Shown: positions 1-64,000 of the stretch, piece after piece | How positions within the stretch are numbered: position 1 is the stretch's first letter | How the letters are laid out: the number at the start of each line of letters is the position of its first letter | Source of the DNA: Microbacterium hydrothermale | GTDB taxonomy: Bacteria > Actinomycetota > Actinomycetes > Actinomycetales > Microbacteriaceae | NCBI RefSeq assembly: GCF_004854025.1 | Contig: NZ_STGM01000001.1 | Coordinates: 372,001 to 436,000 of the forward strand | Length of the DNA: 64,000 bases | Reading direction: 5' to 3' | Translations under genes and position numbers: made by a program | The notes under the pieces: generated by a model | Databases searched by the model: none | Told to the model about the DNA's origin: nothing | Seen by the model: the letters and a program-made list of their open reading frames with translations, nothing else

Positions 1-1639
1 TCGCGAAGCCCTGGTTGAACGCCTCCGAGGCGTGCAGGCGTTCGACGACGTCGGCGGGGAGGGGCTCGCCGGTGTCGATGTGGCGGGCGTAGTTCGCGAG
101 GATCTCGGGCCAGAGGATCCACATCTCGTTCACCTGGCTGGGGAACTCCACGAAGTCGCGGTAGACGGCCGTGCCGCCGAAGTGCGGGTAGGTCACCGTC
201 GCGAAGAGTCCGTGCAGGGCGTGACCGAACTCGTGGAAGAGGGTCGTGACCTCGTCGAGCGACAGCAGGGTCGGGGTGCCCGGAGCGGGCTTGTTGACGT
301 TGAGGTTATTGACCACGACCGGGGCCGTGCCGCGCAGGGCCGACTGCGTGACGATGGAGTTCATCCACGCGCCGCCGCGTTTCGTATCGCGGGTGTAGAG
401 ATCGAGCAGGAACAGCCCGAGTTCGCTGCCGTCGGCGTTGTGCACCTCGAAGACGCGGACCTCGGGGTGATAGCCCTGCAGGTCGTGGCGCTCGTTCACG
501 CGGATGCCGTAGAGCTGCTCCGCCGCGAAGAAGACGCCGTCGCGCAGCACCCGCTCGGCCTCGAACCAGGGCCGGAGCGCGGCGCGATCGAGGTCGTAGC
601 GCTCCGCGCGCACCTTCTCGGTGTAGAACGCCCAGTCGTGGGCGTCGATCCGGATGCCGTCGGCATCGGCAATCCGCTGGAGCGCGGCCTGCTCCTGGCG
701 GGCGTTGGCGGCGGCGGGGGCCGCGAGGCGTCGGAGGAGCGACGCGACGGCCTCGGGCGAACCCGCGGTCTGATCGGCGAGCACCGCGGCCGCGTGGGAG
801 GGGTAGCCCAGGAGCGCCGCGCGCTCGGCGCGCAGGCGGACGATCTCGCGCAGGACGGGCCGGTTGTCGTACTCGTTGTCGCGCGTCGCCCGCGCGCGGG
901 AGGCCTCGAGCAGGCGACGACGGCTCTCGCGGTTGGTCAGCGAGGCCAGATACGGGTGGCCGGTGTACAGCGTGAGCGTCACGACGTAGCGGCCGTCGAG
1001 ACCGCGGGCGGTCGCGGCCTGCGCCGCGGCCGAGAGCTCGCCGTCACCGAGACCGTCGAGCTCGGCGGCGTCGTCGAAGACCACGGCGAGGTCGTTCGTG
1101 TCGGCCAGGAGGTTCTTCTCGAACGTGTTGGTGAGGACCGACAGACGCTGGTTCAGGTCGGTCAGGCGTGTCTTCTGCGCGTCGTCGAGCCCCGCGCCCG
1201 CGAGGGACATCTCGCGGTGATGCCGCTCGACCAGGTACCGGCTCTCGGCATCGAGGTCGAGACCGTCGAGCTGCGCGTGGACCGCCGCGATACGGCTGTA
1301 CAGGGCGGCGTCGAGCTGGATGGCGTCGCGGTGCGCCGCCATGAGCGGGGCGAGCTGCTCCTCGACCAGCTGGATCTCGGGCGTCCCGTCGGCACCGGTG
1401 ACGGTGTAGAACGTGCGGGCGACGCGGTCGAGCAGTTCTCCGCTGCGCTCGAGGGCGACCAGCGTGTTCTCGAACGTGGGCTCCGCCGTCTGGGCGGTGA
1501 TCGCATCGACCTCCGCGCGCTGCGCCGCGAAGGCGGCGTGGAACGCGGGCAGGTAGTGCTCAACCGCGATGCTGCCGTAGGGCGGCAGGTCGTAGGGGAG
1601 TGCCGGCGGGGAGAGGAGGGGATTGGGGGCATCCGTCAT
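1..1639 (-). CDS. M3 family metallopeptidase (oligopeptidase A / Dcp type), partial
   Basis: Cytoplasmic zinc oligopeptidase of the thimet/Dcp family that trims short peptides. Translation begins MTDAPNPLL at 1639 and stays open to the left edge, giving 546 residues; the family is usually about 670-690, so roughly the last 130 residues are outside the window. The zinc-binding HEFGH lies at about residues 469-473 and the third ligand is probably Glu498 in DFVEFPSQ. The N-terminal three quarters is the helical lid domain. The start is supported by a TAGGCT box six bases upstream, which predicts a leaderless mRNA. It diverges from a winged-helix regulator, so the two may share control. Dcp and OpdA cannot be told apart confidently without the C-terminus. 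Confidence 0.9.
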   Translation of the reverse strand, partial: MTDAPNPLLSPPALPYDLPPYGSIAVEHYLPAFHAAFAAQRAEVDAITAQTAEPTFENTLVALERSGELLDRVARTFYTVTGADGTPEIQLVEEQLAPLMAAHRDAIQLDAALYSRIAAVHAQLDGLDLDAESRYLVERHHREMSLAGAGLDDAQKTRLTDLNQRLSVLTNTFEKNLLADTNDLAVVFDDAAELDGLGDGELSAAAQAATARGLDGRYVVTLTLYTGHPYLASLTNRESRRRLLEASRARATRDNEYDNRPVLREIVRLRAERAALLGYPSHAAAVLADQTAGSPEAVASLLRRLAAPAAANARQEQAALQRIADADGIRIDAHDWAFYTEKVRAERYDLDRAALRPWFEAERVLRDGVFFAAEQLYGIRVNERHDLQGYHPEVRVFEVHNADGSELGLFLLDLYTRDTKRGGAWMNSIVTQSALRGTAPVVVNNLNVNKPAPGTPTLLSLDEVTTLFHEFGHALHGLFATVTYPHFGGTAVYRDFVEFPSQVNEMWILWPEILANYARHIDTGEPLPADVVERLHASEAFNQGFA

Positions 1640-1651
1640 CGGTCCAGCCTA
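1640..1651 (-). promoter_or_regulatory. Leaderless promoter -10 for the M3 peptidase
   Basis: On the minus strand TAGGCT (1651-1646) is followed by six bases and then the ATG at 1639, so transcription should start at or next to the start codon. No Shine-Dalgarno lies between. No clear -35 was seen. Confidence 0.5.
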
Positions 1652-1683
1652 CGTCGCCACGACAACGGGGTGCAGAGAAGACG

Positions 1684-1718
1684 TTGCAAAAGACAGCTTG
1701 CAAAGATATCTTTGCACT
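1684..1718 (+). promoter_or_regulatory. Leaderless promoter of the winged-helix regulator
   Basis: TTGCAA (1684-1689), a 17-base spacer, TATCTT (1707-1712), then six bases to the ATG at 1719. The geometry predicts a transcript starting at the ATG itself. A TTGCAAAAG half-site at 1684 resembles the arm of the palindrome at 1699-1716. Confidence 0.6.
1699..1716 (+). promoter_or_regulatory. Perfect 18-bp palindrome, probable operator
   Basis: TGCAAAGATATCTTTGCA is identical to its reverse complement. It covers the -10 box and ends two bases before the regulator's ATG, in an AT-rich island of an otherwise GC-rich sequence. Such a position fits autorepression by the ArsR-like dimer encoded immediately downstream, and possibly effects on the divergent peptidase gene. 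The binding protein is inferred. Confidence 0.6.
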
Positions 1719-2309
1719 ATGACTCCGCCGCCCCGCGCTGAGCGCGTCCTCGATGCCGGAGCGCTCCGCGCCCTGGCGCACCCCCTGCGCGTCCGGTTGT
1801 ACGACATCCTCAGCCAATACGGTCCGCAGACGGCCAGCTCCCTCGCCGAGCTGACGGGGGAGTCGACGGGGGCGACGAGCTACCACCTGCGCGCTCTCGC
1901 ACGGCACGACCTCATCCGCGAGGTCGCCGGCCGCGGCACCGCGCGCGAACGCTGGTGGGAACGGCCCGCCGGAATGGTCACCCTCACGAACCCCGAGATG
2001 CAGAACACCCCCGCGGGGCGCGCCGTGATGGAAGCGGTCCAGTCCGAGACGCTCACCCTGCGCCACCAGCAGCTCATGCACTTCGCCGCCCACGGCTGGG
2101 ACGAGGCCGAACAATGGCGTGACGCCGCGATCATCTCGACGGCGACCGCGCGGCTGACGGCGGAGCAGTCGCGCGACCTCGTGCGGCGGATCCAGGCACT
2201 GGTCGACGAGACCGTCGCCCGCTACCGCGACCAGACCGGCGAGGGCGTCCGCCCCGTCACGATTCGCAACGACGTCTTCCCACTTCCGACCGAGAGGGGC
2301 TCCGCATGA
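1719..2309 (+). CDS. ArsR-like winged helix-turn-helix transcriptional regulator
   Basis: DNA-binding regulator of 196 residues. Residues about 13-75 form the winged helix: LRALAHPLRVRLYDIL is the characteristic first-helix segment and SYHLRALARHDLI the recognition helix, as in ArsR/SmtB-type and related HTH proteins. The remaining 120 residues have no recognised metal-binding cysteines, so a metal sensor is unlikely; the ligand is unknown. An in-frame upstream extension is possible, but the ATG at 1719 is chosen because the protein family starts here and a leaderless promoter ends exactly at it. The stop overlaps the next gene (ATGA), so the two should be cotranslated. A perfect palindrome covers its promoter, suggesting autoregulation. 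Confidence 0.85.
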   Translation: MTPPPRAERVLDAGALRALAHPLRVRLYDILSQYGPQTASSLAELTGESTGATSYHLRALARHDLIREVAGRGTARERWWERPAGMVTLTNPEMQNTPAGRAVMEAVQSETLTLRHQQLMHFAAHGWDEAEQWRDAAIISTATARLTAEQSRDLVRRIQALVDETVARYRDQTGEGVRPVTIRNDVFPLPTERGSA

Positions 2310-2518
2310 GCGCCGTCACGCACACCGTCTCGCTCCCGGGCCGTCCCACCCCCGTCGAAGCGGCGCTGCTCGCCCTCTCGCGCGCGGTCACGCGCTGGGC
2401 GGAGGAACGGATGCGCCGACGCGCGGACGCGATCGAGGCGGAGCCGGCGCGTCGAGCCGGGCGGTCCGCTTCGCAGGAGATGTCGGCGGATGCCGCGCGG
2501 TACCTGTTGCCGCGCTGA
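2306..2518 (+). CDS. Small hypothetical protein coupled to the regulator
   Basis: Seventy-residue protein starting in an ATGA overlap with the regulator gene, with GAGAGGGG as a plausible ribosome site inside the upstream gene. It is rich in Arg and Ala, predicted soluble and largely helical (EAALLALSRAVTRWAEERMRRR), with no signal peptide or known domain. The coupling to a transcription factor suggests a partner or accessory role, but nothing in the sequence defines one. The reading frame could in principle be a chance extension of a GC-rich region; the tight overlap and third-position GC favour a real gene. Confidence 0.6.
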   Translation: MSAVTHTVSLPGRPTPVEAALLALSRAVTRWAEERMRRRADAIEAEPARRAGRSASQEMSADAARYLLPR

Positions 2519-2525
2519 TCACAGA

Positions 2526-2581
2526 GGTCCCTGAGCTCGTCGAAGGGACCGGCGAGCCTTCGGCGGCTTCGACAGGCTCAG
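2526..2581. repeat. Palindromic dispersed repeat, two arms
   Basis: CTGAGCTCGTCGAAGG (within 2526-2550, itself flanked by GGTCC/GGACC) is followed by GCTTCGACAGGCTCAG (2566-2581), which is nearly its inverse. The same words recur at 11027-11050 and 11106-11130 inside the ileS leader. This looks like a REP-type intergenic palindrome; here it lies between convergent genes and may also terminate transcription. Confidence 0.65.
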
Positions 2582-2657
2582 ACACCTCCCGCTCCCACGC
2601 ACGAAGCCCGCCGACGCGCGAAAGCGTCGACGGGCTCCGTCGCTCCGGCGGGAGGGC

Positions 2658-2906
2658 TCAGGCGAACTCGGCGTCGTCGTCGTAGCGCACGACGACCTCG
2701 CCCGCGGCATCCTGGCTCACGATGACCCCCGTGTCGAGCTCGGCGACGGGGCGGCCCTCGAGGAAGGTCAGTGTCCAGCGCGGGGCGGGAGCGCTCAGAC
2801 CATCGGGGTTGAGGGCTGCCTCGACCGCGGCGATCTGCGCGTGCAGAACCTCGGGAACAGCCTTCGGCGGCTGCTCACGAGCGGTCCAACGGGTTCCGAG
2901 TTGCAT
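2658..2906 (-). CDS. Small conserved-looking protein coupled to valS
   Basis: An 82-residue soluble protein beginning MQLGTRWTAREQPPKAVPE and ending in an acidic tail (VRYDDDAEFA). It starts in a TGATG overlap with the end of valS and has a strong AGGAGG six bases upstream of its ATG, inside valS, so it is expressed with the synthetase. No signal peptide, membrane segment or known domain is visible. A mid-segment RWTLTFLEGRPVAELDTGVIV reads like a small beta-rich fold. Function unknown; the fixed position after valS is the only functional hint. Confidence 0.65.
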   Translation of the reverse strand: MQLGTRWTAREQPPKAVPEVLHAQIAAVEAALNPDGLSAPAPRWTLTFLEGRPVAELDTGVIVSQDAAGEVVVRYDDDAEFA

Positions 2907-5476
2907 CAGGCCTCCTGGGGTGCGAACACGATATCGGTGACGGTGGTGGAGTCGGCCTCGACGAACGAGATCTTCTCGATGCGTCCGACCGCGCGCAGGT
3001 CACCCTCGGCGAGACGCAGCGCCTCGACGTGGGGGCCCGACACGGTGAGCGAGGTCACCGGCGTCTTCTGCGAGGCCTTCGCCTCGGTCTTGGCGCGACG
3101 GATGCCGATGAGCGCGGCGCTCACCGCGGTCAGAACGGCGGGGTCTCCCTCCGAGCCGCTCGGCTCGGGCCACGCGGCGGTGTGCACGGAGCCCTCCTCG
3201 AACCACGACCACACCTCTTCGGACGCGAACGACAGCACGGGGGCGAACAGGCGCACCAGCGTCGACAGGGCCGTGCGCAGCGCGAGGGCCGCCGACGCCT
3301 GACCGGCGTCGGACTGGTCGTACGCGCGCTCCTTGACGAGCTCGAGGTAGTCGTCGCAGAACGTCCAGAAGAACGACTCCGTGATCTCGAGCGCCCGCGC
3401 GTGGTCATACGCCTCGAACGCGGCCGTGGCGTCGCGCACCACGGCATCCAGGGTCGCGAGCATCGACGCGTCGAGAGCGTGCGTGACCTCGGCTCCCTCG
3501 GGCACCGGGAACGACAGCACGAACTTCGCCGCGTTCAGCAGCTTGATCGCGAGGCGCCGACCGATCTTGACCTGCGTGGGGTTCTGGGGGTCGAAGGCCG
3601 CGTCGGTTCCGAGGCGGCTCGACGCCGACCAGTACCGCACCGCGTCGGAGCCGTGCTGCTTCAGGATGTCGGCGGGCGTGACCACGTTGCCCTTCGACTT
3701 CGACATCTTCTTGCGGTCGGGGTCGACAATGAAGCCCGAGATCGCGGCATCCGACCAGGGGCTCCGGTCGTCCTCCAGGGCGCTGCGCAGCATCGTCGAG
3801 AAGAGCCACGTGCGGATGATGTCCTGACCCTGCGGACGCAGGTCGAACGGCGACACGAGGTTCCACAGTTCCTCGTCGCGCTGCCAGCCGCCGGCCAGCT
3901 GCGGGGTGAGGGACGACGTCGCCCACGTGTCGAGGATGTCGCGCTCGGGGTCGAAGCCGCCGGGAACGCCCCGCTGGTCCTCGGTGTAGCCCGGGGGCAC
4001 GTCGGTGGTCGGGTCGACCGGGAGCGAGGCGAGGTCGGGGGTGAGCACGCGAGCGTAGTCGCGCTCGCCGTTCTCGTCGAGGCCGTACCAGACCGGGATC
4101 GGCACGCCGAAGAAGCGCTGGCGCGACACGAGCCAGTCGCCGGTCAGTCCGCTGGTCCAGTTCTCGAAGCGCACGCGCATGAAGTCCGGATGCCACGACA
4201 TCTCGCGACCGAGCGAGATCAGACGCTCGCGCAGCTCGGCATCCCGCGCGCCGTTGCGGATGTACCACTGGCGCGTCGACACGATCTCGAGCGGGCGGTC
4301 GCCCTTCTCGAAGAACTTCACGGGGTGCGTGAAGGGCTTGGGCGCGCCCTCCATGGCCCCGGAGTCCTGCAGCAGCTCGACGATGCGCTTCTTGGCGCTG
4401 AACACGGTCTTGCCCGCGAGCTCGCCGTACGCCGCCTTCGCGGCATCCGTCACGATCACCTCGGGGGCCTCGGCCACGATGCGGCCGTCCTTGCCGATGA
4501 TCGTGCGGTTGGGCAGGTCGAGCTCGCGCCACCAGATGATGTCGGTGACGTCGCCGAAGGTGCAGATCATGGCGATGCCCGAGCCCTTGTCCTTCTGCGC
4601 GAGCGGGTGCGCGAGCACGGGCACCTCGACGTCGAACAAGGGGGTGCGCACGGTCGTGCCGAACAGCGGCTGGTAGCGCTCGTCGTCGGGGTTCGCGACG
4701 AGGGCCACGCACGCCGGCAGCAGCTCGGGGCGGGTGGTCTCGATGAACACGTCGCCCGAGCCGTCGGTCTTGGCGAAGCCCACGCGGTGGTACGCCGCGG
4801 GCTGGTCGCGGTCCTCGAGCTCGGCCTGGGCGATCGCGGAGCGGAAGTCCACGTCCCACAGCGTCGGCGCGAGGGCCTGGTACGCCTCGCCGCGCTCGAT
4901 GTTGCGCAGGAACGCCAGCTGGCTCGTGCGGATCGAGTCGTCGGAGATCGTGCGGTAGGTCTGCGTCCAGTCGACGCTCAGGCCCAGCTCGCGGAAGAGA
5001 TCCTCGAACTGCTTCTCGTCCTCGACGGTCAGCTGCTCGCACAGCTCGATGAAGTTGCGGCGGCTGATGGGCACCTGGTCGGCGGCCTTGCTGCTCTTGT
5101 TGTCGCCGCCCGCGAACGGCGGGGTGAAGTCGGCGTCGTACGGGAGCGAGGGGTCGCAGCGCACGCCGTAGTAGTTCTGCACGCGGCGCTCGGTGGGGAG
5201 GCCGTTGTCGTCCCAGCCCATCGGGTAGAACACGGTCTTGCCGCGCATGCGCTCGAAGCGCACCTTCACGTCGGTGTGCGTGAACGAGAACACGTGCCCG
5301 ATGTGGAGGCTTCCGGATGCCGTCGGGGGCGGGGTGTCGACCGAGTACACGCCCTGCCGGCCGGCCTCGGCCGCGCGGATGCGGTCGAAGACGTAGGTTC
5401 CGCGCTCGCGCCACGCGGCATCCCACTTCTGCTCGAGGCCTTCCAGCGCGGGCTTGTCGGGAATGGTGGCAGCCAT
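2906..5476 (-). CDS. valS: Valine--tRNA ligase (ValS, type 2)
   Basis: Class Ia synthetase that charges tRNA-Val and edits mischarged threonine. It is 856 residues. HIGH is at about 58-61, the CP1 editing domain fills the middle, and KMSKS is at about 590-594, followed by the anticodon-binding helical domain. It lacks the long C-terminal coiled coil of the E. coli type and resembles the archaeal/rickettsial type 2 ValS common in Actinobacteria. The ATG at 5476 is chosen because GAGGAG lies seven bases upstream and the conserved N-terminus begins there; the open frame continues far upstream but without coding character. It overlaps the next small gene by one base. No T-box leader is seen before it, unlike ileS. 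Confidence 0.97.
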   Translation of the reverse strand: MAATIPDKPALEGLEQKWDAAWRERGTYVFDRIRAAEAGRQGVYSVDTPPPTASGSLHIGHVFSFTHTDVKVRFERMRGKTVFYPMGWDDNGLPTERRVQNYYGVRCDPSLPYDADFTPPFAGGDNKSSKAADQVPISRRNFIELCEQLTVEDEKQFEDLFRELGLSVDWTQTYRTISDDSIRTSQLAFLRNIERGEAYQALAPTLWDVDFRSAIAQAELEDRDQPAAYHRVGFAKTDGSGDVFIETTRPELLPACVALVANPDDERYQPLFGTTVRTPLFDVEVPVLAHPLAQKDKGSGIAMICTFGDVTDIIWWRELDLPNRTIIGKDGRIVAEAPEVIVTDAAKAAYGELAGKTVFSAKKRIVELLQDSGAMEGAPKPFTHPVKFFEKGDRPLEIVSTRQWYIRNGARDAELRERLISLGREMSWHPDFMRVRFENWTSGLTGDWLVSRQRFFGVPIPVWYGLDENGERDYARVLTPDLASLPVDPTTDVPPGYTEDQRGVPGGFDPERDILDTWATSSLTPQLAGGWQRDEELWNLVSPFDLRPQGQDIIRTWLFSTMLRSALEDDRSPWSDAAISGFIVDPDRKKMSKSKGNVVTPADILKQHGSDAVRYWSASSRLGTDAAFDPQNPTQVKIGRRLAIKLLNAAKFVLSFPVPEGAEVTHALDASMLATLDAVVRDATAAFEAYDHARALEITESFFWTFCDDYLELVKERAYDQSDAGQASAALALRTALSTLVRLFAPVLSFASEEVWSWFEEGSVHTAAWPEPSGSEGDPAVLTAVSAALIGIRRAKTEAKASQKTPVTSLTVSGPHVEALRLAEGDLRAVGRIEKISFVEADSTTVTDIVFAPQEA

Positions 5477-5579
5477 GGGGTACTCCTCGAGCGATATGGG
5501 CGGCACTGTGTGAGCGTGCCTGATGGGTGTGACCTCAACGATACCGGGGGTCGCGCGCGAGGCGGGAATCTTGCGTGAC

Positions 5580-5652
5580 TCGCCAGGAATTGTCGCTTCG
5601 CGTCCCCCAGGGCGACAATTCCTGGCGACTCGCGCGGAGGATGCGCGGCCGT
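5580..5652. repeat. Intergenic inverted repeat with conserved tail
   Basis: Two perfect 17-base arms, TCGCCAGGAATTGTCGC (5580-5596) and its inverse (5612-5628), enclose a 15-base loop. The right arm is followed by CGCGGAGGATGCGCG, which also follows the hairpin in unit 3 of the 110-bp repeats at 16903-17217 (units 1 and 2 carry close variants). It lies between the divergent valS and importer genes, so it is not a simple terminator for either. Confidence 0.7.
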
Positions 5653-5708
5653 TCGCTGCCGGCGAGCACCCTGCGCCGGGGTTTCCGCACCCGGTCCAGG
5701 AACCCCGG

Positions 5709-5714
5709 TAAGCT
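5709..5714 (+). promoter_or_regulatory. Possible -10 box for the peptide importer operon
   Basis: TAAGCT lies 35 bases upstream of the substrate-binding protein ATG, which has GAGGA as ribosome site. No convincing -35 is visible, so this is a weak call. Confidence 0.3.
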
Positions 5715-5749
5715 GAAAGCCTCCCCATCAGACCTTCCGAGGATTCCCC

Positions 5750-7363
5750 ATGCCTTCTCCGCTTTCGCGTCGCGTGCTGTCGGCGGTCGCCGTTGCGGCC
5801 GTCTCCGCCCTCTCTCTGTCCGCCTGCGCCGGGTCGGACCCCGCGGCATCCGGTGACGGCGAGATCGTCTGGGCGATCGAGGGAGCGAACCTGTCCGCCG
5901 GCAAGATGGACCCCCAGACCAGCCAGCTCGACGTCACCGCCATGGTGCAGCGCGCCGTGCTCGACTCGCTCGTGTTCCAGGAGGCCGACGGGTCGTTCTC
6001 GCCGTGGCTGGCTGAATCGTGGGACATCGAGGACGACGGCGCGAGCTACCTCTTCCGCCTGCGCACCGACGTGACGTTCCACGATGGGACCCCCTTCGAC
6101 GCCGCCGCGGTCAAGGCGAACTTCGACCGCATCGCCGACCCCGCGACCGCCTCGGCGCAGGCCGCGAGCATGCTCGGCGGCGACCTGTACGCGGGGACCG
6201 ACGTCGTCGACGAGCACACCGTGCGCGTGCGCTTCTCGCAGCCCTACGCGCCGTTCCTGCAGGCGGCGAGCACGGCCCTGCTCGGCTTCTACTCCCCGGC
6301 GGTGCTCGAGACCAAGGCCGACCAGCTCGCCGCGGGCGGCCCCGACGTCACGGTCGGCACCGGTCCGTTCGAGCTGACCGAGTACACGCCCGATCAGGAC
6401 ATCGTGTACACGCGCAACGATGACTACACCTGGGGCCCCGACGGCGCCGGGAAGCCCTCGTTCAAGACTCTGCGGGTCGACATCCTGCCCGAGGCCTCGG
6501 TGCGCGTCGGTGCGCTGTCGAGCGGTCAGGCCGATGTCGTGACGAACCTGCCGCCGAACCTCGTGTCGCAGGTGCCCGCCGACGACACCGTCCAGTCGAT
6601 CGCGTACCCCGGCCTTCCCTACTCGCTCTTCCTCAACGAGAAGTACGGCGTCTTCGCCGACGAGAAGGTGCGCCAGGCCTTTACGCGCGCGATCGACGTC
6701 GACACCGCCGTGGACGAGATCTTCTTCGGTCAGTACCCGCGGGCCTGGAGCATCCTCGGTGCCACCACCCCCGGTTACGACGCGAGCCTCGAGAACTCCT
6801 GGCCCTTCGATCAGGCCGCGGCCAATGCTCTGCTCGACGAGGCCGGCTGGACGGGACGGGATGCCGACGGCATCCGCACCAAGGACGGTCAGCGCCTCTC
6901 CGCGCGCTGGATCGCCTGGACCCCGGTGCCCGACGACCGCGCCGCCCTCGCGAACGCCGTGCAGAGCGACCTCAAGGCGGTCGGCTTCGACCTGCAGCGC
7001 GAGGTGCTCGAGCCGGGCGCCTACAACGAGCAGTACGGGCCGAAGACCTACGACGTTACCGACTGGGGCTTCTCGGGCGTCGACCCGGATCTGCTGCGCA
7101 GCCACCTCGCCACCGACGGGTTCCAGAACGCCTCGCAGGTGAGCGACCCCGCGATGGACGCGCTGCTGGAGCAGGGCGCCTCGACGACCGACCAGGCCGC
7201 GCGCGACGACGTGTACGCCCAGGTGCAGCAGTGGAACGCCGAGCACGCCGCGATCGTGCCCCTGTACAGCCCGACGCTCATCAGCGCCGTGCGTCCGGAC
7301 GTGTCGGGGCTGACGTTCGACCTGTACGGTCGTCCGCTGTTCGCGACCGCCTCCGTCGGCTGA
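5750..7363 (+). CDS. ABC transporter substrate-binding lipoprotein (peptide/nickel family 5)
   Basis: Extracytoplasmic solute receptor of an Opp/Dpp-type importer, 537 residues. Residues 1-26 are a lipoprotein signal: basic start, hydrophobic stretch, lipobox LSAC with Cys26 as the lipidated residue, so it should be anchored outside the membrane. The mature part has the SBP family 5 pattern (LAESWDIEDDGASYLFRLR, VTFHDGTPFDAAAVKANFDR, PYSLFLNEKYGVFADEKVRQA). It heads a tight cluster with two permeases and one fused ATPase. Ligand class is oligopeptide or a related small molecule; the sequence does not settle which. GAGGA lies upstream of the chosen ATG. Confidence 0.92.
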   Translation: MPSPLSRRVLSAVAVAAVSALSLSACAGSDPAASGDGEIVWAIEGANLSAGKMDPQTSQLDVTAMVQRAVLDSLVFQEADGSFSPWLAESWDIEDDGASYLFRLRTDVTFHDGTPFDAAAVKANFDRIADPATASAQAASMLGGDLYAGTDVVDEHTVRVRFSQPYAPFLQAASTALLGFYSPAVLETKADQLAAGGPDVTVGTGPFELTEYTPDQDIVYTRNDDYTWGPDGAGKPSFKTLRVDILPEASVRVGALSSGQADVVTNLPPNLVSQVPADDTVQSIAYPGLPYSLFLNEKYGVFADEKVRQAFTRAIDVDTAVDEIFFGQYPRAWSILGATTPGYDASLENSWPFDQAAANALLDEAGWTGRDADGIRTKDGQRLSARWIAWTPVPDDRAALANAVQSDLKAVGFDLQREVLEPGAYNEQYGPKTYDVTDWGFSGVDPDLLRSHLATDGFQNASQVSDPAMDALLEQGASTTDQAARDDVYAQVQQWNAEHAAIVPLYSPTLISAVRPDVSGLTFDLYGRPLFATASVG

Positions 7364-7377
7364 GCCCGGACCCTCGG

Positions 7378-8355
7378 ATGCCACGTTCCCGCTCGCGCGC
7401 CCTCGTCCGGCGCATCGCCGGGATCGTGGCATCCGTCGTCCTCGTGCTGTGGGGGGCGGCGACCCTGGCGTTCGCGGCGTTCCGCGTCATCCCGGGCGAC
7501 CCCGTGTCGGTCATGCTCGGCCCGCAGGCGCAGGTCGCGGAGTCCGTCAAGGCCGGGATCCGCAGCGACCTCGGCCTCGACCGGCCCGTGCTCGAGCAGT
7601 ACGCGACATTCCTGGCGCGCCTCGCGCGCGGCGACCTGGGGGAGTCGTACCAGTTGCGTCAACCGGTGGTCGAGGTGATCGGCCGCCAGCTCGGCCCGAC
7701 GCTGCAGCTCTCGGCGCTCGCGCTGGCCATCGCGGTGGTGCTGGCCCTGGCATCCGCCCTGCTCGTGCGCGGGCGCACCGGCCGGGCCGTGGCATCCGGG
7801 ATCGAACTGGTCGTGCTGTCGTCGCCGGTGTTCTGGACGGGCCTCGTGCTGTTGAGCGTGTTCTCGTTCCAGCTCGGATGGTTCCCGGTGTCGGGGGCGC
7901 GGGACGCCGCGGCGATCGTGCTGCCCGCGGTGACCCTGGCCCTTCCCGTCGCGGCCCTGCTGTCGCAGGTGCTGCGCGACGGGGTCGAGGCGGCCGAGCG
8001 CGAGCCGTTCCTTCTGACGGTGCGGGCGCGCGGGGCGACGCCGCTGCGCGAGAGCGTGCACCACACGCTGCGGCACGCGGGCGTCGGGGGAGTCACGCTC
8101 GCCGCTTACCTCGTGGGCTCGCTGCTGGGCGGCGCGGTGCTGGTCGAGACGGTGTTCGCGCGACCGGGGATCGGCCGCGTGACCCTCACGGCCATCACCG
8201 ATCGCGATCTGCCCGTGATCACCGGGGTGATCCTGCTGAGCGCCCTCGTGTTCGTCGTGGTCAACACGCTCGTCGACCTCGTCGTGCCCCTGCTCGACCC
8301 GCGCCTGCGCACCGACCGGACGGCGCTGCGCGTGCGGGCGGGGGTCCCCGCGTGA
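7378..8355 (+). CDS. ABC transporter permease, DppB/OppB type
   Basis: Inner-membrane permease of 325 residues. The N-terminal TM segment is followed by the DppB signature FRVIPGDPVSVMLGPQAQ and the long periplasmic stretch with LGLDRPVLEQYATFL and RGDLGESY. Further TM segments follow, and the cytoplasmic EAA-type loop REPFLLTVRARGAT contacts the ATPase. It starts 14 bases after the binding protein and overlaps the next permease by four bases (GTGA), so the cluster is one operon. Confidence 0.92.
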   Translation: MPRSRSRALVRRIAGIVASVVLVLWGAATLAFAAFRVIPGDPVSVMLGPQAQVAESVKAGIRSDLGLDRPVLEQYATFLARLARGDLGESYQLRQPVVEVIGRQLGPTLQLSALALAIAVVLALASALLVRGRTGRAVASGIELVVLSSPVFWTGLVLLSVFSFQLGWFPVSGARDAAAIVLPAVTLALPVAALLSQVLRDGVEAAEREPFLLTVRARGATPLRESVHHTLRHAGVGGVTLAAYLVGSLLGGAVLVETVFARPGIGRVTLTAITDRDLPVITGVILLSALVFVVVNTLVDLVVPLLDPRLRTDRTALRVRAGVPA

Positions 8356-9188
8356 GCGTCGCGGCCCCGTCGCGCCCGCGGGTGGGACGGGCGATCGCGC
8401 TCTCGAGCGCCGGAGCGGTGCTCGCCCTGATCGCCCTCGCCGCGATCGCCCCCGGGCTGCTCGCCACGCACGACCCCCTCGTGACCGACGTGCGCGCGAG
8501 CCTCCAACCGCCGAGCGCGGCGCACTGGTTCGGCACCGACCAGAGCGGACGCGACGTGTACTCGCGCGTGGTCTTCGGCGCCGGACGCTCGGTGGGGATC
8601 GGTCTGCTCGCGACGGGCCTCGCCCTCGTGGCGGGGGTGATCGCCGGGTCGCTGTCGGCGGTCGCTCCGCGGTGGGCGGATGCCGCGGCCATGCGCATCG
8701 TGGACGTGCTGCTGGCGTTCCCCGAGTTCCTCGTCGCCCTGCTCGTGGTCGCGGTGCTGGGCCCGGGACCGGTGAACGTCGCCGTCGCCGTGACGATCGC
8801 CGCGGTGCCGGTGTACGTGCGTCTCGCCCGGGTGCAGACGCGCTCCCTCGCCGCCGCCGAGCACGTCGAGGCCGCGCGGCTCATCGGTGTGCCCGCGGCG
8901 ATCGTGCACGTGCGGCACGTGCTGCCGGGGGTCCTCGGTGCGGTGAGCGTGCTCGCCACGATCGGCGTCGGCACGAGCATCCTCGCGGCGGCGGGGCTGA
9001 GCTTCCTGGGCCTCGGGCCGACCGAGCCGACCCCCGAGTGGGGGCTGATGCTGTCGGCCGGACGCAACCTGCTGCTGCAGGCGCCCTGGGTCGCCGTGTT
9101 CCCGGGAGCGGCGATCACGGCGACGGTCGTGAGCGTCAGCGTCGTCGGCCGCATCCTGCGCGCACGATCCGAGGAGCGGGGCGCATGA
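8352..9188 (+). CDS. ABC transporter permease, DppC/OppC type
   Basis: Second membrane subunit, 278 residues from a GTG start that overlaps the previous stop (GTGA). It has the DppC features: N-terminal TM, the HWFGTDQSGRDVYSRVVFGAGRS motif region, several TM helices and the EAA loop EAARLIGVPAAIVHVRHVLPG. It ends in an ATGA overlap with the ATPase gene. Pairs with the upstream permease to form the channel of the importer. Confidence 0.92.
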   Translation: MSVAAPSRPRVGRAIALSSAGAVLALIALAAIAPGLLATHDPLVTDVRASLQPPSAAHWFGTDQSGRDVYSRVVFGAGRSVGIGLLATGLALVAGVIAGSLSAVAPRWADAAAMRIVDVLLAFPEFLVALLVVAVLGPGPVNVAVAVTIAAVPVYVRLARVQTRSLAAAEHVEAARLIGVPAAIVHVRHVLPGVLGAVSVLATIGVGTSILAAAGLSFLGLGPTEPTPEWGLMLSAGRNLLLQAPWVAVFPGAAITATVVSVSVVGRILRARSEERGA

Positions 9189-10807
9189 GCGGCGGTGGGG
9201 AGCTTCGTGCCGGCGGTTCGGGGCCGGGGTCCGCGACCCCCGGTGTCGACGCGGCGTCGGGCCGCGGCATCCGTCTGCGCGGTCTGCGCATCGACGGTCC
9301 CGCCGGCGCGCTCGTGCGAGGGCTCGACCTCGACGTCGCCCCGGGCGAGTGCGTCGCGATCGTGGGGGAGTCCGGCACGGGCAAGTCGCTCAGCGCCCGC
9401 GCCCTGCTCGGCCTCGTGCCGCGCGGCCTCTCGACCCGCGTCGATGCTCTCGAGATCGACGGTGTCGATGCGAGCCGCCTCGGCGAGCGGCAGTGGCGCA
9501 CGCTGCGCGGACGTCGCATCGCGCTGGTGTCGCAGGACGCCCTCGTCTCGCTCGACCCCCTGCGCCGCGTGGGCGCCGAAGTGGCCGAGCCGATCCGCAT
9601 CCACGAGCCGTCCGTGCGCGGTGAGGCGCTGTCGGCGCGGGTGCGGGCGAGCCTCGAGCGCGTGGCCCTCCCCGAGCCCGAGGACCGCGCCCGCCGGTAC
9701 CCGCACGAGCTGTCCGGGGGGCAGCGTCAACGCGCTCTCATCGCCTCGGCCCTCGCGGCTCGACCGGCCGTGCTCGTCGCCGACGAGCCGACGACGGCCC
9801 TGGATGCCACGGTGCAGGCGCACGTGCTCGCGCTCCTGCGTCGTATCGCCGACGACGGCGTGGCGGTGGTGTTCATCAGTCACGACCTCGCGGCGGTCGC
9901 ACGGGTGGCCGACCGGGTGGTGGTGATGCACGAGGGGCGGGTCGTCGAGACCGGCCCGACTGCGCAGGTGCTCGCCGCGCCGCACGATCCGCAGACGCGG
10001 GCCCTCGTCGAGGCGGTGTCGCACCGTCCCCTCGGACGCGCTCCCCGCACCGACGCCCCCCTCATCGCGGCCGCGGGTCTGCGCAAGAGCTTCGGTCGGC
10101 GCGTCGCGGTCGACGACGTATCGCTGGAGGTCCGTCGGGGCCGCACCCTGGCGGTCGTCGGCGAGTCCGGCTCGGGCAAGACGACGCTCGCGCGCCTGCT
10201 CGTCGGGGTCGACGACCCGGATGCCGGCTCCCTGCGCTTCGACGGACGCCCCTGGTCGTCGCGCGTCGCGCGCGGCGCCGCGCGGACCCGCGTTCAGCTC
10301 GTGCAGCAGAACCCCTGGGGCGCCCTCGACCCGCGGTGGACGATCGGACGCACGCTCGCCGAGGCCGTGGCCGCGGGAGGCGTCGCACGGCCCGCCCGCC
10401 GGGCCGCGGTCGCCGCGCTGCTGGAGGAGGTCGGCCTGTCCCCGGCGTTCGTGCGACGCCGGCCCGCGCAGCTGTCGGGCGGTCAGCGGCAGCGCGTCGC
10501 GATCGCCCGCGCCCTCGCGGTCTCGCCCGACCTGCTCGTGCTCGACGAGCCGGTGTCGGCGCTCGACGCGTCGGTGCGCGCGCGCATCCTCGACCGCCTC
10601 CTCGCCCTGCAGGCCGAGCGCGACCTCGCGATGGTGTTCGTCACGCACGACCTCGACGTCGTCGCGGGTATCGCCGACGACGTGATCGTGGTGAAGGACG
10701 GGCGCGTCGTGGATTCGGGCACCGTGTCGTGCGTCTTCGCCGACCCGCGGCATCCGTTCACCCGGGAGCTGCTGGCCGCGGCGGGTCTGGGCCCCGCCCG
10801 CGCCTGA
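9185..10807 (+). CDS. ABC transporter ATP-binding protein, fused DppD-DppF type
   Basis: Energises the peptide-type importer. The 540-residue protein holds two complete nucleotide-binding domains in one chain: Walker A GESGTGKS at about 61-68 and GESGSGKT at about 326-333, two LSGGQRQR signatures, and Walker B segments VLVADEP and LLVLDEP. The fusion replaces the separate D and F subunits of the enteric systems, so no second ATPase is needed. It is the last gene of the operon; about 160 bases later the ileS promoter begins. Confidence 0.93.
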   Translation: MSGGGELRAGGSGPGSATPGVDAASGRGIRLRGLRIDGPAGALVRGLDLDVAPGECVAIVGESGTGKSLSARALLGLVPRGLSTRVDALEIDGVDASRLGERQWRTLRGRRIALVSQDALVSLDPLRRVGAEVAEPIRIHEPSVRGEALSARVRASLERVALPEPEDRARRYPHELSGGQRQRALIASALAARPAVLVADEPTTALDATVQAHVLALLRRIADDGVAVVFISHDLAAVARVADRVVVMHEGRVVETGPTAQVLAAPHDPQTRALVEAVSHRPLGRAPRTDAPLIAAAGLRKSFGRRVAVDDVSLEVRRGRTLAVVGESGSGKTTLARLLVGVDDPDAGSLRFDGRPWSSRVARGAARTRVQLVQQNPWGALDPRWTIGRTLAEAVAAGGVARPARRAAVAALLEEVGLSPAFVRRRPAQLSGGQRQRVAIARALAVSPDLLVLDEPVSALDASVRARILDRLLALQAERDLAMVFVTHDLDVVAGIADDVIVVKDGRVVDSGTVSCVFADPRHPFTRELLAAAGLGPARA

Positions 10808-10967
10808 ACCGGCGGTCGCGTCCGCAGGCACCGCTCCGCGCGGACGCGCTCCCCACCCGAGCGTCCAGAACACCCGGACGCAAACGCCCCGGCCGCCGGG
10901 TTTCTCGGACACTCCGCGGGGCCGGCACCCCGCGACCCGAACCGCAGCGCACCGCGCCCGGCTCGCG

Positions 10968-10973
10968 TAGAAT
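10968..10973 (+). promoter_or_regulatory. -10 box of the ileS leader
   Basis: TAGAAT, about 7 bases before the first recognisable T-box bases, in a GC-rich context with no good -35. The preceding stretch from 10808 holds no feature that I can recognise. Confidence 0.55.
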
Positions 10974-10979
10974 GGGGCG

Positions 10980-11201
10980 ATCAGCACCGATCCGGCCATC
11001 ACCGGGGAGCTCGCGGAAGAACGTCCGGCCCTTCGACACGCTCAGGGACCGAACAAGTAGAACCGCGCGGGGCAGGCCCGTCACAGCCGCAGTGAGAGCG
11101 GTGCCGGCCCCTGAGCTCGTCGAAGGGTCCGGCGCAACGCAGGGTGGTACCGCGGTCCGAGTGGATCGTCCCGGCGAGGAGACCTCGACCCGCGGAGAGA
11201 C
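10980..11201 (+). promoter_or_regulatory. T-box riboswitch (ileS, translational type)
   Basis: tRNA-sensing leader of ileS. A short stem CCGG/CCGG (10992-10995, 11002-11005) presents ATC at 10998-11000, an isoleucine specifier, in its loop. GAACAAGTAG (11051-11060) and GTGAGAGCGG fit the conserved middle stem. AGGGTGGTACCGCG (11141-11154) is the hallmark T-box; TGGT at 11145-11148 would pair with the free 3' end of uncharged tRNA-Ile. No U-run terminator follows; instead CCGCGGAG next to the start can pair with the T-box CCGCGG, hiding the GGAG ribosome site. This matches the short-stem, translation-controlling ileS T-boxes known in Actinobacteria. Confidence 0.9.
11027..11130. repeat. Dispersed palindrome arms inside the T-box leader
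   Basis: CTTCGACACGCTCAGG (11031-11046) and CTGAGCTCGTCGAAGG (11111-11126) are the same two words as at 2526-2581. Here they face each other across about 60 bases and can form a stem of roughly 22 pairs with about three mismatches, enclosing the conserved middle stem of the T-box. Confidence 0.65.
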
Positions 11202-14200
11202 ATGACCTACCCTCGCCCCTCATCCTTCGGCCCGGCCGCCGACGCGCAGAGTGCCGCCGTCACGGCATCCGTCGTCCCGAGCCCCCGCTTCCCGGCGATC
11301 GAGGACGACACGCTCGCCTTCTGGAAGGCCGACGACACCTTCCGCGCCTCGATCGCGAACCGCGAGGGCGCCGAGGAGTGGGTGTTCTACGACGGCCCGC
11401 CCTTCGCGAACGGCCTGCCGCACTACGGACACCTGCTCACCGGGTACGCGAAGGACGTCTTCCCGCGCTTCCAGACCATGCGCGGCAAGAAGGTCGACCG
11501 CGTCTTCGGCTGGGACACGCACGGCCTTCCCGCCGAGCTCGAGGCGATGAAGCAGCTCGGGATCACCGAGAAGGACGAGATCGAGCGCATGGGCGTCGCG
11601 ACCTTCAACGCGAAGGCCCGCGAGTCGGTGCTCGAGTACACGCGCGAGTGGCAGGACTACGTCACGCGCCAGGCCCGCTGGGTCGACTTCGAGCGCGGCT
11701 ACAAGACGCTCGACACGACGTACATGGAGAGCGTCCTGTGGGCGTTCAAGACGCTGCACGACAAGGGTCTCGCGTACGAGGGCTACCGCGTGCTGCCCTA
11801 CTGCTGGCGTGACGAGACGCCGCTGTCGACGCACGAGCTGCGCATGGACGACGACGTCTACAAGATGCGCCAGGACCCCTCGGTCACCGTCACCTTCCCG
11901 CTGGTGGGCGCCAAGGCCGAGTCGCTCGGCCTCACCGGCGTCCGCGCCCTGGCCTGGACGACGACGCCGTGGACCCTGCCGACGAACCTCGCTCTCGCGG
12001 TGGGTCCCGGCATCCGGTACGCGGTCGTCGAGGGCGGTCCCAACGGCGCGGCCGACGTGCACACGACCCCCGACGGCACGCCCGACGAGGCGTTCGAGGC
12101 CGTCGCGCACCGCTACCTTCTGGCCGAGGATCTGCTTCCCAACTACGCTAAGGACCTCGGGTACGACAGCGCGGATGCCGCCCGCGAGGCCGTGCAGACG
12201 ACGATCTCGGGCGCGGAGCTCGAGGGCGTCGCGTACGACCGACTGTTCGACTATTACGCCGACGCCTCCGTGTGGGGAACCGAGAACGCGTGGAAGATCC
12301 TCGTCGACGACTACGTCACGGTCTCCGACGGCACCGGCATCGTGCACCAGGCCCCCGCCTACGGTGAGGACGACAAGCGCCTCGCGGATGCCGCGGGCCT
12401 GCCCACGATCATCTCGCTCGACGACGGCGGACGGTTCCTCTCGGCCGTGACCGACGTCGCGGGCGAGCTGTGGCTCGAGGCCAACCGTCCCCTCATCCGT
12501 CTGCTGAAGCAGGCCGGTCGCCTGCTGCGCGAGGCGTCGTACGAGCACTCGTACCCGCACTGCTGGCGCTGCCGCAATCCTCTCATCTACAAGGCCGTGT
12601 CGAGCTGGTTCGTGCGCGTGACCGACATCAAGGACGATCTGCTGGCGAACAACCAGCAGATCACCTGGGTGCCCGAGAACGTCAAGGAGGGCCAGTTCGG
12701 CAAGTGGCTCGAGGGGGCGCGCGACTGGTCGATCAGCCGCAACCGGTATTGGGGCTCGCCGATCCCGGTGTGGAAGAGCGACGACCCGAACTTCCCGCGC
12801 GTCGACGTGTACGGCTCGCTCGCCGAGATGGAGGCCGACTTCGGCCGCCTCCCGGTGAATGCCGACGGCGAGGTCGACCTGCACCGCCCCTACATCGACG
12901 ACCTCACCCGGCCGAACCCCGACGACCCGACCGGGAAGTCCACGATGCGCCGCATCGAAGACGTCCTCGACGTGTGGTTCGACTCGGGCTCGATGCCGTT
13001 CGCGCAGGTGCACTACCCGTTCGAAAACCACGAGTGGTTCGACGAGCACGCCCCCGCCGACTTCATCGTCGAGTACATCGGGCAGACCCGCGGTTGGTTC
13101 TACGTCATGCACGTGCTCTCGACCGCGCTGTTCGACCGCCCCGCCTACACGGGCGTGTCGTGCCACGGCATCGTGCTCGGCAACGACGGGCAGAAGATGT
13201 CGAAGTCGCTGCGCAACTACCCCGACGTGCGCGAGGTGTTCGACCGCGACGGTTCGGATGCCATGCGGTGGTTCCTCATGTCGTCGAGCGTCCTGCGGGG
13301 TGGCAACCTCGTCGTGACCGAGGAGGGCATCCGCTCGGGCGTGCGCGAGTTCCTCCTGCCGCTGTGGAACGCGTGGTACTTCTTCGCGACGTACAGCAAC
13401 GCCTCGGGCCCCGAGGGCTACACCGCCGAGTGGCGCACCGACTCGACCGACGTGCTCGACCGGTACATCCTCGCGCTCACCGGCGACCTGGTGACGAACG
13501 TCGCCGCCGATCTCGAGGGCCTCGACTCCACGACCGCCGCGGAGCGCCTGCGCGACTTCGCCGAGGTGCTGACCAACTGGTACATCCGCCGCTCGCGCGA
13601 CCGCTTCTGGGTGGGTGTGACCGACGACCCGTCCAGCCGCGAGGCCTTCGACACGCTCTACACGGTGCTCGAGACGCTGACCCGCGTCGCCGCTCCGCTG
13701 CTCCCGCTGGTCACCGAGCGCGTGTGGCAGGGCCTGACCGGCGGGCGCAGCGTGCACCTGACCGACTGGCCCGACGCCTCGGCGTTCCCCGCGGCGAAGG
13801 ACATCCGCACCGCGATGGACACCGTCCGCGAGGTCTCGAGCGTCGCGAACGCGCTGCGCAAGCGCGAGGGCAAGCGCGTGCGCCTGCCCCTGCCGCGTCT
13901 GACGGTGGTGACCCCGGATGCCGCCGGCCTGGCGCAGTTCGACGACATCCTCCGCGAAGAGCTCAACGTCAAGGCGGTCGAGCAGGTGGCCCTCCGGGAG
14001 GGAACGGCCGCCGAGTACGGCATCACCCACCGCCTCTCGGTGAACGCCCGCGCCGCGGGTCCGCGCCTGGGCAAGCAGGTGCAGCAGGCCATCAAGGCCG
14101 CGCGCGAGGGCGACTGGAGCGAGGTCGACGGGAAGGTCGTCGCGGGCGGCATCCCGCTCGAGCCCGCCGAGTACGACCTCGTCGTCGAGACCGCGGGTCG

Positions 14201-14600
14201 TCCCGAGGGTGAGGCGTTGGCCGTGCTGTCGTCGGGCGGCTTCGTGCTGCTCGACACCGTCACCACCCCTGAGCTCGAGGCCGAGGGCCTGGCGCGCGAC
14301 ATGATCCGCGGCATCCAGGACACCCGCAAGGCCGCCGGCTTCGACGTGAGCGACCGGATCTTCCTCTCGCTCACGTTCGCCGACGACGCCGACGCGCAGG
14401 CCGTCGCCCAGGCGTTCGAGGTCGCGGGCGTGGCATCCGAGACCCTCGCCGAGGCCGTCGTGCTCGCCGGTCCCGGAGGACGACTGATCGAGAGCGGCCG
14501 AGCCCTCCCCGCCGAGCACGAGGCGCAGATCTCCGCCAAGACCTATGCGAACGTCGGCGCCGTCACGGTCGCCGTCGCGCGGATCGGAGCCCCCGCATGA
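11202..14600 (+). CDS. ileS: Isoleucine--tRNA ligase (IleS, eukaryotic-like type 2)
   Basis: Class Ia synthetase charging tRNA-Ile, 1132 residues. The first signature is GLPHYGH (HYGH at about 74-77), the form found in the eukaryotic-like type rather than the HMGH/HIGH of most bacteria, and KMSKS is at about 665-669 followed by LRNYPD. CP1 editing domain and a long C-terminal extension are present. The ATG at 11202 follows GGAGAG and is the end point of the T-box leader, so expression should rise when tRNA-Ile is uncharged. Its stop overlaps folC (ATGA). Type 2 IleS proteins are typically poorly inhibited by mupirocin; that property is inferred here. Confidence 0.97.
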
Positions 14601-15949
14601 GCGATCGCACCCGCGCCGACGCCGTCTACAGCGCGCTCCTCGAGCGGCAGGGGGAGCAGTGGGTGCAGCCGCGCGTCGAGCGCACCCGCCGCGTGCTGGA
14701 GCTGCTCGCCGACCCGCAGCGCACGTACCGGGTGATCCACGTCACCGGAACGAACGGCAAGACCTCGACCAGCCGCATGATCGAGAGCCTGCTGCGCGCG
14801 ATGGGCCTGCGCACCGGCCTGTTCACCAGCCCGCACCTCGAGCGCTTCACCGAGCGCATCCTCATCGACGGAGAGCCCGTGGCGGATGCCGCGATCGCCG
14901 ACGCGTGGGACGAGATCCAGCCGTTCGTCGACATGGTGGATGCCGAGCTCGCGGCATCCGGAGACGCCCCGCTGACCTTCTTCGAACTGCTCACGGTGCT
15001 CGCGTTCGTGGTCGCCGCCGACGCGCCGATCGACGTCCTCGTTCTTGAGGTCGGCATGGGCGGGGAGTGGGATTCGACGAACACCGCCGACGGCGACGTC
15101 GCGGTCTTCACGCCAATCGACATCGACCACGCCGACCGGCTGGGGTCGACGATCGCCGAGATCGCCACCGTCAAGGCGGGGATCATCAAGCCCGGGGCGG
15201 CCGTCGTCTCGGCGCCCCAGCCGCCCGAGGCGCTGCGCGCGATCCGCGCGCGTGCCGAGAAGGAGGGCGCGACCGTGGCCGTCGCCGGCGACGGCTTCGC
15301 CCTCGAGGGGCAGACTCTCGCCGTGGGCGGCCAGCAGCTCGACCTGCGGGGTATCGCCGGTTCGTACCGCGAGGTGTATCTGCCGCTCTACGGCGCGCAC
15401 CAGGGCGCGAACGCGGCCCTCGCGGTCGCGGCCGTCGAGTCGCTGATCGGCGGGGGAGAGCAGTCGTTGAACGCCGACGTCGTCGCCGACGGGCTCGGCA
15501 CCGCCACCTCGCCCGGCCGCCTGCAGCTCATCGGCACCGCGCCGACGGTCTTCGTCGACGCCGCGCACAACCCGCACGGTGCGCGCGCCCTCGTCGCCGC
15601 GCTGAAGGAGTCGTTCGACATCGACGAGTGGGGGGCCGTGGTCGGCATCCTCGAGGGCAAGGATGCCGCGGGCATCATGTCGACGCTCGCTCCGGCCGTC
15701 GCGCGGGTCTTCGCGACCGCTCCCGACAGCGACCGCGCGACCGACCCCGATGCGATCGCCGACGTCGCGGAGGCCGCCGACCTGCCCGTCACCGTGCACC
15801 CGACCCTCGAAGACGCCGCCGACGCCGCTCGCGCGTGGGCCGCGGAGTCCGACCGCCGCGCGGTCGTGATCGCCGGGTCGGTCGTGCTGGCCGGGGAGGC
15901 CCTGCGTCTCGCCGCGCTCGAGGACTGGAAGGCCGGGTGGCAGGAGTGA
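14597..15949 (+). CDS. folC: Bifunctional folylpolyglutamate synthase / dihydrofolate synthase
   Basis: Mur-ligase family enzyme that adds glutamate to dihydropteroate and to folates. The 450-residue protein has the ATP-binding loop TGTNGKT at about 50-56, the folate-site [11 protein letters not shown] just after it, and the C-terminal Mur-ligase domain with DAAHNPHGA. It starts in an ATGA overlap with ileS and ends in a GTGA overlap with the DUF4233 gene, so it should be made from the ileS transcript. pabB, which feeds the same pathway, lies about 17 kb away. Confidence 0.95.
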
Positions 15950-16350
15950 GTCCCCGACAGCCCCGACCCCGCCGCCAGCGGGGAGCGCAGGAGTCGCTCG
16001 GCGCGGTCGTGCTCGGCTTCGAGTCGATCATCGTCTTCCTGGGCGGCCTCGTGGTCTACGGCCTCAAGGTGCTCCCCGCCGGCATCGAACCCTGGTGGGG
16101 GATTGTCGGCGGCGTCGTCCTCGCCGTCGCCATGGTCGCGGTGTCGGGCCTGCTGCGTCACCGCTGGGCGCTGTTCGCCGGATGGGGTCTGCAGGTGCTG
16201 CTGCTGCTCGGAGGTTTCCTCGTGCCCGCCCTCGCCGTCGTCGCGCTCATTTTCGGCGGCATGTGGGCGTATGCGACGATCAAGGGAGCGGCCCTCGATC
16301 GCGCGAACGCGCGGCGGGCCGCCGACCCCGACCTCTCGAACGGAGAATGA
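15946..16350 (+). CDS. DUF4233 family small membrane protein
   Basis: Integral membrane protein of 134 residues from a GTG that overlaps the folC stop. After a basic start (RQPRPRRQR) there are about four hydrophobic segments (roughly residues 17-42, 50-70, 78-97 and 98-118) and an Arg/Ala-rich cytoplasmic tail. It matches the DUF4233 family, which is known to sit next to folC in Actinobacteria. No catalytic motif is apparent. It precedes ndk by three bases and carries its ribosome site GGAGAA near its own end. Confidence 0.85.
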   Translation: MSPRQPRPRRQRGAQESLGAVVLGFESIIVFLGGLVVYGLKVLPAGIEPWWGIVGGVVLAVAMVAVSGLLRHRWALFAGWGLQVLLLLGGFLVPALAVVALIFGGMWAYATIKGAALDRANARRAADPDLSNGE

Positions 16351-16353
16351 CCC

Positions 16354-16770
16354 ATGGCCACCGAAGAGACCCTCGTCCTGGTCAAGCCCGATGGCGTCGC
16401 CCGCGGCCTCACGGGCGCGATCCTCGCCCGCATCGAGGCGAAGGGCTACGCGCTCGTCGACATCCGCCTCGTCGAGCCCGACCGCGAGACCCTCGCCCAG
16501 CACTACGCCGAGCACGAGGGCAAGCCGTTCTACGAGCCGCTGCTCGAGTTCATGATGTCCGGTCCGTCCGTGGCGATCCGCCTCGCGGGCAACCGTGTGA
16601 TCGAGGGCTTCCGCTCCCTCGCCGGCACCACCGACCCCACCACCGCCGCTCCCGGCACGATCCGCGGCGACTTCGGTCGCGACTGGGGCCTCAAGGTGCA
16701 GCAGAACCTCGTCCACGGCAGCGACAGCGTCGAATCCGCCGAGCGCGAGCTCGCGATCTGGTTCGCCTGA
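16354..16770 (+). CDS. ndk: Nucleoside-diphosphate kinase
   Basis: Balances NTP pools by moving the gamma phosphate through a phosphohistidine. It is 138 residues, the standard length. The start TLVLVKPDGVARGL is typical, and NLVHGSDS contains the catalytic His121. It is the last gene of the ileS-folC-DUF4233-ndk run, with GGAGAA upstream and a strong terminator hairpin just after the stop. Confidence 0.97.
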   Translation: MATEETLVLVKPDGVARGLTGAILARIEAKGYALVDIRLVEPDRETLAQHYAEHEGKPFYEPLLEFMMSGPSVAIRLAGNRVIEGFRSLAGTTDPTTAAPGTIRGDFGRDWGLKVQQNLVHGSDSVESAERELAIWFA

Positions 16771-16784
16771 TCCCGGATGCCGAG

Positions 16785-16816
16785 AAGGCCGCCGCCCCGA
16801 AAGGGGTGGCGGCCTT
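16785..16816 (+). terminator. Terminator hairpin after ndk
   Basis: AAGGCCGCCGCCCC, a GAAA tetraloop, then GGGGTGGCGGCCTT: 14 pairs with one G-U. No long U run follows, as is common in GC-rich actinobacteria. Confidence 0.8.
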
Positions 16817-16902
16817 CGTCGTCGGTGTCGGCGGGCGTCGCCGTGGGGTGAGGGGCCCGTCGAGGGTGCGCGGGGGTGCCTGCCCGGGCTCGTGCGCGTG
16901 TA

Positions 16903-17217
16903 ACCTCAGCGATTCGCGCCGGGTCAGCGGCATCCGGGGCTTCCGGGCTGAGGTTGCGCGGATCGCGGAGGATGCGCACGGACCGCGCGCCCGGCCGGCC
17001 CGCCGTGGCACAACCTCAGCGATTCGCACCGACTCAGCGGCATCCGGGGCTTCCGAGCTGAGGTTGTGCAGATCGCGGAGGATACGAACGGACCGCGCGC
17101 CCGGCCGGCCCGCCGTGGCATAACCTCAGCGATTCGCACCGACTCATCGGCATCCGGGGCTTCCGGGCTGAGGTTGCGCGGATCGCGGAGGATGCGCGCG
17201 GACAGCGCGCCCGGCCC
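16903..17217. repeat. Three tandem 110-bp units, each with an inverted repeat
   Basis: AACCTCAGCGATTCGC begins at 16903, 17013 and 17123, an exact 110-base period. Each unit carries AACCTCAGC and, about 36 bases later, its inverse GCTGAGGTT, then GGATCGCGGAGGATGCGC or a close variant and a GC-rich spacer. In unit 2 the arms extend to 13 pairs (GCACAACCTCAGC). The loop of each unit contains GGCATCCGG. Units differ by a handful of substitutions and the third is cut short. The array lies between convergent ndk and the PLDc_N gene; the bases from 16817 to 16902 hold nothing else that I recognise. No protein-coding signal. Confidence 0.9.
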
Positions 17218-17230
17218 GAAGCGCCCGCGG

Positions 17231-17467
17231 TCAGGAACGCGCGACGTCGCCGCGGGGGCGTCGGCCGGCGAGGATCCACGCGAGCGGACCCAGCACGGGC
17301 ACGAGCAGGATCACGACGGCCCACACCGCGACGACCGCCGACGACAGATCACGGGCGCGACGCGACAGGCTGAGGACCGCCAAGACCGCCAACCCGAGGG
17401 CCACCACGGCGAGGCTCGACCACACGAGGTCAGACGTGGCGGGCAGCAGGGGGTTCGCGGCATCCAT
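17231..17467 (-). CDS. PLDc_N domain small membrane protein
   Basis: A 78-residue protein with two hydrophobic segments (about 11-33 and 44-66) separated by a basic turn (SRRARD). The second, VWAVVILLVPVLGPLAWIL followed by AGRRP, is the PLDc_N pattern found at the N-terminus of cardiolipin synthases and in small stand-alone actinobacterial proteins. It lacks any phosphodiesterase domain, so it is not an enzyme by itself. The ATG at 17467 is preceded by TAGGGT and six bases, predicting a leaderless transcript. Confidence 0.8.
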   Translation of the reverse strand: MDAANPLLPATSDLVWSSLAVVALGLAVLAVLSLSRRARDLSSAVVAVWAVVILLVPVLGPLAWILAGRRPRGDVARS

Positions 17468-17479
17468 GTCCGCACCCTA
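17468..17479 (-). promoter_or_regulatory. Leaderless promoter -10 for the PLDc_N gene
   Basis: TAGGGT (17479-17474 on the minus strand), six bases, then ATG. Confidence 0.45.
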
Positions 17480-17500
17480 TCGCCCCGGCTGGGATTCGGG

Positions 17501-18097
17501 TCAGAGCTGCGCGAGCACGTCCAGGCGCAGCTGAGCGAGCACGGCGACCACCACGTAGGCGAGGAAGGTGGCCAGCGGAACCCAGGGCATCAGCCGGTCG
17601 GCGACCTGCCGCACGCGCTCGCCCGGGATCACTCCCTCCCGCAGCACGTGCAGGGTCACGACGAAGAACGAGGGGATCACGACCGACCACGTGACCATGC
17701 ACCACGGGCACAGCGTCGCGAGCACGAACAGGCTCTGCGCGATGAGCCAGATGACGAAGCCGATCGCGAACGCGAATCCGACCCAGAACAGGGCCCAGAA
17801 CCAGCGCGCGAACCGCGCACCCGCCAAGAGAGCCATGCCCACCACGATCGGCGCGATCCAGGCCGCGAGTCCGATGATCGGGTTGGGGAAGCCGAAGACG
17901 CTTCCCTGCGCCGACTGGAGGTTGGTCGAGCACTGCACGAGCACGCTGAAGTCGCACGACGCGGCGTCGCCCGGGTTGGCGAGCTGGTGGAAGCGTTCCA
18001 TCGTGAGCGAGAACGCCGCCCACCAGCCGACCACCCCGGCGAAGATCAGCCAGAGCGCGACGACGACCGGACGACGGGGAGTGACGCTTTCGCTCAT
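17501..18097 (-). CDS. Vitamin K epoxide reductase (VKOR) family protein
   Basis: Membrane thiol-disulfide enzyme that would recycle a DsbA-like oxidant using a quinone, the actinobacterial substitute for DsbB. The 198-residue protein has about five TM segments, a CPWC redox motif at about 130-133 inside the late helices, and a second pair Cys48/Cys56 in the first extracytoplasmic loop, the usual relay pair. No fused thioredoxin domain is present. The ATG is preceded by CAGAAT and six bases, so the message may be leaderless. A DsbA-family protein is encoded at 62286, but it looks cytoplasmic and need not be its partner. Confidence 0.9.
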   Translation of the reverse strand: MSESVTPRRPVVVALWLIFAGVVGWWAAFSLTMERFHQLANPGDAASCDFSVLVQCSTNLQSAQGSVFGFPNPIIGLAAWIAPIVVGMALLAGARFARWFWALFWVGFAFAIGFVIWLIAQSLFVLATLCPWCMVTWSVVIPSFFVVTLHVLREGVIPGERVRQVADRLMPWVPLATFLAYVVVAVLAQLRLDVLAQL

Positions 18098-18109
18098 GGG
18101 GCGATTCTG
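18098..18109 (-). promoter_or_regulatory. Possible leaderless promoter -10 for the VKOR gene
   Basis: CAGAAT (18109-18104 on the minus strand), six bases, then ATG. First base departs from TAnnnT, so confidence is lower. Confidence 0.35.
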
Positions 18110-18280
18110 CCACCGCCCGCATATCCACCCGCTGAAGACGCCTCGGCGTCGAGCGACGCGCTCCCGCGCCGTCTCTCATCCGCACCCCTCGGTCGTTCCC
18201 GGATGCCGCGACCCGGCGGACCGCGACCGGCATCCCGGTGTCGCCCGGGGGTGTCCGCTGGCCGTTTCGCCGGTCCGTGC

Positions 18281-18473
18281 GATAATGAAGGCTGATGTGA
18301 CCGCGGCCGCGCCGCAGGAACATCACCCAGAAGACTTCGGGCGATGACCGCCCTTCGCAGCACGAGCCGCAGGCCTGCTGCAGACCGAGTGAGTTCGCGG
18401 CCCCGCCGGGTGCGGCGCTGCATGAGATTTCGTCGGGCGACGCGCGGTGTCGCCCGCCAGGGAGAACCCCGAT
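18281..18473 (+). promoter_or_regulatory. Promoter and long 5' leader of rne
   Basis: GATAAT at 18281-18286 is the best -10 in the 376-base gap before RNase E and predicts a leader of about 180 bases. The leader holds at least one clear hairpin, GGGCGAC/GTCGCCC (18435-18441, 18449-18455), ending a few bases before the GGGAGAA ribosome site. RNase E genes in other bacteria feed back through their leaders; whether this one does is unknown. The bases from 18110 to 18280 show nothing I can name. Confidence 0.45.
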
Positions 18474-21221
18474 ATGGCCGATGTGACCGACGATCAGACC
18501 CCCGACGAGCAGACCCCCGAGGAGCAGGCACCGGTCGAGACCCCCGGCGTCGACGCCCCCGCGAGCGATACCCCTGCTGACGACGCCCCTGCGGACGACG
18601 CCTCTCCGCTCGACGAGGAGGAGGCCGCGACTCAGGATGCCGCCGAGGCGGCCGACGACGACACGCAGGCCCCCGCGGTGCTCGAGGCCCCTGAGACGAC
18701 CGAGGCCGATGCGGAACAGACCGCCGAGGCCGCCGCGCCCGCGAGCGAGGAGGCCCCCGCCGAGGAGCCCGTGACCGAGGAGCCTGCGTCCGAGGAGCCT
18801 GCGACCGAGCAGTCGACCGCCGAGACGTCGGCCGCCGACACGCCCGCAGCCGATGAGTCTGACGCGCAGCCCGCGTCCCACGCAGAGCCCGCCGCCGACG
18901 CAGAGCCCACGCCCGCCGCCGAGGCGCAGCCCGCCGCCGACGCAGAGCCCACCGCCGAGCCCGAGAAGCCCGCCGAGCCCGACGTTTCCGCCAAGCCCGA
19001 GAAGCCCGCGCGCCCCACGGCCGTCTCGCTCGGCCTGCTGCCCGAGAACTTCGTGTCGGCCGTGTCGACCGCTCTGCACTTCTACGCGCCCGAGCTGCCC
19101 CCGCTGCCCGCCCGCGAGGAGTCGTGGGACCGCGACGACCGCGACGACGAGGGCCCGCACGAGCGCGGCTCCGCCAACGCGCGCCGTCGCAACCGTCGCC
19201 GCGGGGGAGCGAACGCCGGCCCCGCCGACGAGAGCACCGAGGTCTCCGCCCCGGCCCCCGTCCGCCAGCGCGCGGTCGAGGTGATCACCGAGCCGCAGCG
19301 CATCAAGGGCTCCACGCGCCTCGAGGCCAAGAAGCAGCGTCGCCGCGACGGTCGCGAGGCCGGCCGTCGTCGCCCCGTCGTGACCGAGGCGGAGTTCCTC
19401 GCTCGCCGCGAGGCCGTCGACCGCGTCATGGTCGTGCGGTCCAAGGCCGGTCGCATCCAGATCGCCGTCCTCGAAGACAACGTGCTCGTCGAGCACTACG
19501 TCGCCCGCAACCAGGACGCGTCGCTGATCGGCAACGTCTACCTCGGTCGTGTCCAGAACGTTCTGCCCAGCATGGAAGCCGCCTTCGTCGACATCGGTCG
19601 CGGCCGCAACGCGGTGCTCTACTCGGGCGAGGTCGACTGGGACGGCGTCGAGACCAACAACCAGCCGCGCCGCATCGAGCTCGCCCTCAAGTCGGGCGAC
19701 CGCGTGCTCGTGCAGGTCACGAAAGACCCCGTGGGCCACAAGGGCGCCCGCCTGACGAGCCAGATCTCGCTCCCGGGCCGCTACCTCGTCTACGTGCCGA
19801 ACGGCACGATGAACGGCATCTCGCGCAAGCTGCCCGACACCGAGCGCGCCCGCCTCAAGAAGATCCTCAAAGAGGTCCTGCCCGAGTCGTCGGGCGTGAT
19901 CGTGCGCACCGCGGCGGAAGGGGCCACCGAGGAGCAGCTGACCCTCGACGTGCAGCGCCTCACCTCGCAGTGGGAGCACGTGTCGAGCCAGGTCAAGACC
20001 ATCCAGGCCCCGGCCCTGCTGCACTCCGAGCCCGACCTGCTGGTCAAGATCGTGCGCGACGTCTTCAACGAGGACTTCACGCGCATGCTCATCCAGGGCG
20101 ACGAGGCGCTGCAGACCATCTCGTCGTACCTGAAGGGCGTCGCCCCCGACCTGCTCGAGCGCGTCGAGAAGTACGAGGGCGAGCAGGACCCCTTCGACGC
20201 CTTCCGCGTCACGGAGCAGATCGAGAAGGCGCTCGACCGCAAGGTCTGGCTGCCCTCCGGCGGCTCGCTGGTCATCGACCGCACCGAGGCGATGACCGTC
20301 GTCGACGTCAACACCGGCAAGTTCGTCGGTTCGGGCGGAAACCTCGAAGAGACCGTCACCAAGAACAACCTCGAGGCGGCCGAAGAGATCGTGCGGCAGC
20401 TGCGCCTGCGCGACATCGGCGGCATCATCGTCGTCGACTTCATCGACATGGTGCTCGAATCCAACCGCGACCTCGTCCTTCGACGCCTCATCGAGTGCCT
20501 GAGCCGCGACCGCACGAAGCACCAGGTCGCCGAGGTCACCTCGCTCGGTCTCGTGCAGATGACGCGCAAGAAGCTCGGCCTCGGCCTGCTCGAGACCTTC
20601 AGCGAGGCGTGCGAGGTGTGCGCCGGTCGCGGCGTCATCGTCCATCACGACCCCGTCGTGCGCCACCGCGCGTCCGGTTCCTCGTCGGGCAACGGCGGAA
20701 ACGGCAGTGGCAGTGGGAATGGCAACGGCAACGGCGGCTCCAACCGCCGCGGGCGGGGCGGCAACGGCGGCTCGCAGAACGGCAACGGAAACGGCAACGG
20801 CGGCTCCCACGGCGGGGCGAACGGCTCCGCGCAGAACGGCGGCGCGGCCGCGGCCGCCGCGGGCGGCACGCACGTGATCACCGAGGGTGTGAAGTCCGCG
20901 CTCGCGCAGATCGCGGCATCCACCGTCAAGCCGACCCTCGACGACCCCGCCGTCGTCGAGGCGGCGGTCGTCGCCTCCGTCGAGGCCGTCCTCGAGGCCA
21001 AGGCCGAAAGCGAGGCGCCGGCCGCGCCCGCTCGCGAGAAGCGCCCCCGCAAGAAGCGCGAGCCCAAGGCCCCGCGCACCGAGAAGGACGCCCTCCTCGA
21101 GTCGGTGCTCGAGGCTCTCCCCGAGCCCAAGGCCCCCGGTCAGGGGCGCTCGCGTCGTCGGGTGACCACCGCCGCCCTCACCGGCACGCCGGTCAACGCG
21201 CAGCCCACCCAGGAATCCTGA
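18474..21221 (+). CDS. rne: Ribonuclease E/G family endoribonuclease
   Basis: Single-strand endoribonuclease for mRNA decay and rRNA maturation, 915 residues. The first 190 are an acidic Pro/Glu/Ala-rich region with repeats such as TEEPASEEPATEQ. An S1-type RNA-binding fold starts near 350 (GNVYLGRVQNVLPSMEAAFVDIG). Catalytic acids are Asp611 in DVNTGKF and Asp655 in VVDFIDM. The Zn-link CEVC is at 713-716. A Gly/Asn-rich low-complexity stretch (about 738-795) and a basic RKKREPK tail follow. The catalytic core in the middle with disordered flanks on both sides is the actinobacterial layout. The ATG at 18474 has GGGAGAA upstream. Confidence 0.95.
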   Translation: MADVTDDQTPDEQTPEEQAPVETPGVDAPASDTPADDAPADDASPLDEEEAATQDAAEAADDDTQAPAVLEAPETTEADAEQTAEAAAPASEEAPAEEPVTEEPASEEPATEQSTAETSAADTPAADESDAQPASHAEPAADAEPTPAAEAQPAADAEPTAEPEKPAEPDVSAKPEKPARPTAVSLGLLPENFVSAVSTALHFYAPELPPLPAREESWDRDDRDDEGPHERGSANARRRNRRRGGANAGPADESTEVSAPAPVRQRAVEVITEPQRIKGSTRLEAKKQRRRDGREAGRRRPVVTEAEFLARREAVDRVMVVRSKAGRIQIAVLEDNVLVEHYVARNQDASLIGNVYLGRVQNVLPSMEAAFVDIGRGRNAVLYSGEVDWDGVETNNQPRRIELALKSGDRVLVQVTKDPVGHKGARLTSQISLPGRYLVYVPNGTMNGISRKLPDTERARLKKILKEVLPESSGVIVRTAAEGATEEQLTLDVQRLTSQWEHVSSQVKTIQAPALLHSEPDLLVKIVRDVFNEDFTRMLIQGDEALQTISSYLKGVAPDLLERVEKYEGEQDPFDAFRVTEQIEKALDRKVWLPSGGSLVIDRTEAMTVVDVNTGKFVGSGGNLEETVTKNNLEAAEEIVRQLRLRDIGGIIVVDFIDMVLESNRDLVLRRLIECLSRDRTKHQVAEVTSLGLVQMTRKKLGLGLLETFSEACEVCAGRGVIVHHDPVVRHRASGSSSGNGGNGSGSGNGNGNGGSNRRGRGGNGGSQNGNGNGNGGSHGGANGSAQNGGAAAAAAGGTHVITEGVKSALAQIAASTVKPTLDDPAVVEAAVVASVEAVLEAKAESEAPAAPAREKRPRKKREPKAPRTEKDALLESVLEALPEPKAPGQGRSRRRVTTAALTGTPVNAQPTQES

Positions 21222-21231
21222 ACCCGTCGTC

Positions 21232-21292
21232 CGTGAGGGGTCGCACCCCGTCGCCGAGCATCGAACCCGGCGGCGGCGTGCGGCCCCTCACG
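21232..21292 (+). terminator. Terminator-like long hairpin after rne
   Basis: CGTGAGGGGTCGCAC (21232-21246) pairs with GTGCGGCCCCTCACG (21278-21292), 15 pairs including one G-U, with a GC-rich loop that can fold further. It sits between convergent rne and the DUF4031 gene, so it could serve both strands. Confidence 0.6.
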
Positions 21293-21360
21293 CACGGCGG
21301 AGGGGCGGATGCCGCGCTCGCGCGCGTCCGCGTCCGACTCGACCTCCCGCGAGGTCGGTG

Positions 21361-21639
21361 TCAGCGTCCCGCGTCGCGGCGCTCGCGCGCGGTGATGCGC
21401 AGCCCCGAGGCGCGCAGGCGCCGGACGAGCTCTCTGCCGCCCACGTGCTCCGCGCCCGCGGCGACGAGGTCGGCGTGCCGCTCGTCGGGGACGTCGTAGT
21501 GATCGAGGTCGAAGGCGCGGCGGGGGATCCCCGCGGCCTCGGCGAACGCGTGCAGTTCGGCGAGATCGCTGTCGCTCACCAGATGCGCCCACAGCCGTCC
21601 GTGCGCGGGCCACTGCGGGTCGTCGATGAGGATCGCCAT
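21361..21639 (-). CDS. DUF4031 family protein
   Basis: Soluble 92-residue protein with the DUF4031 pattern: MAILIDDPQWPAHGRLWAHLVSD at the start, IPRRAFDLDHYDVPD in the middle and a basic helix GRELVRRLRASGLRI near the end. Conserved Asp and His residues suggest a small enzyme-like or nucleotide-handling fold but no activity is established. Single gene between rne and rplU on the opposite strand. The ATG is preceded by TAGGAT and six bases, predicting a leaderless transcript. Confidence 0.85.
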   Translation of the reverse strand: MAILIDDPQWPAHGRLWAHLVSDSDLAELHAFAEAAGIPRRAFDLDHYDVPDERHADLVAAGAEHVGGRELVRRLRASGLRITARERRDAGR

Positions 21640-21651
21640 CCCGCGATCCTA
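21640..21651 (-). promoter_or_regulatory. Leaderless promoter -10 for the DUF4031 gene
   Basis: TAGGAT (21651-21646 on the minus strand), six bases, ATG. Confidence 0.5.
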
Positions 21652-21676
21652 CGGGCGACACGCGGGGCGGATGCTT

Positions 21677-21705
21677 TTGCCGGATGCCTCCGGGTGAGCT
21701 AAACT
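21677..21705 (+). promoter_or_regulatory. Promoter of rplU-rpmA
   Basis: TTGCCG (21677-21682), 17-base spacer, TAAACT (21700-21705): the most complete housekeeping promoter in the window. It predicts a leader of about 140 bases before rplU, which includes small hairpins such as GGGTC/GACCC; a feedback role for L21 is possible but not shown. Confidence 0.65.
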
Positions 21706-21853
21706 CGACCCTTGGTGCGTCGCGTCCGCTCTCATCGGAGCGTGACCCCGCTGACTTTCGTCGGCCGGATCGCACCGAGACTTGGGTCGTCAGACCCTCC
21801 CGACGTCATCAGACAACCGGAGCCGTGCGCTCCCGAACGAAAACAGGTGTGAA

Positions 21854-22162
21854 GTGGTTTACGCAGTTGTGCGCGCCGGCGGCCGCCAGGAGAAGGTCCA
21901 GGTCGGCACGGTCGTCGTGCTCGACCGCCAGAAGGCGAAGGTCGGCGAGAGCATCCAGCTGCCCGCCGTCCTGTTCGTCGACGGCGACGCGGTCACGACC
22001 GACGCCGACAAGCTCGCGAAGGTCTCGGTCACGGCCGAGGTGCTCGGCGAGGAGCGCGGTCCGAAGATCGTGATCCAGAAGTTCAAGAACAAGACCGGCT
22101 ACAAGAAGCGCCAGGGCCACCGTCAGGACCTCACGCGCGTCAAGATCACCGGCATCAAGTAA
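21854..22162 (+). CDS. rplU: 50S ribosomal protein L21
   Basis: Ribosomal protein of 102 residues, starting [15 protein letters not shown] and ending RVKITGIK, full length for the family. The GTG at 21854 is chosen because it matches the universal N-terminus and has AGGTG a few bases upstream; an in-frame TTG farther up would add an unconserved stretch. Paired with rpmA as in nearly all bacteria, followed by obgE. Confidence 0.97.
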
Positions 22163-22180
22163 GAGCCAGGAGACGCAGAG

Positions 22181-22438
22181 ATGGCACACAAAAAGGGCGC
22201 AAGCTCCACCCGCAACGGTCGTGACTCCAACGCACAGCGCCTCGGCGTGAAGCGCTTCGGCGGCCAGGCCGTCAACGCCGGCGAGATCCTCGTCCGCCAG
22301 CGCGGCACGCACTTCCACCCCGGCGCCAACGTCGGCCGTGGCGGCGACGACACGCTGTTCGCTCTGGCCGCCGGTGCGGTCGAGTTCGGCAACAAGGGCG
22401 GCCGCAAGGTCGTCAACATCGTCGCCGCTGCGGAGTAA
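22181..22438 (+). CDS. rpmA: 50S ribosomal protein L27
   Basis: Ribosomal protein of 85 residues whose N-terminal tail reaches the peptidyl-transferase centre. [16 protein letters not shown] is typical, beginning with the functional tail directly, so no N-terminal processing peptide like that of Firmicutes is present. AGGAGA precedes the start, 18 bases after rplU. Followed by a classic intrinsic terminator. Confidence 0.98.
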
Positions 22439-24966
<2,528 letters not shown>

Positions 24967-24970
24967 GCGC

Positions 24971-26230
24971 ATGACCGCGATCGCCGCCTCCGTCGACGAG
25001 CGCCTGCGTCTGGCCAAAGACGCGGCGCGCGAGATCGCCCTGCTCGACGGGCCGCGCAAGAGCGCCGTGCTGAACGCGGTGGCCGACGCCCTCGTCGCCG
25101 CCACTGCCGACATCGTCGCGGCCAACGCCGTCGATCTGGAGCGGGGACGAGCGGATGCCATCGGCGAGGCCCTCCTCGACCGACTGCGCCTCGACGACGC
25201 CCGGGTCGCCGCCCTGGCCGCCGCGGTGCGCGCCGTCGCGGAGCTGCCGGATCCGGTCGGCCGGATCCTCGACGAGCGCACGCTGCCCAACGGCCTCGCG
25301 CTGCAGAAGGTCGCGGTGCCGTTCGGCGTCGTCGGCTCGATCTACGAGGCGCGTCCCAACGTGACCGTCGACATCGCCTCGCTCGCCCTCCGCTCCGGCA
25401 ACGCCGTCGTGCTGCGCGGCGGTTCGGCCGCGCAGAGCAGCAACGCCACGCTCGTGCGCGTCATGCGCGAGGCTCTGAGCGCTCAGGGCGTCACCCCCGA
25501 GGCAATTCAAAGCGTCGACGACTTCGGCCGCGACGGGGCGCGCGCCCTCATGAACGCCCGGGGGCTGGTCGACGTGCTCGTGCCGCGGGGGAGCGCTTCG
25601 CTCATCGAGACCGTGGTGACCGAGTCGACCGTCCCCGTGATCGAGACCGGGGCCGGAGTCGTGCACGTCTTCCTCGACGCCACCGCCCGAGACGACTGGG
25701 CGCGGGACATCGTGCTCAACGCCAAGGCGCAGCGTCCGAGCGTGTGCAACGCCGTCGAGACGGTCCTCGTGCACCGCGCCGCCGCCGATCGCCTGCTGCC
25801 CGAGCTGCTGGCATCCCTGTCCGACGCGGGCGTCACGGTGCACGGCGATGAGGCGACCCGGGCTCACGACGACCGCGTGGTGGCGGCCACCGACGACGAC
25901 TGGGCACGCGAGTACGGCACTCTGGACCTCGCGATGCGGGTGGTCGACGACCTCGACGAGGCGCTCGCGCACATCCGCCGCTACTCCACGCAGCACACCG
26001 AGGCGATCGTCACGGCCGACCAGACCGCCGCCGACCGCTTCCTCGCCGAGGTCGATTCGGCCGTCGTGCTGGTCAACGCCTCGACGCGTTTCACTGACGG
26101 GGGCGAGTTCGGCTTCGGCGCCGAGGTCGGCATCTCGACCCAGAAACTCCACGCCCGCGGCCCCATGGGGCTCGCCGAACTGACGAGCACCAAGTGGCTC
26201 GGGCGCGGCGGCGGCCAGGTCCGCGCCTGA
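24971..26230 (+). CDS. proA: Glutamate-5-semialdehyde dehydrogenase
   Basis: Second step of proline synthesis, NADPH reduction of glutamyl phosphate. It is 419 residues, standard length. The catalytic cysteine is Cys259 in RPSVCNAVET, and FGVVGSIYEARPNVT and FTDGGEFGFGAEVGIS are family hallmarks. The ATG at 24971 is four bases past the proB stop; an upstream in-frame extension is not conserved. proC is not in the window. Confidence 0.97.
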   Translation: MTAIAASVDERLRLAKDAAREIALLDGPRKSAVLNAVADALVAATADIVAANAVDLERGRADAIGEALLDRLRLDDARVAALAAAVRAVAELPDPVGRILDERTLPNGLALQKVAVPFGVVGSIYEARPNVTVDIASLALRSGNAVVLRGGSAAQSSNATLVRVMREALSAQGVTPEAIQSVDDFGRDGARALMNARGLVDVLVPRGSASLIETVVTESTVPVIETGAGVVHVFLDATARDDWARDIVLNAKAQRPSVCNAVETVLVHRAAADRLLPELLASLSDAGVTVHGDEATRAHDDRVVAATDDDWAREYGTLDLAMRVVDDLDEALAHIRRYSTQHTEAIVTADQTAADRFLAEVDSAVVLVNASTRFTDGGEFGFGAEVGISTQKLHARGPMGLAELTSTKWLGRGGGQVRA

Positions 26231-26235
26231 CCGCC

Positions 26236-26241
26236 TAAAAT
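26236..26241 (+). promoter_or_regulatory. Probable -10 box before the small membrane protein
   Basis: TAAAAT directly after proA, 45 bases before the ATG at 26286, with CGGAGC as ribosome site. It may start a separate transcript carrying nadD and rsfS. No clear -35. Confidence 0.45.
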
Positions 26242-26285
26242 GGCAAGGCGCATCGCGATGCGCGCACACTTCGAACGGAGCACTG

Positions 26286-26510
26286 ATGACTTTCGTGTCA
26301 CTTCTCGCCCAGGCCGCTGAAGAGGGCGCCCACCACGGGGGCAACGTCCAGGCCTCGACCTTCTGGTACGGCGTGGTGGCCTTCGTCGTCTTCATCTCGC
26401 TGGGCCTGGTCACGCTGTCGTACCGCAACGTGTCCAACCGTCACGCGCACAAGGCCGAGGCCTACACGCAGAAGCACGGCACGCCCACGCCCGAGGCCCA
26501 CGGCCACTGA
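26286..26510 (+). CDS. Small single-pass membrane protein with His-rich ends
   Basis: A 74-residue protein of unknown function. A short N-terminal part ([20 protein letters not shown]) is followed by one TM segment (about 25-44) and a hydrophilic tail with several histidines ([16 protein letters not shown], ending EAHGH). It sits between proA and nadD with its own -10 box and CGGAGC before the ATG. The layout resembles small subunits of membrane complexes, but no family is recognised. Histidines at both ends could bind a metal; this is speculative. Confidence 0.75.
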
Positions 26511-26520
26511 GGGCCACCGT

Positions 26521-27117
26521 ATGTCGGTGACGCGCGCCCCTCGTATCGGGGTCATGGGTGGGACGTTCGATCCCATCCATCACGGTCACCTCGTCGCGGC
26601 CAGTGAGGTCGCCCAATCGTTCGATCTCGACGAGGTCGTCTTCGTGCCGACGGGTCGCCCGTGGCAGAAGGACGACGTCACCGAGAGCGAGCACCGCTAT
26701 CTCATGACGGTGATCGCGACGGCATCCAACCCCCAGTTCACGGTGAGCCGCGTCGACATCGACCGCGCAGGGCCCACCTACACGATCGACACCCTGCGCG
26801 ACCTGCAGGAGCAGCGTCCGGGCGCGGAGCTCTTCTTCATCACGGGAGCCGACGCCGTCGCGCAGATCCTCAGCTGGCGCAACCATCAGGAGCTGTGGGA
26901 CCTGGCGCACTTCGTCGCCGTCTCGCGCCCCGGCCACGTGCTCACCACGGAGGGACTTCCCTCCGAGAACGTGAGCCAGCTGGAGATCCCGGCCCTGTCG
27001 ATCTCGTCCACAGACTGCCGCGCCCGCGTGCGCCGAGGACACCCCGTGTGGTACCTCGTGCCCGACGGTGTCGTGCAGTACATCGCCAAGCATCACCTCT
27101 ACCGGAGCAAGGCATGA
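26521..27117 (+). CDS. nadD: Nicotinate-nucleotide adenylyltransferase
   Basis: Converts NaMN to NaAD in NAD synthesis, 198 residues. The nucleotidyltransferase loop [11 protein letters not shown] is at about 13-23 and the second motif SSTDCR, equivalent to SSTxxR, near 161-166. It begins ten bases after the small membrane protein and ends in an ATGA overlap with the next gene; rsfS follows two genes later, the common nadD-rsfS pairing with one gene inserted. Confidence 0.96.
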
Positions 27118-28226
27118 GCACTTCCGAGAATCCCGAGACGCCCGCCCTGACCCGTCGTCAGCTGCGCGAGCTGCGTCAGACCGGCGCGACCCCGATCATC
27201 CCGCCGCAGCCCGAGGGCGAGCAGGCCCCGGATGCCGCGGAGTCCGCGCCCGCGGACGTGATCGATGCGGTTCCCGCCGGCGCGACCGAAGCCCCCTCGA
27301 CCGAAGCCCCCGCGCCCGAGGAACGTCACGACGACGGCGTCGTCGCCGACGAGTCGGAGACCCGCGACGAGACCGATGAGGCCGCCCCTGCGCCCGCGGT
27401 GAGCGGTGACATCCCCGCTCCCGCTCCGATCGAGGAGCCGACGGCGCCCGCTCTGCGTCCCGCCACCTTCGATTCGGCGTTCGGCGACGCGGGCGCCGAG
27501 TTCGGCGTGTCCGGCCTCACGCGTCGTCAGGTGCGCGCGCAGGAGAAGATCCGCACGGCGGCCGTTCCCATCATCAGCCCCGATCTCGAACCGGCTCAGC
27601 CGCGGCAGAGCCCGCTGCCGACGCCCGCAGCCGCCGAGGGAACCCTCCCCGCGATCTTCCGTCCCGCCGTCGCCGACACCGACGAGAACGCCGTCGCCTC
27701 GACCGACGAGGTTCCCGCGCCGTCGGTGGTCAACCCGGCGCTCGGCTCCGATCTGCTCGACGGACAAGCGCCGGATGTCACCCTCCCGGCCTCGTTCGAT
27801 CAGCTGATCGCCCGCAACACCGGCGCGACCGGAGCGGTGTCGACGCCGAACGCCCTGATCCTCTCGCAGACCCCCGCGGGCGTCCCGCTCGTGGGCCCGA
27901 TCAACGGCACCGGAGAGATCATGATCACCGGCACCTTCGAGCTCCCCGAGGGTCTCGGATCGGTCGGTCACGCACCCGGCACCACCGACGGCCGCGACGC
28001 CGACGCGGTGCTCCTCGACGGCGAGCTCCCGCCCGCCTCGTCCCCCACGCCGATCGCCGCCAGCGCCGCGATCAGCACCGTCAAGCAACCGGGCGAGATC
28101 ATCCGCCCCCCGGCGCCCGAGAAGGGGAGCAAGCTCCTCGTCGGCCTCATCATCACGACCGGCGCGCTCGCGCTGGCGGTGGCCGTCACCCTCGTGCTCG
28201 CCTTCACGACAGGAGTCTTCCGATGA
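27114..28226 (+). CDS. Disordered tail-anchored membrane protein with a duplicated TRRQ motif
   Basis: A 370-residue protein of unknown function. Residues 1-335 are Pro/Ala/Glu-rich and probably disordered; one hydrophobic segment at about 341-365 ([24 protein letters not shown]) is followed only by TTGVFR, so the long part should be cytoplasmic. A basic motif occurs twice: [20 protein letters not shown] at 12-31 and [21 protein letters not shown] at 135-155. It is coupled by ATGA overlaps to nadD upstream and rsfS downstream, an unusual insertion in that pair. It might be a tether or scaffold, but nothing shows the partner. Confidence 0.8.
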
Positions 28227-28603
28227 CAGCCACCGACAACGGCCGCGAGATGGCGCAGATCGCCGCCCTCGCCGCCGACTCCAAGAGCGGCGACGACATC
28301 GTCGCCCTCGACGTGTCCGAGCCCCTGCCGCTCGTCGACGTCTTCCTCCTCGTCACCGGTCGCAACGAGCGCAACGTCGCCGCGATCGCCGACGAGGTCG
28401 AGGAGAAGCTCCTCGAGGCCGGCCACAAGCGTCTGCGCCGCGAGGGACGCCAGGAGTCGCGCTGGGTGCTCCTGGACTTCGGCGACCTCGTCGTGCACGT
28501 CTTCCACGAGGAGGAGCGCGTCTACTACGGCCTCGAGCGCCTCTGGAAGGACTGTCCCGTCATCCCGATCGAGCTGCCGACGCCGGCCAACGCGGCCGAT
28601 TAA
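28223..28603 (+). CDS. rsfS: Ribosomal silencing factor RsfS
   Basis: Binds L14 and blocks subunit joining when nutrients are low. The 126-residue protein has the family core: GDDIVALDVSEPLPLVDVFLLVTGRNERNVAAIADEVEEKL and RREGRQESRWVLLDFGDLVVHVFHEEERVYYGLERLW. It starts in an ATGA overlap with the membrane protein gene and ends the transcript at a hairpin 13 bases downstream. Confidence 0.96.
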   Translation: MTATDNGREMAQIAALAADSKSGDDIVALDVSEPLPLVDVFLLVTGRNERNVAAIADEVEEKLLEAGHKRLRREGRQESRWVLLDFGDLVVHVFHEEERVYYGLERLWKDCPVIPIELPTPANAAD

Positions 28604-28616
28604 AGGCCCCTCGATC

Positions 28617-28646
28617 AACGCCCTCTGCCCGCCGGCAGGGGGCGTT
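28617..28646 (+). terminator. Terminator hairpin after rsfS
   Basis: AACGCCCTCTGCC, loop CGCC, GGCAGGGGGCGTT, then CTCGTT: 13 pairs with one G-U. Confidence 0.75.
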
Positions 28647-28756
28647 CTCGTTGGCGTACGCGCGGTGCGGCAGGGAGGGCGCAGGAGAGCGGCCGGCCGC
28701 AACGGCGGAACGGGGGAGGGCGGATGCCGCTGCTCGCTGTTCCGCACGGATGCAAC

Positions 28757-28788
28757 GAGAAAGCCCCCGCCGAAGCGGGGGCTTTCTC
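28757..28788 (-). terminator. Terminator of tRNA-Ala (possibly bidirectional)
   Basis: A perfect 14-bp stem, GAGAAAGCCCCCGC / GCGGGGGCTTTCTC, with a four-base loop, seven bases past the 3' end of the tRNA gene on the minus strand. On the plus strand it ends in TTTCTCTC, so it may also stop read-through from rsfS. Confidence 0.8.
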
Positions 28789-28794
28789 TCTGGG

Positions 28795-28867
28795 TGGACC
28801 TGAGGGGACTCGAACCCCTGACCCCCTGCATGCCATGCAGGTGCGCTACCAGCTGCGCCACAGGCCC
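28795..28867 (-). tRNA. tRNA-Ala (anticodon GGC)
   Basis: A 73-base cloverleaf on the minus strand. Acceptor GGGCCTG/CAGGTCC contains the G3-U70 pair that marks alanine tRNAs, with discriminator A73. The anticodon arm is CCTGC ATGGCAT GCAGG, anticodon GGC, and the T arm AGGGG TTCGAGT CCCCT. The 3' CCA is not encoded. It would read GCC and GCU, the main alanine codon here being GCC. Confidence 0.97.
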
Positions 28868-28909
28868 GTGTTTTTTGTTTTCCGCCCCGTTTGAGGCAAC
28901 TCCATGAGC

Positions 28910-29821
28910 TTACAACACGGAACGCAGACGAGAAAAATCGGCGTCGCCGGGCGTGTCGTCGGGTGCGGTCACGGCAGCGACGAGCCGCGCGCGGAGGGCC
29001 TGTCCGCGGGCGCTCATGGCACGTTGGCGCGCCACGTACTCCGCCTTGCCCTCGGGGGTCTCGATCGCCACGGCGCGGTACCCCCAGTCCGCCAGGTCGT
29101 ACGGCGAGGCCTCCATGTCGAGCGTGCGGATGTCGCGAGCCAGCTCGAACGCGTCGAGCAGCACGTCGCCGGGAACCAGGGGGCCGAGCTTGACGGCCCA
29201 CTTGTAGACGTCCATGCCGGCGTGGAGACACCCGGGCTGCTCGCGCTCCGCCTGATCCTCGCGTCGGAGCGCTGCGCGGTTCAGCGGAACCGCCTCGGGC
29301 GTGAAGAAGCGGAACGCGTCGAAGTGCGTGCACTTCAGCTCGTGCGCGTCGACGACCGCGTCGGTGCCGTCCCGGCCGAGCCGCAGCGGAACCGCGTGGC
29401 GCACCTCGTCGGCGCGATACGCCATGGCCCACTCGTGCAGGCCGAAGCACCCGAACTGCGGGGCCCGGTCTCGCGTGGCGCGCAGGAGGTTGACGATGCC
29501 GCGGTACATCGAGCCCTTCTCGGCGCGAAAGCCGGCGGCATCCACCCTCACGTCATCGCCCCGGCCGCGGTACCAGCGCCACGCGGAGCGCTCGGGGGCG
29601 TCACGCAGCACGATGCCCGGTCCGGGATGCCACCGGCGCAGGATCGCGGATTTGTAGGAGTAGTACGTGAACAGGAAGTCCTCGACGGGGTGCTTCTCGC
29701 CGCGGCTCGCGCGCGCGCGATGCGCGGCCGTCAGCGCCTCGGCGCGCTCCGCGTGCGCGGACGCGAGCGGCATCCATTCGTCTCGGGAGAGCACCGCGTC
29801 CGCAGCGAGCAGGTCGCTCAC
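28910..29821 (-). CDS. Conserved protein often labelled 3-methyladenine DNA glycosylase
   Basis: A 303-residue soluble protein starting VSDLLAADAVLSRDEWMPL. It contains the strongly conserved GEKHPVEDFLFTYYSYKSAILRRWHPG and later GCFGLHEWAMAYR and LGPLVPGDVLLDAFELARDIRTLDMEASPYDL. Close actinobacterial relatives are commonly named 3-methyladenine DNA glycosylase, but I see no helix-hairpin-helix or other glycosylase motif, so the activity is uncertain. The GTG at 29821 overlaps the stop of the HMCES/YedK gene (GTGA), so the two are cotranslated. Its stop is about 40 bases from the tRNA-Ala gene. Confidence 0.8.
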   Translation of the reverse strand: MSDLLAADAVLSRDEWMPLASAHAERAEALTAAHRARASRGEKHPVEDFLFTYYSYKSAILRRWHPGPGIVLRDAPERSAWRWYRGRGDDVRVDAAGFRAEKGSMYRGIVNLLRATRDRAPQFGCFGLHEWAMAYRADEVRHAVPLRLGRDGTDAVVDAHELKCTHFDAFRFFTPEAVPLNRAALRREDQAEREQPGCLHAGMDVYKWAVKLGPLVPGDVLLDAFELARDIRTLDMEASPYDLADWGYRAVAIETPEGKAEYVARQRAMSARGQALRARLVAAVTAPDDTPGDADFSRLRSVL

Positions 29822-30528
29822 TCGACGCGCTCGATGAGCTCGGGGGAGTCGTTGCGCACATTCCCGACCGCCGACGAGACGACGTGATCGTCGAGGGTCT
29901 CGGCGACGTCGGGAGCCGCGTCGATCGCGGCGTCGAGGATGTCGCCGACGTTCTCGGTGGTGGGGTCGAGCCACGCCTCGGCGACGTCGGGGTCCATGAA
30001 CAAGGGCATGCGGTCGTGGATGGACCCGAGCCGGCCGATGGAGTCCCGCGTGAGGATCGTGCAGCTGAGCACCCACCGGGCGGGATCGTCATCGGCGCGG
30101 GCGGGGTCTTTCCACCACTCGTACAGCCCCGCGAAGAACAGCGGCGAGCCGTCGGCGGGGTGGATGTAGTGGGGTGTCTTTCCGGCGTCGGTGGTCTTCC
30201 ACTCGTAGTACCCGGATGCCGGGATGATCGCACGGCGCTTGATCAGCGCGTTGCGGAACATCGGCTTGTCTTCGACCTCTTCGCTGCGGGCGTTGAACGC
30301 GCGCGCACCGATCTTGACGTCTTTCGCCCACCCCGGGACGAGACCCCACCGGGCCACCTCGAGGCGTCGGACGGGCGGCTCGCTCTTGAGGGAGTCGAGC
30401 ACGATCGCCACCGGCGAGGTCGGCGCGATGTTGTACGAGGGGCGCGGCAGCTCGTCGGCCTCGACGTCGACGCGCAGCACCCCCACGAGCTCACTGGCGA
30501 CATTGGCCACGACGAATCGACCGCACAT
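29818..30528 (-). CDS. SOS response-associated peptidase (YedK/HMCES family)
   Basis: Forms a protective covalent link to abasic sites in single-stranded DNA through its N-terminal cysteine. The 236-residue protein begins MCGRFVV, so Cys2 becomes the first residue after Met removal. NIAPT contains Asn33, SGYYEW contains Glu109, and SIHDRMP contains His171, the known active-site set. The ATG at 30528 is chosen because it places Cys second; TACGGT six bases upstream predicts a leaderless start. The downstream overlapping gene is the putative glycosylase-like protein, a suggestive repair pair. Confidence 0.95.
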   Translation of the reverse strand: MCGRFVVANVASELVGVLRVDVEADELPRPSYNIAPTSPVAIVLDSLKSEPPVRRLEVARWGLVPGWAKDVKIGARAFNARSEEVEDKPMFRNALIKRRAIIPASGYYEWKTTDAGKTPHYIHPADGSPLFFAGLYEWWKDPARADDDPARWVLSCTILTRDSIGRLGSIHDRMPLFMDPDVAEAWLDPTTENVGDILDAAIDAAPDVAETLDDHVVSSAVGNVRNDSPELIERVE

Positions 30529-30540
30529 GCCTCCACCGTA
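30529..30540 (-). promoter_or_regulatory. Leaderless promoter -10 for the YedK gene
   Basis: TACGGT (30540-30535 on the minus strand), then GGAGGC, then ATG. The GGAGG is too close to the start to be a normal ribosome site. Confidence 0.45.
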
Positions 30541-30666
30541 CGCGGACCCTCCGACACCGGGATCCGCGAGCGGGCGCCGAACACGGCCGCGACCGACGGC
30601 ACGCCGCTCCCCGCGCGCATCACGACGGTCTTCCCGGCGCGGAAGGGGACGCCGCGGCATCCGGGA

Positions 30667-31698
30667 TCAGGCGTCGGGGGATATGACCCCGACGCTCTCG
30701 AGGCGGTCGAGCAGCGCGGCGCCGTCGGATCCTGTGACCCACGGCACCTCGGCCGCCGAGTGGTCGTCGACGACGGTGCGCCCGCCGGCGAGCACGGCCT
30801 CGGCGGGCAGCAGGCGGCGGATGGCGACGGCTTCGACGTTCTGCGGGTGCTCGATCGCGAAACCGGTGTAGATCGCGTCGTCGTGCTGTCCGTCGTCACC
30901 GACGAGGAGCCACTTGACGTCGGGGAACTCCGCGGCGAGGCGGCGCAGGTTCTGCTCCTTGTGGTCGCGGCCGCTGCGGAACCACCGGTCGTGGGTCGGC
31001 CCCCAGTCGGTGAGCAGGAAGGAGCCTGCCGGGAACAGGTGCCGGCGCATGAAGCGCGTCAGGGTGGGGGCGACGTTCCACGCACCCGTGGAGAGGTAGA
31101 TGACCGGGGTTCCGGGATGCTCGCGCGTGAGGCGCTCGAGCATGACCGCCATGCCGGGGACGGGCTGGCGCGCGTGCTCGTCGACGACGAAGGAGTTCCA
31201 CGCCGCGAGGAGCGGTCGGGGGAGGGCGGTGACCATCACGGTGTCGTCGACGTCGCTGACGACCCCGAAGCGCACGTCGGAGCCGACGATGAAGACCCGG
31301 GTCTCGGCGGGCTCGCTGCCCTCGACCGACATCGTGATGCTCTGCCACCCCGGTGCGAGCGACGCGGGAAGCTGAGCGTCGATGACCCCGCCGCGATCGG
31401 CCGCGACCTGATGCGTCACCCCGTCGATCACGACCGTGACGTGCGCGAAGCCCACCGGCACCGCGGCGAAGCTGCGCCATCCGCGCAGGCTCTCGAGCTC
31501 GCCGGTGGAGGTGCGCCGCTTCGGCGGGGCGATGAGGACGCGACCGAGGACGCGCACCCACTCCTCGGTGCCGTAGCCCGGGAAGCCGGTCACGGCGGGC
31601 CGGAGACCGCGGGCCCGGGCGCGACGTTCGCGCCAGCGGTGGAAGCGACGCTCCAGTCGGGCGAACCAGAGCACTTTGGCGCGAGGATTGCGAGGCAT
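30667..31698 (-). CDS. App1-type phosphatase domain protein (DUF2183)
   Basis: HAD-like phosphatase of 343 residues related to yeast App1 phosphatidate phosphatase. DVDDT at about 149-153 provides the nucleophile and acid (DxDxT pattern), followed by VIYLSTGAWNVAPTL and LLVGDDGQHD, other conserved HAD-fold motifs. The N-terminal 140 residues form a beta-rich domain (RVLIAPPKRR, VTVVIDGVTHQV). No signal peptide; the start is basic. It begins five bases after the DedA stop, so both probably come from the DedA promoter, linking it to membrane lipid handling by context only. Confidence 0.88.
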   Translation of the reverse strand: MPRNPRAKVLWFARLERRFHRWRERRARARGLRPAVTGFPGYGTEEWVRVLGRVLIAPPKRRTSTGELESLRGWRSFAAVPVGFAHVTVVIDGVTHQVAADRGGVIDAQLPASLAPGWQSITMSVEGSEPAETRVFIVGSDVRFGVVSDVDDTVMVTALPRPLLAAWNSFVVDEHARQPVPGMAVMLERLTREHPGTPVIYLSTGAWNVAPTLTRFMRRHLFPAGSFLLTDWGPTHDRWFRSGRDHKEQNLRRLAAEFPDVKWLLVGDDGQHDDAIYTGFAIEHPQNVEAVAIRRLLPAEAVLAGGRTVVDDHSAAEVPWVTGSDGAALLDRLESVGVISPDA

Positions 31699-31703
31699 CC
31701 GCC

Positions 31704-32384
31704 TCAGTCTTTCACGTCACCGTCCGCGGATTCGAGGATCTGGTCGTCATCGGCCAGGTGACGACGTTCCATCCGTTCGATGACCTTCTTGCCGACGAAG
31801 ACGAGGATCAGGAAGACGACGAGGATGCCGACGAACACGTAGCCGGCGTAGTGGATCTGGTCGCTGAGCTCGCGGTAGGTGCCCGCGGCGCCCGCCGCGA
31901 CGCCGACGTACAGGCTCGCCCACACGGCGCAGGCCGGGGCCGTCCAGGCGAGGAAGCGCCGATAGCTGTAGCCGCTCATGCCGACGGTGAGGGGGACGAG
32001 CGAATGCAGCACGGGGAGGAAGCGCGAGAGGAAGATCGCCGGCCCCCCGCGGCGGCGGAGGTAGCGGTCGGCCCGGTCCCAGTTGCGCTCGCCCAGCTTC
32101 CGACCGAGTCGGGAGGCGCGGATACGCGGTCCGAAGAACCGTCCGAGCCAGAAGCCGAAGCTCTCGCCGATCAGCGCTCCCACGACGATCGCGGCGGCGA
32201 GGACCACGCCCTCGATCGGGGAGGCGACCGCGGTGCCGGCCACGATCACCATGGTGTCGCCGGGCACGATGAGACCGACGAGCACGCTCGTCTCGAGCAT
32301 GACCGCGATGCCGGCGATGACCGTGCGCAACACGGGGTCGACGTTCTGGACGACGTCGAGCAGCCACGTGAGGATCTCGTTCAC
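31704..32384 (-). CDS. DedA family membrane protein
   Basis: Integral membrane protein of 226 residues, VTT/SNARE-associated fold, related to transporters that flip undecaprenyl phosphate or phospholipids. Conserved pieces are GLIVPGDTMVIVAGTAVA near the start, ESFGFWLGRFFGPRI, and FLSRFLPVLHSLVPLTVGMSGYSYRRFLAW, the last with the conserved arginine and proline. Several hydrophobic segments and a charged C-tail. The GTG at 32384 is chosen: TAGGCT and seven bases precede it, and no better start exists. Divergent from pabB with only 42 bases between starts. Confidence 0.9.
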   Translation of the reverse strand: MNEILTWLLDVVQNVDPVLRTVIAGIAVMLETSVLVGLIVPGDTMVIVAGTAVASPIEGVVLAAAIVVGALIGESFGFWLGRFFGPRIRASRLGRKLGERNWDRADRYLRRRGGPAIFLSRFLPVLHSLVPLTVGMSGYSYRRFLAWTAPACAVWASLYVGVAAGAAGTYRELSDQIHYAGYVFVGILVVFLILVFVGKKVIERMERRHLADDDQILESADGDVKD

Positions 32385-32397
32385 CTCCGTCAGCCTA
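32385..32397 (-). promoter_or_regulatory. Leaderless promoter -10 for DedA
   Basis: TAGGCT (32397-32392 on the minus strand), seven bases, then GTG. Its upstream DNA is also the pabB promoter. Confidence 0.55.
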
Positions 32398-32413
32398 GAG
32401 CCGCCGGCCACGC

Positions 32414-32426
32414 CTAGCCTGGGAGC
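32414..32426 (+). promoter_or_regulatory. Leaderless promoter -10 for pabB
   Basis: TAGCCT (32414-32419), seven bases, then GTG at 32427. Back to back with the DedA -10, sixteen bases apart. Confidence 0.55.
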
Positions 32427-33683
32427 GTGCCCGACTCCTCCTCCCCGTTCGCCCGGATCGGCTGGATCGATCCCGAGGCGGTCTTCGTGCACCTGTTCGC
32501 GACCGCCGCGCACGCCTTCTGGCTCGACGCCGGGACGGATGCCGAGACGGGCTGGAGCTGGATGGGCACCGGGACGCCCGTCGCCCCGGACGCTCCTCTC
32601 GCGGTCGTCGCCGCGCGCGCCGACGGCGGCGACGACTCCCACCACCGTGCCTCCGACGACGGGGCGTTCCGCGGGGGATGGGTCGGCTGGCGGACGTACG
32701 AGGGGGCCGACGCCTGGATGAGGGTCGACGCCCTCGTCGCCTTCGACCACGGCAGCCGCCGCGTCCTCGTCTTCGGCGACGCCGACCTCGCGGCGCGGGC
32801 GGCGGCGGCGCCGGCCGCTCCCGCCGTGGCCTCCGCGACGGCCAGGGGAGCGGCATCCGCCCGCGTCTCACCCGACCGGTACGCCGAGCTCATCGAGGAG
32901 TGTCGCGACCGCATCCGTGACGGCGACGCCTACCAGCTCTGTCTCACCACTCGCTTCACCCTGGCGGGGAGCTTCGACGCCCTCGACGTCTTCCGACGCC
33001 TGCGCGCGACGTCGACCTCGCACCACGCCGGCTTCGTCCGCTTCGGCGAGACGGCGCTCGCGAGCGCCTCTCCCGAGCGGTTCCTGCAGGTGCGCGACGG
33101 GCGCGTGCATACGCATCCCATCAAGGGCACCCGGCGCCGCGCCGCCGACGCGGCCGCCGATCGCGCGCTCGCCGAGGAGTTGCGCACGGATGCCAAGGAG
33201 CAGGCCGAGAACGTCATGATCGTCGACCTGATGCGCAACGACCTCTCGCGCGTCTGCGAGCCGTCGAGCGTCGGCGTCGACCGCCTGCTCGAGGTGGAGA
33301 CCTACCCCAACGTGCACCAGCTGGTGAGCGAGGTGTCGGGGACGCTCCTGGCGGCGACGACCCTCGGCGACCTCCTGTCGGCGACGTTCCCCGCGGGCAG
33401 CATGACCGGCGCTCCCAAGGCCTCGGCGATGCAGATCCTCGCGGCGCTCGAGGCCGAGCCCCGCGGCGTCTACTCGGGAGCCTTCGGATGGATCGGCGAC
33501 GACGGCTCCGCCGACCTCGCGATGGTCATCCGCAGCGTCGTGGTGCAACCGGATGCCGCCTGGGTCGGCGCCGGGGGAGGCATCACGTGGCGGTCGGTCG
33601 CGGCATCCGAGGTGGCCGAGGTCGGGCTCAAAGCGCGCAGCCCCCTCGCCGCCCTCGGGGCCGAGGTCCCGCCCGGGTGGTGA
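32427..33683 (+). CDS. pabB: Aminodeoxychorismate synthase component I
   Basis: Converts chorismate to aminodeoxychorismate for p-aminobenzoate and folate. The 418-residue protein is a chorismate-binding enzyme; PIKGT at 231-235 is the PabB form (TrpE has PIAGT), and [14 protein letters not shown] and [16 protein letters not shown] are conserved. No glutaminase or lyase domain is fused, so PabA and PabC must be elsewhere. GTG start with a leaderless promoter. A weak, Ala-rich linker lies at about 120-145. Confidence 0.88.
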
Positions 33684-33695
33684 CGCGGACTCCGA

Positions 33696-33701
33696 TAGCC
33701 T
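33696..33701 (+). promoter_or_regulatory. Probable -10 box of leuS
   Basis: TAGCCT, about 48 bases before the GTG of leuS. The short leader contains no T-box core. Confidence 0.4.
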
Positions 33702-33748
33702 GGGGGTTGGTCCCCGCGGCCTCCCGACCTTCACGATTGGCTTCACCC

Positions 33749-36322
33749 GTGTCTCAGAATTCCGCAGCAGACCCCCGCGAGGGGGGCTTCGACACCCACG
33801 CCATCCAGGCGAAGTGGCAGCAGGCTTGGGCCGAGAAAGACCCCTTCCGCGCCGGGGGCGACGACGACACGCGTCCGCGCAAGTACGTGCTCGCGATGTT
33901 CCCGTACCCCTCGGGCGACCTGCACATGGGTCACGCCGAGAACTACCTCTACTCCGACATCGTGGCGCGCTTCTGGCGTCACCGCGGCTACAACGTGCTC
34001 AACCCCATCGGATGGGACTCGTTCGGCCTGCCGGCCGAGAACGCCGCCATCAAGCGCGGCGCCGATCCCGTCGAGTGGACGTACGCGAACATCGACCAGC
34101 AGAAGGAGAGCCTGAAGGACTACGGCGTCTCGTTCGACTGGAGCCGCGTGCTGCACACGAGCGACCCCGAGTACTACCGGTGGAACCAGTGGCTGTTCCA
34201 GAAGCTGTACGAGAAGGGCCTGGCCTACCGCAAGGACGCCCTGGTCAACTGGGACCCGGTGGATCAGACCGTGCTCGCCAACGAGCAGGTGCTGCCCGAC
34301 GGCACGAGCGAGCGCAGCGGCGCCGTCGTGGTGAAGAAGAAGCTGACGCAGTGGTTCCTGCGCATCACCGACTACGCCGACCGCCTGCTCGACGACCTGA
34401 ACCAGCTCGAGGGCTTCTGGCCGAGCAAGGTCCTCCAGATGCAGCGCAACTGGATCGGCCGCTCCGTCGGCGCCGACATCACCTTCGAGATCGAGGGTCG
34501 CGCCGAGAAGATCACGGTCTTCTCCACCCGCCCCGACACGCTGCACGGCGCGACGTTCTTCGTCGTCGCGCCCGAGTCCGACCTCGCGGCCGAGCTGGCG
34601 GCATCCGCCGATCAGGGCGTGCAGGAGACGTTCCGCGCCTACCTCGAGCAGGTGCAGCGCGCGACCGACATCGAGCGTCAGGCGACCGACCGCCCGAAGA
34701 CCGGCGTGTTCCTCGGGCACTACGCGATCAACCCCGTCAACGGCGAGAAGCTGCCGATCTGGGCCGCCGACTACGTGCTGGCCGACTACGGCCACGGCGC
34801 GGTCATGGCCGTGCCCGCGCACGACCAGCGCGACCTCGACTTCGCGCGCGCCTTCGACCTGCCCGTGAAGGTCGTCGTCGACACCAACGCCCCCATCACC
34901 GGGGCTATCCCCGTCATCGAACTCGACGACGAGGGCGTGCCGATCGATCCGCTGGGAGAGGTCGACGAGACCGACCCCGTGAAGACCGGGATCGCGCTCA
35001 CCGGCGACGGGCGCATGATCAACTCGGGTTCGCTCAACGGCCTCAGCAAGCGCAACGCGATCGCGCGGATGATCGAGGAGCTCGAGGCGAAGGGCGTCGG
35101 CCGCGCGGCCAAGACGTACCGCCTGCGCGACTGGCTCATCTCGCGCCAGCGCTACTGGGGCACGCCGATCCCGATGCTGCACGGCGAGGACGGCTCGATC
35201 ACGCCCGTCCCCGCCGACCAGCTGCCCGTGCGCCTGCCCTCGGTCGAGGGCCTCGACCTCAAGCCCAAGGGCACCTCGCCCCTGGGAGCCGCGACCGAGT
35301 GGGTGCAGGTCACCGACCCCGAGACCGGGCAGACGCTGCTGCGCGACCCCGACACGATGGACACCTTCGTCGACAGCTCGTGGTACTACCTGCGGTTCCT
35401 GTCGCCGAACAACGAGACCGAGGCGTTCCCGACGCGCGAGGCGTCGAAGTGGGGCCCGGTCGACTTCTACATCGGCGGTGTCGAGCACGCGATCCTGCAC
35501 CTGCTGTACGCGCGCTTCATCACGAAGGCGCTCTTCGACATGGGCCTGGTGGAGTTCACCGAGCCGTTCTCGAGCCTCATCAACCAGGGCATGGTCATCC
35601 TCGACGGCGCGAAGATGTCGAAGAGCAAGGGCAACGTCGTGCTGTTCCAGGAGGAGCTGAACGCCCACGGCGCCGACGCCCTCCGCGTCGCCCTGGCCTT
35701 CGCGGGCCCGGTGGAGGACGACAAGGACTGGAACGACGTCTCGACCACGGGAGCGGCGAAGTTCCTCGCCCGCGCCCTGCGCATCGCGCACGACGTCGAC
35801 AGCGAGACCGACGTCGTCTGGGCCGAGGGCGACGCGTCGCTGCGCCGCGTGACCCACCGCCTGCTGGCCGAGGCGCCCAACCTCATCGAGCAGACGAAGT
35901 TCAACGTCGTCGTCGCCCGCCTCATGGAGCTGGTCAACGCCACCCGCAAGGCGATCGACGGCTCGGCCGGAGCGAGCGACCCCGCCGTGCGCGAGGCGGC
36001 CGAGGTCATCGCGATGACCCTCGACCTGTTCGCCCCGCACACCGCCGAGGAGATGTGGCAGACGCTCGGCTACGAGGGCTTCGTCGGTCTCGTCACCTGG
36101 CGCCAGGCCGACCCGACACTGCTCGTCGAAGACAGCGTCACCGCCGTCGTGCAGATCGACGGCAAGGTGCGCGGCACGCTGCAGGTCTCGGCCAAGATCG
36201 GCGCCGACGAGCTCGAGACCCTCGCCCGCGGCGACGAGAAGGTGCGCCGCGCTCTCGGCGACCGTGAGATCGTGCGCGCGGTCGTGCGTCCGCCGAAGGT
36301 GGTCAGCTTCTCGACGAAGTGA
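33749..36322 (+). CDS. leuS: Leucine--tRNA ligase
   Basis: Class Ia synthetase for tRNA-Leu with CP1 editing domain, 857 residues from the GTG at 33749. HMGH is in [19 protein letters not shown], the editing site in [13 protein letters not shown], and KMSKS in [12 protein letters not shown]; the C-terminal domain ends [14 protein letters not shown]. An in-frame TTG twelve bases upstream is an alternative start; neither has a clear ribosome site. It stands alone after pabB with its own -10 box. Confidence 0.95.
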
Positions 36323-36386
36323 TCGTCGATCCCGGATGTCACGTTCTCGCGCTCTACGGAGCGGTGGGGGCGTGGCATCCGGCGTT

Positions 36387-36896
36387 TCAGAGTCGCGGGG
36401 CGTCTCCGCGACGGTAGGCGTCTCCGGTGCGCGAGCGGGTGAGCAGTCCCGCATCGACGAGATAGCGCCGCATCGACGCGACGTCGTCGACGATCGCCGA
36501 GAGCCGCTCGTTGATCGTGGCTTCGTCGACGCTCTCGTCGACGGTGATCACGCGGTGGGCGATGCGGGCCAGCACGGCGGCGCGGTCGGCCTGACGCGCG
36601 GGATAGACGCTCAGACGGCCCGCGGAGAAGAACCGGTCGACGCCCGACGGACGCTCCGGCGCGGGGGCGGCGGCGAGGGCGCGCGCGAAGACCTCGGGGA
36701 CGGGGCGCAGGCGGTCGCCGTCCCGCTCCGCGAGGCCCGCGGTCACGAGGGAGCGCTCGACGCGGCGCGCCGCTCCCGGTGACATCGCCCGGAGCTCCTC
36801 CGTCGCGTCGTCGTCGAGCACCAGCCGCGCGTAGACGCGCCGGCAGCGGTCGTCGGACAGGGTGGCGACGAGGGCGCGCCAGGCGTTCGCATCCAT
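36387..36896 (-). CDS. DUF2087 domain protein
   Basis: A 169-residue soluble protein. The first 75 residues read like a small helical DNA-binding-type domain (ATEELRAMSPGAARRVERSLVTAGLAERDGDRLRP), and the last 80 match DUF2087 (YPARQADRAAVLARIAHRVITVDESVDEATINERLS, then MRRYLVDAGLLTRSRTGDAYRR). DUF2087 proteins are often coupled to HTH regulators, so a transcriptional role is likely but unproven. The ATG is preceded by TAGCCT and six bases. Divergent from comEA. Confidence 0.85.
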   Translation of the reverse strand: MDANAWRALVATLSDDRCRRVYARLVLDDDATEELRAMSPGAARRVERSLVTAGLAERDGDRLRPVPEVFARALAAAPAPERPSGVDRFFSAGRLSVYPARQADRAAVLARIAHRVITVDESVDEATINERLSAIVDDVASMRRYLVDAGLLTRSRTGDAYRRGDAPRL

Positions 36897-36908
36897 CGCT
36901 CCAGGCTA
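36897..36908 (-). promoter_or_regulatory. Leaderless promoter -10 for the DUF2087 gene
   Basis: TAGCCT (36908-36903 on the minus strand), six bases, ATG. Confidence 0.5.
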
Positions 36909-36992
36909 GGCGGGGCTCCTCCCCAACGGAGCGGTCGACACCCTCGTCCACGGATCCGCCGCGAGCGCCCGCGGGCGGGTGGCGGTCGTCCC

Positions 36993-37004
36993 TACCGTGA
37001 GCGC
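36993..37004 (+). promoter_or_regulatory. Leaderless promoter -10 for comEA
   Basis: TACCGT (36993-36998), six bases, ATG at 37005. Confidence 0.45.
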
Positions 37005-37664
37005 ATGGCCGCCCCCTCCGCTCCGTCCCCGGATGCGGAGCGCTCTGCCGGCGCGCGACGCCGGCTCGGCGTGGGCGCGGTCATCGTGCTCGTGCTCGGT
37101 GCGTTCGCCCTCACGATCCTCATCGGGATGTTCCGCGGCGCGACCGGGGTCGAGACCGTGTCGACCGAGGCCTCGCCATCGGCATCCGCCTCGCCGGGCG
37201 CGGCCATGCCTGCGGCGACCGGCGTGTATGTGCACGTCGCCGGCGCGGTGCGCCACGCCGGGCTCTACCGGTTGGAGGTGGGCGGACGGGTCGCCGACGC
37301 GCTCGCCCTGGCCGGCGGCTTCGCCGATGACGCCGACCGCGACGGCGTCAACCTCGCCCGCCCCGTCGCCGACGGGGAGCAGATCGTCGTACCGGTGGCG
37401 GGGGCAGCGGGCGACGCCTCCGCCGCCGCGGCTGGAGGAGCGGGTGGGGCGGGCGCCGGTGGCTCGACCGGAGGGTTGATCGACCTGAACACGGCGACGA
37501 AGGAGCAGCTCGACACCCTGCCGCGCGTGGGGCCGGCGATGGCCGATCGCATCATCGCGTGGCGTAGCGAGAACGGGCGGTTCACCAGCGTCGACGACCT
37601 GCTCTCGGTTCCCGGCATCGGCGACAAGATGCTCGCGGCCCTGCGCGATCTGGTGCGGGTATGA
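37005..37664 (+). CDS. comEA: ComEA family DNA-binding protein
   Basis: Membrane-anchored DNA receptor of the transformation apparatus, 219 residues. One TM helix at about 22-42 anchors it; an SLBB domain (GVYVHVAGAVRHAGLYRLEVGGRVADALALAGG) spans about 72-130; a Gly/Ala linker leads to the helix-hairpin-helix region (LIDLNTATKEQLDTLPRVGPAMADRIIAWR, then LLSVPGIGDKMLAALRDLV). Overlaps comEC by ATGA. Other competence genes are not in the window, so full competence cannot be judged. Confidence 0.93.
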   Translation: MAAPSAPSPDAERSAGARRRLGVGAVIVLVLGAFALTILIGMFRGATGVETVSTEASPSASASPGAAMPAATGVYVHVAGAVRHAGLYRLEVGGRVADALALAGGFADDADRDGVNLARPVADGEQIVVPVAGAAGDASAAAAGGAGGAGAGGSTGGLIDLNTATKEQLDTLPRVGPAMADRIIAWRSENGRFTSVDDLLSVPGIGDKMLAALRDLVRV

Positions 37665-39967
37665 GCGACCGGATGCTGTTGCGGCGACGCACCTGGAGAT
37701 CCGTCACGGTCGCAGGCGTGGCCTGGGTCGCGGCCGCAGGAGCGACGGCGACACCCGAACCCGGGGTGATCGCGGTCGCGGCGGCGATCGGCGCCCTGGC
37801 CGCGGTCGCGCTGAGTCTCCGCGTGCGGCATCCGGCGGTCATCGTGGCGGCCGTGGCCCTCGCCTGTGCGGCCGCCGCGGCCGGGACCGTCTGGAGCCTC
37901 GCGCCGGCGCAGCGGGCGATCGCCGACCTCGAGGTCGACGGCGGGCGTCACCTCCGCGTCGCCGCGACCGTGACGGGGCATCTGAACGCGACCCCCGGGG
38001 GCACGACCTGGTTCGACGCGACGGTGTCGTCGGTACAGGCCGGGGCGACGACGGTGCGCGGGACCATCCCCGCACACATCGGGCTCGACGCCGACGGAGC
38101 GCGCGAAGCGTCGACGATCGGGCCCGGAAGCAGGATCACCGTCTCGGGAACGGCGCTGCCGCACGTCGACACCGACCGCGCCGTGCTGACGCTGCGGGGG
38201 AGCGAGATCGAAAGCGCCTCCGCACCCGAGGGCCTCTGGGCCGTCTTCGAGGAGGTGCGCGACGCTCTGGTGGCCTCGACCCGGGGGCTGCCCCCTCCCG
38301 GAGCGGGGCTGATCCCGGGGCTCGCCGTCGGCGACACCTCAGGCCTCGACCCGGGTACCGAGGCGGCCATGAACGCCGCCTCGCTGTCGCACCTGACAGC
38401 GGTGTCGGGTGCCAACTGCGCGCTCGTCGTCGGAGCGACCTTCGGCCTGCTCGCGCTGTGCGGGGCACCCCGCGGGCTGCGGGTGGGTGGCGCCCTCGTC
38501 GTCCTGGCGGCCTTCGTCGTGCTCGTGACACCCGAACCCAGCGTCGTGCGCGCCGCCGCGATGAGCGCGATCGCCCTCGTCGCGATGGGGCTCGGTCGCC
38601 CGGCCATCGGTGTCGCCGTCCTCGCGGCGGCCACGACCGTGCTGTTGATCACCGACCCGTGGCTGTGCCGCTCCCTCGGTTTCGCCCTGTCGGCCGCCGC
38701 GACCGCCGCCCTCCTCGTGCTCGCTCCACCCCTCGCGTCCGGCCTGTCGCGATGGATGCCGCCTCCCGTCGCCCTCGCCCTGGCGGTGCCGACCTCGGCG
38801 CAGATCGCCTGCGGTCCGCTGATCGTGCTGATCGACCCGCACGTGCCCCTGCTGGGCGTCGCGGCCAACATGCTCGCCGACCCCGCCGCGGCACCCGCGA
38901 CGATCCTGGGTGCTCTGGCGTGCGTCGCGCCCGTGCCGTGGCTGCGCGACGGCCTCACCGCTCTGGCCTGGATCCCCGCCGCGTGGATCGCGGCCGTGGC
39001 GCGCACGACGGCCGCGATCCCCGCGCAGAACCTGCCGTGGCCGGACGGCCCGGCCGGTGCGGCGCTGCTCGCGCTCGTGGGCGCTGCGATCGCGCTCGCG
39101 ATCGCCCGTCCCCGGAAGATTCCGCGTCTGACCGCCCTGGCGACGGCGATGGTCGCCGTGCTCGTGGGAGTGACCGGCGCGACGAGCGCGGTCCGCACGG
39201 TGGCGGGTCCGCTCACCGTCCCCGCGCGCTGGCAGATCGCGATGTGCGACGTCGGGCAGGGCGACGCCACGCTGTGGAGATCGGGCTCAGCCGTCGCGCT
39301 GGTCGACACCGGACCGGATCCCGCGCCGCTCGACGAGTGTCTGCGCACGCTGGGTGTCTCGCACCTCGACCTCGTCGTCCTGACCCACTTCGACAAAGAC
39401 CACGTCGGGGGGACGGGTGCGGTCATCGGGCGGGCCGCGGTCGTCGTCCACGGTCCGCCCGCCGAGGCCGCCGACCAGCGTCTGCTCGACCGGCTCGAGC
39501 GTGACGGGGCCTCCGTCCAGCTCGCGACGATGGGGATGAGCGGCAGCGTCGGCGCGACGCGGTGGCAAGCGCTCGGCCCGCTTCCCGGCGCCGAGCCGGG
39601 CAATGACGCGAGCGTCGCGATCGACGTCTCGGGCGACGGGTTCCCCCGGACGATCATGCTCGGAGACCTGGGCGCCGAACCGCAGGCGGCCCTCCTCCGC
39701 CGTGTCGATCCGCCGCGCGTCGAGGTCGTCAAGGTCTCGCACCACGGGAGCGCAGACCAGGATCCCGCGCTCTACCACCGCCTGCACGCCGCCCTCGGCC
39801 TGATCGGCGTGGGTGCGCACAACACCTACGGTCATCCGACCGAGAGGCTGCTCGGCATCCTCCGGGAGACCGCGACGGAGGCGGCACGGACCGACACCGG
39901 CGGACTCCTCGCCGTCTGGCGCGAAGACGACGGGCGACTCGCCCTGTGGCAGCAGCGGGGAGGGTGA
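37661..39967 (+). CDS. comEC: ComEC/Rec2 family DNA channel protein
   Basis: Would form the membrane channel that carries single-stranded DNA inward. The 768-residue protein has many TM segments, the competence domain motif GLIPGLAVGDTSGL and LSHLTAVSGANCALVVG, and a C-terminal metallo-beta-lactamase-like domain with DVGQGDATLW, LVVLTHFDKDHVGG, LGDLGAE and VSHHGSADQ. The metal-site residues are present, so a nuclease function is possible. Starts in an ATGA overlap with comEA. Confidence 0.93.
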   Translation: MSDRMLLRRRTWRSVTVAGVAWVAAAGATATPEPGVIAVAAAIGALAAVALSLRVRHPAVIVAAVALACAAAAAGTVWSLAPAQRAIADLEVDGGRHLRVAATVTGHLNATPGGTTWFDATVSSVQAGATTVRGTIPAHIGLDADGAREASTIGPGSRITVSGTALPHVDTDRAVLTLRGSEIESASAPEGLWAVFEEVRDALVASTRGLPPPGAGLIPGLAVGDTSGLDPGTEAAMNAASLSHLTAVSGANCALVVGATFGLLALCGAPRGLRVGGALVVLAAFVVLVTPEPSVVRAAAMSAIALVAMGLGRPAIGVAVLAAATTVLLITDPWLCRSLGFALSAAATAALLVLAPPLASGLSRWMPPPVALALAVPTSAQIACGPLIVLIDPHVPLLGVAANMLADPAAAPATILGALACVAPVPWLRDGLTALAWIPAAWIAAVARTTAAIPAQNLPWPDGPAGAALLALVGAAIALAIARPRKIPRLTALATAMVAVLVGVTGATSAVRTVAGPLTVPARWQIAMCDVGQGDATLWRSGSAVALVDTGPDPAPLDECLRTLGVSHLDLVVLTHFDKDHVGGTGAVIGRAAVVVHGPPAEAADQRLLDRLERDGASVQLATMGMSGSVGATRWQALGPLPGAEPGNDASVAIDVSGDGFPRTIMLGDLGAEPQAALLRRVDPPRVEVVKVSHHGSADQDPALYHRLHAALGLIGVGAHNTYGHPTERLLGILRETATEAARTDTGGLLAVWREDDGRLALWQQRGG

Positions 39968-40089
39968 GACGGCGATGCGCGGTCGGAGGACGGGGGGAGC
40001 GGGCACGGGCGTGGCGGGGGCGAGAACCGACCGGCAGCCTCGCGACCCGAGCCGGACCCCGCCCCGACCGCGGTGTCCGAGGCGATCGG

Positions 40090-40101
40090 TAGGCTGGGGG
40101 A
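40090..40101 (+). promoter_or_regulatory. Leaderless promoter -10 for holA
   Basis: TAGGCT (40090-40095), six bases, GTG at 40102. Confidence 0.5.
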
Positions 40102-41139
40102 GTGACCCCGGCCCCCCGACGCGCAGCCCCCGCCAAGGCCAAATCGGCCATCCCGCAGGTGTCGTGGCGCGCCCCGCAGCCGGCGCCGGTCGTGCTCGTG
40201 TCGGGTCCCGAAGAGGTCTGCGCCGAGCGGGCGATCGCCGGCATCCGTTCGATGCTGAAGAGCGAGGACCCCAGCCTCGAGGTCACCGACATCCGCGCCG
40301 ACGACTACGCCGCGGGAACCCTCCTCGCCGTGACCTCGCCCTCGCTGTTCGGCGAGCCGCGGCTGGTCCGGGTCAGCGGGGTCGAGAAGTGCAGCGACAC
40401 CTTCCTCACCGAAGCGGTGTCGTACCTGTCTCAGACGCAGGAGGGCGCCACCGTCGTCCTGCGTCACACCGGAGCGAGCGTCCGCGGAAAGAAGCTGCTG
40501 GACGGCATCCGCGCGGGTAACGGCGGCGGCATCGAGATCGCGTGCCCGGCCGTCAAGCGCGACTCCGATCGCTTCGACTTCGCGGTCGGGGAGTTCAAGG
40601 CCGCGAACAAGCGCATCGCGCCCGTCGCCCTGCGCTCGCTCGTCTCGGCCTTCGCCGACGACCTCACCGAGCTCGCCGCAGCCTGCCAGCAGCTCATCGC
40701 CGACGTCCCCGGCGACATCGACGAACGCATCGTCGAGCGCTACTACGGAGGGCGCGTCGAGACCTCCGCGTTCACCGTCGCCGACACCGCCATCGCCGGG
40801 CAGTACGGACCGGCGCTGCTCGCCCTGCGTCACGCCCTGGCATCCGGAGCCGACCCCGTGCCCCTCGTCGCCGCTGTCGCGATGAAGCTCCGCACGATGG
40901 CGCGGGTCGCCGGAACCCGCGAGTCGTCGTCGGCCACCGCACAGCGACTCGGCATGAAGGACTGGCAGGTCGACCGCGCCCGCCGCGACCTCGTCGGCTG
41001 GACCGGCAACACCCTCGGCATGGCGATCCACGCCACGGCCCGCGCCGACGCCGAGGTCAAAGGCGCCTCGCGCGACCCGGTCTTCGCGCTCGAGCGCATG
41101 ATCACGATCATCGCTACACGCGCCCCGTACGGGGACTGA
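40102..41139 (+). CDS. holA: DNA polymerase III subunit delta
   Basis: Clamp-loader subunit that opens the sliding clamp, 345 residues from a GTG start. It shows the family pattern: VLVSGPEEVCAERAIAGIRSM at the N-terminus, SPSLFGEPRLVRVSGVEKC, DLTELAAACQQLIADVPGDIDERIVERYYGG, and a C-terminal helical collar. The usual actinobacterial order comEA-comEC-holA is kept, and rpsT follows about 1 kb later on the other strand. TAGGCT and six bases precede the GTG. Confidence 0.93.
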   Translation: MTPAPRRAAPAKAKSAIPQVSWRAPQPAPVVLVSGPEEVCAERAIAGIRSMLKSEDPSLEVTDIRADDYAAGTLLAVTSPSLFGEPRLVRVSGVEKCSDTFLTEAVSYLSQTQEGATVVLRHTGASVRGKKLLDGIRAGNGGGIEIACPAVKRDSDRFDFAVGEFKAANKRIAPVALRSLVSAFADDLTELAAACQQLIADVPGDIDERIVERYYGGRVETSAFTVADTAIAGQYGPALLALRHALASGADPVPLVAAVAMKLRTMARVAGTRESSSATAQRLGMKDWQVDRARRDLVGWTGNTLGMAIHATARADAEVKGASRDPVFALERMITIIATRAPYGD

Positions 41140-41179
41140 GGGGCACGTCCCGCCGCGAGGCGAGCTCCTGCCGAGAGTC

Positions 41180-41239
41180 GGAGATCACGCGAGAACAGGA
41201 TCGCTCGAACCTCGATCGTCCTGTCGCGGAACGATCTCC
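41180..41239. repeat. Nested intergenic inverted repeat between convergent genes
   Basis: Outer arms GGAGATC/GATCTCC (41180-41186, 41233-41239), then CGCG/CGCG, then ACAGGATCG against CGATCGTCCTGT (41195-41203, 41213-41224). About 20 pairs with small bulges around a short loop. It could terminate both holA and the convergent hydrolase gene. Confidence 0.6.
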
Positions 41240-41272
41240 TGTCCTCACCCTCGAGGCGCCGCTCCCGTTGTG

Positions 41273-42094
41273 TCAGCCTGTAAGCCCCACGCGACGCGCG
41301 AGCGTCTCGAACAGCCGCCGACGCCAGGGGAGCGACGACCAGCCGTGGTCGGCTCCGTCGACCAGGGTGAACGACCCGCCCGGCATCGTCCGCGCGTAGC
41401 GGGAGCCGTAGTCCGCGGGCACGACCTCGTCGGCGGAACCGTGCAGCACGTCGACCGGCCCGGGATAGGCGCCCGCCGGACCGTACACGTCGAGTCCGTC
41501 TCGCACGTCGTCGACGATCGCGGGCCCCACGGCCATCCCGCCGAGGTCGACGTACCCTCGCGCGCGCATCGCCGCGAGCGGTTCGCCCATCACCCGGTCG
41601 TGCACCGTCATGTCATCGACGATCACGCCGGCCGGCGACCACAGGGTCACCGAGGCGACCCGCTCCGGATCCCGTGCCGCGGCGAGGGCCGACTCGACGG
41701 CGCCGAGGCTGTGGCCGACGACGTGCACGCGTCCCTCGCCCGCCACCTCGCGGATCATCGCCCGCACCTGCTCGACCTCGTCGCGCACCGTGATGTCGAA
41801 GAAGTCCCCGTCGCTCACCCCCTGTCCGAGACGGTCGAACGACCACGCCGCCGCTCCCCGGTCGACCAGGTACCGCGCCGCCTGCACGAAGAGCTGGCGC
41901 GATCCGGCCGAGGTGCTGCTGAACCCGTGCACGAACAGCACGCGCGCGGAGGCGGATGCCGCGGTCCCGGCGTCCCATCGCCAGCCGCGCAGCGTCCGGT
42001 CGCAGTGCGTCAGCTCCACCGCGGTCACGACGGGCTCCCGCTGCGCGCGGACGGCCGCGAGGTCGGGGGAGGGAGGCTCGGGGGTGTGCGTCAT
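41273..42094 (-). CDS. Alpha/beta hydrolase
   Basis: Serine hydrolase of 273 residues, cytoplasmic. VLFVHGFSS is the oxyanion region, GHSLG holds the nucleophile Ser129, and His250 in ADHGW is the likely base. AWSFDRLGQGVSDGDFFD is typical of monoacylglycerol-lipase or peroxidase-like hydrolases, but the substrate cannot be read from sequence. The ATG at 42094 is chosen because GAAAAT and six bases precede it and the upstream frame is not conserved. Confidence 0.85.
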   Translation of the reverse strand: MTHTPEPPSPDLAAVRAQREPVVTAVELTHCDRTLRGWRWDAGTAASASARVLFVHGFSSTSAGSRQLFVQAARYLVDRGAAAWSFDRLGQGVSDGDFFDITVRDEVEQVRAMIREVAGEGRVHVVGHSLGAVESALAAARDPERVASVTLWSPAGVIVDDMTVHDRVMGEPLAAMRARGYVDLGGMAVGPAIVDDVRDGLDVYGPAGAYPGPVDVLHGSADEVVPADYGSRYARTMPGGSFTLVDGADHGWSSLPWRRRLFETLARRVGLTG

Positions 42095-42106
42095 CCCTCG
42101 ATTTTC
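42095..42106 (-). promoter_or_regulatory. Possible leaderless promoter -10 for the hydrolase
   Basis: GAAAAT (42106-42101 on the minus strand), six bases, ATG. Confidence 0.35.
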
Positions 42107-42232
42107 GTCGCGCGGTGGTCCTCCCGCCACGCTCGGCCGCGCATGCGTCCGTGGGGGTAGAGTGCGCGGGCCGGTCGACCGTCCGCCGCGGGTCTCCACA
42201 CCTCACCGGGTGAACGATCCCGGAAACGACGA

Positions 42233-42260
42233 AGCCCGCCCCGCGGATGCGGGACGGGCT
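42233..42260 (-). terminator. Terminator of rpsT
   Basis: AGCCCGTCCCGC, loop, GCGGGGCGGGCT on the minus strand, followed by TCGTCGTTT; 12 pairs with one G-U. Confidence 0.75.
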
Positions 42261-42276
42261 GTCGAACGGCTGCGGC

Positions 42277-42537
42277 TCAGAGAGCGTTGACCTGCTTCGC
42301 GATGGCCGACTTGCGGTTCGCGGCCTGGTTCTGGTGGATGACACCCTTGCTCACGGCCTTGTCGAGCTTCTTGCCGGCGAGGACGAGCGCCTTCTCGGCG
42401 GCTTCCTTGTCACCGGCCAGAACGGCCTCGCGGGTGCGACGCACGTGCGTCTTCAGCTCGCTCTTGACGGCCTTGTTGCGCTCGCGCGCCTTCTCGTTGG
42501 TCTTGTTGCGCTTGATCTGCGACTTGATGTTCGCCAC
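42277..42537 (-). CDS. rpsT: 30S ribosomal protein S20
   Basis: Ribosomal protein of 86 residues binding 16S r[29 protein letters not shown] and [17 protein letters not shown] are diagnostic. GTG start. It lies between the two hydrolase genes, with its own promoter at the end of the upstream hydrolase gene and a leader of about 105 bases, and is closed by a terminator hairpin. Confidence 0.97.
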
Positions 42538-42649
42538 GTCGACGGTCTTTCGTTTGAGTGAGTGTTGGAAGTGCCGGTCGAGCGGTAGAGGGGCGCCGTA
42601 CCGGCGGTCGTGGAGGTCGGGAAAAACCCCACACGCAAGCCAAGATCCG

Positions 42650-42655
42650 AGTCTA
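42650..42655 (-). promoter_or_regulatory. -10 box of rpsT overlapping a stop codon
   Basis: TAGACT on the minus strand (42655-42650). Its first three bases are the TAG stop codon of the upstream hydrolase gene. No good -35. Confidence 0.5.
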
Positions 42656-43378
42656 ACAGGTCGACGTCTCGACCGTGGTGAGCGCCACGTCCAGCAGCGC
42701 GTTGAAGACGCGCGGCCTCATCGCGGTCACGAGGTGGGTCGTGCGCGGGACGACGATCAGCTCGGCATCCTTCGCGATCGAGACGAAGAGTCTCTCGTTC
42801 ACGCGCAGCTGATCCCACTGCCCGTTGACGAACCAGAGCGGAACGTCGATCCGACGCAGCGCCGCCAGCAGGTCCAGCACCGACAGCGACGCGAGGGCGG
42901 TGTCCTGCGCGTCGAACGCGTAGCCGCCGGCGCCGAAGTCCGGTCGCGTCTCGGGAGGGAGAGTGCGATCCAGCACGCGATTGGTCAGTCCGAGGCCCCT
43001 ATCCGGGAGGCTGTCGAATCGACGCGCGAGAAACCTGTACGCCGCGAGCCCCACCCCACGCGGGATCGAGGTGCAGGATGCCGCGACGAAGGCCGCGACC
43101 GGCGGCGGCTCCTCCCGCCCCACGTAATCGATGCACAACAGGCCGCCCATCGAGTGCCCCACGAGCAGCACGGGGCCGCGCGTCGCGGCATCCTGAACGG
43201 CCCGGTCGATCGTCGCGAACGCCTCGTCGAGGGTGAAGTCCTCGCCCCGACGCGTTCCGTGGCCCGGCAGGTCGACCGCCGTCACGGGATTCCCGCGGTC
43301 CCGCAGGTGGGCCACCTGCGCACGCCACATCGTCGCCGACGTGCGGATGCCGTGCACGAGCACGACCTGGACCGTCAT
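42653..43378 (-). CDS. Alpha/beta hydrolase
   Basis: Serine hydrolase of 241 residues. [14 protein letters not shown] is the oxyanion segment, LLVGHSMGG contains the nucleophile Ser76, and a catalytic His in RTTHLV lies near the C-terminus. [10 protein letters not shown] resembles esterases and haloperoxidase-like enzymes. Substrate unknown; no signal peptide. The ATG at 43378 is chosen because TACAGT and seven bases precede it. Not closely similar to the other hydrolase at 41273, so not a tandem duplicate. Confidence 0.85.
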
Positions 43379-43391
43379 GGCATCCACTGTA
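43379..43391 (-). promoter_or_regulatory. Leaderless promoter -10 for the second hydrolase
   Basis: TACAGT (43391-43386 on the minus strand), seven bases, ATG. Confidence 0.45.
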
Positions 43392-43525
43392 GGAGCGCCG
43401 CACCCCGTCGGGCCCATCCCACGGCGACCGAACGGGGCCGCGGGATCGCGCGCCGCAACGGACCTCGGAGGCTCCGGATGCCGCCTCCCCGAGCATCCGC
43501 GGACGGCGATGTCGGCGCACCACCG

Positions 43526-43531
43526 TAGAAT
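43526..43531 (+). promoter_or_regulatory. -10 box of lepA
   Basis: TAGAAT, nine bases before the ATG at 43541, so the leader is only a few bases if any. Confidence 0.5.
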
Positions 43532-43540
43532 CGACGGAAC

Positions 43541-45385
<1,845 letters not shown>

Positions 45386-45412
45386 TACGCACGCAACCGA
45401 GAGGGGTGGATC

Positions 45413-46057
45413 ATGCGCCGGCAGAACTTCACCGATGACACGGTCGATTACGCCGCGGTCGGCGCCACCCAGGCGCCCGACCTCATGCAGTACCCGCCGG
45501 AGCACTCCGTGCCCGCCGAAGACGCGTGGCGCATCGGCAGCGGCGAAGAACGCTTCGCCGCGGCGGGCGAGTTGCTGCTGTCGTGGGCCCCGCTGCGCTC
45601 CGAGGAACTGAGCATCACCGACGTGCGCCCCGCCTCGAACACCGGCTACGCGGGCGTCGGCTTCGACGCCGAGGGCGCCCCGGTCGCACCGAGCCGTCTT
45701 GAGGCCGAGCAGCGCTTCGCGGCCGACGGCACGCCCTTCGTCAGCCCCGGCACCGGCGTTCGCCTGCACGGCAAGGTCGACGGACACCGCGCCGACGCCG
45801 AGCTGCGCGTCATCTCGGTCTTCGAAGAACCCCGCCGCGTGGGCTTCATCCTCGGCACCGTCGGGCACTCCATCGTGAGCGGCGAGGAGCTGTTCGCCCT
45901 CGAGTGGCGCGAGAACGACGAGGTCTGGTTCGTCGTGCGCGCCTTCGACCGGCCCACGGCCCCGTCCTACCGCCTCTTCACCAGCCGCGTGCGCCGCCGG
46001 CGCAAGGCGCTCTTCGCGCGCTACCTCCGCGCGATCTCACCGCTGTACTCGTCCTGA
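45413..46057 (+). CDS. DUF1990 family protein
   Basis: A 214-residue soluble protein with the DUF1990 pattern: VDYAAVGATQAPDLMQYPP at the start, a central FVSPGTGVRLHG, and FILGTVGHSIVSGEELFALEWRENDEVWFVVRAFDRP toward the end. The fold is predicted to be all-beta; function unknown. GAGAGGGG lies upstream of the ATG. Its stop overlaps hemW by one base (TGATG), so it is cotranslated with a heme-related gene. Confidence 0.88.
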   Translation: MRRQNFTDDTVDYAAVGATQAPDLMQYPPEHSVPAEDAWRIGSGEERFAAAGELLLSWAPLRSEELSITDVRPASNTGYAGVGFDAEGAPVAPSRLEAEQRFAADGTPFVSPGTGVRLHGKVDGHRADAELRVISVFEEPRRVGFILGTVGHSIVSGEELFALEWRENDEVWFVVRAFDRPTAPSYRLFTSRVRRRRKALFARYLRAISPLYSS

Positions 46058-47274
46058 TGGGCGGACCCCTCCCGCTCGGCGACCCCGCCCCGGTCGACGG
46101 CCGACTCCCCGAAGACCTCGTCGTCGACCCCGCCGCCGATTTCGGCGTCTACCTGCACGTGCCGTTCTGCCGCGTGCGCTGCGGCTACTGCGACTTCAAC
46201 ACGTACACCGCGAGCGAGTTGCGCGGAGCGCGGCAAGACGACTTCGTCGACACCCTGGTCGCGGAGGTGCGTCTCGCGGGCGGGGTGATGGATGCCGCGG
46301 GCGGTCGGCGGGCGGCATCCACCGTGTTCTTCGGGGGAGGGACGCCGACGCTGCTGCCGCCGGGAGACCTCGCCCGGATGCTGCGCGCGGTGCACGACGA
46401 GTTCGGAATCGCCGAGGACGCCGAGGTCACCGTCGAAGCCAACCCCGACACGGTCGATGACACGGTCGCCGAGACGCTCGCCGCGGCCGGGGTGACCCGC
46501 CTGTCGATCGGCATGCAGTCGGCCCGGCCGCACGTGCTCGCCGCGCTCGATCGCACGCACGATCCACTGAACGTCGCGACCGCGGTCGCCGCCGCGCGCC
46601 GTGCCGGTCTCGACGTCTCGGTCGATCTCATCTACGGCGCGCCGGGGGAGTCGCTCGATGACTGGCGCGCCTCGCTCGAGGCCGCCGTCGCGCTCGAGCC
46701 CGATCACGTGTCGGCGTACGCGCTCATCGTCGAGGACGGCACGAAACTCGCGCGGCAGATCCGCTCCGGCGCCGTCGCGATGCCGGACGACGATCTGCAG
46801 GCCGACATGTACGAGCTCGCCGACGATCTGCTCGCCGCCGCGGGATACGACTGGTACGAGGTGTCGAACTTCTCGCGCGGGGTGGAGCACCGCTCGCGTC
46901 ACAACCTCGCGTACTGGCGCGGCACCGACTGGTGGGGCTTCGGTCCGGGAGCGCACAGTCACGTCGCGGGGCTCCGGTGGTGGAACGTCAAGCACCCCGC
47001 CGCGTACGCCCAGCGCCTCGCCGCCGCGGAGTCTCCCGCTGCCGCGCGGGAGCGCCCCGACGAGACCGCGCGCCGCCTGGAGTCGGTGCTCCTGCGCAGC
47101 CGCATCCGCGAGGGGATCGCGGTGTCGGAGGTCGTCGGCGAGGGCCGGAAGGCCGTGGCATCCCTCATCGCCGACGGTCTCATCGAGGGGGCGGATGCCA
47201 TCCGCGGCCGCATCGTGCTGACGCGCCGCGGGCGGCTCCTGGCGGATGCCGTGGTGCGGGCGCTCACGGTCTGA
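46057..47274 (+). CDS. hemW: Radical SAM heme chaperone HemW
   Basis: Binds heme and an iron-sulfur cluster and delivers heme to membrane enzymes; often mislabelled as coproporphyrinogen oxidase. The 405-residue protein has the radical SAM triad Cys38, Cys42, Cys45 (CRVRCGYC), FFGGGTPTLL, and the C-terminal HemN-type domain. The spacing CxxxCxxC lacks the fourth cysteine of HemN (CxxxCxxCxC has F in place here, GYCDF), supporting HemW. Starts one base inside DUF1990's stop. Confidence 0.93.
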   Translation: MGGPLPLGDPAPVDGRLPEDLVVDPAADFGVYLHVPFCRVRCGYCDFNTYTASELRGARQDDFVDTLVAEVRLAGGVMDAAGGRRAASTVFFGGGTPTLLPPGDLARMLRAVHDEFGIAEDAEVTVEANPDTVDDTVAETLAAAGVTRLSIGMQSARPHVLAALDRTHDPLNVATAVAAARRAGLDVSVDLIYGAPGESLDDWRASLEAAVALEPDHVSAYALIVEDGTKLARQIRSGAVAMPDDDLQADMYELADDLLAAAGYDWYEVSNFSRGVEHRSRHNLAYWRGTDWWGFGPGAHSHVAGLRWWNVKHPAAYAQRLAAAESPAAARERPDETARRLESVLLRSRIREGIAVSEVVGEGRKAVASLIADGLIEGADAIRGRIVLTRRGRLLADAVVRALTV

Positions 47275-47457
47275 CCCGCGCAGCGTTGATCCCCCCGTCG
47301 GATCGTCGCCGTTGTGGCGCGAGGCGCCGGCCGCGGGTGTTGCTCACGCGCGCATCCCGGCATCCGGGCGCCGCATCCCTCGATGAACGCCGAGGGCGGA
47401 GGGGCCGCGCGCGGAGCGCTCCGCGAGCCGCTCGACGCGGGGTGGCGGTGATCGTCG

Positions 47458-47463
47458 TAGAAT
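47458..47463 (+). promoter_or_regulatory. -10 box of hrcA
   Basis: TAGAAT, sharing its last base with the CIRCE operator. The stretch from 47275 to 47457 has no other feature that I can support. Confidence 0.6.
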
Positions 47464-47489
47464 TGGCACTCAGTCGAGTCGAGTGCCAG
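47463..47489 (+). promoter_or_regulatory. CIRCE operator for HrcA
   Basis: TTGGCACTC, nine bases, GAGTGCCAG: the CIRCE inverted repeat (consensus TTAGCACTC-N9-GAGTGCTAA) with the central seven bases of each arm intact. It covers the likely transcription start, so HrcA should repress its own operon until heat or unfolded protein removes it. Confidence 0.9.
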
Positions 47490-47504
47490 ACGGGAGGAGA
47501 GCGC

Positions 47505-48545
47505 ATGGTGTCGGAACGCGGCCTCCAGGTACTCCGCGCGATCGTGCAGGACTACGTCGACACGCGCGAGCCCGTCGGCAGCAAGGCGATTGTCGAGCGG
47601 CACGCGTTCGGCGTGTCGGCGGCGACCATCCGCAACGACATGGCGCTGCTCGAAGACGAAGACCTCATCGTCGCCCCGCACACGTCGTCCGGGCGTGTGC
47701 CGACCGACAAGGGCTACCGCGTCTTCGTCGACCACCTCGCCGAACTGCGCCCCCTGTCGACCGCGCAGCGCAGTGCGATCACGTCGTTCCTCGACGAGGC
47801 CGGCGACCTCGACGACCTCCTCGCGCGCACCGTGCGGGCCCTCACGCAGTTGACCGGTCAGGTCGCGATCGTGCAGTACCCCTCGTTCGCGCGCGCCAAC
47901 GTCACGCACGTCGAGCTCGTCGCCCTCGGCGGACCGCGCGTGCTCGTCATCCTCGTCACCGACACCGGTCGCGTGTCACAGCGCATCGCGCTCGTGCCCG
48001 CGGAGCCGGGAGACAGCGACATCGCGCTTCTGCGCGCGCGCGTCGGAGCGGTGCTCGTCGGCCGCAGCGTGGCCGACAGCTCCCAGCGCGTCGCCGACGC
48101 CCTCGCCGACGGCCCGCGCCCGGGCGTGATCCTCGACGCGATCGCCGACGCCGTCCTGCGCGTCGTCGGCGAAGAGCTCGAGGAGTTCCGCCAGGACCGA
48201 CTCGTGATGGCCGGGGCCGCGACCCTCGCCAAGCGCGAACAGGACTTCCGCGGCAGCATCTACCCCCTCCTCGAGGCGATCGAAGAGCAGGTCACCCTGC
48301 TGCGCCTGATGAGCGAGATGGTCGCCGACGAGAAGGGGCTGTCCGCGAGCATCGGCCGCGAGAACGAGCCGTTCGGTCTCGTCGAGGCCTCGGTGCTCGC
48401 GAGCCGGTACGACGGTTCGACCGGTGGCGCGCGGGTGGGGCTGCTCGGCCCGACGCGCATGGACTACTCCTCCAACCTCGCGGCGGTCCGCGCCGTCGCG
48501 CACTACCTGACCCGGATGCTCGAAGACGACGACAGCGCTCGCTGA
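47505..48545 (+). CDS. hrcA: Heat-inducible transcription repressor HrcA
   Basis: Repressor of GroE-class heat-shock genes through CIRCE, 346 residues. Winged helix at 1-75 with [33 protein letters not shown], then [16 protein letters not shown] and the GAF-like dimer domain. GGAGGAGA precedes the ATG, and a CIRCE element lies 16 bases upstream. First gene of a run that includes dnaJ, rsmE, phoH, ybeY and era. Confidence 0.97.
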
Positions 48546-48594
48546 CGGCATCCCCGAAGAGAACGACCCCGCGGGAGCGGGCAGGAAGGCGATT

Positions 48595-49716
48595 GTGGCT
48601 GACCACTACGAGGTCCTGGGCGTCGAACGAGACGCCAGCCCGGAAGACATCAAGAAGGCCTACCGGCGTCTCGCGCGCCAGCTGCACCCCGATGTGAACC
48701 CCGGTGAGGACGCGTCCGAGAAGTTCAAGCTCGTGACGCACGCCTACGACGTGCTGAGCGACCCCGAGCAGCGCCGCCGCTACGACATGGGCGGCGACCA
48801 GAGCCCGTTCGGCGGCGGGGGAGCGGCCGGCTTCGGCGGCTTCAGCGACATCTTCGAGACGTTCTTCGGCGGAGCCCAGGGCGGCGGCGGACGCGGCCCG
48901 CGACCGCGTTCCCGCCGGGAGCGCGGCCAGGACGCCCTCGTGCGCGTCACCCTGCAGCTCGGCGACGTCGTGTTCGGCACGCACCGCGACCTCGAGGTCG
49001 ACACGGCCGTGCTGTGCGAGACGTGCCAGGGCGCGTGCACCCAGCCGGGGACGAGCGAGGTCACCTGCGACATCTGCCACGGCTCCGGCCACGTGCAGCG
49101 CACCGTCCGCAGCCTGCTCGGCAACGTCGTCACCAGCCAGCCCTGCACCGTGTGCCACGGGCACGGCACGACCATCCCCTACCCCTGCGGCACCTGCCAG
49201 GGTCAGGGACGCGTCCGCGCCCGCCGCACCGTCTCGGTCGACATCCCCGCCGGCGTCGAGTCGGGGCTGCGCCTGCAGCTGCCCGGGTCGGGCGAGGTCG
49301 GACCCGCGGGTGGCCCCAACGGCGACCTCTACCTCGAGATCACGGTCGAGTCCCACGACGCGTTCAGCCGCGAGGGCGACGACCTCGTCGCCACCCTCGA
49401 GGTGTCGATGCCGGATGCCATCCTCGGCGCCACGACCACGATCGAGTCCCTCGACGGCAGCGTCGACCTCGAGGTGCGCCCGGGCGTGCAGTCCGGAGAC
49501 GTGCTCACGATCAAGGGCCGCGGGATCACCCCGCTGCGCGGCAGCCAGCGCGGCGACCTCAAGGTGGGCGTGCACGTGGTCACCCCCACGCGCCTCGACC
49601 ACAAGGAGCGCGCCCTCATCGAGGAATTCGCCAAGCGCACCAAGGCGCCCAAGCCGCGCCTGGCGGAGCATCAGCAGGGCATGTTCAGCAAGTTCCGCGA
49701 CCGCTTCCGACACTGA
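48595..49716 (+). CDS. dnaJ: Chaperone protein DnaJ (DnaJ2 type)
   Basis: Hsp40 co-chaperone of DnaK, 373 residues from a GTG with GGAAGG upstream. J domain 1-68 with HPD at 31-33; Gly/Phe-rich linker about 75-100; four zinc-finger repeats about 140-210: [32 protein letters not shown]. The first repeat has AC where GxG is usual, a feature I associate with actinobacterial DnaJ2 proteins. The hrcA-dnaJ link marks it as the second DnaJ, separate from the dnaK-grpE-dnaJ locus. Confidence 0.96.
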
Positions 49717-49718
49717 GC

Positions 49719-50453
49719 ATGGCGCTGCATTTCGTCGTCGACGAGGCGGGTTCCGCTCGTCCCGGTGACACGATCGCCCTCACCGGCGCCGAGGCGCATC
49801 ACGCCGCGTCCGTGCGGCGCGTGCGCGTCGACGAGGCCGTCACGCTCGGCGACGGCCGCGGCGCCTGGCTCTCGGGCGTCGTGACCGGCGTCGCGCCCAA
49901 GCAGGTCGACGTGCGGGTCACGGGCCGCGAGCAGGTCGACGCCCCCGTCCCCCGGTTCGTGCTGGTGCAGGCCCTCGCGAAGGGCGATCGCGACGAGCTG
50001 GCCGTACAGGCCGCGACCGAGCTCGGCGTCGATGCGATCGTGCCGTGGCAGGCCTCGCGCAGCGTCTCGCGATGGGATGCCAAGGCCGAGAAGGGTCTCG
50101 CGCGCTGGCGCACGATCGTGCGCGAGGCCGCGAAGCAGGCGCATCGCGCGTGGATCCCCGACGTGGAGGGCGTGGCGCGCACGGCCGATCTCGTCGCCCG
50201 CGCCGGCAGCGCTCTCATGCTGGTGCTGGAGCCCTCGGCATCCGTCCGCCTCACCGAGGTGGCCGCGGAGATCTCGGACGCACGCGATGTCGTGCTCGTG
50301 GTGGGCCCGGAGGGCGGGATCGCTCCCGAGGAGCTGTCCGCCCTCGAGGACGCCGGCGCGCTACTCGTGCGCCTCGGCGACACCGTGCTGCGCACCTCCA
50401 CCGCGGGAGCCGCGGCGATCTCGGTGCTGTCCGCCGCGCACGGGCGGTGGTGA
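49719..50453 (+). CDS. rsmE: 16S rRNA (uracil-1498-N3)-methyltransferase
   Basis: SPOUT-class methyltransferase modifying U1498 of 16S rRNA, 244 residues. N-terminal PUA-like part (LTGAEAHHAASVRRVRVDEAVTLGDGRG), then the trefoil knot with VVGPEGGIAPEELSALEDAG and LGDTVLRTSTAGAAAI, the AdoMet site. Starts two bases after the dnaJ stop. Confidence 0.95.
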   Translation: MALHFVVDEAGSARPGDTIALTGAEAHHAASVRRVRVDEAVTLGDGRGAWLSGVVTGVAPKQVDVRVTGREQVDAPVPRFVLVQALAKGDRDELAVQAATELGVDAIVPWQASRSVSRWDAKAEKGLARWRTIVREAAKQAHRAWIPDVEGVARTADLVARAGSALMLVLEPSASVRLTEVAAEISDARDVVLVVGPEGGIAPEELSALEDAGALLVRLGDTVLRTSTAGAAAISVLSAAHGRW

Positions 50454-50472
50454 GCGGCCCGCTTCCTCGGGG

Positions 50473-50516
50473 GTGACCTTCGCCGTTCGCGCGGGAGATC
50501 TCGGTCACGAACGGCG
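50473..50516. repeat. Intergenic inverted repeat after rsmE
   Basis: CGCCGTTCG/CGAACGGCG (50481-50489, 50508-50516) around a loop that contains the palindrome GAGATCTC (50495-50502); GTGACC at 50473 can alternatively pair with GGTCAC at 50503. May act as a processing site or partial terminator before the HIT gene. Confidence 0.55.
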
Positions 50517-50588
50517 CAACCCGCCCCGAAATACTCGTCGACGCACCGGCGGCCCCGCCGACTCGGCCTGCGTGTCGGAGGCCCTCAC

Positions 50589-50601
50589 TAGACTGGATGC
50601 C
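50589..50601 (+). promoter_or_regulatory. Leaderless promoter -10 for the HIT gene
   Basis: TAGACT (50589-50594), seven bases, ATG at 50602. It suggests an internal start for the HIT-phoH-ybeY-era part of the cluster, independent of HrcA. Confidence 0.5.
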
Positions 50602-50949
50602 ATGAGCGAACCGTCGATCTTCACGCGCATCCTGCAGGGCGAGATCCCCGCCGAGATCGTGGCCGAGACCGAGAACGTCTTCGCGATCCGCGACATCGCC
50701 CCGCAGGCGCCGGTGCACCTGCTCGTCATCCCCAAGACGGCGCAGTACCGCGACGTCGTCGCTCTCGCGGCCGGCGACCCCGCTCTCCTCGCCGAGGTGG
50801 TCGACCTCGCCCACCGCGTCGCGGCCGAGCACGCCGACGGCGACTTCCGCCTCGTCTTCAACACCGGCGAGGGCGCCGGTCAGACCGTCTTCCATGTGCA
50901 CGCCCACGTCCTCGCGGGCGGCCTGAACGAAAAGAGCCTGGGTGGCTGA
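50602..50949 (+). CDS. HIT family nucleotide hydrolase/transferase (HINT-like)
   Basis: Purine nucleoside phosphoramidase-type protein of 115 residues. The histidine triad is HVHAH at about 98-102 (pattern HxHxH plus hydrophobic), preceded by NTGEGAGQTV. FTRILQGEIPAEIV is the standard start. Overlaps phoH by eight bases. Confidence 0.93.
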   Translation: MSEPSIFTRILQGEIPAEIVAETENVFAIRDIAPQAPVHLLVIPKTAQYRDVVALAAGDPALLAEVVDLAHRVAAEHADGDFRLVFNTGEGAGQTVFHVHAHVLAGGLNEKSLGG

Positions 50950-52024
50950 TTCCCCCGAAGAGACCGTTTCCGAGCAGATCGCCGTCGACGGCGTCGCCAT
51001 GGTGCAGCTGCTCGGACCGCAGGACCGCCTCCTGCGCGTCGTCGAGAAGGAGCATCCCGACGTCGACGTGCACGTCCGCGGCAACGAGATCACGCTGACG
51101 GGAACGGCCTCGGCCGTGCGCGCCGCGCGCGGTCTCGTCGACGAGCTGCTCGCCATGACGCGATCCGGGCAGGGCCTCGATCCCTCCGACGTGTCCAGCT
51201 CCAACCGCATGCTCCGCAGTGACGGCGGACCCCGCCCGTCCGAGGTGATGGGCGAGGCGATCCTGTCGTCGCGCGGCAAGGTGATCCGCCCCAAGACCGC
51301 CGGCCAGAAGGAGTACGTCGACGCGATCGACGAGAACACGATCGTGTTCGGCATCGGCCCCGCCGGAACCGGCAAGACCTACCTCGCCATGGCGAAGGCC
51401 GTGCAGGCGCTGCAACGCAAAGAGGTCAACCGCATCATCCTGACGCGGCCCGCCGTCGAGGCGGGGGAGCGGCTCGGCTTCCTTCCCGGAACGCTCACCG
51501 ACAAGATCGACCCGTACCTTCGCCCCCTGTACGACGCGCTCAACGAGATGATGGACCCCGACATCGTCCCCAAGCTCATGGCGACGGGCACGATCGAGGT
51601 CGCGCCCCTGGCGTACATGCGCGGTCGCACGCTGAACGACTCGTTCGTCGTGCTCGACGAGGCGCAGAACACCACGCCCGAGCAGATGAAGATGTTCCTC
51701 ACGCGCCTCGGGTTCGGCACGCGCATGGTCGTGACCGGCGACATCACCCAGGTCGACCTCCCTCAGGGAGCCTCGGGCCTGCGGCTGGTCACGCGGGTGC
51801 TGAGCGACATCGACGACATCCACTTCTCCCGCCTGACCAGCGACGACGTCGTGCGGCACTCGCTCGTCGGCCGCATCGTCGACGCGTACAGCGAGTACGA
51901 CGAGAAACGCTTGGCCGCGCGTCGCGAACGCGACGAAGCCTCCGAATTCGCCACCCGTGCGGAGCGACGCGGCCCCGGTGCCGCCGGACCCCGCGATCAC
52001 CTCCCGAGACGGAACCGCTCATGA
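50942..52024 (+). CDS. PhoH family protein (PhoH-like ATPase)
   Basis: ATPase of 360 residues linked to RNA metabolism. Residues 30-110 form an RNA-binding-type (KH-like) domain (LRVVEKEHPDVDVHVRGNEITLTGTASAVRAARGLVDELL). Walker A is GPAGTGKT at 139-146 and Walker B is VVLDEAQN. GTG start inside the HIT gene. The phoH-ybeY-CNNM-era order is conserved across bacteria and supports a role in rRNA maturation. Confidence 0.94.
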   Translation: MADSPEETVSEQIAVDGVAMVQLLGPQDRLLRVVEKEHPDVDVHVRGNEITLTGTASAVRAARGLVDELLAMTRSGQGLDPSDVSSSNRMLRSDGGPRPSEVMGEAILSSRGKVIRPKTAGQKEYVDAIDENTIVFGIGPAGTGKTYLAMAKAVQALQRKEVNRIILTRPAVEAGERLGFLPGTLTDKIDPYLRPLYDALNEMMDPDIVPKLMATGTIEVAPLAYMRGRTLNDSFVVLDEAQNTTPEQMKMFLTRLGFGTRMVVTGDITQVDLPQGASGLRLVTRVLSDIDDIHFSRLTSDDVVRHSLVGRIVDAYSEYDEKRLAARRERDEASEFATRAERRGPGAAGPRDHLPRRNRS

Positions 52025-52488
52025 CCATCGAGATCAACAACGAGTCCGGCCACGAGGTCGACGAGCAGGTGCTGCTGCGCCTGATGGAGTACAACCTGGC
52101 CGAGCTGCACGTCAGCGCCGACGCCGACGTGGCCATCGTGCTCGTCGACGAGGGCGCGATGGAGTCGCTGCACGTGCAGTGGATGGATGAACCCGGCCCG
52201 ACCGATGTGCTGAGCTTCCCGATGGACGAGCTGCGTCCGGGATCCGAAGACGCCCCCACCCCCGCGGGTCTGCTCGGCGACATCGTGCTGTGCCCCGCCG
52301 TGGCCGAGACCCAGGCGGTCGCGGCGAAGCACTCGACGCAGGACGAGCTGATCCTGCTCACCACCCACGGTCTGCTGCACCTGCTCGGCTTCGACCACGC
52401 CGAGCCCGACGAAGAGCGCGAGATGTTCGGTCTGCAGCGCGAGCTGATCACCGGTTTCCAGGCCGTCGAGCGCCAGCGCCGGGCATGA
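52021..52488 (+). CDS. ybeY: Endoribonuclease YbeY
   Basis: Metal-dependent RNase required for 16S 3'-end processing and 70S quality control, 155 residues. The zinc triad is HGLLHLLGFDH: His116, His120, His126. TDVLSFPMDE is conserved. ATGA overlaps on both sides with phoH and the CNNM gene. Confidence 0.95.
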   Translation: MTIEINNESGHEVDEQVLLRLMEYNLAELHVSADADVAIVLVDEGAMESLHVQWMDEPGPTDVLSFPMDELRPGSEDAPTPAGLLGDIVLCPAVAETQAVAAKHSTQDELILLTTHGLLHLLGFDHAEPDEEREMFGLQRELITGFQAVERQRRA

Positions 52489-53795
52489 CCGAGGCGCTCC
52501 TCCTCGTCGCCGCCTTCCTTCTCGTCGCGTTCGGCGGTCTGATGGCGGCCTCGGAGGCGGCGCTGGGCGTGACCTCGCGCACCGACCTGCTCGAGCTGGG
52601 CGCCTCGGGGCGCAACGTTCGGTCGCTGCGTCGCATCGCCGACGACACCAGCGCGCACAACACCGCCGTGGTGTTCATCCGCGTGCTCTCCGAGACCACC
52701 GCGGCCGTGCTCGTCGCCGCCGCGTTCATGCTGATCTTCGACAACATCTGGCTGGCGGTCGCCGCCGCGGCCGTGCTGATGACGGGCATCTCGTTCGTCG
52801 CGGTCGGCGCGAGCCCCCGCTCGGTCGGTCGCCAGCACGCGCGCGGCCTGCTGCGCGGCGTGGCCCCGGTCATCCGGGGCATGCGCGTGCTCCTCGGCCC
52901 CCTCGCCCACGGGCTCGTCGCGGTCGGCAACAAGGTGACGCCGGGGGTGTCGCCGTCGACCTCTTTCGCGTCGGAGGAGCAGCTGCTCAGCATCATCGAC
53001 GAGGCCGCCGAGAACGAGTTGATCGAGGAGGACGACCGCGAGCTCATCCACTCGGTCTTCGACTTCACCGACCGGTACGTCCGCGAGGTGATGGTCCCGC
53101 GCACCGACATGGTGAGCGTAGATGCCGCGGCCACCTCGCGCGAGGCCCTCGCCCTCTTCCTCGAGAAGGGCGTGTCGCGCGTGCCCCTCGCCGACGACGA
53201 CGCCGACGACGTCGTGGGCGTGCTGTACCTGAAGGACCTCGTGCAGTTCGGCTTCCGCGACGAGGCGGGCTGGCGCGATGCGCCCATCCGCCGCATCGCG
53301 CGTCCCGCGGTCTTCGTGCCCGAGTCGATGAAGGCCGAAACCCTGCTGCAGCAGATGAAGAGGGATGCCGTGCACGTCTGCCTCGTGGTCGACGAGTACG
53401 GCGGCGTCGCCGGACTGGTGACGCTCGAAGACCTCATCGAAGAGCTGGTCGGCGAGATCGCCGACGAGTACGACGCCCCGAACACCGAGATCGTCGAGCT
53501 CCCCGACGGGCGTTACCGCGTCAACGCCCGCCTCGGCCTCGACGAGGTCGGCGACCTCTTCGGGCTCGAGCTCGACGACGAGGACGTCGATTCGATCGGC
53601 GGTCTGCTCGGCAAGGCCCTCGGCCGCATCCCCCAGCCCGGCGCCACCGCCGAGCACTCCGGCCTCGTGATGACCGGCGGCGCGTCGCGCGGTCGCAACC
53701 GGGGCATCGCCACCGTGATCGTCGAGCGGGGCGAGACGCCCGCCGACGACGACGCCGAGGCAGAGGCCTCGGCGCGTGAAAGGAACGACAGATGA
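52485..53795 (+). CDS. CNNM/CorC-type (hemolysin family) membrane protein
   Basis: Putative magnesium transporter or regulator, 436 residues. N-terminal DUF21 membrane part with about three or four hydrophobic segments (1-150), then a tandem CBS domain (about 210-335) with VPRTDMVSVD and GVAGLVTLEDLIEELVGEI, and a C-terminal CorC_HlyC domain. An acidic tail ends the protein. ATGA overlaps ybeY before and era after. Confidence 0.9.
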   Translation: MTEALLLVAAFLLVAFGGLMAASEAALGVTSRTDLLELGASGRNVRSLRRIADDTSAHNTAVVFIRVLSETTAAVLVAAAFMLIFDNIWLAVAAAAVLMTGISFVAVGASPRSVGRQHARGLLRGVAPVIRGMRVLLGPLAHGLVAVGNKVTPGVSPSTSFASEEQLLSIIDEAAENELIEEDDRELIHSVFDFTDRYVREVMVPRTDMVSVDAAATSREALALFLEKGVSRVPLADDDADDVVGVLYLKDLVQFGFRDEAGWRDAPIRRIARPAVFVPESMKAETLLQQMKRDAVHVCLVVDEYGGVAGLVTLEDLIEELVGEIADEYDAPNTEIVELPDGRYRVNARLGLDEVGDLFGLELDDEDVDSIGGLLGKALGRIPQPGATAEHSGLVMTGGASRGRNRGIATVIVERGETPADDDAEAEASARERNDR

Positions 53796-54685
53796 CCGAC
53801 ACCCGATCCGGTTTCGTGACCTTCGTGGGCCGGCCCAACGTCGGCAAGTCCACGCTGACCAACGCCCTCGTGGGCGAGAAGGTCGCGATCACGAGCGAGA
53901 AGCCGCAGACGACCCGCCGGGCGATCCGCGGCATCGTCAACCGCCCCGGCGGTCAGCTCGTGGTGGTGGACACCCCCGGCATCCACCGCCCGCGCACCCT
54001 GCTCGGGCAGCGCCTGAACGACCTCGTCGAGCAGGTGCTCGGCGATGTCGACGTCATCGCGTTCTGCGCTCCCGCGACCGAGAAGGTCGGCCCCGGTGAT
54101 CGCCGGATCGCGGAGTCGCTGTCGGGCTACCCGCGCGCCAAGAAGGTCGCCCTCGTCACGAAGACCGACGCGGCCACGCGCGACCAGATCACCGAGCGCC
54201 TCGTCGAGGTCGACGCCCTGCGCGAGGACTGGGCCGCGGTCATCCCGCTCTCGGCGGTGACGAACGACCAGCTCGACGTGCTGAGCGACGAACTCCTCGC
54301 GCTCATGCCCGAGGGGCCCGCGCTCTACGCCGACGACGTCGTCACCGACGAGACCCTCGAGGATCGCATCGCGGAGATCATCCGCGAGGCGGCCCTGCAC
54401 GGCGTCCGCGACGAGCTGCCGCACTCCATCGCGGTGACCGTCGACGATGTGGCCGCGCGCGAAGACAGCGATCTGACCGACGTGTACGCCAACATCGTCG
54501 TCGAGCGCGACAGCCAGAAGGCCATCATCATCGGCAAGAAGGGCTCGCGCCTGGCCGACGTGGGGGCGCGCGCCCGCGCCGGGATCGAGCCTCTCGTCGG
54601 CGGGCGCGTCTATCTGTCGCTGCACGTACGGGTGGCGAAAGAATGGCAGCGCGACCCGAAGCAGCTCGGACGCCTCGGCTTCTGA
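53792..54685 (+). CDS. era: GTPase Era
   Basis: Ribosome-assembly GTPase that binds the 3' end of 16S rRNA, 297 residues. G1 is GRPNVGKS at 13-20, G3 DTPGI, and G4 reads TKTD at 123-126 in place of the usual NKxD. The KH domain is near the end (AIIIGKKGSRLADVGARARAGIE). ATGA overlap with the CNNM gene; last gene of the run. Confidence 0.96.
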   Translation: MTDTRSGFVTFVGRPNVGKSTLTNALVGEKVAITSEKPQTTRRAIRGIVNRPGGQLVVVDTPGIHRPRTLLGQRLNDLVEQVLGDVDVIAFCAPATEKVGPGDRRIAESLSGYPRAKKVALVTKTDAATRDQITERLVEVDALREDWAAVIPLSAVTNDQLDVLSDELLALMPEGPALYADDVVTDETLEDRIAEIIREAALHGVRDELPHSIAVTVDDVAAREDSDLTDVYANIVVERDSQKAIIIGKKGSRLADVGARARAGIEPLVGGRVYLSLHVRVAKEWQRDPKQLGRLGF

Positions 54686-54791
54686 GCCCCGGCTGCGACC
54701 CGGCGCCCGAGCAACCCCGACGTCGCGCGAGAGCGCGCTCGTCTCAGTCCGATCCGCGCGAGATCGCGCGGTCGCAACGGAAGGTGCAGGC

Positions 54792-55739
54792 ATGGCGAAG
54801 AGGTGGACGGCCCCGACCCCCGGGCCCATCGAGACGTGGAGCTTCGACGACGTCGACGTGCCCGCCCCCGGTGCGGGGGAGGTGACCGTGCGAGTCCGCG
54901 CGGCGGGCGTCAATCCGGCCGACGCCAAGCACGTCGCGACCGCCCGTCCCGGCGCGACGTTCCCCGTCGCGATCGGCTACGAGCTCTCCGGAGAGATCAC
55001 GGCGATCGGCCCCGACACGGTCGGTGGATCCGGAGAGCTCGCGGTGGGCGACGAGGTCGTGGCCTTCCGCGTGCAGGGCGCCTACGCCACCGACATCACG
55101 GTGCCGGCGCGCGACGTCTTCGCCAAGCCCTCGTCGCTCTCCCACGCCGAGGCCGCCAACCTGCTGCTGGCCGGGACCACCGCCGCCGAGATGATCCAGG
55201 TCACCCGGGTCGTAGAGGGCGAGACCGTGCTCCTGCACGCCGCCTCCGGAGCGGTCGGGGTGAGCCTCCTGCAGCAGGCGCGAGAGCTCGGCATCCGCGT
55301 GATCGGCACCGTCGGCCCGGATGCCGCGGACTCGGCCGACCGTGTCCGCCGCTACGGCGGGATCCCCGTCGCCTACGGCGAGGGCCTGCGCGAGCGCGTC
55401 GAGGCGGCCGCCGACGGCGCGCCGATCGCCGCGGCGTGGGATGCCGCGGGGACCGACGAGGCCATCGACGTCTCGCTCGAGATCGTGGCCGACCGCGACC
55501 GGGTCGTCACGATCGTGTCGCCCGACCGCGCCGCCGCCGACGGGTTCCTCTGGATCGCCGGGGCCCGGCCCGAGAGCGCGCGCTTCCGCGACATCGCCCG
55601 CGCCCGCGTGCTCGAGCTCGCGGCATCCGGGGCCCTCGAGGTCCCCCTCTCTCGCACCTTCCCCCTGGCGGAGGCGGTCGAGGCCGTGCGCTTCGTCATG
55701 ACCGGCCACCCCGGCGGCAAGGTGGCCCTGCTGCCGTGA
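54792..55739 (+). CDS. NADP-dependent zinc-free alcohol dehydrogenase/quinone reductase family protein
   Basis: MDR-superfamily oxidoreductase, 315 residues. GroES-like N-terminal domain (VTVRVRAAGVNPADAKHV, GYELSGEI) followed by a Rossmann domain starting GETVLLHAASGAVGVSLLQQARELG. Zinc-binding cysteines are absent, as in quinone oxidoreductases. GGAAGG precedes the ATG. GTGA overlap with the acetyltransferase. Substrate unknown. Confidence 0.88.
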   Translation: MAKRWTAPTPGPIETWSFDDVDVPAPGAGEVTVRVRAAGVNPADAKHVATARPGATFPVAIGYELSGEITAIGPDTVGGSGELAVGDEVVAFRVQGAYATDITVPARDVFAKPSSLSHAEAANLLLAGTTAAEMIQVTRVVEGETVLLHAASGAVGVSLLQQARELGIRVIGTVGPDAADSADRVRRYGGIPVAYGEGLRERVEAAADGAPIAAAWDAAGTDEAIDVSLEIVADRDRVVTIVSPDRAAADGFLWIAGARPESARFRDIARARVLELAASGALEVPLSRTFPLAEAVEAVRFVMTGHPGGKVALLP

Positions 55740-56326
55740 GCGCGTCGCCGTTCTCGCTGAAGCCCGCGCCCGACCGACTCGACGTGAGGCGGGAGCGCGT
55801 GCGGCTGCGCCCCTTCGAGGAGCGTGATCTCGACGCCATGGCCGCCTACCGCGGCGACGCCGAGGTCTGCCGCTACCTGCCCTTCGATCCGCAGACCGCC
55901 GACGACATCCGTCGACGCAACGGAGCCCTCATGGGGCGGACGACGCTGGAGGGCGAGAACGGCGGCGTCATGCTCGCGGTAGAGCGCCTCGACGACGACG
56001 TCGTGATCGGCGACCTCGTGCTCTTCCACCTCGATCCCGCCGCGGGATCCGCCGAGATCGGCTGGGTGATGAGCCCGGCGGCATCCGGTCGGGGGCTGGC
56101 CACGGAGGCCGTGCGCGCGCTGGTCGACACCGCGTTCGAGGTGTACGGCCTGCGCCGACTGGTGGCCCGGATCGATCCCGACAACGCCCGTTCGGTCGCC
56201 CTGGCCGAGCGGCTCGGCATGCGGCGCGAGGCCCACTTCGTCGAGGAGGACTGGTTCAAGGGCCGGTGGAGCGACCTGCTCGTCTACGCCGTCCTCGCGC
56301 GCGAATGGGACGCGCCCGCGGGGTGA
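55736..56326 (+). CDS. GNAT family N-acetyltransferase (RimJ/RimL-like)
   Basis: Acetyl-CoA-dependent acetyltransferase of 196 residues from a GTG overlapping the preceding stop. RVRLRPFEERDLDAMAAYRGDAEVCRYL, then EIGWVMSPAASGRGLATEAVRALVD (acetyl-CoA loop, motif A) and RIDPDNARSVALAERLGMRREAHFVEEDWFKGRWSD. The RimJ/L-type pattern suggests an amino-group acceptor on a protein or small molecule; no specific one is indicated. Confidence 0.9.
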   Translation: MSASPFSLKPAPDRLDVRRERVRLRPFEERDLDAMAAYRGDAEVCRYLPFDPQTADDIRRRNGALMGRTTLEGENGGVMLAVERLDDDVVIGDLVLFHLDPAAGSAEIGWVMSPAASGRGLATEAVRALVDTAFEVYGLRRLVARIDPDNARSVALAERLGMRREAHFVEEDWFKGRWSDLLVYAVLAREWDAPAG

Positions 56327-56335
56327 ACGCGGTGA

Positions 56336-58267
<1,932 letters not shown>

Positions 58268-58290
58268 CACCGCGCACGAGAGACACGACC

Positions 58291-59079
58291 GTGGCCTACG
58301 CCCACGGACACCACGAAAGCGTGCTGCGTTCACACGCCGCGCGCACCGTCGCCGACTCGGCGGCCTACCTGGTGTCTTCGCTGTCGACCGGCGCCCGCAT
58401 CCTCGATGTGGGCGCCGGTCCCGGCACCATCACCGTCGACCTCGCCGACCGGGTGTTCCCGGGAGAGGTCGTCGGAGTGGATGCCGCTCCGGACGTGGTC
58501 GAGATCGCCCGCGCGGCCGCGGGGGAGCGCACGAACGTGACCTTCCGCACCGGTGACGCGTACGCGCTCGACGAGCCCGACGCCTCGTTCGACATCGTGC
58601 ACGCCCACCAGGTGCTGCAGCACCTCGCCCGGCCGGTGGAGGCGCTGCGGGAGTTCCGCCGCGTCGCCGGACCCGAGGGCCTGGTCGCGGTGCGCGACGT
58701 CGACTACGGCGGGGTCATCTGGCATCCGGTGATCCCCGCCCTCGACGAGTGGCTCGAGATCTATCACGGGGTGCATCGCGGATCGTCGGGCGAGCCCGAT
58801 GCGGGTCGACGCCTCAAGGCGTGGGCGCGCGGAGCCGGGTTCACCCGCATCGAGGCGAGCGCGAGCGTGTGGGTGTTCGACACCCCCGACAAGCGCGCCT
58901 GGTGGGGCGGGATGTGGGCCGATCGCGTGCTCGCGTCGTCCTTCGCGGGTCACGCGCGGCGCCTGGGTCTCGCCGACGAGGCGATACTGCAGCGCATCTC
59001 CGACGCGTGGCGCGAGTGGGCGGCGCACCCGGACGGGTGGATCCTGCTCCCGCACGGCGAGGTGCTCGCCCGGTGGTGA
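58291..59079 (+). CDS. Class I SAM-dependent methyltransferase
   Basis: Methyltransferase of 262 residues, small-molecule or lipid type (UbiE-like). Motif I ILDVGAGPGTITVDLA, motif II-III region ASFDIVHAHQVLQHL, and AVRDVDYGGVIW. GTG start at 58291 with a weak GAGAG upstream. Acceptor unknown. It follows leuA by 23 bases and abuts the MOSC gene. Confidence 0.88.
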   Translation: MAYAHGHHESVLRSHAARTVADSAAYLVSSLSTGARILDVGAGPGTITVDLADRVFPGEVVGVDAAPDVVEIARAAAGERTNVTFRTGDAYALDEPDASFDIVHAHQVLQHLARPVEALREFRRVAGPEGLVAVRDVDYGGVIWHPVIPALDEWLEIYHGVHRGSSGEPDAGRRLKAWARGAGFTRIEASASVWVFDTPDKRAWWGGMWADRVLASSFAGHARRLGLADEAILQRISDAWREWAAHPDGWILLPHGEVLARW

Positions 59080-59105
59080 CGGCGGCGGAGGGCGTGGATG
59101 CCAAG

Positions 59106-59897
59106 ATGAACGACGTGATCCGCATCGACGCCCTCTTCCGCTACCCGGTGAAGGGCTTCACGCCCGAACGGCGCGACAGCCTCGTGATCCAGCCCGACGG
59201 GCGGGTGCAGGGCGACCGGTCGCTCGTCTTCCGCTTCGCGGACGCGGTCGAGCCCGAGGACGCCACGTATCCCAAGAGCCGCGGTCTCGCGCTCATGACC
59301 TTCCCCTCGCTCGCGCGCGTCGACCTCGCGTTCGACGACGAGGCGCGGACCCTGCGGCTGCGCGTCGACGACATCGACGTGACCGCCGACCTGAGCGACG
59401 AGGGTCGCTCGCGACTCGCCGAGGCCGTCACCGCGTACCTGCGGACCACGGGCGATGCCCGACTGCTCGAGGCCGACGGCATCCTGCCCCTGGGTCTTCT
59501 CGGCGACGGCCGCACGGCGCGGTTCCAGGATCGTCCGCAGGGGTTCGTCTCGCTGCACGGAGCGGCCTCGGTCGCCGACCTGGATGCCGCGGTCGAGGCG
59601 CCCGTCGACGACCGGCGTTTCCGCTCGAACATCGTCGTCTCGGGCATCTCCGCGTGGGAGGAGCTCGGCTGGGCCGGGCGCGTGCGCATCGGCGAGGTCG
59701 AGTTCGAGGTGCAGAAGCCGATCGAGCGGTGCGCGGCGATCACCGCGAACCCCGACACCGGAGTGCGCGACGCGCGCCTGCTGCGGGTGCTGACGACGGA
59801 GTTCGGTCAGGACGAACCGACCCTCGGCATCCTGCTGCTGCCCGTCGCGGGCGGCGGGACGATCCGCGTCGGCGACGAGGTCATCCTCGACGCCTGA
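59106..59897 (+). CDS. MOSC domain-containing protein
   Basis: Soluble protein of 263 residues. An N-terminal MOSC-N beta domain (IDALFRYPVKGFTPERRDSLVIQPDG) precedes a MOSC domain (RFRSNIVVSGISAWEELGWAGRVRIGEVEFEVQKPIERCAAI) holding the conserved cysteine. Such proteins handle sulfur or molybdenum cofactor, or reduce N-hydroxylated compounds. The ATG at 59106 is used; a GTG at 59076 overlapping the methyltransferase stop (GTGA) is a credible alternative. Confidence 0.9.
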   Translation: MNDVIRIDALFRYPVKGFTPERRDSLVIQPDGRVQGDRSLVFRFADAVEPEDATYPKSRGLALMTFPSLARVDLAFDDEARTLRLRVDDIDVTADLSDEGRSRLAEAVTAYLRTTGDARLLEADGILPLGLLGDGRTARFQDRPQGFVSLHGAASVADLDAAVEAPVDDRRFRSNIVVSGISAWEELGWAGRVRIGEVEFEVQKPIERCAAITANPDTGVRDARLLRVLTTEFGQDEPTLGILLLPVAGGGTIRVGDEVILDA

Positions 59898-59921
59898 GTC
59901 GCCGAAAGTCGTCTCGCGCGG

Positions 59922-60623
59922 TCAGTCCTCGGTGCGGATGATCGGGATGCCGGTGGTCTCGACCGCCACCTTGCGACGGTAGAGTTTGCGCTGCTCGGGG
60001 AGCGACAGGTCGAACAGCACCGCGAGCACACGCACGACGGTCGTCACCACCACGCCGATCACCGCCGCGACCGGCAGCGGCACGCCGAACGCGGCGGTCG
60101 TCGCCAGCACGACGCATCCACCGCCCGCCGCGACGGCGTAGAGCGATCCCACGTGCATGATCGCGACGGGCAGGCCCATCAGCACGTCGCGCAGCACGCT
60201 GCCGCCGGCCGCCGCCAGGACGCCGACGAAGATCGCGGGCACCGCCGGCATCCCGAGGGCGAGCGCCTTCGAGGTGCCGAACGCGCCGAACAGACCGATC
60301 ACGACGGCGTCGAGCATGACGATCGCGCGGTTGAGCCGCTGGAAGATCCCCGACAGCAGCATGCCCACGATCGAGGCGAGCGTCGCCGTGATGAGGTACC
60401 AGTTGCTCTGCAGGGTCGCGGGGGTCAGCCCCAGCAGCAGATCGCGGATGAGGCCTCCGCCCATGCCGAGCAGGATGCCGATGATCGCGACCCCGAGCAG
60501 GTCCAGGCGTCGCTGCCCCTGGAATCCCGAGGCGAAGAGCGCCCCCTGCACGCCGCCCAGGGCGACGGCGGTGAGATCCGCCCAGAGGGGGATGACGAAG
60601 GTCGGCGTGTCCACGGCATCCAT
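59922..60623 (-). CDS. TRIC-like / UPF0126 family membrane protein
   Basis: Trimeric intracellular cation channel family protein, 233 residues, with about seven TM helices. The repeat [17 protein letters not shown] and [13 protein letters not shown], with GGxxRD at each, is the hallmark of the family. The ends are hydrophilic ([15 protein letters not shown]). In bacteria the role (potassium or glycine transport) is uncertain. Convergent with MOSC, divergent from recO. Confidence 0.9.
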
Positions 60624-60696
60624 TCTCCCGTCCCACGCCCACGGCCGCGGCACGGTATCGGGCGCGCCGCGCAGGCCGCTCACGGGTGGGCGGACG

Positions 60697-60707
60697 GATA
60701 ATGGACT
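60697..60707 (+). promoter_or_regulatory. Promoter -10 for recO
   Basis: GATAAT (60697-60702), five bases, GTG at 60708. A leaderless or near-leaderless start. Confidence 0.45.
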
Positions 60708-61436
60708 GTGCCCACCTACCGCGACGAAGTCGTGGTCCTGCGTACCCACAAACTGGGGGAGGCGGACCGCATCCTCACCCTCCTCAGCCGCCGCAACGGC
60801 AAGATCCGCGCGGTGGCCAAGGGCGTGCGGCGCACCTCGTCGAAGTTCGGATCGCGCCTCGAGCCCTTCATGGTCGCCGACGTGCAGCTGTTCAAGGGCC
60901 GCAACCTCGACATCGTGCAGCAGGCGGAGTCGCTGGGCTCGTACGGCGCCGACATCGTCGTGAACTACGACCGCTACACCACCGCCAGCGCGATGGTCGA
61001 GACCGCCGACCGACTGAACGAGGCCGAGGCCACCCCTCAGCAGTACCTCCTGCTCGTCGGCGGTCTGCGCTCGCTCGCGCGCGGCGATCACGCGGAGCGC
61101 AGCGTGCTGGACTCGTACCTGCTGCGCGCGATGGCCCTGTCGGGGTGGGCCCCGGGGCTGACCGAGTGCGCGCGGTGCGGCACGATCGGCGATCACCCGT
61201 ACTTCCTCCCGCAGCTCGGCGGCGTCGTCTGCTCGACCTGCGCCCCCGCGGGCTCGCCGCGCGTCGCGCGCGAGACCGTCGACATGCTCCGCGCCCTCAT
61301 GGCGGGGGAGTGGGACACGATCGACGACGCCCCCGGCCGCACCGTGGCCGCCGCCTCGGGTCTGGTGGCCGCGTACGCGCAATTCCACCTGGAGCGCGGC
61401 ATCCGTTCCCTCTCGCACCTGGAGTCGCATCGATGA
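60708..61436 (+). CDS. recO: DNA repair protein RecO
   Basis: Loads RecA on SSB-coated DNA in the RecFOR pathway, 242 residues from a GTG. OB-fold N-terminus ([36 protein letters not shown]), helical domain, and a zinc site with Cys154, Cys157, Cys175 and Cys178. ATGA overlap with uppS, the usual actinobacterial pairing. Confidence 0.96.
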
Positions 61437-62236
61437 CACCGAAGCCGTTCACGCACCGCGACGCCGTGCCGTACCGCCCCCTGGACTGGACGGGGGAGTA
61501 CCCGCCCACGTACCCCAAGGGCGCCGTGCCGGAGCATGTCGCGATCGTCATGGACGGCAACGGCCGGTGGGCCAACCGCCAGGGACTCACGCGGGTCGAG
61601 GGGCACCGCGCGGGCGAGGCGGCCCTGCTCGACGTGGTCGCCGGGGCGATCCAGGCGGGCGTGAAGCACCTGTCGGTCTACGCCTTCTCGACCGAGAACT
61701 GGTCGCGCTCTCCCGACGAGGTGCGCTTCCTCATGGGCTTCAACCGCGAGGTGCTGCACCGCCGCCGCGATCAGCTGAACGAGTGGGGCGTGCGCATCCG
61801 GTGGTCGGGCCGCAAGCCGCGCCTGTGGGGCTCGGTCATCAAGGAGCTCCAGCACGCGGAGCGCCTCACCGAGGGCAACTCCACGCTGACCCTCACGATG
61901 TGCGTGAACTACGGCGGACGCGTGGAGATCGTGGATGCCATGCGCCGCATCGGCGACGACATCGCCGCCGGGAAGCTCAAGCCCTCGGCCGTGACCGAGA
62001 AGCTCATCCGCAAGAACCTGTACCAGCCCGACATGCCCGACGTCGATCTGTTCGTGCGCTCGAGCGGCGAGCAGCGCACCTCGAACTTCCTTCTGTGGGA
62101 GTCGGCCTACGCCGAGATGGTGTTCCTCGACACGCTGTGGCCCGACTTCCGCCGCACCCACCTGTGGGATGCCATCGGGCTCTACCTCTCGCGCGATCGG
62201 CGGTTCGGGGGCGCGATCGACGCGCCGACGGCGTGA
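61433..62236 (+). CDS. uppS: Isoprenyl (polyprenyl) diphosphate synthase, cis type
   Basis: Makes the polyprenyl carrier for cell-wall assembly, 267 residues. MDGNGRWA with catalytic Asp41, [12 protein letters not shown] and the C-terminal [19 protein letters not shown] are diagnostic of cis-prenyltransferases. Chain length (C15 or C50/C55 product) cannot be read with confidence. Overlaps recO. Confidence 0.95.
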
Positions 62237-62285
62237 CGGATGCCGCGATCGGAATAGATCCATCGTCGAAGGAGTTGCACGCGAT

Positions 62286-62969
62286 ATGACGGATGCCATC
62301 AAGATCGACGTGTGGAGCGACATCGCCTGCCCCTGGTGCTACATCGGCAAGCGGAACCTCGAGAACGGCCTGGCCGCCACGGCCGGCGACGACGACGCCC
62401 CGGTCGTCGAGATCGAGTACCACTCGTTCGAGCTCTCGCCCGACACCCCCGAGGACTTCCACGGCGGCGAGGTCGACTACCTCTCGCAGCACAAGGGCAT
62501 CTCGCCCGACCAGGCGCGCGAGATGCTCGACCGCGTCACCGGCGTCGCCGCCGAGGCGGGACTCGCGTACCGCTTCGACATCCTGCAGCACACCAACACC
62601 GTCAAGGCGCACGAGCTGCTGCACTTCGCCAAGGAGAACGGCAAGCAGCTGGAGCTCGCCGAGGTGCTCATGTCGGCGTACTTCCTCGAGGGCAAGCACG
62701 TCGGCCGCGACGACGACCTCGTCGCCCTCGCCGTCGAGGTCGGTCTCGACGAGGATGCCGCCCGCGAGGCCCTGTCGTCGCAGCGCTTCCGCGCCGCCGT
62801 GCGCGCCGATCAGGAGCAGGCCCGCCAGTTCGGTATCACCGGCGTGCCCTTCTTCGTGATCGACGGCAAGTACGGCGTGAGCGGGGCGCAGCCCGTGGAG
62901 GCGTTCAGCCAGATCGCGCGTCAGGTGTGGGGCGAGCGGCGCGAGGTCGCCGAGACCGCCGACGCGTGA
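62286..62969 (+). CDS. DsbA family oxidoreductase (FrnE-like)
   Basis: Thioredoxin-fold disulfide protein of 227 residues. CPWC at 15-18 just after the first strand (IKIDVWSDIACPWCYIGKR) and a cis-Pro segment ITGVPFFVIDGKYGVSGAQ. No signal peptide or TM segment, so it is probably cytoplasmic, like FrnE, rather than a partner of the VKOR protein in the envelope. AAGGAG precedes the ATG, 50 bases after uppS. Confidence 0.92.
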   Translation: MTDAIKIDVWSDIACPWCYIGKRNLENGLAATAGDDDAPVVEIEYHSFELSPDTPEDFHGGEVDYLSQHKGISPDQAREMLDRVTGVAAEAGLAYRFDILQHTNTVKAHELLHFAKENGKQLELAEVLMSAYFLEGKHVGRDDDLVALAVEVGLDEDAAREALSSQRFRAAVRADQEQARQFGITGVPFFVIDGKYGVSGAQPVEAFSQIARQVWGERREVAETADA

Positions 62970-62986
62970 GGCTCCTCCCCACCCCT

Positions 62987-63016
62987 GCCCGCGTCCCTGC
63001 ATCCGTGGACGCGGGC
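62987..63016 (+). terminator. Terminator-like hairpin before dus
   Basis: GCCCGCGTCC (62987-62996), ten-base loop, GGACGCGGGC (63007-63016), a perfect ten-base stem without a U run. Confidence 0.6.
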
Positions 63017-63038
63017 GCCGTCGGCATCGGGCGTCTGG

Positions 63039-63050
63039 GAGAATGACAGG
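63039..63050 (+). promoter_or_regulatory. Leaderless promoter -10 for dus
   Basis: GAGAAT (63039-63044), six bases, GTG at 63051. No Shine-Dalgarno of normal spacing. Confidence 0.4.
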
Positions 63051-64000
63051 GTGAATACGGCATTGGCTCCGACGCGATCGCTTCGCATCGGCAACATCGA
63101 ACTCGACGCTCCCGTCGTGCTCGCCCCCATGGCCGGCATCACGAACACGGCGTTCCGTCGTCTGTGTCGCGAATACGGTGCCGGGCTCTACGTGAGTGAG
63201 ATGATCACGACGCGCGCGCTCGTCGAACGCAATGAGACCACGATGCGTCTCATCCGCCACCACGAGTCCGAGACGCCGCGCTCGATCCAGCTCTACGGCG
63301 TCGATCCGGCCACGACCGAAGCGGCCGTGCGCATGATCGTCGACGAAGACCACGCCGACCACATCGACCTGAACTTCGGCTGCCCGGTGCCCAAGGTCAC
63401 GCGGCGCGGCGGCGGCGCCGCCCTGCCGTGGAAGACCTCGCTGTTCCGCGAGATCGTGGAGCGCGCGGTGAAGGCGGCGGGCGACAAGCCGCTGACGGTC
63501 AAGATGCGCAAGGGCATCGACGCCGACCACCTCACCTATCTCGAGGCCGGACGCATCGCCGAGGGGGCGGGGGTGGCATCCATCGCCCTGCACGCCCGCA
63601 CGGCGAGCGAGTTCTACTCCGGCCACGCCGACTGGGCCGCGATCGCCACGCTCAAAGAGACGGTCACGAGCGTCCCCGTGCTCGGCAACGGCGACATCTG
63701 GTCGGCCGACGACGCCGTGCGCATGATGGACGAGACCGGGTGCGACGGCGTCGTGGTCGGTCGCGGCTGCCTCGGCCGTCCGTGGCTGTTCGGCGACCTC
63801 GCACGCGCCCTCGGCGGTCCGGACGCGGCCCACGGCGAGCCCGTCGACGCCACCCTCGGTTTCGTGGCGAAGGCCTTCCGCCGCCACGCCGAGCTGCTCG
63901 TGCAGTTCTTCGAGGACGAGGGGCGCGGATGCCGCGACATCCGCAAGCACGTCGCCTGGTACTTCAAGGGCTACCCCGTCGGCGGTGAGCTGCGCGCGAG
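63051..64000 (+). CDS. tRNA dihydrouridine synthase (DusB-like), partial
   Basis: FMN enzyme reducing uridine in the tRNA D loop. Open to the right edge: about 316 of an expected 370-400 residues. APMAGITNTAFRRL at the start, LNFGCPVPKVTRRGGGAAL carrying the conserved cysteine, LTVKMRKGID, and VLGNGDIWSADDAVRMMDETGCDGVVVGRGCLGRPWLF. GTG start with a leaderless promoter. Full type (DusA/B/C) cannot be settled without the end. Confidence 0.93.
   Translation, partial: MNTALAPTRSLRIGNIELDAPVVLAPMAGITNTAFRRLCREYGAGLYVSEMITTRALVERNETTMRLIRHHESETPRSIQLYGVDPATTEAAVRMIVDEDHADHIDLNFGCPVPKVTRRGGGAALPWKTSLFREIVERAVKAAGDKPLTVKMRKGIDADHLTYLEAGRIAEGAGVASIALHARTASEFYSGHADWAAIATLKETVTSVPVLGNGDIWSADDAVRMMDETGCDGVVVGRGCLGRPWLFGDLARALGGPDAAHGEPVDATLGFVAKAFRRHAELLVQFFEDEGRGCRDIRKHVAWYFKGYPVGGELRA

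Follow-up and report, generated by a model that had tools for sequence, protein, structure and literature searches.

In the translational ileS T-box of the Mycobacterium/Nocardia type, stem I, stem II with its S-turn strands, the IIA/B region, stem III and the antisequestrator follow one another in this order upstream of ileS. Among short repeats, REP elements with their RAYT transposase are imperfect hairpins marked by a 5' GTAG tetranucleotide, present in tens to hundreds of copies and often arranged as intergenic inverted pairs, Rickettsia palindromic elements (RPE) are short palindromes found inside genes, and STRR are short tandem repeats, which occur inside the RNase P RNA gene (rnpB) of heterocystous cyanobacteria.

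The ileS leader of Microbacterium hydrothermale, which lies in the 64,000-nucleotide stretch of DNA analysed here (the window), has the parts of the Mycobacterium/Nocardia-type T-box in the same order, but differs in that its stems II and III are capped by two copies of a dispersed repeat. This repeat shares with REP elements the short imperfect hairpin, the tens to hundreds of copies and the frequent intergenic inverted pairs, and its copies bear compensating changes at three flank positions; unlike REP elements, it has no 5' GTAG tetranucleotide and no Y1 transposase in the genome, and some of its copies stand inside structured RNA genes. As with RPE, which belong to another host and to which the repeat is likened by description and not by sequence, copies are found within genes, here in frame in the N-terminus of isoleucyl-tRNA synthetase (IleRS) and also in rnpB. 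Its presence in RNase P RNA recalls STRR, but in Microbacterium it is a single covarying hairpin that caps helix P12 or P19. Literature searches returned no paper on the sequence of the repeat, none combining palindromic elements with RNase P RNA, and none joining T-box, RNase P RNA and a repeat element; judged by title and start of the abstract, nothing on such repeats was returned for REP elements with riboswitches, and nothing relevant for REP elements in Microbacterium. The accessible portion of PMC2267715 mentions riboswitches, but not the T-box.

We consider it likely that a dispersed hairpin has been captured recurrently at permissive tips of structured RNAs, and that the two arms in the window are two such captures. 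A hairpin repeat of about 28 bases would spread in Microbacterium, and structured RNAs would tolerate it only at free helix ends, namely those of stems II and III of the ileS T-box and of P12 and P19 of RNase P RNA. Each copy would replace or cap the old loop and add its own stem to the host helix; since capping a tip lengthens the host helix only, stem I, the S-turn strands, the IIA/B region and the antisequestrator would be left intact, and the switch would work with longer spokes. Its function is probably preserved, the local fold would be the one used, and tolerance rather than target choice would explain the sites.

Two repeat copies in the ileS leader

The leader occupies positions 10978-11172 (+), from stem I to the antisequestrator, upstream of an open reading frame for isoleucyl-tRNA synthetase (ileS, 1132 aa, 11202-14600, +); within the N-terminal 300 amino acids, the best segment shares 91% identity with the locus of Microbacterium sp. 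T32. At the Rfam gathering threshold no T-box is matched in the window, the leader scoring 20.4 bits against a cut-off of 93 (RF00230), and it was therefore compared with the leaders of relatives. An alignment (A1) of 18 other ileS leaders without the repeat provided a covariance model and a consensus consisting of stem I, stem II, a IIA/B-region hairpin and an antisequestrator region; the window leader, of the translational actinobacterial type, matches this model over its full length (138.7 bits, E 7e-35), its stem I, stem II, IIA/B region and antisequestrator are as in homologous ileS leaders, and the order of parts is common to it and to the named actinobacterial ileS leaders. Full-length matches with E 2e-20 or better were likewise obtained at 32/32 further loci, which comprise 29 of the 35 other carriers in the genus, two loci with a repeat core in stem II (L031, from Nocardioides alcanivorans, and L274) and one without a core (L022). 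A leader pattern was matched in 189/247 Microbacterium genomes drawn, and a stem I pattern in 55 of the 58 others, a few of which may not be leaders. Elsewhere in the window, a 19-base match to the model's stem I, CGATCCGGCGATCACCGGG, stands at 54092-54110 (-) with 14.4 bits and E 0.018, the rest of the leader being unmatched.

The loop of stem I carries ATC at 10998-11000 (+), conserved in 18/18 leaders of A1 and likely to be the isoleucine specifier. Stem II (11014-11065, +), delimited by covarying pairs, has a CGG/CCG base, the S-turn strands GGAAGAAC ... AGTAGAACC and a variable tip at 11023-11057, whose pairs covary in leaders without the repeat, with up to 8/18 sequences changed on both sides. 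Placing the S-turn in stem II of ileS T-boxes, as well as the stem names used here, follows the accessible portion of PMC10651847. At this tip, the window has 22 residues where the repeat-free model has 4, and these contain arm 1 (11031-11045, -; the + strand reads CTTCGACACGCTCAG), an exact copy of the repeat that caps stem II in a predicted local hairpin at about 11023-11054 with 9 enclosing pairs. The stem IIA/B region (11066-11098, +), located by the A1 consensus and the model alignment and named after the same source, has no insertion. Stem III (11101-11135, +) is predicted by local folding to have 11 enclosing pairs, and a 15-nt insertion at its tip relative to the repeat-free model contains arm 2 (11111-11125, +; the + strand reads CTGAGCTCGTCGAAG and the minus-strand match is CTTCGACGAGCTCAG), again an exact match, which caps the stem. 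The antisequestrator region with the T-box sequence AACGCAGGGTGGTACCGCGG, placed by the A1 consensus and the model alignment, follows at 11136-11172 (+).

The recurrence within the T-box of the words found at 2526-2581, on which the original prediction was built, is confirmed, with an exact 15-mer match at each arm, and the inverted pair at that distant site is also as described there. The arms do face each other, in opposed orientation, but do not stand at both ends of one linker as had been proposed: one lies in the tip of stem II and the other in that of stem III, with the IIA/B region between them. On the model alignment, the arms are two separate points and not one native helix.

A dispersed hairpin and its distribution

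The repeat, read in register as AGGNNN-CTGAGCNNGTCGAAG-N'N'N'CCGG, measures about 28 bases, and its 15-mer CTTCGACNNGCTCAG has 46 exact copies in the window's genome, versus 0 for a control with the reversed pattern. Allowing up to 2 mismatches, the window holds 17 matches versus 3.8 expected, a number reached by 0/100 shuffles; four are perfect, namely the two arms and an inverted pair between apparently convergent open reading frames, one half at 2531-2545 (+, the + strand reading CTGAGCTCGTCGAAG) and the other at 2567-2581 (-, the + strand reading CTTCGACAGGCTCAG). Flank positions 1, 2 and 3 are paired in 41, 45 and 37 of the 46 copies (shuffle means 22.0, 23.5 and 28.0), mostly as TCC/GGA or TGG/CCA, and the inner G-A mismatches together with the C-N-N-G end may make the hairpin compact, to judge from its sequence. 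According to a custom codon-based gene caller, 9 of the 27 repeat clusters stand between convergent genes and 4 inside open reading frames, the rest being in other or uncertain settings. None of the 20 repeat loci scanned, out of 24 in the window's genome, matched an Rfam family at gathering. A Y1 (RAYT) transposase was rejected as the mover of the repeat, PF01797 having 0 matches in the window's genome while being present in 5/14 control genomes.

Among 99 genomes of the genus, the 15-mer occurs in 0 to 633 copies per genome and the reversed control in 0 to 3, so that counts of a few copies are near chance. In one copy-bearing genome (G063), many of the copies among the matches listed stand in clusters, about 70-110 bases apart. 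In an empty-site comparison with the sister genome G009 of copies away from ileS, roughly 1 kb around the pair at 2531 (1655-2657 of the window) is represented there by only about 0.1 kb, a difference of about 0.9 kb, while L111 and L112 found no match in the stretches taken. CTTCGACAAGCTCAG was frequent in viral contigs among the matches listed, in a set so large that this may be chance.

The stem II and stem III tips were searched in 366 Microbacterium genomes with patterns accepting either orientation, a strict core being defined as TCGACNNGCTC or GAGCNNGTCGA. The stem II pattern matched 25 genomes (15 with the strict core) and the stem III pattern 43 (25 with the strict core), and the control pattern matched none in either scan. 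Direct reading of 143 leaders, out of 144 loci tried, that of G030 yielding none, added one genome to each site (G213 for stem II, G333 for stem III), giving as lower bounds at least 16 core carriers for stem II, at least 26 for stem III and 36 for their union among the 366 genomes. All 42 core matches within the 143 leaders fall in stem II or stem III, where they go with longer segments (median 35 with the core versus 18 without in the stem II tip, 46 versus 28 in stem III). Each copy is found without the other, that of stem III alone for example in G016 and G360, and that of stem II alone in G063 and G220; six genomes have both, in opposed orientation in the window's genome (G000), G058, G234, G290 and G333, and in the same orientation in G341. 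When 345 genomes from across the class were scanned for the stem II pattern, three matched, those of the window, of G428 (strict core) and of G579 (without core), and in Nocardioides alcanivorans (L031) stem II contains GAGCCTGTCGA.

The core is absent from 107/143 leaders, including that of G009, which on the ileS tree is the sister of the window's clade and has 0 genome copies of the 15-mer; this supports the suggestion that the repeat was inserted into a regulatory RNA. For the opposite suggestion, that the repeat arose from the leader's own helix, ileS offers no support; arms common to all ileS T-boxes and found nowhere else in the genome are not what is observed, given the leaders without a core and the 46 genome copies. 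Presence was mapped on a quick maximum-likelihood ileS tree of 143 genomes, from a sample enriched for carriers: the best tree requires 12 changes at stem II and 13 at stem III. If the well-supported (starred) inner branches alone are considered, 40/140, 6 changes remain necessary for 'stem II copy only' and 8 are needed for 'stem III plus copy only'; these counts do not separate gain from loss. The nearest relative of the window's genome on this tree, G360, lacks arm 1. In clade A, the stem II copies have common borders, yet do not follow the ileS branching; from their sequences they look as if shared by exchange between species, and such exchange of leaders may inflate the count of gains.

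RNase P RNA was found in 30/30 genomes chosen for high copy number or for a repeat-bearing T-box, and holds the strict core in 12/30 (13 with G070, at one mismatch), in P12 in 8 genomes and in P19 in 5, G063 having it in both; copies were placed by alignment in 14/30, and in the others by position or by a P12 pattern scan. The helix names follow the general architecture of RNase P RNA, and that of P12 is presumptive. Without the repeat, P12 forms only a small hairpin, for instance CCCC-GCAA-GGGG. Among the 366 genomes, a P12 pattern accepting either orientation gave 32 degenerate matches, of which 26 have the strict core and 6 do not, and the control pattern gave none; all 26 strict cores are in plus orientation and of the GAGCTTGTCGA form, and pairing around the core is predicted in 24/24 of the hairpins folded (those available as loci). 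With 18 of the 26 carriers included, the best ileS tree requires 16 changes in P12 presence. In the rnpB of the window's genome (L282), possible decayed remnants were seen by eye in P12 and P19. For tmRNA, neither the core nor the 15-mer (up to 2 mismatches) was found in 29 loci from the 30 chosen genomes, G016 giving a partial match only, and the cobalamin riboswitch, intended as a second control, was present in 0/30 genomes and so has no bearing on the matter. In 8/143 leaders, the 15-mer stands within 100 bases past the antisequestrator, in frame and read as P-S-T-S/R-S-G in a variable N-terminal region of IleRS (G029, G238, G228, G341, G209, G319, G048, G088), and 7 further matches lie deeper on the ileS side of the 143 loci. 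G341 has copies in stem II, in stem III and in the IleRS protein.

Carriage in these RNAs goes with copy number, genomes with the repeat in the T-box having a median of 100 copies versus 2 (10 versus 89 genomes, p 2e-5) and P12 carriers being likewise copy-rich (8 versus 91 genomes, p 1e-5), with p values that are too small because the genomes are related. Over the 143 tree rows, 9 carry the repeat in both T-box and P12, 27 in the T-box only, 9 in P12 only and 98 in neither (Fisher p 0.017), an association absent in independent pairs (median p 1).

Local hairpins, the cross-arm helix and alternative explanations

In predicted folds, the core is enclosed by at least five local pairs in 38/42 tips, 26/26 in stem III and 12/16 in stem II, the other 4 having no such cap around the core. 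In clade A, 58/65 cells pair in stem III, with three host pairs changed on both sides among five distinct sequences, and 62/70 in stem II, where no pair is changed on both sides. The stem of about 22 pairs that had been proposed to form between the arms around the middle stem is physically possible, an unconstrained fold choosing this duplex at -49.3 kcal/mol in the window, but it is not conserved, as single-copy relatives and the same-orientation pair of G341 indicate. We conclude that the conserved fold is that of the local hairpins and not the cross-helix, which would be a by-product of two copies in opposite orientation. Since it would part the two S-turn strands, the cross-helix should disable tRNA binding; it possibly forms in the window's species as a real trap that is not conserved, and is more probably a hazard, averted as the RNA folds in the order of transcription, than a designed part. 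From energy folding alone one would predict a long stem for which relatives show no conservation. Taken as structural evidence, the energy fold of the whole leader was set aside (z-score -0.98, 28/200 shuffles folding as well or better), as were Rfam matches to DUF3800-IV and MIR1846 across the arms, which are below their cut-offs and reflect the inverted repeat only.

Could the cross-arm helix nevertheless be functional in the window's clade, the opposed copies being kept as a second off-state or as a temperature- or rate-sensitive switch? In folds that include neither pseudoknots nor folding order, cross-pairing is favoured in all five opposed-arm genomes, where the whole fold is 17.5-25.3 kcal/mol better than its three parts folded separately and the duplex between the tips amounts to -40 to -50 kcal/mol; for comparison, the advantage is 3.3 kcal/mol in G341, and in genomes without both copies 17.2 in G360, 12.4 in G236, 11.3 in G339 and 2.3 to 7.3 in four others. 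Such a function nonetheless appears quite improbable, with arm 1 missing in G360 and G016, arm 2 missing in G063 and G220, both arms in the same orientation in G341, and changes in arm 1 that make the duplex weaker, at -43 kcal/mol in G058 and -40 in G234 instead of about -49. The latter two genomes had also been taken as signs of selection for the local stem II fold, a reading that was dropped: stem II alone gives -10.5 kcal/mol in the window's genome, -10.0 in G058, -15.1 in G234, -17.4 in G290 and -13.3 in G333, and as these values have no consistent trend, they do not demonstrate such selection. A mere convergence of GC-rich hairpins, leaving the arms and the repeat unrelated, had been raised as well and is barely conceivable: the tips of stems II and III are variable GC-rich hairpins anyway, but this is contradicted by the reversed control (0 versus 46 copies), by the absence of control matches from all three of the 366-genome scans, and by the many copies that carriers have elsewhere in their genomes.

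Capture at permissive tips, the preferred explanation, has further to be weighed against a repeat that seeks out hairpin ends by inserting into folded single-stranded DNA or RNA loops, the tips being its targets. By hand count over 99 genomes, 9 of the 3223 copies of the 15-mer lie in the two T-box tips, versus 0.6-1.3 expected if intergenic DNA is assumed to be 250-320 kb and the tips 60-100 bases, and the repeat recurs at two tips each in the T-box and in RNase P RNA, with a strong orientation bias by site (14 minus and 2 plus in stem II, 24 plus and 2 minus in stem III, 26/26 plus in P12), a bias by site that simple tolerance does not predict. Targeting is still unlikely in our judgement: essential RNAs accept insertions only at their tips, so that survivors look targeted, while the 29 tmRNAs have no repeat, some copies stand in coding frames, and the window's genome has no Y1 transposase (PF01797). 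The plus copies of RNase P RNA and stem III are complementary to the minus copies of stem II, and a bolder reading, speculative and about as unlikely as targeting, would see the repeat as a portable module for RNA tips, containing tandem G-A pairs and ending in C-N-N-G, selected in one orientation, which either inserts at folded tips or is kept there by binding of a protein or of a partner RNA.

Under recurrent capture, one mobile-looking hairpin has repeatedly lengthened peripheral helices in a riboswitch and in RNase P RNA; the result is a natural series of insertion mutants that marks the free tips and on which ideas about the evolutionary growth of helices could be tested. It also raises the questions of the repeat's mover and of the cause of the orientation bias at each site. 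Another dispersed repeat, GGTCGTTGAGCGAG...GACGAAACGC, is also seen in T-box tips, for example in stem III of G137, G100 and G326, and so is a further one, GGTCTCGA...CTCGACCA, which is presumably common in this family of bacteria; instances of both are found at L151, L159, L155, L168 and L229.
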